Source: a virus
IMG/VR virus record: IMGVR_UViG_3300042516_003568
Coordinates: 1-21,098 of that record
Strand: one strand, 5' to 3'
DNA length: 21,098 nucleotides
This document shows positions 1 to 21,098 of the stretch, piece after piece; position 1 is the first letter of the stretch, and every line of letters begins with the position of its first letter. The notes below the pieces were generated by a model, which searched no databases, was not told where the DNA came from, and saw nothing but the letters and a program-made list of their open reading frames with translations. A program made the translations under genes and the position numbers.

Positions 1-225
1 GCCTTGTGCTGTGTTGAAGTGGCGGGTTTTGTAAGAACGATATTCTTCTAGTTCTTTTTCTAGTTCAAGAATACGTTTGCGGAGTAATGAGTTCTGTTCT
101 TCTGTATTGGGTAAATCTAATTTTAATTGTGGATCAGGTATGACGCCTTCGTAACCAGGATGATACGGTGCTTCGTCTGTATATTTACTTGCATTGGCTC
201 TATCTTCCGTAGTAAAGGTGGTCAT
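1..225 (-). CDS. hypothetical protein, 3'-truncated by window edge
   Basis: An open frame starts at ATG 225 and runs without a stop to base 1, giving 75 residues of an incomplete protein. An AAGGAGA ribosome-binding site sits about 5 bases upstream of the ATG, which fixes the start. The first 40 residues are polar and Pro/Tyr-rich (MTTFTTEDRA...). From about residue 43 the sequence becomes a charged helix with regular Leu/Glu spacing (LLRKRILELEKELEEY), typical of a coiled coil. I do not recognise the family. It follows the methyltransferase gene with a 10-base gap and is probably in the same transcript. Confidence 0.75.
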   Translation of the reverse strand, partial: MTTFTTEDRANASKYTDEAPYHPGYEGVIPDPQLKLDLPNTEEQNSLLRKRILELEKELEEYRSYKTRHFNTAQG

Positions 226-235
226 TCGATTCTCC

Positions 236-814
236 TTAAAGTTTCCATATCCATTGGTAACCAGTATATATTCTCTCTTTGCCAATCAGGTCCATAAACT
301 CTTTAACATAAAGACCTTTACCAACGGTGTCAAAGTTATCATCTACACAAACCATGGTACCTTCTTTCAGACACGGCATAATAGCGGCCAGTTCAAAGAT
401 ATGGTGTAGTGAGGACGGATGTGGATTTTTCATGTCAAAGTCAAACGAATCGAGGTACAGTAAGTCAATCTTTCGATTTTGTGCTACCCATACTTTGGAT
501 TGATTGTATAGAAATTTTACTGAATCGGAACAGGTGAGATTGGCTTTCTTGGCCGTAGAGGCAGCAAAACGAACATTATCGGAATTGATATCTACTGAAT
601 AGAATTCACCACCATGGTAATCAACGAAAGTATCAAAGATAGTGGTTGACATACCATCACCTTTAAAATTGTTTTCTTTTCTGGCACAACCAGTTTCTAC
701 AATTAATGGTTCGTGGATTGCACCAACATGATTAATCATTATAGCAAATGACGGTGATCGCTTCTTTGTTTTGTTAACCAGTTGTTGTAAGTGTTCTATT
801 TTTTCGGTTGACAT
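236..814 (-). CDS. class I SAM-dependent methyltransferase-like protein
   Basis: This 192-residue protein looks like a Rossmann-fold methyltransferase. The putative SAM-binding loop is IVETGCARKEN (38-48) followed by KGDGMST. The acidic end of beta-2 is VDIN (74-77), and a later strand is LLYLDSFDFD (118-127) with VCVDDN at 155-160. The glycine-rich loop has only one early Gly, as in the Methyltransf_24-like group. A TTG lies four codons upstream, but ATG 814 directly after the groES stop (TGATATG) is the better start. The gene is last in the groES transcript. The substrate cannot be told; a small molecule, cell-surface sugar or protein are all possible. The family call is moderately sure, and activity is inference. 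Confidence 0.6.
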   Translation of the reverse strand: MSTEKIEHLQQLVNKTKKRSPSFAIMINHVGAIHEPLIVETGCARKENNFKGDGMSTTIFDTFVDYHGGEFYSVDINSDNVRFAASTAKKANLTCSDSVKFLYNQSKVWVAQNRKIDLLYLDSFDFDMKNPHPSSLHHIFELAAIMPCLKEGTMVCVDDNFDTVGKGLYVKEFMDLIGKERIYTGYQWIWKL

Positions 815-815
815 A

Positions 816-1076
816 TCAATTATCAAATATCAAAACAATCTCATCTTCTGAAACAACATAATATTCAAACTCATTGTATTTCATTTGACGTGCGGCATTC
901 CAATTGGGTAATACCATATCACCTTCTTTGACCAGTTCAACACCAGGTCCTATGGATACTACTTTACCTTTATTGGCTTCTACTGGATCGGCAGAAGGAA
1001 GAACAATACCAGAACTGGTAACTTTTTCTTTTTGAATTAACTCAAGAACTACATTATTTTTGATAGGCTTTAACAA
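816..1076 (-). CDS. GroES-like co-chaperonin, copy 1 (canonical mobile loop)
   Basis: This 86-residue protein has the chaperonin-10 pattern: an N-terminal strand LKPIKNNVVLELI, a mobile loop around residues 17-34 with the hydrophobic tripeptide in SSGIVLP, then GKVVSIGPG, KEGDMVLP and a C-terminal VSEDEIVLIF. GroES caps the GroEL cage through the IVL tripeptide; T4 gp31 replaces host GroES to fold the major capsid protein. Like gp31, this protein is too short for a GroES roof hairpin. The start is TTG at 1076, with GGAG 8-9 bases upstream inside the last codons of the preceding paralog. No in-frame ATG is positioned to replace it. Downstream it touches the methyltransferase gene. Confidence 0.87.
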   Translation of the reverse strand: MLKPIKNNVVLELIQKEKVTSSGIVLPSADPVEANKGKVVSIGPGVELVKEGDMVLPNWNAARQMKYNEFEYYVVSEDEIVLIFDN

Positions 1077-1078
1077 TT

Positions 1079-1348
1079 TTAATCTCCAAAATCATAAATC
1101 ATAGAAATGAATTCTTCATCGACAATATAATATTCTTTATCATCATGTTTAACTTTAGTTGCCTTGGACCACCAAACTAATACTGTATCGCCTTCTTTTA
1201 TATCTTTCACTTTAGACCCCATGGCCACAACTTTAGCCCAATCGTGAGATTGTTCAGAGGTTACCTGAGTAAAAATAATACCAGATTTATAAATTTTTTC
1301 TTTTTCGATTCTCTCAACAACTACATTATTCTTGATAGGTCTTAACAA
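1079..1348 (-). CDS. GroES-like co-chaperonin, copy 2 (diverged)
   Basis: This 89-residue protein is a clear paralog of its downstream neighbour. They share MLxPIKNNVVxExIxKEK at the N-terminus, SGI in the mobile loop, VKEGD/IKEGD, and a Y-V/I-V-x-E-(D)E-x-x-x-I end. The loop tripeptide is IIF rather than IVL, and two tryptophans appear at VLVWWSK, so it may contact a different chaperonin surface or client. The start is TTG at 1348 with GAAGGA about 9 bases upstream. It overlaps the end of the small membrane-protein gene by 23 bases. A perfect sigma-70 promoter lies 71 bases upstream of the start. The fold call is strong; the division of labour between copies is unknown. Confidence 0.82.
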   Translation of the reverse strand: MLRPIKNNVVVERIEKEKIYKSGIIFTQVTSEQSHDWAKVVAMGSKVKDIKEGDTVLVWWSKATKVKHDDKEYYIVDEEFISMIYDFGD

Positions 1349-1535
1349 TTACAAATTTCCTTCCATCATTACACATAGTTACCACATCTTTTGGTGTTTC
1401 ATAATTTAACTTACTACAATTATACTCGATAACAATAGGTTTGTCAAACTTTTTGTGGTAATCATCGTGCTGTACAAAGGCAAAGACCATTGTAAAGGCA
1501 ACGATAAAGAGGCAAAGTTTGAGATATTCTAACAT
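1326..1535 (-). CDS. small membrane-anchored or secreted protein
   Basis: This 69-residue protein begins with a hydrophobic stretch (residues 5-20, LKLCLFIVAFTMVFAF), followed by a polar domain with two cysteines (Cys40 and Cys55). The layout fits a signal anchor or an uncleaved signal peptide with an exported domain. No family is recognised. The ATG at 1535 lacks a clear Shine-Dalgarno. Its last 23 bases overlap the second groES, and the promoter for that gene is embedded in its codons for FDKPIVIEYN. Translation is likely, but the function is unknown. Confidence 0.6.
   Translation of the reverse strand: MLEYLKLCLFIVAFTMVFAFVQHDDYHKKFDKPIVIEYNCSKLNYETPKDVVTMCNDGRKFVIVKTYQE
1419..1447 (-). 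promoter_or_regulatory. perfect-consensus sigma-70 promoter inside a coding gene
   Basis: On the minus strand the sequence reads TTGACA (1447-1442), a 17-base spacer, then TATAAT (1424-1419). Both hexamers match the Escherichia coli consensus and the spacing is optimal. Transcription would start near 1412, leaving a leader of about 64 bases before the TTG start of the first groES paralog. It lies inside the open frame of the small membrane protein. It probably drives both groES copies and the methyltransferase early in infection from host RNA polymerase. Confidence 0.85.
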
Positions 1536-1553
1536 ACTATTATATATGTCAGA

Positions 1554-1673
1554 TTATTGTCGTTGAGCCTTTAACTGGTCAATGACCTCTTGTATTCTGT
1601 TTCGTATGTAACTGTCGTGTGGTGACCAAACCAAAAGGTGTTTTAGAAACTTTAAAAGTTCGTCAGGATGCAT
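1554..1673 (-). CDS. small hypothetical protein, 39 residues
   Basis: ATG 1673 opens a 39-residue frame (MHPDELLKFLKHLLVWSP...) ending at TAA 1554-1556. It fills the only apparent gap between the MazG-like gene and the membrane-protein gene. It overlaps the MazG-like gene by 11 bases, the usual coupling style here. The peptide is amphipathic and helical with a basic C-terminus (YIRNRIQEVIDQLKAQRQ). The Shine-Dalgarno is weak (TTTTTAAAG), so translation would rely on coupling. No family is recognised. The tight fit between neighbours supports a real gene. Confidence 0.5.
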   Translation of the reverse strand: MHPDELLKFLKHLLVWSPHDSYIRNRIQEVIDQLKAQRQ

Positions 1674-1947
1674 CTTTAAAAATACTCGACCATTTTTCTA
1701 GTTTTATTTTTTTGGCTTCCATGGCCAGCAACATATCAGTTTCATCGACCACTTTCTGATCAACCAACAAAGCAACCATACACAATAATTGACCTAGTTC
1801 CGTGGTCAGACATTCTTTGGTTGTCGGTGAATCTTCTGTTGGATAACACGATTCAAAACCGAACCGAAATATCTTAGAGGTTGCTTGGATTACTTCTGCA
1901 CATTCTTCTTGTAATATGATTAATGTTTCTCTTGTTTTATTTTGCAT
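1663..1947 (-). CDS. MazG-like NTP pyrophosphohydrolase-family protein
   Basis: This 94-residue all-helical protein resembles single-domain MazG/dUTPase-like NTP pyrophosphohydrolases. The first metal-binding helix is EECAEVIQ (Glu14, Glu15, Glu18), followed by SKIFRFG. The second helix is ELGQLLCMVALL (Glu50), and the end KKIKLEKW matches the family's Lys/Trp tail. The usual second-helix pattern is E-x-x-D; here the Asp is Gln53, so metal binding may be altered. Phage MazG proteins are thought to hydrolyse nucleotides or alarmone-like molecules. ATG 1947 is preferred because GGAAG sits just upstream; a TTG four codons earlier is possible. It overlaps its upstream neighbour's stop. Confidence 0.68.
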   Translation of the reverse strand: MQNKTRETLIILQEECAEVIQATSKIFRFGFESCYPTEDSPTTKECLTTELGQLLCMVALLVDQKVVDETDMLLAMEAKKIKLEKWSSIFKDAS

Positions 1948-2200
1948 CATCTTCCACAAACTTAATCACAGGCATATATTCCTCTACCTTTTTAAGTGCT
2001 TCCAATTTTGTGGCAGCAATTACTTTGCAAGTATATAATCCATCTTTCATACTAATTGTAAATGGCACAACACCATTAATAAACCATTCTTCTTGCACAT
2101 AACACTTGATATGCCATTCTCTGGCATCAAGGCATCGTTTAATCATTTCATCTGCAATTTTCTTAGGATTAAAATCATCTTCAGCAACCATATTAGACAT
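1937..2200 (-). CDS. hypothetical protein
   Basis: This 87-residue soluble protein has no family I recognise. An N-terminal helical stretch (KKIADEMIKRCLDAREWHI) is followed by strand-rich sequence (GVVPFTISMKDGLYTCKVIAA) and another helix (TKLEALKKVEEYM). There is no signal peptide or membrane segment. It starts at ATG 2200, inside the end of the upstream gene (8-base overlap), and overlaps the MazG-like gene downstream. It therefore belongs to the transcript running from the VWA gene through the MazG-like gene. Confidence 0.6.
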   Translation of the reverse strand: MSNMVAEDDFNPKKIADEMIKRCLDAREWHIKCYVQEEWFINGVVPFTISMKDGLYTCKVIAATKLEALKKVEEYMPVIKFVEDDAK

Positions 2201-2405
2201 CGTTCCATTTCTCCACTAAAAAACTTGGCCCCTTCTTTTCTTCGGCCAAAACATAATCTTCGGCCATATCTTCTGCTCTTTTATAATCAGCAGTAGTTTC
2301 TTTTTTAATTACCTTGTCATTGAGATAATAGACAATAGTATAATTGAAGTCTGCTCTTTCTACAATGGCTTTCTTATCACCATTCATAAATTTAGATAGT
2401 TCCAT
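2193..2405 (-). CDS. hypothetical protein
   Basis: This 70-residue acidic protein combines a short beta-rich part (ADFNYTIVYYLNDKVIKKETT) with a C-terminal helix (YKRAEDMAEDYVLAEEKKG). It has no motif I can assign. Its ATG at 2405 forms a TAATG stop-start overlap with the large VWA metallopeptidase-like gene, so the two are translationally coupled. It may be an accessory of that protein, but nothing in its sequence shows this. Confidence 0.6.
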   Translation of the reverse strand: MELSKFMNGDKKAIVERADFNYTIVYYLNDKVIKKETTADYKRAEDMAEDYVLAEEKKGPSFLVEKWNDV

Positions 2406-4510
2406 TATGCAATCATTCCTATAAATCGATTTAATACAACACGGTTAGATAACCTGTTACCGGCATATTTACTGAACGCTGATACCAGACCACGAGTAGT
2501 AGCATTTTCTTTGACATGAAATTCTACATCGTCATCAGTATCTAGGCCTTCTGAACGGAGTAAATAATACTCATCAAAGCCGGCATTCGTAACAACTTTA
2601 TATTTCTCTTTACGGAACTCGGCTTTCAATTTGTAATGGTCACTAACTCTAGGATAGAATATATGTGCCACACGGCTAAACTCACGGCCAGATAATACAT
2701 AGAAACCAATAATATTACATTGTGTTCTTGCCTTTAACATTTTAATGTAAGCAGACATCAATTCTGGACCATAGGGGTGATAAACTTTTTCTTCGTGTTT
2801 GGTAATTGGATCCCGAATCACCAACACCTTTTCTTTGCCATATGCACTATCATAATCTAAATCTGGATTATTATAACCTGATCTTTGACGGCCATCAGCA
2901 TCTGTATAATAAACACTTCTTACAGGATTGCCTTCACCATCGGTTAGAAATACCGTATTGACGATTTGCAATTTGTAATTTTTTTGAAACTCAGGTACAA
3001 TCTTCATAGCAGCAATCACCGCTTCATAGAGTGGTGTGCCACCCAATTGCATCCAGTTTGGACGACAAGCTCTAGGTTGAGCACAACGAACCAAAGCAGA
3101 ACAGGCATAAGTGAATTCTGAAGCCGACATTTTGCTCGATAACAAATTCATTAATTTAAATTTATGTAAATCTAAATCGCCATTTTTGAATTTTACAGAA
3201 TAATCATCTGTATGTTCGGATGTGAAAGCATATACTTCGTAAGGAATATTTACCTTCTTACAGAACATTACTAGATTGATTAATTGCTTGACGGTGTTTT
3301 CCATGTGGTCGGACATAGAACCAGACCAATCAAGGAACATAACAAGACCATGAGATTTACCATCAGGTAAAACTGTCATCTTCTTAAAAATATCTTCGGT
3401 AAATTTATATGCATAAACTTTGCTTAGGTTCAATTCACCAGTTTTAGCAATCGATGCACGTTTCTGTTGGTCGGCATTTTTACGCAATTCGAATTCTTTG
3501 GCCAAATAACCAACAACTTTTTTTGCATCATTACGAATTTTCATAAAAGCAACTGTATCGGTGCCGGTGATATTATATTGACCCAAATCATTTTTGTAAT
3601 CTGTCCATAATTGTTTGTATGGAACGACTGCCTGTTTCAAATCGATATCATTGATATTGCCATAGTAGTAATGTTTGTTGTTTGTTTCAAACAACTTACT
3701 TTCATTTTGACGATAGGATTTATCGGTGTGAGAATCTATTTGTTCACCAACAACATCACCACCTTCGTTGTCAAACATTTCTTTTTTTCTTTTTTCTTCA
3801 ACCTCATCCATAGATTTATCGGATTCAGAATTTGGTTTGCCAAATTTTTCAATAGTGTCATCATCATAATCATCAGAATCTTCGTAACCATCAGATTCAA
3901 AATCGCCATCTGGATCTTCTTCAAATTCTTCTGGTGCATTTGCTTTACGCTCTTCAGCTTCTTCTTTCATGTAAGCCATTACATCATAGGCGAGCGCAAT
4001 GACATCATCATACGATTCAGTATTTTCAGTACGTTGAACTAACGATTTCTCAACATCATTAAAACGAATATTTTGTGCGGCTCCGCCTTTTGTATAAAGA
4101 TTAACACGGTCAATGAAATTCATATCATTGAGATCCACACCATTGGTACCAAAGAAATCTTTTTCAATCAGTTCACGGTAACCACGAACAAAAGAGGAAC
4201 GAATACCTGGATATTTGTTTTTGATTTTTCTTTCGATACGAGAATCTTCCAGCACATTCATAATACCCATTGGTATTTTTTCTTCGTGTGCTTTCATCAT
4301 GCCATCTAGGGGAGTGTATAGTGCATGGCCTACTTCATGACCTAGAAAAAGGTCGTAGAGATAACCTGAGATGTTTTTATCAAGAATAGGAACAGTCAAT
4401 ACACGGTTCTTTACATCAAATGCAGCCGTGTTAGTATTACGCTGTTCGATAGTCAGATTTTCATTTGCCATTAGTTTGGCAAGTAACGATTTAGATTGAA
4501 TTAATTCCAT
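2405..4510 (-). CDS. CobT-like protein: HExxH metallopeptidase-like domain plus VWA domain
   Basis: This 701-residue protein has two recognisable ends. The N-terminal part carries GHEVGHALYTP (His58, Glu59, His62) and a downstream NVLEDSRIE (Glu88), the layout of a zinc metallopeptidase with a third Glu ligand. The same pattern occurs in CobT-type cobaltochelatase relatives. A very acidic linker spans about 183-245. The C-terminal von Willebrand A domain has an intact MIDAS metal site: DWSGS (394-398), Thr492 in GGTP and Asp524 in FLTDGEG. In T4-like phages such genes are often paired with a CobS/MoxR-like AAA+ ATPase, which is not in this window. The likely role is metal-dependent remodelling or protease-like activity; the target is unknown. 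GGAG and a strong promoter precede ATG 4510. Confidence 0.82.
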   Translation of the reverse strand: MELIQSKSLLAKLMANENLTIEQRNTNTAAFDVKNRVLTVPILDKNISGYLYDLFLGHEVGHALYTPLDGMMKAHEEKIPMGIMNVLEDSRIERKIKNKYPGIRSSFVRGYRELIEKDFFGTNGVDLNDMNFIDRVNLYTKGGAAQNIRFNDVEKSLVQRTENTESYDDVIALAYDVMAYMKEEAEERKANAPEEFEEDPDGDFESDGYEDSDDYDDDTIEKFGKPNSESDKSMDEVEEKRKKEMFDNEGGDVVGEQIDSHTDKSYRQNESKLFETNNKHYYYGNINDIDLKQAVVPYKQLWTDYKNDLGQYNITGTDTVAFMKIRNDAKKVVGYLAKEFELRKNADQQKRASIAKTGELNLSKVYAYKFTEDIFKKMTVLPDGKSHGLVMFLDWSGSMSDHMENTVKQLINLVMFCKKVNIPYEVYAFTSEHTDDYSVKFKNGDLDLHKFKLMNLLSSKMSASEFTYACSALVRCAQPRACRPNWMQLGGTPLYEAVIAAMKIVPEFQKNYKLQIVNTVFLTDGEGNPVRSVYYTDADGRQRSGYNNPDLDYDSAYGKEKVLVIRDPITKHEEKVYHPYGPELMSAYIKMLKARTQCNIIGFYVLSGREFSRVAHIFYPRVSDHYKLKAEFRKEKYKVVTNAGFDEYYLLRSEGLDTDDDVEFHVKENATTRGLVSAFSKYAGNRLSNRVVLNRFIGMIA

Positions 4511-4533
4511 AGATTCTCCGAGTTAATAATAGT

Positions 4534-4562
4534 ATTATCTCATAAAAATCATCTACCGTCAA
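4534..4562 (-). promoter_or_regulatory. sigma-70 promoter upstream of the CobT-like gene
   Basis: The minus strand reads TTGACG (4562-4557), a 17-base spacer, then GATAAT (4539-4534). It lies in a 76-base intergenic gap. The predicted start is near 4527, about 17 bases before ATG 4510, with GGAG in between. Each hexamer has one mismatch to consensus. It should drive the CobT-like gene and the short genes after it. Confidence 0.75.
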
Positions 4563-4586
4563 GCGGTAACTTTTATGCTGTTGTTT

Positions 4587-4793
4587 TTATACAACGCTCT
4601 GATCCGATAAGGCTTTTAGGTAGAGTTTTCCTTCTCTATATTCCATTTCAATGGCTTGTCCTTCTTTCCAATGATTGTATTTTATGATTTCTTCAGGAAG
4701 AATCAATATACCATCACCTGTGCCATCATTTGCATCGACCATTTTGGTCAAATATGTCTTATTGGTAGAATTCTTTGCGTTTTTGGTATTCAT
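4587..4793 (-). CDS. AbrB/SpoVT-like small DNA-binding protein
   Basis: This 68-residue protein has the swapped-hairpin AbrB/MazE pattern: a first strand (YLTKMVDANDG), then GDGILILPEEIIKYNHWKEGQAIEM and a final strand GKLYLKAL. The segment LPEEI...W.EG is typical of this family. AbrB-like dimers bind DNA and act as transcription regulators or antitoxins. No toxin partner is seen beside it, so a regulatory role is more likely than a toxin-antitoxin pair. The start at ATG 4793 lies inside the upstream gene, and a basic 12-residue tail precedes the domain. It is the last gene before the promoter at 4534-4562. Confidence 0.65.
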   Translation of the reverse strand: MNTKNAKNSTNKTYLTKMVDANDGTGDGILILPEEIIKYNHWKEGQAIEMEYREGKLYLKALSDQSVV

Positions 4794-4920
4794 TGTGGTC
4801 TTTTTCCATTCCCGATAAAACTGCCCACTTACGAGTTACGATATCCAAGCGCTTCCACGCAGGAATTTCATCATCATCTGCTATGGCATCAAGCCAAATA
4901 TAGTAAGATTTATCATTCAT
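4759..4920 (-). CDS. small hypothetical protein, 53 residues
   Basis: The frame is open further upstream, but ATG 4920 is chosen because AAGGA lies 9 bases before it and it overlaps the preceding stop in the local style. The product is 53 residues, acidic at first (YIWLDAIADDDEIPAWKR), then basic and helical (KRLDIVTRKWAVLSGME). It has no membrane segment and no family I recognise. It overlaps the AbrB-like gene by 35 bases. Confidence 0.55.
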   Translation of the reverse strand: MNDKSYYIWLDAIADDDEIPAWKRLDIVTRKWAVLSGMEKDHNEYQKRKEFYQ

Positions 4921-5101
4921 ACTTTTTTCCTTCGTTTTTGTCAAAAATTCTCTGCTCGATTGCTGTTGCAAGCTCTTCTGCAAGCGCCGGATTGAACTTT
5001 ACCAGAAAATGAGCAACATCATCAGCTGGTATATGACGCAAATTGTGCATAATTTCGTCAATTCCTCTATATATTTGTGTTTCTTCCCATTGTTGTAACA
5101 T
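4913..5101 (-). CDS. small hypothetical protein, 62 residues
   Basis: ATG 5101 follows a clear GAGGTGAG ribosome-binding site, so I prefer it to the ATG 13 codons upstream. The 62-residue product is helical: RGIDEIMHNLRHIPADDVAHFL, then VKFNPALAEELATAIEQRI. It looks like a small soluble helical bundle with no catalytic motif visible. The function is unknown. It follows a 55-residue gene at 5109-5276 and overlaps the next gene by 8 bases. Confidence 0.6.
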   Translation of the reverse strand: MLQQWEETQIYRGIDEIMHNLRHIPADDVAHFLVKFNPALAEELATAIEQRIFDKNEGKKYE

Positions 5102-5108
5102 ACTCACC

Positions 5109-5276
5109 TCACATTTTATAAAAAGTTTCATTAGGAACAATATTTTTGCCTTCTTTTTTCGCTTTTCCTAGCGAATGAAGCAATTTTAACTCAATTTCAA
5201 TTTCTTTTGCGGATAAATTTTGTAAATATTCTTCATAATCGTCCCAATCTTCATCACTCCAACCTTTTGGATTCAT
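5109..5276 (-). CDS. small hypothetical protein, 55 residues
   Basis: This short gene runs from ATG 5276 to TGA 5109-5111, with GGAGA about 9 bases upstream of the ATG. It encodes 55 residues: an acidic Trp-rich start (MNPKGWSDEDWDDYEEYL) and a helical middle (SAKEIEIELKLLHSLGKAKK). It fits exactly between two neighbours with gaps of 6 and 7 bases. No family is recognised. The ribosome-binding site and fit make a real gene likely. Confidence 0.6.
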   Translation of the reverse strand: MNPKGWSDEDWDDYEEYLQNLSAKEIEIELKLLHSLGKAKKEGKNIVPNETFYKM

Positions 5277-5282
5277 TTTTCA

Positions 5283-5627
5283 CTATCTCCGCATACTAGA
5301 AATTTCTTTTGCTTCTTTATCCGTGAAAACCGGCACAGCATTTGATTTGTGCATTGTAGCAATGCCTTTCATTTTGTTGCCGGTATACGAATTTGGAACG
5401 GGTTTTGTCAAAGCGATAAAACCAGTATCTACGGACGCAAAGTGGGGAGTTTCACGACCTGCAGGAATCTTGTAAGATGGAAAGTTGTTGGAAATCTTCG
5501 TGGATTTTGTTTTACTGAAATTGGTAGATAACGAATTAATAGAAGCTAACCATTCTTCGTGTTGAAGTTTTTTTGCTTTTGAAACTTTTCGTTTTTTGCA
5601 TTTTGGAATATATCCGTAAATCATCAT
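5283..5627 (-). CDS. conserved phage protein of unknown function
   Basis: ATG 5627 (a second ATG follows at 5624) has GGAG 7 bases upstream and a consensus promoter just before, so I use it rather than an earlier start. The 114-residue product is basic at the N-terminus (IPKCKKRKVSKAKK). It ends in a block I recall from many tailed-phage hypothetical proteins: YTGNKMKGIATMHKSNAVPV, then acidic/helical sequence and SSMRR. The function is unknown. The stop is TAG directly followed by an in-frame TGA. As first gene after a strong promoter it is probably made early. Confidence 0.7.
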   Translation of the reverse strand: MMIYGYIPKCKKRKVSKAKKLQHEEWLASINSLSTNFSKTKSTKISNNFPSYKIPAGRETPHFASVDTGFIALTKPVPNSYTGNKMKGIATMHKSNAVPVFTDKEAKEISSMRR

Positions 5628-5652
5628 AACAATTCTCCAGTGTAGAAGAACC

Positions 5653-5681
5653 ATTATACTACGGAAATAACAGAAAGTCAA
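5653..5681 (-). promoter_or_regulatory. sigma-70 promoter for the 5627-4587 gene run
   Basis: The minus strand reads TTGACT (5681-5676), a 17-base spacer, then a perfect TATAAT (5658-5653). It lies in the 152-base gap between the 5780-5962 and 5283-5627 genes. Transcription would start near 5646, giving a leader of about 19 bases to ATG 5627. Only one base differs from the full consensus. Confidence 0.85.
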
Positions 5682-5687
5682 TAGATG

Positions 5688-5705
5688 TGTTGTACCAAAA
5701 CAACA
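5688..5705 (-). repeat. inverted repeat just upstream of the -35 box
   Basis: A 6-base inverted repeat (TGTTGT, 6-base spacer, ACAACA) ends 7 bases upstream of the TTGACT box. It has no T-tract, so it is not a terminator. It could be an operator or contact site upstream of the promoter, or chance in AT-rich DNA. The rest of the 5682-5779 gap shows only T-rich sequence and no gene. Confidence 0.3.
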
Positions 5706-5779
5706 TTAATACCAATACCTTTTATTTGAAACGGCAGCATACTTACTTATACTGAAAAAAACAAAAAGTAGTGGTATTT

Positions 5780-5962
5780 TTAAGAATTCTTACTATGTGA
5801 AATTTCCAATTCTTCGAATTCTTCAACTTGCCAATTTTTTAATTGTTTTTTTACTTCTGGATGTTCGCCTCTACGTTTTTTATTGTGTAATACTGTTCTG
5901 GCGTAATTGTAGTCATCGTTATAATCTTTATTTTTACGAAACTTCCCTACAAACTTTGTCAC
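5780..5962 (-). CDS. small basic phage protein of unknown function
   Basis: The start is GTG 5962, with AGGAG about 7 bases upstream overlapping the previous gene's TAG stop. The 60-residue product is basic (KFVGKFRKNKDYNDDYNYA, HNKKRRGEHPEVKKQ) and ends in an acidic helix (VEEFEELEISH). Similar short proteins occur in other T4-like aquatic phages as far as I recall, without a function. It is in the same frame as the upstream nucleotidyltransferase-like gene, separated by that single TAG and three codons. Confidence 0.6.
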   Translation of the reverse strand: MTKFVGKFRKNKDYNDDYNYARTVLHNKKRRGEHPEVKKQLKNWQVEEFEELEISHSKNS

Positions 5963-5971
5963 TTCTATCTC

Positions 5972-6343
5972 CTATTTCATGGTTTCAAAATTGATGCCTT
6001 TTATTTTTGTTTCAGGCATATTGAACATATCATCCTCAGAAATATAGGTTATATTTGCATCAGGATAACAAGCTTTTATTATTTTGAGTAATTGGCAGAC
6101 GGTGCCATCTGAATCATTGAACGAAAATACTTCATCAACAGTTTTTAGACCTTTTATAATATTCCTACGAGATTCATAATTTTGAACGAACCCACCATCA
6201 CACCAAGCAAGATACCAATCAGAGTGAACGCCGACAACAAGCCAATCACCTTTCCTTTTACACTTCTGTAAAAATTTTAATTCGTGATTATTTAATGGAT
6301 CGAATTTTCCTGATACTACAACTATTCTATCTTTCGGATGCAT
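5972..6343 (-). CDS. nucleotidyltransferase-like protein with degenerate HxGH motif
   Basis: This 123-residue protein resembles the cytidylyltransferase-like superfamily. Its N-terminus VVVSGKFDPLNNHELKFL lines up with the family's GxFDxxHxGH, and it continues with GDWLVVGVHSDWYL, an ESRRNIIKGLKTVDEV helix and a late ITYISEDD. The two catalytic histidines expected at 18 and 21 are Asn18 and Glu21, with a lone His20 between. Ordinary adenylyl or cytidylyl transfer may therefore be lost or altered. It starts in a TAATG overlap with the DUF6433-like gene and ends with TAG. NMN, pantetheine-phosphate and sugar-activating relatives cannot be told apart here. Confidence 0.65.
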   Translation of the reverse strand: MHPKDRIVVVSGKFDPLNNHELKFLQKCKRKGDWLVVGVHSDWYLAWCDGGFVQNYESRRNIIKGLKTVDEVFSFNDSDGTVCQLLKIIKACYPDANITYISEDDMFNMPETKIKGINFETMK

Positions 6344-6765
6344 TACGGTAAAAGTTGTGGAAAAGCCTCTTTAACAAACTTGTAGTTTAAACCTTTAACA
6401 CCTAAATCTTTACTCAATATACCAATAACAACTTCTGCTTCACGAGGTTCAAGAGATTCAATTAGTTGTAATAGTAACTGTTTTCTCTTTTCAACGGATA
6501 ATTTTTCTGCTGTGGCATCACCTTTTTTGAACAAATACAATTTTCTAATTTCTGTAGATAACTGACACCTAGAAATTCCAGGCAAAGTATCAGGAATTTT
6601 ATATTCGTGTGGCATTTCATCAATCAACCATTCGTAATCGGGATGAAAAGCCAATTCAAGTACCTGTATTAGTGTTCTCGATAAATTCTTCTCAATTACT
6701 GCTAGTTTTTCTTTTTTTGATGTGGCTATCTCAAACTCATCAAATATCTCATATATGTTTTTCAT
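6343..6765 (-). CDS. DUF6433-like T4-like phage protein
   Basis: This 140-residue protein starts IYEIFDEFEIATSKKEKLAV and ends GLNYKFVKEAFPQLLP, features I associate with the DUF6433 family of T4-like phages. An N-terminal helical segment, a central linker (HEYKIPDTLPGIS) and a helical C-terminus (LLLQLIESLEPREAEVVIGIL) can be seen. It has no catalytic motif and no membrane segment. It overlaps RNase H by one base (TGATG) and the nucleotidyltransferase-like gene by three (TAATG). The position suggests a link to replication, but no function is established that I can cite. Confidence 0.65.
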   Translation of the reverse strand: MKNIYEIFDEFEIATSKKEKLAVIEKNLSRTLIQVLELAFHPDYEWLIDEMPHEYKIPDTLPGISRCQLSTEIRKLYLFKKGDATAEKLSVEKRKQLLLQLIESLEPREAEVVIGILSKDLGVKGLNYKFVKEAFPQLLP

Positions 6766-7610
6766 CAGAATTCCTCTATCACATCCATTAAGTTTTTAAG
6801 TTTATGTTCCATAAAATAATTCAACAACTTACCTTTAGCAGGTTTTGTTTCTTCATAGGTATTTATAATTTTTCTTTTGATATCAACCGGAATGTTTCTA
6901 AGGTCAATCAAAGTTTGGTTCCGTGAAAAACCAACCTTAGCACTATCATCTTCCCAAGTATTGTGATCCTCGGTCATGTATTTCTCGATAACTTTTTGTG
7001 TGATTGGTTTCTGCCTCAGGTCACGAACAAAACAATCTGATGGAGAGAACACATTTGGTATACCATCACCTTTATCACCACGAATAATCTTCTCTTTCAA
7101 TTCTAAAAGAGGATCATGTGATTTTATATATTTCTTCTGTGATGGGTTGTATTGTTTGACATTACTGCCGTACATTTGTAATTGTAAAAAATCGCCATCA
7201 CTTGATAGTATCAAAATCTTCTGGTGTGGTGCATAGATTGGAACCAAGGTACCAATGATATCATCGGCTTCAGCACCCTCAACATCAATTACTTTGTATG
7301 GGAAATTCTCTTTGAGTTCCTGTTTTAATTTGGCAAGAATATCAAAAATCAGATGCCAATCTAAATCAGATTTTTCTCTGGTCTTTTTTCTACCAGCCTT
7401 ATAGAATGGAAAAAATTCTTTACGCCAATATTTGCGATTATCACAACACAGTACAATCTCACCATACTCATTTTTAAAATTCTTCACATGAGTACGTATT
7501 ATGTTTAATACCATATGGCGTATTAAGCTTTCTTCTAATTTACCTTTCTGATTGGCAATTTGCGCCATTAGACCGGCAAGTAACACTTGATTCAAATCAA
7601 CTAAGACCAT
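6765..7610 (-). CDS. rnh: T4-type RNase H (5'-3' exonuclease)
   Basis: This 281-residue protein matches the FEN-1/T4 RNase H family that removes RNA primers and flaps from lagging-strand fragments. Acidic metal ligands are visible in order: Asp5 (VDLNQVL), Asp57 (CCDNRKYWRKEFFPFYKAGR), Glu114, Asp116 and Asp117 (GAEADDIIG), Asp138 and Asp140 (SSDGDFLQL), and Asp179 and Asp182 (GDKGDGIPN, the helix-hairpin-helix region). T4 RNase H is slightly longer, about 305 residues. A strong promoter ends 33 bases before ATG 7610; the ribosome-binding site is weak. The next genes downstream are coupled to it. Confidence 0.92.
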   Translation of the reverse strand: MVLVDLNQVLLAGLMAQIANQKGKLEESLIRHMVLNIIRTHVKNFKNEYGEIVLCCDNRKYWRKEFFPFYKAGRKKTREKSDLDWHLIFDILAKLKQELKENFPYKVIDVEGAEADDIIGTLVPIYAPHQKILILSSDGDFLQLQMYGSNVKQYNPSQKKYIKSHDPLLELKEKIIRGDKGDGIPNVFSPSDCFVRDLRQKPITQKVIEKYMTEDHNTWEDDSAKVGFSRNQTLIDLRNIPVDIKRKIINTYEETKPAKGKLLNYFMEHKLKNLMDVIEEF

Positions 7611-7642
7611 AATAAACTTTCAATAGTTTCCAATAAGATTCT

Positions 7643-7671
7643 ATTGTATCATGCTTTTTGCATTTTGTCAA
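7643..7671 (-). promoter_or_regulatory. sigma-70 promoter for rnh and the genes after it
   Basis: The minus strand reads TTGACA (7671-7666), a 17-base spacer, then TACAAT (7648-7643). The -35 is perfect and the -10 has one mismatch. It overlaps the last codons of the upstream gene. The predicted start is near 7636, about 26 bases before ATG 7610. Confidence 0.8.
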
Positions 7672-7993
7672 CTATCTTGTCAACAATTTTTTGTGATGTG
7701 GTCGTCTTTTTGGCAATTATACCAAGCCAACCTGAAGGTATGAGTCCTGAAATGTATTCCAATGGATCTGGTAATATAGCGTCAAAATGATCAAAGTCAA
7801 CATACTTATCTTCCAATTCATCATTACGAAAAAGTATAATATGATATGCATCGCCTAGAGGGCTACCGCCAATCTTTTCTCCAGGCTCGGCATAATCCTG
7901 ACCTTGGATTTGTATTGAATTTTCTTTATCGCCATCTAAGAATGTTAAGAAATCAAACTTATCATTCTTTAGTGGTCTGAGAAAGTCTAGCAT
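7649..7993 (-). CDS. hypothetical protein
   Basis: This 114-residue acidic protein has ATG 7993 preceded by AAGGA. Beta-rich sequence (FDFLTFLDGDKENSIQIQG, AYHIILFRNDEL) leads to an acidic middle (DKYVDFDHFDAILPDPLEY) and a basic helical tail (SQKIVDKIVDKMQKA). The tail's codons also hold the -35 of the rnh promoter. I recognise no family. It overlaps the GIY-YIG-like gene by 32 bases. Confidence 0.6.
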   Translation of the reverse strand: MLDFLRPLKNDKFDFLTFLDGDKENSIQIQGQDYAEPGEKIGGSPLGDAYHIILFRNDELEDKYVDFDHFDAILPDPLEYISGLIPSGWLGIIAKKTTTSQKIVDKIVDKMQKA

Positions 7994-8399
7994 TGTAATC
8001 CTTTATATGTGATTTTCTAACTCTTACCATTATCCATGTGTTATAGTAATCTTCCGATTCCATTACACCACGAACAAATTGTTCTTTTGCTTCGAGATAA
8101 CCACATTCACCTTTAGATTTGCATAGGTGTAGTATTTCACGGACAAATTTTTCATGTCCTAATTGTAACACATCTTTGCTTAGGTTGTCACTACTTCCAT
8201 AGTAAGTTTGCCAGTTTGAGAAAACCTTCGTTTTTTTCTTTCTCCCTTTGACTTGTTTGGTTTTGGTAGAATAAAAAAATTTCTTACCGATGTATTTTTT
8301 ACCATTCGTCAGATTGGTTATCTGATACACGAACCCGTAATTATTACCAATCAAGTCTTCCGTAAAATCTTTACCATCATATTGCCAGTTTAGTCCCAT
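7962..8399 (-). CDS. GIY-YIG-like endonuclease-family protein
   Basis: This 145-residue protein has a GIY-YIG-like core: YGFVYQITNL (21-30, in the GIY position) and GKKYIGKK (33-40, YIG at 36-38). A very basic stretch (KTKQVKGRKKKTKVF) and WQTYYGSSDNL follow. The family's later Arg and Glu may be in VREILHLC and YLEAKEQF. It could be a small homing or repair nuclease, but proteins of this type are widespread in tailed phages and often stand alone without an intron, as here. It overlaps the zinc-ribbon gene upstream by 10 bases. Nuclease activity is inferred from the motif only. Confidence 0.65.
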   Translation of the reverse strand: MGLNWQYDGKDFTEDLIGNNYGFVYQITNLTNGKKYIGKKFFYSTKTKQVKGRKKKTKVFSNWQTYYGSSDNLSKDVLQLGHEKFVREILHLCKSKGECGYLEAKEQFVRGVMESEDYYNTWIMVRVRKSHIKDYNARLSQTTKE

Positions 8400-8578
8400 T
8401 CCTTAGTATCCAAATCATCGTCATCATCCTCTATATAGTCCTCGGATAATTCTTCGATTTGTTCACCGCAAAATGGGCAATGTTCTGGTAGTTCTTGTGA
8501 AACCATTTCTTCCATATATGTTACAGTATAAGTTGATTCACAACTCAGGCAGTCGCCTGATAATGATTTGTTTGTCAT
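8390..8578 (-). CDS. small zinc-ribbon protein
   Basis: This 62-residue protein has two CxxC knuckles: Cys10/Cys13 (CLSC) and Cys34/Cys37 (CPFCG), spaced for a zinc ribbon. A strongly acidic tail (EDYIEDDDDDLDTKEWD) follows. AAGGA precedes ATG 8578. Such small ribbons may touch DNA, RNA polymerase or other proteins; the partner cannot be told. It lies directly after the nrdB C-terminal frame and overlaps the GIY-YIG-like gene. Confidence 0.7.
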   Translation of the reverse strand: MTNKSLSGDCLSCESTYTVTYMEEMVSQELPEHCPFCGEQIEELSEDYIEDDDDDLDTKEWD

Positions 8579-8587
8579 TTAAATTCC

Positions 8588-8956
8588 TTAATGAGCCCAC
8601 ACATCACCCCAATTTCCCGACAAAGCTCCTTTTGCATAATCAGTTGCTCTATTCTCAAAGAAATTAGTGTGTGTTGGTGCGTTAATCATTTCTTCTACCC
8701 AAGGTAGAGGATTCTTTTTCACTTTAAACACACCTTTGAGACCTAAAGAAATTAGGCGGCGGTCTGCAATATAACGAATATACTTTTTAACATCTTCTGA
8801 AGATAAACCTTCCATTTCATTTACGCCAAATGCTAGGTCAATAAACTTATCTTCTAGTTGTACCATTCTTTCAGCAATGGTATAGATTTTTCCTTTTAGT
8901 TCATCATTCCAAATTTCACGATTTTCTTCTATGTATGTCCTAAACAATTTAACCAT
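8588..8956 (-). CDS. nrdB: NrdB C-terminal part, separated from the N-terminal part by one in-frame amber codon
   Basis: This 122-residue frame starts at ATG 8956 (MVKLFRTYIEEN) and continues ribonucleotide reductase beta in the same frame as 8960-9574, separated only by TAG and one Ser codon. It holds the helical second half and the C-terminal tail, which in class Ia enzymes docks onto NrdA (WVEEMINAPTHTNFFENRATDYAKG..., ending GDVWAH). No ribosome-binding site precedes ATG 8956, so independent initiation would be poor. With TAG read as an amino acid, the full protein would be 328 residues. It may be a genuine mutation, readthrough, a two-piece protein or a sequencing error. Confidence 0.75.
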   Translation of the reverse strand: MVKLFRTYIEENREIWNDELKGKIYTIAERMVQLEDKFIDLAFGVNEMEGLSSEDVKKYIRYIADRRLISLGLKGVFKVKKNPLPWVEEMINAPTHTNFFENRATDYAKGALSGNWGDVWAH

Positions 8957-8959
8957 GGA

Positions 8960-9574
8960 CTATGCGTGTTGAGTTTCATCAACAATAGACCATGTGATAA
9001 TCTGACCCATGCCTTTCATTTTACCGTGACGAGCAAAGTTCAATAACATAATAAATGAACTGAATAATTGCATACCTTCGGTGAATGCTGAGAATACTGC
9101 AATGTGTGTTGCAGTATTTTCTTTAGTTGTATTCTTACTGGAGATTTCCATAACATAGTCATGTTTCTCTCTCATGGCCTCATACTCTAGGAACTCATTG
9201 TAAGTGGTTTCAGGTAGACCTAGTGTTTCGATCAGGTGTGAGTAGGCTGCAATGTGTAACGCCTCTCTGGCAGCGAATCCTGTGAGCATCATACGAATTT
9301 CAGGTTGTGGAAAATATGGTAGATAGTTCTTAACATAACCACCAGCCACATCAATATCACCTTGTGTGAAGAAACGGAAGATTTGTGTTAGAAATGTTTT
9401 TTCTTCCTTAGATAGTTTTTTCTTCCAATCCTTTACATCTTCGGACATAGGAACTTCAGTATGTAGCCAATGTGATTGCTCGTGTTTTAACCAGGCCTCA
9501 TAAGCCCAAGGATAATTAAAAGGTTTAAAATAGTTACGTTCTTCCGATAGATTTGATTCTATTTTTTTTATCAT
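8960..9574 (-). CDS. nrdB: NrdB N-terminal part, class Ia ribonucleotide reductase beta, ending at an amber codon
   Basis: This 204-residue frame carries all visible cofactor residues of the radical-generating subunit. By spacing against E. coli NrdB, the iron ligands are Asp73 (TQGDIDV), Glu104 and His107 (REALHIAAY), Glu166 (FTEGMQ), Glu200 and His203 (DETQHA). Tyr111 is in the radical-tyrosine place. The frame stops at TAG (8960-8962), two residues after His203, and the remaining NrdB sequence continues in frame. AAGGA precedes ATG 9574. It lies 18 bases after nrdA. Without the C-terminal half the NrdA-docking tail is missing, so the truncated piece alone should not be active. Confidence 0.85.
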   Translation of the reverse strand: MIKKIESNLSEERNYFKPFNYPWAYEAWLKHEQSHWLHTEVPMSEDVKDWKKKLSKEEKTFLTQIFRFFTQGDIDVAGGYVKNYLPYFPQPEIRMMLTGFAAREALHIAAYSHLIETLGLPETTYNEFLEYEAMREKHDYVMEISSKNTTKENTATHIAVFSAFTEGMQLFSSFIMLLNFARHGKMKGMGQIITWSIVDETQHA

Positions 9575-9592
9575 TATTGTTTTCCTTAAAAA

Positions 9593-11383
9593 TTAACCTT
9601 CGCAAGCAATACAATCGTTACCTTGAGCAATCTGTGTCATGTCGAGCTCTTTGATAACATTTCTTTCAATCTTCTTAGATACCTTATCTGCCTTACCAAT
9701 CTTTTCAGAACGGCAGTAGTAAAGTGTTTTCAGTCCTTTTTTCCATGCCATAAAATGAATGGCGTGAATATACTTGATGTGTGCATCTGGTCTAAAGAAT
9801 AAGTTCAATGATTGAGCTTGATCGATATATGCTTGCCTATCACCAGCCAATTCAATCACCCATCGTTGATCAATTTCCATAGATGTTTTGAATACATCTT
9901 TTTCGTGTTCGGACATCCAATCTAAATGTTGAACAGATCCATCATTAGCAATAATAGACGACCAAACATCATTATACCATTCTGCTGGTTTATCGTGTGA
10001 TAGTTTAATAATCAACTCATTCAACCAACGATTCTTGTTTAGATATGCTCCTGATAAGGTGTCTTGTCTGTAAGCATTAGCACGATATGGCTCAATAGAA
10101 GGACTGGTGTTGCCCATAATAATGGAGCTAGAAGCATTTGGGGCAATAGCCATAACATGAGAGAACCGTAGACCGGTGCCAATACAATCAGGAGGAGAGC
10201 CACGTTCTGTACCCAATTGAAGATTTGCATTATTTAATCCTTCTCTAATGTGTTTAAATATTTTATTATTTGTAACTTTGGCCATTACTCCTTCAAAAGC
10301 AATGCCATTGCGCTGTAGATAAGCATGGAACCCAAGAGCACCGATACCAATAGAACGTTCTCTTTCGGCACTATACTTTGCACGAGCAATAGCATCAGGA
10401 GCATTAGCAATGAAGTAATTGAGGACATTATCAAGCATCTCGGCAACGTCTTTGAGAAATAATGGTTCAGATTTCCATTCATCATAGTTCTCCAAGTTTA
10501 AAGAAGATAAACAACATACAGCTGTTCGTTCTTCATTTGTGGGTAGAATAATTTCAGAACAAAGATTTGATTGGTGAATCTTTAAACCTTTGTCTTTGAG
10601 AAATTGTGGCATTTCACGATTGCTCGTATCGATATAGTGAATGTATGGTTCACCCGTCATCATACGAAGCTCTAGAATTTTTTGCCAAAGTTCTTTTGCT
10701 GATACAACTTCACGCACCTCACCTGAATGTGGGTCTTTTAATTCCCAATCATCTTTAGCTTCAGGATCAAGCATGCATGTTTCAATGATGTGCATGAAGT
10801 CATCGGTGATATTAATACCGTGATGAAGATTTAAACAACGGACATTTGGATCACCTGTCGGCTTCCGCATCTCTAAGAAAGAGATAATATCTGGATGAGA
10901 AATATTGAGGTAAGCAGCATAACTGCCCCGGCGAGTGCGACCTTGCCGGTATGCCAAAGAACTGGCGTCATAGATTTTGAGGTGAGGCATGACACCAGTA
11001 GATTTATCGTCTGCTGAACGAATACCAAAGCCAATACCAACACCACCCCCAAGCATAGAAAGCCAATTAGTTTCTGATAAATTATCAACTAGTCCCTCCG
11101 CAGTATCTTCAATATAATTAAGGAAACATGATATAGGCATGCCACGCTTAGAACGACCAAAAGAAAGAATGGGAGTAGAATAACTGAGCCAATGCTTACT
11201 GCTGTATTCATATAATCTTTGCGCATGTTCTGGATTGGAACTAAATGATTTTGATACGAATGCAAATCTGTGTTGTGGGGATTCTTCATCTTCCTTCATG
11301 TAACTTTCTTTTAATCTTTTAACTCCAAGTTCGTCAAATAATTTATCTCGTTCTAAATCTATATTAATTCCTAGATATTTCAT
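9593..11383 (-). CDS. nrdA: ribonucleoside-diphosphate reductase alpha subunit, class Ia
   Basis: This 596-residue protein reduces ribonucleotides to deoxyribonucleotides with NrdB. From ATG 11383, the catalytic residues are Cys86 (PISCFLNY), Asn273, Cys275 and Glu277 (NLCSEI), Cys290 (VCCLSSLNL) and the radical-transfer pair Tyr555-Tyr556 (LKTLYYCRSEK). The C-terminal redox pair is Cys591 and Cys594 (CIACEG). E. coli NrdA has about 760 residues; the missing N-terminus includes the ATP-cone, so dATP feedback at that site is absent. ATG 11383 is chosen over GTG 11389 because AAGGTG precedes it. No intron or intein is visible. Confidence 0.95.
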   Translation of the reverse strand: MKYLGINIDLERDKLFDELGVKRLKESYMKEDEESPQHRFAFVSKSFSSNPEHAQRLYEYSSKHWLSYSTPILSFGRSKRGMPISCFLNYIEDTAEGLVDNLSETNWLSMLGGGVGIGFGIRSADDKSTGVMPHLKIYDASSLAYRQGRTRRGSYAAYLNISHPDIISFLEMRKPTGDPNVRCLNLHHGINITDDFMHIIETCMLDPEAKDDWELKDPHSGEVREVVSAKELWQKILELRMMTGEPYIHYIDTSNREMPQFLKDKGLKIHQSNLCSEIILPTNEERTAVCCLSSLNLENYDEWKSEPLFLKDVAEMLDNVLNYFIANAPDAIARAKYSAERERSIGIGALGFHAYLQRNGIAFEGVMAKVTNNKIFKHIREGLNNANLQLGTERGSPPDCIGTGLRFSHVMAIAPNASSSIIMGNTSPSIEPYRANAYRQDTLSGAYLNKNRWLNELIIKLSHDKPAEWYNDVWSSIIANDGSVQHLDWMSEHEKDVFKTSMEIDQRWVIELAGDRQAYIDQAQSLNLFFRPDAHIKYIHAIHFMAWKKGLKTLYYCRSEKIGKADKVSKKIERNVIKELDMTQIAQGNDCIACEG

Positions 11384-11426
11384 GTTCACCTTATTATTGT
11401 TATTGTTAATACAAATTTTTTAACTA

Positions 11427-12440
11427 TTAAATCTTTTTCCAACTCACAAATTCCATCTTTGCTCTAAGATTTATGAAGGTATTTTTACTTATAAAATCTT
11501 GTATTTCATCTGGCGAAAAACCAGTTAATATCATATCATTAATATCTTTTTCTTCAATCATTTCGGGCCATATAACAACATTAAAATGGTTGTCTATAGC
11601 GTGTTCCATTTTAGTAACAATTTCTTTGTTACGTGGCTCATTGTCGAACACCAAAACCACCTTGGACTTGTCCAATACATCGGTAATCGATTCTAAATTG
11701 GAGTCTGCTGTGGCCACTGCATTCTCTAAAAACATCGAATCAATGGGGCCCTCAAGTACATATACTAATTCTTCTTCATTGATTCTGTCAAGCCCAAATA
11801 CTTTTTTATTGTCATCATGTAACTTTAAGGTTATGTATCTCAGCTTGGATTCGCCTAACGCTCTCCCCTGTATTGCGACAAGATTTTTTTCTTTATCGTA
11901 GAACGGAATAACGAGGCGTTGGTCATTTTTGTGAAGTCCGTCCTTTTCAATCCCAAGACCTTGTACGAAGGCTGCGAAATCTTCCGCAAAGTATAGTTGC
12001 GAGTAAAAGGTCTCCGGAATCCGTCTTTGCTGAACATACTTCTTAGCAAAATGCGCCTCTGGTAGTGAGTCAATTGAAGGAAGTTCCAAGGCTTTTTTGA
12101 ACTTTGGCGTTTCTTGCTTATACTCCTCAAATTCAGGTTTGGGATAGTTGTTGTTTCCTGTTTCACCATTTTTATATCTCTCTAACTGATATTCTTTCAC
12201 TAGTGTTTCATCTACTTGTTTTAAAAAATTATAAAAAGTAGTTGACACACCGCAATTATGACACATATAAAAATAATCATTTTTTTTGCGATAAACATAA
12301 CCACGAGATTTTAATTTATTCTTTTGTGAGTCGCCACAAAGCGGACACCTGAAATTATAAAGGTCATCCTTCTTCTTGGTAAACCTTTGTAATTTAGGCG
12401 ATACTTGTAACAGGAAACTCCTGTCGATAAAAACACTCAT
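11427..12440 (-). CDS. DNA primase, T4 gp61-like
   Basis: This 337-residue protein makes RNA primers for lagging-strand synthesis with the gp41-type helicase. An N-terminal zinc site has Cys32 and Cys35 (CPLCGDS) and Cys60 and Cys63 (CHNCG). The TOPRIM core shows Glu230 in YVLEGPIDS and the acidic pair in VLVFDNEPRN (Asp266, Glu268). The segment DQRLVIPFYD...VAIQGRAL fits the primase fold upstream of TOPRIM. T4 gp61 has about 340 residues, so the gene looks complete. No clear ribosome-binding site precedes ATG 12440. It lies immediately upstream of nrdA. Confidence 0.9.
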   Translation of the reverse strand: MSVFIDRSFLLQVSPKLQRFTKKKDDLYNFRCPLCGDSQKNKLKSRGYVYRKKNDYFYMCHNCGVSTTFYNFLKQVDETLVKEYQLERYKNGETGNNNYPKPEFEEYKQETPKFKKALELPSIDSLPEAHFAKKYVQQRRIPETFYSQLYFAEDFAAFVQGLGIEKDGLHKNDQRLVIPFYDKEKNLVAIQGRALGESKLRYITLKLHDDNKKVFGLDRINEEELVYVLEGPIDSMFLENAVATADSNLESITDVLDKSKVVLVFDNEPRNKEIVTKMEHAIDNHFNVVIWPEMIEEKDINDMILTGFSPDEIQDFISKNTFINLRAKMEFVSWKKI

Positions 12441-12457
12441 AATATAAAACCAATCAA

Positions 12458-12880
12458 TTATTTAATAAACTTGCTTATTGTATCAGGATTAACGTGAGAT
12501 ATCAACCATGAGATAGCAATAATACCACCAGCTAACATCCACTTCCATTTCAGTAAAGCATCAAGAGCATCTTTCTCTTGTTTGTTATGGTCATTCATAT
12601 CTTTACGGAGAGATTTAAATTCTTCCATAATTTCTTTATTGGAAATTTCCATTTTATCTAAAACGGTATCGATTCGTTGATGAATCTCTTTAATATCGGC
12701 TTCCGTTTCGAGCCTGCGATTATCCATATCCGTATATACCTTTGCAATGTGGCGGTCGTGTTGATCTACCAGTTTTTCTATTACCTGATCCATTTTATTA
12801 CAAAGAGCAGATAAAGTCAATACTTGTGTTTTTAAAACACCAATATCCACTTTAATGTCGGTATCGTCAAACTCTGCCAT
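12458..12880 (-). CDS. coiled-coil protein with C-terminal membrane anchor
   Basis: This 140-residue protein is a long charged helix (about 14-110, with heptad-like Leu/Ile spacing), followed by one membrane segment at 112-130 (WKWMLAGGIIAISWLISHV). The layout resembles XhlA-type or other lysis-associated tail-anchored proteins, but sequence alone does not prove this. It starts directly after the stop of the small exported protein. It is the last gene of the envelope block before primase. It may help organise holin or spanin function; that is inference from position. Confidence 0.6.
   Translation of the reverse strand: MAEFDDTDIKVDIGVLKTQVLTLSALCNKMDQVIEKLVDQHDRHIAKVYTDMDNRRLETEADIKEIHQRIDTVLDKMEISNKEIMEEFKSLRKDMNDHNKQEKDALDALLKWKWMLAGGIIAISWLISHVNPDTISKFIK
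12792..12820 (-). promoter_or_regulatory. candidate sigma-70 promoter upstream of primase-nrdA-nrdB
   Basis: The minus strand reads TTGACT (12820-12815), a 17-base spacer, then TAAAAT (12797-12792). There is one mismatch in each hexamer and the spacing equals that of the four stronger promoters. It is inside the coiled-coil gene, about 350 bases before the primase ATG. It could start an early transcript for primase and ribonucleotide reductase. Being inside coding sequence, it is less certain. Confidence 0.4.
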
Positions 12881-13072
12881 TTATTTTTTCTCTGGTACCT
12901 TTGTGCCGTCTAATTTCTTATGCACTTTAATTTCTTTGCAAACTTCTTTTTCCTTACCCGTCTTTGCATCTTTTTGTGTTACGCAAGCTTTCTTTGTTTC
13001 AGCTGCATGAGCAACTTGATAACCAACAAGAGACCAAACTACAAGATTAAGTGCAATTAAAAACTTTTTCAT
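12881..13072 (-). CDS. small exported protein with two cysteines
   Basis: This 63-residue protein has a signal peptide (MKKFLIALNLVVWSLVGYQV, cleavage near AHA/A at residue 23). The mature part is Lys-rich, with Cys30 and Cys45 flanking a KDAKTGKEKE turn, probably forming a disulfide in the periplasm. I recall similar small exported proteins in aquatic phages but know of no function. It starts in an ATGA overlap with the holin-like gene. Confidence 0.6.
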   Translation of the reverse strand: MKKFLIALNLVVWSLVGYQVAHAAETKKACVTQKDAKTGKEKEVCKEIKVHKKLDGTKVPEKK

Positions 13073-13290
13073 TTTTCTTCCTTTTTGGCAAATTTTTCTG
13101 AAGCGGTGAATCCCAATCCGGCAATCACCAAATATATCATAGATTCAAATAGTGATGGTGTAACTTTATAACCAAATATGTCGGCAACAAGTGCAAATCC
13201 ACATATTAAAAATGACATGAATGTTATAACTCTTTTGCTACTGACAGAACTATCTGTTCCATCGGACAACATACTGTTTAACCAATTCAT
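13069..13290 (-). CDS. holin-like two-segment membrane protein
   Basis: This 73-residue protein has a short polar N-terminus (SSVSSKR) and two hydrophobic segments at about 21-41 and 47-63 (VITFMSFLICGFALVADIFG, MIYLVIAGLGFTASEKF). It ends in a charged tail (KKEEK). Small size, two membrane segments and a Lys/Glu tail fit class II-like holins, which open the inner membrane to trigger lysis. ATG 13290 has GGAG 7 bases upstream, so the longer 89-residue frame is not used. It sits near the GH19 endolysin. The holin role is inferred from form and place. Confidence 0.6.
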   Translation of the reverse strand: MNWLNSMLSDGTDSSVSSKRVITFMSFLICGFALVADIFGYKVTPSLFESMIYLVIAGLGFTASEKFAKKEEK

Positions 13291-13291
13291 T

Positions 13292-13780
13292 TTATAACTC
13301 CGGTTGAGGTGGTTGGACTGGTGCAGGTTTACCACCAAATCCTGTTACAACTGCTGGTGTAAATGGTGCAGCTGTTGGTGTTGCAGTAAATTGATTTGTA
13401 TTACCACCAAAGCTTGTTGATGGGCTTGGTATGGATGGTGCAATTGGTGCTGGTGATACTGTTGTTGTTCTGTTGGCCAATTCTAATGCTCTCTTTTGTG
13501 CATCCTTATCACCACCAGCCAACATGATACCAGACAATGTACCTGTTAGAAATGTGGCAATAGGTATAATCAACTCAAAGAATTTTTGGTCAATAGGTGA
13601 AATAGCATTGAGTGGTTGTGTTACAAAAATTAAAGAGTATAACACAACGAATACGATACCAAATAATGTAAGGGCTAAACAGATACCAATAAAAAACTTT
13701 AATCGAGCCATTAACTGCTCTTCGGTATACATAAAACTTTCTGGTTGTTTTTCTTCTTTATTAAAAATATTCAAGTTCAT
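13292..13780 (-). CDS. membrane protein with Pro/Thr-rich tail
   Basis: This 162-residue protein has two membrane segments (about 28-53, LKFFIGICLALTLFGIVFVV and on; 68-90, FELIIPIATFLTGTLSGIML). A charged helix follows (DKDAQKRALELANR), then a low-complexity tail rich in Pro, Ala, Thr and Ser (108-162). ATG 13780 overlaps the upstream stop as ATGA; the CTG two codons earlier is not needed. The tail looks like a flexible envelope spacer. It stands directly before the holin-like gene and may act in lysis or membrane remodelling. Confidence 0.6.
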   Translation of the reverse strand: MNLNIFNKEEKQPESFMYTEEQLMARLKFFIGICLALTLFGIVFVVLYSLIFVTQPLNAISPIDQKFFELIIPIATFLTGTLSGIMLAGGDKDAQKRALELANRTTTVSPAPIAPSIPSPSTSFGGNTNQFTATPTAAPFTPAVVTGFGGKPAPVQPPQPEL

Positions 13781-14055
13781 TTGCAATTCGCTCCAGTTGT
13801 TGGCGTTATTGGTGTTGGTGTGTTTTGTGCAAGAGGTTTATTTCCTCCTGGTCCCACTCTTGGATCATTCTGACCCTTAAAAATATGTTCGGGACAAGTT
13901 CTTGTTACATCACAATACGGCAACTTGCACATATCTTTGTCCCAATTTGATGGGTCTTGGCATGGGTAACGAAACTTATCACCACTAAAATAGGCCAATG
14001 TCAAAGGAAGCAATAATAAAATAATTAGGCCTTTGGCTAATCTTTTATCATTCAT
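13777..14055 (-). CDS. cysteine-rich exported protein of unknown function
   Basis: This 92-residue protein begins with a signal peptide (residues 1-22, GLIILLLLPLTLAYF). The mature part has five cysteines (32, 43, 48, 54, 91) in a conserved-looking block: FRYPCQDPSNWDKDMCKLP, CDV, RTCPEHIF. The C-terminus is Pro/Thr-rich. I recall this block from other aquatic T4-like phages without a function. It starts in a TAATG overlap with the endolysin gene and overlaps the next gene, so it is translated with the lysis block. Disulfide formation in the periplasm is likely. Confidence 0.62.
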   Translation of the reverse strand: MNDKRLAKGLIILLLLPLTLAYFSGDKFRYPCQDPSNWDKDMCKLPYCDVTRTCPEHIFKGQNDPRVGPGGNKPLAQNTPTPITPTTGANCK

Positions 14056-14681
14056 TAGTGAACTCCCAATACATGAAGTGCGTGTTCATAATGTTTAATT
14101 CTATCTTCAAGACCAATGGTACCACCATTGATACGCTTAGTTAATGTTAAGATGTCACCTTTATCGGCCCATTGGTTTAGATTGTTTGTTTCCCAAAACC
14201 AGCAGGCAGATTGAGCGGCACCTTCAAATGTTTGTAGATATTCAGAAGCTTCTTCGACAGGCACCTCAATCGAGGCAGCGAACCAAGAATAATTCTCTTT
14301 ACCGGTCAATTGAATTAAACCACGACCACAATATCTAAAACCATCACCAGAAGCTTCATCACCATTACCCATACGATTAGCATAGATACGATTTGCAATT
14401 GCTTCTTGTTTGTTTGGTTTGTTTGCATACTCATTGGCCAACTCATCCGTTGGAAAATACTTGGCAAAGAGTTTACGTAATGTTGGTGCTCTGTAATTTA
14501 AATTCTCTTTGAGAAACATAAAATTACCAGATTCGTGAGCGCATTGAGCTATGAAGGCAGCAATGCGCTGTGGTGTATTAATACCATAGTCAGGTAACAA
14601 TTGTGCCAAAGCATTGTGCCATTGGTCAATGTATGGATTCTTTGGAAGCAATTGCTTCAGCTGTTCTTTTGTCAGTTCCAT
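14055..14681 (-). CDS. GH19 chitinase-like endolysin
   Basis: This 208-residue protein degrades cell-wall peptidoglycan at lysis. It shows the GH19 lysozyme pattern: AAFIAQCAHESGNF with catalytic Glu50, a second acid likely at Glu59 (LKENLNYRAP), then FRYCGRGLIQLTGKENY (about 115-131) and a C-terminal ITKxINGG-like TLTKRINGG. There is no signal peptide, so export to the wall should need a holin; the holin-like gene is downstream. It starts in a TAATG overlap with a 37-residue membrane peptide and ends with a TAA directly followed by an in-frame TGA. Confidence 0.9.
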   Translation of the reverse strand: MELTKEQLKQLLPKNPYIDQWHNALAQLLPDYGINTPQRIAAFIAQCAHESGNFMFLKENLNYRAPTLRKLFAKYFPTDELANEYANKPNKQEAIANRIYANRMGNGDEASGDGFRYCGRGLIQLTGKENYSWFAASIEVPVEEASEYLQTFEGAAQSACWFWETNNLNQWADKGDILTLTKRINGGTIGLEDRIKHYEHALHVLGVH

Positions 14682-14794
14682 TATTTTTTAATCATTCCTA
14701 AAATTTTAGCTTTAATTGCTTTAGCCCAAAAAGGTTCTGGAAAATGCCAACCTACAAATGCACCAACTAAAACCCAAAATAGAGTATCTAACAT
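14681..14794 (-). CDS. 37-residue membrane peptide
   Basis: ATG 14794 has a strong AAGGAG 6 bases upstream and the frame ends at TAA 14681-14683, giving a stop-start overlap with the endolysin. The product has one membrane segment (LFWVLVGAFVGWHF) and a basic amphipathic tail (WAKAIKAKILGMIKK). Size and location suggest a lysis-related small membrane protein, perhaps a holin partner or pinholin-like peptide, but this is inference. The very clear ribosome-binding site is the best evidence that it is translated. Confidence 0.68.
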   Translation of the reverse strand: MLDTLFWVLVGAFVGWHFPEPFWAKAIKAKILGMIKK

Positions 14795-14807
14795 TTTTTT
14801 CTCCTTA

Positions 14808-15014
14808 TTATACAGCCATAGATGCAACAGAAATTGCTGCGTTTATCATTGTGTTTAATTTTTCTTTTAGTGCTAAACCTTCAGCATCATCGGCGATGCC
14901 TTCCATGATATTAATGCCTTGTAATAATTGAACATATTCTTCTTTGCTAATTTGACCTTCGGCCCACATTTTATTATATTCAATGATGTAAGCATTTAAT
15001 TGTTCTGGTGTCAT
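14808..15014 (-). CDS. small hypothetical protein
   Basis: This 68-residue helical protein (MTPEQLNAYIIEYNKMWAEG, ISKEEYVQLLQGI) has a weakly hydrophobic C-terminus (MINAAISVASMAV). It starts in an ATGA overlap with the lipoprotein gene. There is no signal peptide and no catalytic motif. The function is unknown. It is inside the lysis block, between the lipoprotein and the 37-residue membrane peptide. Confidence 0.6.
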   Translation of the reverse strand: MTPEQLNAYIIEYNKMWAEGQISKEEYVQLLQGINIMEGIADDAEGLALKEKLNTMINAAISVASMAV

Positions 15015-15415
15015 CTTGGTTTGCTCCCTAGCACATGTTGAATTGTATCAGCTGATTTAACAATCTGTTGTAGTTTTGCTTTACAAAAAATTGGTGAAAT
15101 CTTTTCTGCTTTGTTAAAATAATCTCTTGTATCTTTTGTCAATGTCAATAACTTAGTTGACATATTATCTGTATCTTTATTTCTCGGTATATGAGATGTA
15201 AAATTCTTAAATTCTAAAGTTTTAATATACAAATCATTTACCTGTGTAACAACTAGTAATTGGTTACCACAATTTTCTTCGGCAACTTGTGCTTTTGTTT
15301 TAATATCATTAACAATGAAGTATTCGTTGGTGTCATACTTGGCCATAAAATAGGCATCAAATAAAGTACAGCCACTTAGCAATACAACAAAGGCCAATGG
15401 TATTAATTTTTTCAT
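15011..15415 (-). CDS. lipoprotein coupled to an exported nuclease
   Basis: This 134-residue protein has a clear lipobox, LLSGC, with lipidated Cys16 after a short KK-plus-hydrophobic leader, so it should be anchored in the envelope. The mature part has Cys49 and Cys111 (possible disulfide) and helical segments (STKLLTLTKDTRDYFNKAEK, CKAKLQQIVKSADTIQ). The family is not recognised. It starts in a TAATG overlap with the nuclease gene, suggesting balanced production. It may be a superinfection-exclusion or lysis accessory lipoprotein; that is inference. Confidence 0.65.
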   Translation of the reverse strand: MKKLIPLAFVVLLSGCTLFDAYFMAKYDTNEYFIVNDIKTKAQVAEENCGNQLLVVTQVNDLYIKTLEFKNFTSHIPRNKDTDNMSTKLLTLTKDTRDYFNKAEKISPIFCKAKLQQIVKSADTIQHVLGSKPR

Positions 15416-15849
15416 TAATTACACCACGACTGTTTGGCGTCACCAAAGTATTCACGAGCAAAACCATTTTGAATTAGACCTGTGCGTAGTGATTGACCAT
15501 CTAAAATGATATCACCCAAGACACGGCCACCAAATTTATCCCAGCCATACAACACAACTTGACGCTTGGTAGATTTGGTAATGGCTGCTTTTGTAAATTG
15601 AGAAGCGGCTTCACCTCGTTGTTTTTCTGATTCACATTGGCCACGAAATCCCTTTTCTGGAGTATCCACGCCGAATATTCTAACGGCAAGTTCAGGTTTA
15701 AGTGGTGCAGGTAGAAAAGGAGCCGCTATGACCACAGTATCGCCATCGCTTACACGGACAATCTGAGCATCATAGGTTACACCTTGAGGAGTTTTCTGTG
15801 CCATTGCCAACATAGGCACGGCAAGTAATACAAGTAATAGTTTCTTCAT
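15415..15849 (-). CDS. exported staphylococcal-type thermonuclease (SNase)
   Basis: This 144-residue protein has a signal peptide (MKKLLLVLLAVPMLAMA, cleavage after residue 17) and a full SNase domain that cuts DNA or RNA with calcium. Active-site residues by pattern are Asp35 and Asp37 (VSDGDTVV), Arg57, Asp62, Thr63 and Glu65 (VRIFGVDTPE) and Arg109 (WDKFGGRVLG). The C-terminal helix GLIQNGFARE is kept. It should act in the periplasm, not on host DNA in the cytoplasm. It overlaps the outer spanin by 4 bases and the lipoprotein by one, inside the lysis block. The family call is strong; the purpose is open. Confidence 0.88.
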   Translation of the reverse strand: MKKLLLVLLAVPMLAMAQKTPQGVTYDAQIVRVSDGDTVVIAAPFLPAPLKPELAVRIFGVDTPEKGFRGQCESEKQRGEAASQFTKAAITKSTKRQVVLYGWDKFGGRVLGDIILDGQSLRTGLIQNGFAREYFGDAKQSWCN

Positions 15850-16139
15850 TTTACACTTTCAAATATTTGTTTCTGTTGTTTATACCATAATTGCCATGCA
15901 TTGTATCTATCTTGTAGTTCATAATACAATCCATAATTCTCATTAGCATTTTGTAAGAGGTCAGCTAATGTTTTTTTATTCTCACTTAGAGGCTTTAGAA
16001 CCGGAGCGGGCTCCATTAGCACTTGAGGGGCCTCGGGAAATTTTTGGCTCAATGGCACGGTTGTAGAGCACCCAAGCATCATCAGACAACTTACACTCAG
16101 CGTTAATAGCTTCCCTTTTTGCTTCAATATCTTTAGCAT
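15846..16139 (-). CDS. outer-membrane spanin (Rz1-like lipoprotein)
   Basis: This 97-residue protein has a signal sequence ending MMLGC, with lipidated Cys24, then a Pro-rich stretch (VPLSQKFPEAPQVLMEPAPV) as in Rz1 proteins, and a helical C-terminus. It starts inside the inner-spanin gene in another frame (158-base overlap), the hallmark of Rz/Rz1 pairs. The two join across the periplasm and fuse the membranes at the last lysis step. The lipobox has Met at -3, slightly atypical. It ends in an ATGA overlap with the nuclease gene. Confidence 0.75.
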   Translation of the reverse strand: MLKILKQKGKLLTLSVSCLMMLGCSTTVPLSQKFPEAPQVLMEPAPVLKPLSENKKTLADLLQNANENYGLYYELQDRYNAWQLWYKQQKQIFESVK

Positions 16140-16476
16140 TCCTATTCACCTTCTCTTTAATCAACTCTTTATTCTTGCTAACTTCAGCTGCCAACTTCTC
16201 ATTGGCTTTGGCAGATTTAACTTCTGCTTCTTTAATCTTTGCTTGCATTTCGGCTATTCTAGCACGATATGACATTTCTGTGGCATATCCTCCTTCAAAG
16301 AATACACCTACAACTAATAGCACAATACCCAATTGTCTGCCAACCAAAGCGTATGGTTGAATTACAGGTATAAATTTAACAAGTGAACCTACAAATGTCA
16401 ATAACAATCCAAGTATAACCAGACCATGTATTGCCCATTGTAAAATCCAATCAGGTATGAATGACAAAAACCACAT
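15982..16476 (-). CDS. inner-membrane spanin (Rz-like)
   Basis: This 164-residue protein has two N-terminal hydrophobic segments (about 10-33 and 49-64) and then a long charged coiled coil (66-125, ARIAEMQAKIKEAEVKSAKA and on). It has a single periplasmic-side Cys128 and a Ser/Gly-rich end. Inner spanins usually have one membrane segment; the extra one may be a feature of this phage group. The overlapping lipoprotein frame supports the spanin call. AAGG precedes ATG 16476, 3 bases after the upstream stop. Confidence 0.7.
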   Translation of the reverse strand: MWFLSFIPDWILQWAIHGLVILGLLLTFVGSLVKFIPVIQPYALVGRQLGIVLLVVGVFFEGGYATEMSYRARIAEMQAKIKEAEVKSAKANEKLAAEVSKNKELIKEKVNRNAKDIEAKREAINAECKLSDDAWVLYNRAIEPKISRGPSSANGARSGSKASK

Positions 16477-16478
16477 TT

Positions 16479-16958
16479 TTAAACCTTAGGTGTTTTTCTC
16501 CGAACCGACATAATGATTGGAGTTTTTTTCTTTTTTAAATTGACACCAGGTTCACCATCTTTACCTACACCGATGCCTGCGATTGCACCACCGCCTACAG
16601 CATTAGCGATTCCATCTTCATTAACAGCTTCCTCTGGTACACAATTAGGTACCATGCGATTGCCTTTCTTTTTCAAACCAACTGCTTTATATCCTGTCCA
16701 GCATGCTTCTGTTCGAACATTAATTGGTGCACCACGGCGTTCTGGATTGGGATCCTCTCTACGCTTTCTACGAGCAGCAGTTGCACGAGCTTCTTTACCA
16801 ATTGCGTGAGCTTTAGCCTGAGGCAAACACTTTGGTTTACCTTCACCTGGTTCTCTTGCGCAATCACCTTTGATATTGCCTTTGGTGTCCATACGAACCC
16901 ACTTCTGCTTAAACCACTTGCGTAAATCTTCACCAAGATATTGTTTAAAACTTTGCAT
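16479..16958 (-). CDS. small basic protein with capsid-targeting-like N-terminus
   Basis: This 159-residue protein starts MQSFKQYLGED, similar to its upstream neighbour's MKTFKQFVIEE and to the T4 internal-protein targeting sequence. L-G-E fits the T4 prohead protease cut pattern (L/I-x-E). The body is basic with cysteines (KWVRMDTKGNIKGDCAREPG, ARATAARRKRREDPNPERRG), then a Gly/Ala-rich stretch (AVGGGAIAGIGVG) and a Lys-rich end. ATG 16958 (TAATG overlap) is preferred to GTG 16970. A DNA-binding packaged protein is possible. I do not know an established function. Confidence 0.65.
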   Translation of the reverse strand: MQSFKQYLGEDLRKWFKQKWVRMDTKGNIKGDCAREPGEGKPKCLPQAKAHAIGKEARATAARRKRREDPNPERRGAPINVRTEACWTGYKAVGLKKKGNRMVPNCVPEEAVNEDGIANAVGGGAIAGIGVGKDGEPGVNLKKKKTPIIMSVRRKTPKV

Positions 16959-17623
16959 TAGCAATTCCACTTTCTTAGAGCTTTATTGATGCGGCTATCC
17001 GGATCATTTGCTGTCTTAGCAGATGTTAAACGTTTTTTCATTCCACCCATTCTTGCACAAAATGATTTTCTACGATTGGCTGCTTTAGAACCTGGTTTTA
17101 GTTTAGATGGCTTTGTTGTAACAGCCATTGATAATTTGGAACCTGGATTTTCTCTACGATATGAAGCAATACCTTTACGATTCAAACCGCCTTCTGGATC
17201 TTTTCCTGCAGCTCGTTGCCAAGCTGGTGATTTTTCATCAATTAGTTCAACTTCTTCTGGTATTTGTGCTGAATGAAATTGAGATTTATCTAAATGTTTA
17301 TTTTTATTTAAATGATGCAAAATAGCATCTTTTTCATCATCAGAATGCCGGTGCATAAATTTTACATCCAAAGGTCTATCATGCACAACAAATTTTTTTT
17401 CTTTACCTGTGGAACCATTTTTATTTTTGATGGTGCCGTGATATATGTGATAATCTCCATATCTATCTTCATAGTGTTTTGGAGTTTTTATTTTTTTACT
17501 GGAAACTTCAAATCCTTTATGTGAGGAATAAGGTTTAAATGTTGTAGTTTTTAAACTTCTCTCAACAGTTGAAGCTTCAGTTAAATTTAATTCTTCGATT
17601 ACAAATTGTTTAAATGTTTTCAT
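16958..17623 (-). CDS. DUF6321-like protein with capsid-targeting-like N-terminus
   Basis: This 221-residue protein opens with MKTFKQFVIEELN, close to the T4 internal-protein leader MKTYQEFIAEA. A middle domain (about 30-115) is Lys/His-rich (HYEDRYGDYHIYHGTIKNKN). The motif EEVELIDEKS (123-132) then links to a C-terminal domain like DUF6321 of T4-like phages: SPAWQRAAGKDPEGGLNRKG, RKSFCARMGGMKKRLTSAK, SRINKALRKWNC. The last domain is basic and may bind DNA. I infer a packaged, possibly processed, internal protein. It overlaps the next upstream gene by ATGA. Confidence 0.7.
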   Translation of the reverse strand: MKTFKQFVIEELNLTEASTVERSLKTTTFKPYSSHKGFEVSSKKIKTPKHYEDRYGDYHIYHGTIKNKNGSTGKEKKFVVHDRPLDVKFMHRHSDDEKDAILHHLNKNKHLDKSQFHSAQIPEEVELIDEKSPAWQRAAGKDPEGGLNRKGIASYRRENPGSKLSMAVTTKPSKLKPGSKAANRRKSFCARMGGMKKRLTSAKTANDPDSRINKALRKWNC

Positions 17624-18006
17624 ATTTTTTGTAATATTTCTGCAATATTGATATCTAAAGGGATATCTCCGGTTCGTATATTTTTTCCGTTAATACCATA
17701 AATCATATCCGGTAAAATATTCAAATACATTAAAAATGTTTTTAAAACATCATAATCTCTTTGATCAATTTTATAAAATAATATTCTCGCTGTTGCTTCT
17801 GGTCCAAAAACATTATTCAATAAAATAATGTGATTTAATATTAACCTTTCTTTTACGGATTTCGTAATTTTATATCTACGAAATAACCGTTTTAAGTATT
17901 TTATCCTTTTAATATCACTTTCAAACTCCGACATCATACACATTGGAGAATTGTAATATTTTACAGCATATATTAAAAAGTTTTCATCAGTCAAATTATC
18001 AAACAT
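17620..18006 (-). CDS. conserved T4-like phage protein of unknown function
   Basis: This 128-residue protein starts MFDNLTDENFLIYAVKYYNS and has a basic helix (IKRIKYLKRLFRRYKITKS), then LILNHIILLNNVFGPEATARILF and a C-terminus ending DIPLDINIAEILQKI. I recall this pattern from cyanophage and other T4-like genomes, where it stands near late genes, but no function is known to me. AGGA precedes ATG 18006. The hairpin terminator lies just 10 bases upstream of its start, so it may be translated from readthrough or from a promoter I do not see. Confidence 0.7.
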   Translation of the reverse strand: MFDNLTDENFLIYAVKYYNSPMCMMSEFESDIKRIKYLKRLFRRYKITKSVKERLILNHIILLNNVFGPEATARILFYKIDQRDYDVLKTFLMYLNILPDMIYGINGKNIRTGDIPLDINIAEILQKI

Positions 18007-18015
18007 TATTAATCC

Positions 18016-18040
18016 TAAAAATGGGAGCCGAAGCTCCCAT
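18016..18040 (-). terminator. C(UUCG)G hairpin terminator
   Basis: On the minus strand, an 8-base perfect stem ATGGGAGC / GCTCCCAT closes a TTCG loop (18040-18021) and is followed by a T-run (18021-18017). The C(UUCG)G tetraloop is the very stable form first noted in T4 transcripts. It follows the stop of the Ig-like gene by about 20 bases and precedes the next start by about 10. Confidence 0.88.
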
Positions 18041-18058
18041 ATTCAATAATATAAACTA

Positions 18059-18739
18059 TTAAGAAGCAGTAACAATCAATATAACTGGTGTGGATGTTGT
18101 TGAAGCACCCGTACCTGTTGCGGAAACAGTAACTCGGTAGTAGTTGCTGTTAGCATCAGTAAATGTTGGAGTAACTGTCAATGTTGCGGTTGTTCCACCA
18201 GAATATGTTGTATTTGCTGGTGTACCATTCGAAACGTTGACATAAGAACCGCCAAGTGTTGCAGAACGCTGCCATTGATAGGTTAATGGAGCTGCAGTAT
18301 TTCCTGATGTAATCGAAGCTGCAACTGTAAACGATGCTACTCTTCCACCACCATATTGAACAAGGTTTGCAGAAGGATTAGTACCAATCGTGATGATGGC
18401 ATCTTGATAAGTAGTATCTTCATTGTCGCCATTGAAGTTTGAGATAGATACCAAAACTTCTTCTTGTACACGGCCTGCACGACCACCAGATCCAGTTGTT
18501 CTTAAAACCCAACCAGAATTTTTTCCGCTAACTGAGGCTTCGTTGGCATCAACAGCAAAAAGGCCAATTGTTTCTCCAACAGTATAAACATCAGCCGTAG
18601 TATTTGCATACAAAAGTGCTACGTTATCCGCTGTTGGTGCAGAATAGTTAGCTTTTACATCTGCGGCATTCACAATCGTTGAATTTACAGCCCAATATGG
18701 TGCATTGGCTGCGTTATCGTTATTTCCCCATGAGGACAT
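18059..18739 (-). CDS. Ig-like domain protein, probable virion surface or decoration protein
   Basis: This 226-residue protein is rich in Ala, Thr, Ser, Asn and Gly, like phage structural proteins. The N-terminal part (1 to about 118) resembles a T4-like structural family I recall (SSWGNNDNAANAPYWAVNS, GGRAGRVQEEVLVSISN). The C-terminal 105 residues look like a bacterial Ig-like fold (LTYQWQRSATLGGSYVNVSN, ATLTVTPTFTDANSNYYRVTV). Such domains decorate heads and tails and bind cell surfaces weakly. AAGGAG sits 6 bases before ATG 18739. It has its own late promoter box and terminator, consistent with high, separate expression. Head versus tail place is unknown. Confidence 0.72.
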   Translation of the reverse strand: MSSWGNNDNAANAPYWAVNSTIVNAADVKANYSAPTADNVALLYANTTADVYTVGETIGLFAVDANEASVSGKNSGWVLRTTGSGGRAGRVQEEVLVSISNFNGDNEDTTYQDAIITIGTNPSANLVQYGGGRVASFTVAASITSGNTAAPLTYQWQRSATLGGSYVNVSNGTPANTTYSGGTTATLTVTPTFTDANSNYYRVTVSATGTGASTTSTPVILIVTAS

Positions 18740-18769
18740 CTTCTTCTCCTTAAATTGAAGGTTGTTAGT

Positions 18770-18777
18770 TATTTATC
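18770..18777 (-). promoter_or_regulatory. T4-like late promoter box
   Basis: The minus strand reads GATAAATA (18777-18770), 7 of 8 bases of the T4 late consensus TATAAATA. It lies in the 40-base gap between two genes and about 30 bases before the AAGGAG and ATG of the Ig-like gene. There is no -35, as expected for a late promoter read by a gp55-type sigma factor. Confidence 0.6.
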
Positions 18778-18779
18778 TC

Positions 18780-20261
18780 TTATGTTTTTTTGTTTTGGTC
18801 TAATGGACCAGGTTTTCTCATCAAAGGATCAATTTCCAGAGTATCTCTGTCCTGACCAGTTAAAGTTTTACCTCCAGTTAAAACTGCTGCGGCTTGTGGT
18901 TCATTATCACCTGTGGCCATCTTTTTATCAGCTCTTGTCATTGATGGTTTTTTACCATAGGGTGTTTCGAGTTTATCTGTTTTTTCTTTGTCATACATGA
19001 TACCACCACCAGATTGACCATCAACACCTTCTTTTACGCCTTTATTTTTATATAATGACTTAATCATACGAGCTGATTTAGACATTTCTTTTCTTTTATT
19101 GTATTTCTCATCGGATGGCAAATCAACAATTTCCATACCAGTTGTTTGTGTGGCAGCATATGAATCTTGCCAAGTATCTTCTTTATTAAGCAGTCTGGAT
19201 ATAAATGAAGCCTTTTTAGAGGGTTTCTTGGCCAGAGTTTTTGGTTTAGGATTATAACTTGGTGTGCCCAAATTTACTTTAACATTTCTTTTATTTTTGA
19301 TTGAATCTAAAGTAGCTTGAGATACATGACCTTGAACTCCTGTGGAAAAAACTTCCGACACATCTTCAGTTTCTTCAGATGTTGGCTTATAACCAGCTAA
19401 ACGGTCTAAAGCTCTATTCCAACTTTTGCTGTGAGATTTAATTTTTTTATTGTGATCTTTTCTACTCATACCTGGTTTTTTCTCAGGTACAACTGGTTGT
19501 TGTTTTAACCAAGAAAATACTGTGGACTTTTTGAGTTCATCAATCTGTTCTGTTTCTTCTTTATTCAATTGTTTTTCTAAACGGTCAATAGAACCTTTCA
19601 TATCTTCTTTACCAGCGGCATGGCGAGCTTTCATTTCTTTTTCAGCATCATCATGCTTCTTTGCACGTTCTGCTGCAGATGCACGAAACTTATCTAACGC
19701 TGTCATCTTTGGTTTTTTTTCTTCAGAAAATGACCGTTTAGCCATAATTTTAGCTAACTTGCTCATTGCCTTTTTGCGAGGTTCAGCACGCTTTGGATCT
19801 TTACTGGTTGTTTTCAGAACATAAGATGCCAATGTTTCAGGTGCCAACTCATCGATTTGTTCCGATTCTTCTTTTAAACCTAAGCGGCGAGCTTCACCTT
19901 CCATAAAAGAATGTAAACTTTCAAATTCACTAAACGATTTAGCAATTTTAACTTGATACCATTCTTCTACTTCTCCACCTTTATCGATGTAATCTAAAAT
20001 TTCTTCACATGCATATTTGATAAAATGTAATTGTGCCTGCACCATTTCTTCTTTTTCAGAAGTATCATTTTCTTTAATTTCTTCTTCAGTAAATTGCCTA
20101 TCATTTTGGTGGTCTACTTTCCATTTTGCAAATTCAGCAGATTTTGCATGAGAAATTTTTGTATCCGTTGTAACAAATTTAGGATTAATTCCTCTAGAAT
20201 TTAAATATACATTTAGAAGCTGTTGTTCGCTGGCTTCGTTGATTTTATTATTTTCTATCAT
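18780..20261 (-). CDS. large charged mosaic protein with repeated EQIDEL motif
   Basis: This 493-residue protein has no catalytic motif I can see. After a polar N-terminus, a helical block (66-130, EEWYQVKIAKSFSEFESLHS) resembles a module I recall from other T4-like phages. The motif EEsEQIDEL with a following S/T-L/V-x-S-Y/W pattern occurs twice (131-150 and 235-254). Basic helical segments alternate with these (RKKAMSKLAKIMAKR, KFRASAAERAKKHDDAEKE). The C-terminus (GKKPSMTRADKKMATGDNEP, AAAVLTGGKTLTGQDRDTLE, DPLMRKPG) is also familiar from aquatic T4-like phages. A packaged or scaffold-related role is inferred only. It overlaps the upstream gene by ATGA. Confidence 0.7.
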   Translation of the reverse strand: MIENNKINEASEQQLLNVYLNSRGINPKFVTTDTKISHAKSAEFAKWKVDHQNDRQFTEEEIKENDTSEKEEMVQAQLHFIKYACEEILDYIDKGGEVEEWYQVKIAKSFSEFESLHSFMEGEARRLGLKEESEQIDELAPETLASYVLKTTSKDPKRAEPRKKAMSKLAKIMAKRSFSEEKKPKMTALDKFRASAAERAKKHDDAEKEMKARHAAGKEDMKGSIDRLEKQLNKEETEQIDELKKSTVFSWLKQQPVVPEKKPGMSRKDHNKKIKSHSKSWNRALDRLAGYKPTSEETEDVSEVFSTGVQGHVSQATLDSIKNKRNVKVNLGTPSYNPKPKTLAKKPSKKASFISRLLNKEDTWQDSYAATQTTGMEIVDLPSDEKYNKRKEMSKSARMIKSLYKNKGVKEGVDGQSGGGIMYDKEKTDKLETPYGKKPSMTRADKKMATGDNEPQAAAVLTGGKTLTGQDRDTLEIDPLMRKPGPLDQNKKT

Positions 20262-21098
20262 TTTTTGCTCTCGGATGTTCCTAGTTTGCCCATCATTTCC
20301 GTTTTAAGTTTTTTCATTGCAGCTTGGGCCAAATTTCTTGCTCTGGACATTGGTGTATGAATTGCACCAGATTTATCCTTGACATTACTTGGAATCTTTG
20401 TGTAAGGTCTCTCAAATGGAGGTGCATCATCCGTTTCTGGACGTTTACCTTCTTTAAGTTTGAGTGATTGCTTGCTTTCATGTGATTTTCTTGCTGGTGT
20501 ATCATCTGGTTGTATTGCTATAGGTGTGGCATCTTTTGGTTGATGTTCACCTTCTTTATCCAAAGGCCTAACTCTTATTTTATAAGATTTAAAATCATTT
20601 GATTTACCACCAGGCATACGACCAATTAATGTGTCGGTTGTTATGGCAGAAGAATCTTCAGCAGCTTCTTTCATTGCTTGTTTTGTAGCGGTTGCATACA
20701 TTACATCTTTGGCACGAGCACCATAACGTGATTTAAAACCTGCCAAACCTTTTTTCATGCCTTTGACGATACGTTCTCTTTCTTTCATGTCGTCATCAGT
20801 CATTTTCTTTTCATCTAATTCATCCAATTCTTCAACTTCTTCATTTGCAGTTTTCCAACCACCACCCATTGCTTTGTATTTCTTTGAAGCCCAACCATTT
20901 GCATATGCGGAAGGATATACATCAAATTTAGCTTTAGCTTGTGCCTTTGCTTGAGCCCACTTCTCTGGACTTGTTGGCACATTTTTTTCATCTAACGATT
21001 CAACTTCTTCTTTTTTAACATTAGCCATAGTTTGTTTAACAAATGCTTTTCTTGGATTGTGAACAGGATCATTGAGTCCATACTTGTCATCAACCGTT
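20258..21098 (-). CDS. large charged mosaic protein, 5'-truncated by window edge
   Basis: An ATG exists at 21028, but it has no ribosome-binding site. The same frame stays open to the right edge (TVDDKYGLNDPVHNPRKAF...), so the true start is probably outside. The visible 279 residues contain, counting from the ATG, SLDEK (11-15), a module with KWAQAKAQAKAKFDVYPSAY and GWASKKYKAMGGGW (24-58), EEVEELDELDEKK (63-75), and a basic helical module (ERERIVKGMKKGLAGFKSRY, ARAKDVMYATATKQAMK). A Pro/Lys-rich C-terminus follows. No function is known to me. The acidic LDE motifs match those in the two DUF-like proteins downstream. Confidence 0.65.
   Translation of the reverse strand, partial: TVDDKYGLNDPVHNPRKAFVKQTMANVKKEEVESLDEKNVPTSPEKWAQAKAQAKAKFDVYPSAYANGWASKKYKAMGGGWKTANEEVEELDELDEKKMTDDDMKERERIVKGMKKGLAGFKSRYGARAKDVMYATATKQAMKEAAEDSSAITTDTLIGRMPGGKSNDFKSYKIRVRPLDKEGEHQPKDATPIAIQPDDTPARKSHESKQSLKLKEGKRPETDDAPPFERPYTKIPSNVKDKSGAIHTPMSRARNLAQAAMKKLKTEMMGKLGTSESKK

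Follow-up and report, generated by a model that had tools for sequence, protein, structure and literature searches.

Putative gp21 cut sites between shuffled basic modules in candidate internal head proteins of a T4-type phage lineage

Introduction

The window analysed here (21,098 nt, the whole stretch taken from IMG/VR record IMGVR_UViG_3300042516_003568) encodes several neighbouring proteins in which seemingly unrelated basic or helical modules are separated by short acidic motifs ending in Glu. The question raised by this locus is whether such proteins are precursors that the prohead protease of a T4-type phage cuts into several packaged peptides, as had been proposed from the sequence in a first-pass annotation. 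The specificity of this protease, gp21, and the function of the capsid-targeting sequence (CTS) were established in T4 by others.

Results

Modular proteins of the window

The five motif strings listed in the first-pass annotation were all found, in the frames given there, in three minus-strand open reading frames (16958-17623, 18780-20261 and 20258-21097). The four minus-strand modular proteins of the locus are labelled P1 to P4 (Table 1); residues of a cut site are written as site P1, site P2 and site P3, and a slash marks the putative cut position. A full-length homologue of P1 (contig L228, 1462-3204) has 581 aa and the N-terminus MFTKNNVSQSLVDAVKNIIGE/A. The DUF5872-like assignment is a sub-threshold Pfam match (E = 0.01, 16.8 bits vs a cut-off of 27.5). 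No match of P2 to phage isolates was obtained with tblastn. AlphaFold models of P2 and P3 are of low confidence (mean pLDDT 49 and 53, respectively) and mostly helical or disordered; module borders were drawn without them. The S-SZBM1 counterpart by position of the head protein neighbour is SSZBM1_136, a virion structural protein detected in virions.

Table 1. Modular proteins, modules, putative cut sites and neighbouring genes in the window
Feature	Position	Strand	Remark
P1, modular protein, C-terminal 279 aa	20258..21097	-	ORF runs off window; start outside
SLDE/, putative gp21 site preceding DUF5872-like module of P1	20987..20995	-	string SLDEK 20998-20984
DUF5872-like module of P1 (KNVPTSPEKW...GGGWK)	20852..20986	-	net charge +7
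ELDE/LDE/, tandem putative gp21 sites of P1	20810..20827	-	string EELDELDEKK 20833-20804
KGLxxFKxRYG module of P1	20669..20812	-	net +7
P2, modular protein, 493 aa	18780..20261	-	N-terminus MIENNKINE/AS
INE/, putative N-terminal propeptide cut site of P2	20235..20243	-	homologue has MTENKPITE/A
EQIDE/, putative gp21 site of P2	19848..19856	-	string EQIDEL 19862-19845; 7/7 in relatives
LAPETLASY module of P2	19728..19847	-	net +8
TALDKFRxxA module of P2	19554..19709	-	net +2
EQIDE/, second putative gp21 site of P2	19536..19544	-	string EQIDEL 19550-19533; 26/26 in relatives
LKKSTVFSWL module of P2	19374..19535	-	net +10
Head protein neighbour	18059..18739	-	phrog_613, E=1.8e-13
DUF7207 neighbour, synteny marker	17620..18006	-	PF23837, E=5e-37
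P3, 221 aa, putative capsid-targeting N-terminus and C-terminal DUF6321	16958..17623	-	
MKTFKQFVIEELNLTE/, putative capsid-targeting propeptide of P3	17576..17623	-	resembles T4 IPI
LIDE/, putative gp21 site preceding DUF6321 of P3	17234..17242	-	string EEVELIDE 17257-17234; K adds 17233-17231
DUF6321 module of P3	16961..17230	-	net +18; PF19846, E=1.3e-18
P4, modular protein	16479..16958	-	probable start ATG at 16958, overlaps P3 stop
MQSFKQYLGE/D, putative capsid-targeting propeptide of P4	16929..16958	-	
KWF module of P4 (LRKWF...GAPINV)	16716..16925	-	net +12
CWxGY module of P4	16629..16706	-	net +3

Motif frequency and position

The substrate signature of gp21 (Peptidase S77), [L/I]-x-E, is present at the putative cut positions of the window proteins. 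The proposed fit of the strings to this pattern holds for the strings themselves and does not extend to an enrichment of the plain pattern, which is unremarkable on its own, with 14 occurrences in P1 to P4 vs 9.3 expected from composition shuffles (p = 0.07). The extended form EE-x(1-3)-[LI]-[DE]-E occurs six times vs 0.03 expected, and none of 5000 shuffles reached six.

The positional evidence in relatives is stronger than these motif counts. A comparison of module order among related phages, suggested by the first-pass annotation as a check, revealed that the modules are shuffled while the motifs are kept at the borders: the same modules recur across different proteins and in differing orders, linked at EE-x-[LI]-[DE]-E. 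Among the relatives, [LI]xE stops right at the border of the DUF5872-like (78/81), LKKSTV (26/26) and LAPETL (7/7) modules, lies at offset 0 or -1 in about 86/112 borders of DUF6321 and at offset -1 in 56/88 borders of KWF, and follows a weak rule for CWxGY (12/60). At other positions its mean frequency is 0.003-0.015 per position. Since the contigs are related, the border counts do not represent independent events. Counted over independent upstream contexts, the motif lies no more than three residues from where the module begins (21/22, 14/14, 18/23 and 14/18 cases). At the DUF5872-like border, with 81 distinct upstream contexts, site P1 is always Glu (81/81) and never Asp, site P3 is Leu or Ile in 78/81, and site P2 is free (E32/D30/N6/S3). 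Homologues from isolated marine cyanophages have 8/21 borders under the strict and 11/21 under the relaxed rule, with S-SM1 at 1/4, and their DUF6321 also contains an internal LNE. Caulobacter phage Cr30 encodes a protein (AGS80949) with four ISKxTLGxYI-type modules and [LI]xE ahead of each.

Capsid-targeting N-termini and the head protease

The N-termini of P3 (MKTFKQFVIEELNLTE/A) and P4 (MQSFKQYLGE/D) match the T4 CTS pattern, with a propeptide of about 10-19 aa; the corresponding sequence of T4 IPI is MKTFKEFTSTTTPVSTITE/A. P2 (MIENNKINE/A) and the full-length P1 homologues (..IIGE/A) have the putative cut site and lack the FKxF pattern. Modules directly following CTS-like N-termini are found in relatives (MKTFKQYLEE/KSPAWQ, MKTFQEFINE/DLRKWF, MKSFKNFIAE/RCWPGY), and a CTS-like N-terminus is present in 138/322 module-bearing ORFs vs 46/1374 other ORFs.

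No gp21 gene was found within the 21-kb window. It is present (PF03420) in 9/15 relatives, including contig L005, where the best segment of the match to P2 reaches 94% identity and gp23 contains VLNE/TA close to the T4 cut position. The motif accompanies DUF6321 in 69/73 T4-type contexts vs 0/19 contexts with a non-T4 (unrelated) capsid, and KWF in 53/64 vs 0/6. The first-pass proposal also fits evidence beyond that on which it was based, namely the CTS-like N-termini, gp21 in close relatives and the absence of the motif with another capsid.

Homologues in virions

Absence from virions had been named in advance as an observation that would count against the proposal; homologous modular proteins from the same locus were instead found by virion mass spectrometry of S-CREM2 and S-SZBM1 (PMC10665884, PMC9146016). 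S-CREM2 gp160, which combines KWF, CWxGY and DUF5872-like modules with the borders NLEE/KKNCW and EISE/GKKDAC, is represented by seven peptides; the CWxGY protein S-SZBM1_139, encoded at this same locus, was also detected. Both studies report peptides rather than termini, from purified virions. Since gp22 and gp21, scaffold and protease, were likewise detected in S-CREM2 virions, and peptides are given without termini, detection is not equivalent to proof that cut modules are retained.

Discussion

We favour, with reasonable though far from complete confidence, the reading of P1 to P4 as CTS-bearing multi-module internal head proteins from which gp21 cuts out basic cargo peptides. The N-terminal capsid-targeting propeptide would carry the precursor into the prohead core, and the gp21-type protease of the phage would cut after [L/I]-x-E both at the propeptide end and at the acidic linkers between modules. 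What these cuts would free are short basic modules, of about 26-90 aa and mostly with a net charge of +7 to +18. They would stay with the DNA packaged in the head and probably accompany it into the host; the short acidic linker peptides would be lost. Packaging of the modular proteins is likely, and internal cutting at the putative gp21 sites is probable. As for the originally proposed polyprotein cut into packaged peptides, its modularity, the conservation of its borders and the presence of homologues in virions are borne out, while the cutting stays putative and some homologues carry the motif at few borders. That gp21 of this virus cuts the internal sites, and that the modules are retained and serve in DNA binding or host take-over, is what we infer.

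It is conceivable, though unlikely, that the propeptide alone is removed and intact multi-domain cargo is packaged, with the internal acidic motifs as uncut flexible linkers. T4 IPs and most SPN3US substrates indeed lose their propeptide only (PMC9026906; PMC10052503), and internal borders are less consistent among cyanophages; however, internal borders in the relatives of the window follow the same site P3/site P1 rule as the CTS ends, and the DUF5872-like border never has Asp at site P1 although site P2 alternates between Asp and Glu. A linker would tolerate Asp there, and in T4, no processing takes place when the cut position is occupied by Asp (PMC9026906). We regard as improbable that these proteins, in the manner of gp22, gp67 and gp68, serve as a sacrificial core or scaffold, are fragmented and expelled, and have modules without a role in the mature head. 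In T4, core proteins are indeed rich in [LI]xE sites and end up cleaved into fragments (PMC9026906), and the mass spectrometry alone leaves this explanation standing because gp22 and gp21 are also seen in S-CREM2 virions. What argues against it is that the modules are conserved, basic and shuffled, whereas T4 gp22 and gp67 are acidic, and that CTS-tagged proteins with a single module exist, which is the layout of T4 IPs.

The motif could also be mainly a DNA homology patch, or a neutral acidic linker for in-frame recombination, its likeness to gp21 sites being incidental, which we consider very improbable. Border DNA is somewhat more alike (mean identity 0.92 vs 0.81-0.92 for most module interiors) and its first two codons are always GAAGAA (56 contexts), but the same 56 contexts hold 19 distinct 24-mers, and dissimilar sequences (HLEE, IISE, LTE, SENLNE) act as border or propeptide end. 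Moreover, in proteins with a single module, which require no joint, the motif still closes the N-terminal propeptide, and it is missing from non-T4 phages with the same modules.

More broadly, we lean slightly towards a widespread T4-type lineage in which the head protease acts as a polyprotein processor: exchangeable basic modules behind one capsid-targeting signal would be separated in the prohead and delivered to the host as a cocktail altered by recombination at the cut sites. If true, the model would provide an in-head location and a processing route for DUF6321, DUF5872-like, PHROGs 727, 3477 and 4689 and cyanophage cluster T4-GC119, which are large families with members in hundreds of marine and freshwater T4-type phages and at present annotated as "hypothetical". 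It would also give a sequence rule to predict packaged, injected phage proteins. What T4-type phages deliver besides DNA would become testable in cultured S-CREM2, S-SZBM1 and Caulobacter Cr30.

Comparison with known systems

This arrangement, a predicted cleavable modular cargo polyprotein, was not described in the open-access literature searched; a subscription paper could exist. T4 IPI, IPII and IPIII share the propeptide type (MKTFKEF.. / MKTFKQF..) ending in [LI]xE/A, are small proteins varying between phages and occur in phages that also carry a gp21 relative, but each yields one mature unit, whereas the window proteins join several unrelated modules through linkers that hold putative cut sites. 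T4 gp22, gp67 and gp68 likewise have several [LI]xE sites per chain and are cut to internal peptides, yet they are scaffold, in contrast to conserved basic modules shuffled between genes. In the giant phages SPN3US and phiKZ, several internal head proteins are cut after a short x-x-Glu motif by a gp245-type protease; there, the motif is A-x-E (SPN3US) and mostly long propeptides are removed, with no shuffled multi-module chain. P1 to P4 contain no enzymatic or peptidase domain above cut-off in Pfam and PHROGs and do not class as polyvalent proteins. The polyvalent proteins of phages and plasmids, including DarA and DdrB of phage P1 (PMC5512222), are similar as multi-domain virion cargo with shuffled domains and proposed processing, but that processing is attributed to built-in zincin-like metallopeptidase domains, whereas in our model the head protease would act in trans on tiny basic modules.

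Module borders and the putative cleavage motif

The window is a 21-kb fragment from a T4-type virus, whose minus strand encodes NrdA and a T4-type primase along with a set of lysis genes; the P4-P1 block of modular proteins lies upstream of these. A single in-frame stop between DETQHA and SMVKLF, either real or a sequence error, splits nrdB into halves that share a frame. Besides cyanophages, phages of Caulobacter, Rhizobium and Stenotrophomonas carry DUF7207, and in several regions that were read its gene adjoins the modular ones.

Coordinates of features in the window and in related loci (L numbers); a slash marks a putative cut
Feature	Position	Strand	Remark
nrdB	window 8588-9574	-	one in-frame stop
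P4	window 16479-16958	-	modular protein
P3	window 16958-17623	-	modular protein
DUF7207 protein	window 17620-18006	-
Head protein	window 18059-18739	-	phrog_613
P2	window 18780-20261	-	modular protein
P1 (end only)	window 20258-21097	-	modular protein
Full-length P1 homologues	L228 1462-3204		EF-hand or dockerin-like stretches
Cyanophage cytidylyltransferases	L115 10609-11469; L254 14390-15478; L258 2558-3718		CTS-like MKNFSSFLTE/A, MRFRQFIIE/A, MKKFSAFLTE/A
Cr30 AGS80945	L256 6389-6709		sub-threshold PARP-like domain

The first-pass annotation read [L/I]-x-E motifs at module borders as possible cut sites of polyproteins that would yield packaged peptides during head maturation, and every motif string it quoted was found in place. 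The bare pattern carries no proof: P1-P4 hold 14 copies of [LI]-x-E, where shuffled sequences give 9.3 (p=0.07); the weight of the argument therefore falls on the long form EE-x(1-3)-[LI]-[DE]-E (6 observed vs 0.03 in shuffles) and its position. Module profiles were built and searched against ORFs of about 250 loci. Inter-motif stretches of the window proteins reappear in other proteins in changed order, and the motif is kept at the borders while module order differs among relatives, weakly so for the CWxGY module (12/60). P3 and P4 match the interior or end of many PHROG families without assigned function. Structure predictions were of low confidence. Full-length P1 homologues contain stretches that resemble an EF-hand or dockerin (HKIDANKNNKVDAHDF), and some relatives have these in tandem.

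The motif ends exactly at the module border, with no offset of a few residues. Among 81 distinct contexts upstream of the DUF5872-like module, Glu occupies -1 in all 81, Leu or Ile -3 in 78, and -2 is mostly E (32) or D (30), with N in 6 and S in 3. Asp is thus common at -2 and never found at -1, which fits an L/I-x-E protease rule, unlike a simple acidic linker; in T4, changing the last Glu of the capsid-targeting sequence (CTS) to Asp blocks processing and keeps targeting (PMC9026906). Because border DNA is somewhat more similar than most module interiors, recombination at this patch may be a route of module shuffling.

Link to the T4-type head

Phages with an SU10-type portal and unrelated capsid (phrog_1216, phrog_371) hold DUF6321 and KWF modules as well, there in proteins that begin MAK/TAAWQ, MA/SPAWQ or MANG/LRKWV (the slash here marks the module start), without CTS or motif. 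With the motif taken as [LIV]xE at most 3 residues from the module, it accompanies DUF6321 in 69/73 T4-type contexts vs 0/19 with unrelated capsid, and KWF in 53/64 vs 0/6; it is therefore tied to the T4-type head, not to the module. Neither gp21 nor gp23 was found in the 11 contigs with motif-less modules, which are fragments.

The prohead protease gp21 (Peptidase S77) is present in 9 of 15 relatives, among them the 89.6-kb contig of L005, a locus matching P2 at up to 94% identity in the best segment. In the head cluster of this contig, gp23 has VLNE/TA near the site cut in T4, MGKFNLSE/AA opens the scaffold protein, and gp21 carries ITE and LAE near its own N-terminus; the window ends short of the equivalent gp21/gp23 cluster.

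In marine cyanophage isolates (S-CAM9, ACG-2014f, S-8S53, S-BM3, S-SM1) borders are strict in 8/21 cases and [LIVM]xE in 11/21, with 1/4 kept in S-SM1. The internal GGLNE/KGR of cyanophage DUF6321 would, from its sequence, be cut unless folded away. In Caulobacter phage Cr30, the gene between those for the cytidylyltransferase and DUF7207 encodes a protein of 682 aa. Its four modules of the ISKxTLGxYI type, the first starting at residue 9, each stand directly after ILAE, NLEE, ELDE or ALDE, and its two KYFDxDEIADLK modules are each preceded by SENLNE. Another Cr30 protein, AGS80945, reads MKTFKQFFNESLTE/S before a sub-threshold PARP-like domain (E=0.0018), recalling T4 Alt, a packaged ADP-ribosyltransferase.

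CTS-like N-termini and virion evidence

Single-module proteins place the module directly after a short N-terminus, as in MKTFKQYLEE/KSPAWQ, MKTFQEFINE/DLRKWF (KWF), MKSFKNFIAE/RCWPGY (CWxGY) and MKSFKEFREEHLEE/KNVPTS (DUF5872-like); the P-SSM7 DUF6321 protein begins MKTYSQFIEE/G. T4 IPI begins MKTFKEFTSTTTPVSTITE/A in the T4 record, and P3 MKTFKQFVIEELNLTE/A. A loose CTS pattern matched 138/322 module-bearing ORFs vs 46/1374 others; as these sequences are related, the p-value should be read with caution. CTS-like N-termini also occur in the fetched loci on DUF6267-resembling proteins (MLSFKSFLTEE...) and a HAD-like phosphatase (MKSFKDYLIEESKGSLHVFDVDDTLFHT), possibly further packaged enzymes.

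Homologues of the modular proteins have been detected in virions of two isolates. S-CREM2 gp160 (KWF, CWxGY and DUF5872-like modules; borders NLEE/KKNCW and EISE/GKKDAC) lies in a locus matching the window's, after DUF7207-like gp159 and before UvrC, primase and nrdA, and was detected in purified virions by 7 unique peptides (13.1% coverage; PMC10665884). S-SZBM1_139, a CWxGY protein at an equivalent locus, was likewise detected (PMC9146016); both papers report peptides, not termini. The neighbouring cytidylyltransferases were found in the same virions (PMC10665884, PMC9146016), and their N-termini (the first two in the table) resemble a CTS propeptide that would explain the enzyme's presence there.

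The specificity of T4 gp21 and the function of the CTS were established by others. In the proposed mechanism, the N-terminus would draw the precursor into the prohead, gp21 would cut both there and in the linkers, each time after [LI]xE, and the basic modules would remain with the DNA as the acidic linkers exit. The motif and its position, shuffling, CTS resemblance, gp21 in relatives and absence of the motif outside T4-type heads are computational results, and the homologues in virions come from the work of others. The cleavable polyprotein of the first-pass annotation is the best-supported explanation; cutting in the window's virus, module retention and module function are inferred. So read, the system varies a theme known from T4 internal proteins and gp21 and does not represent a type of its own.
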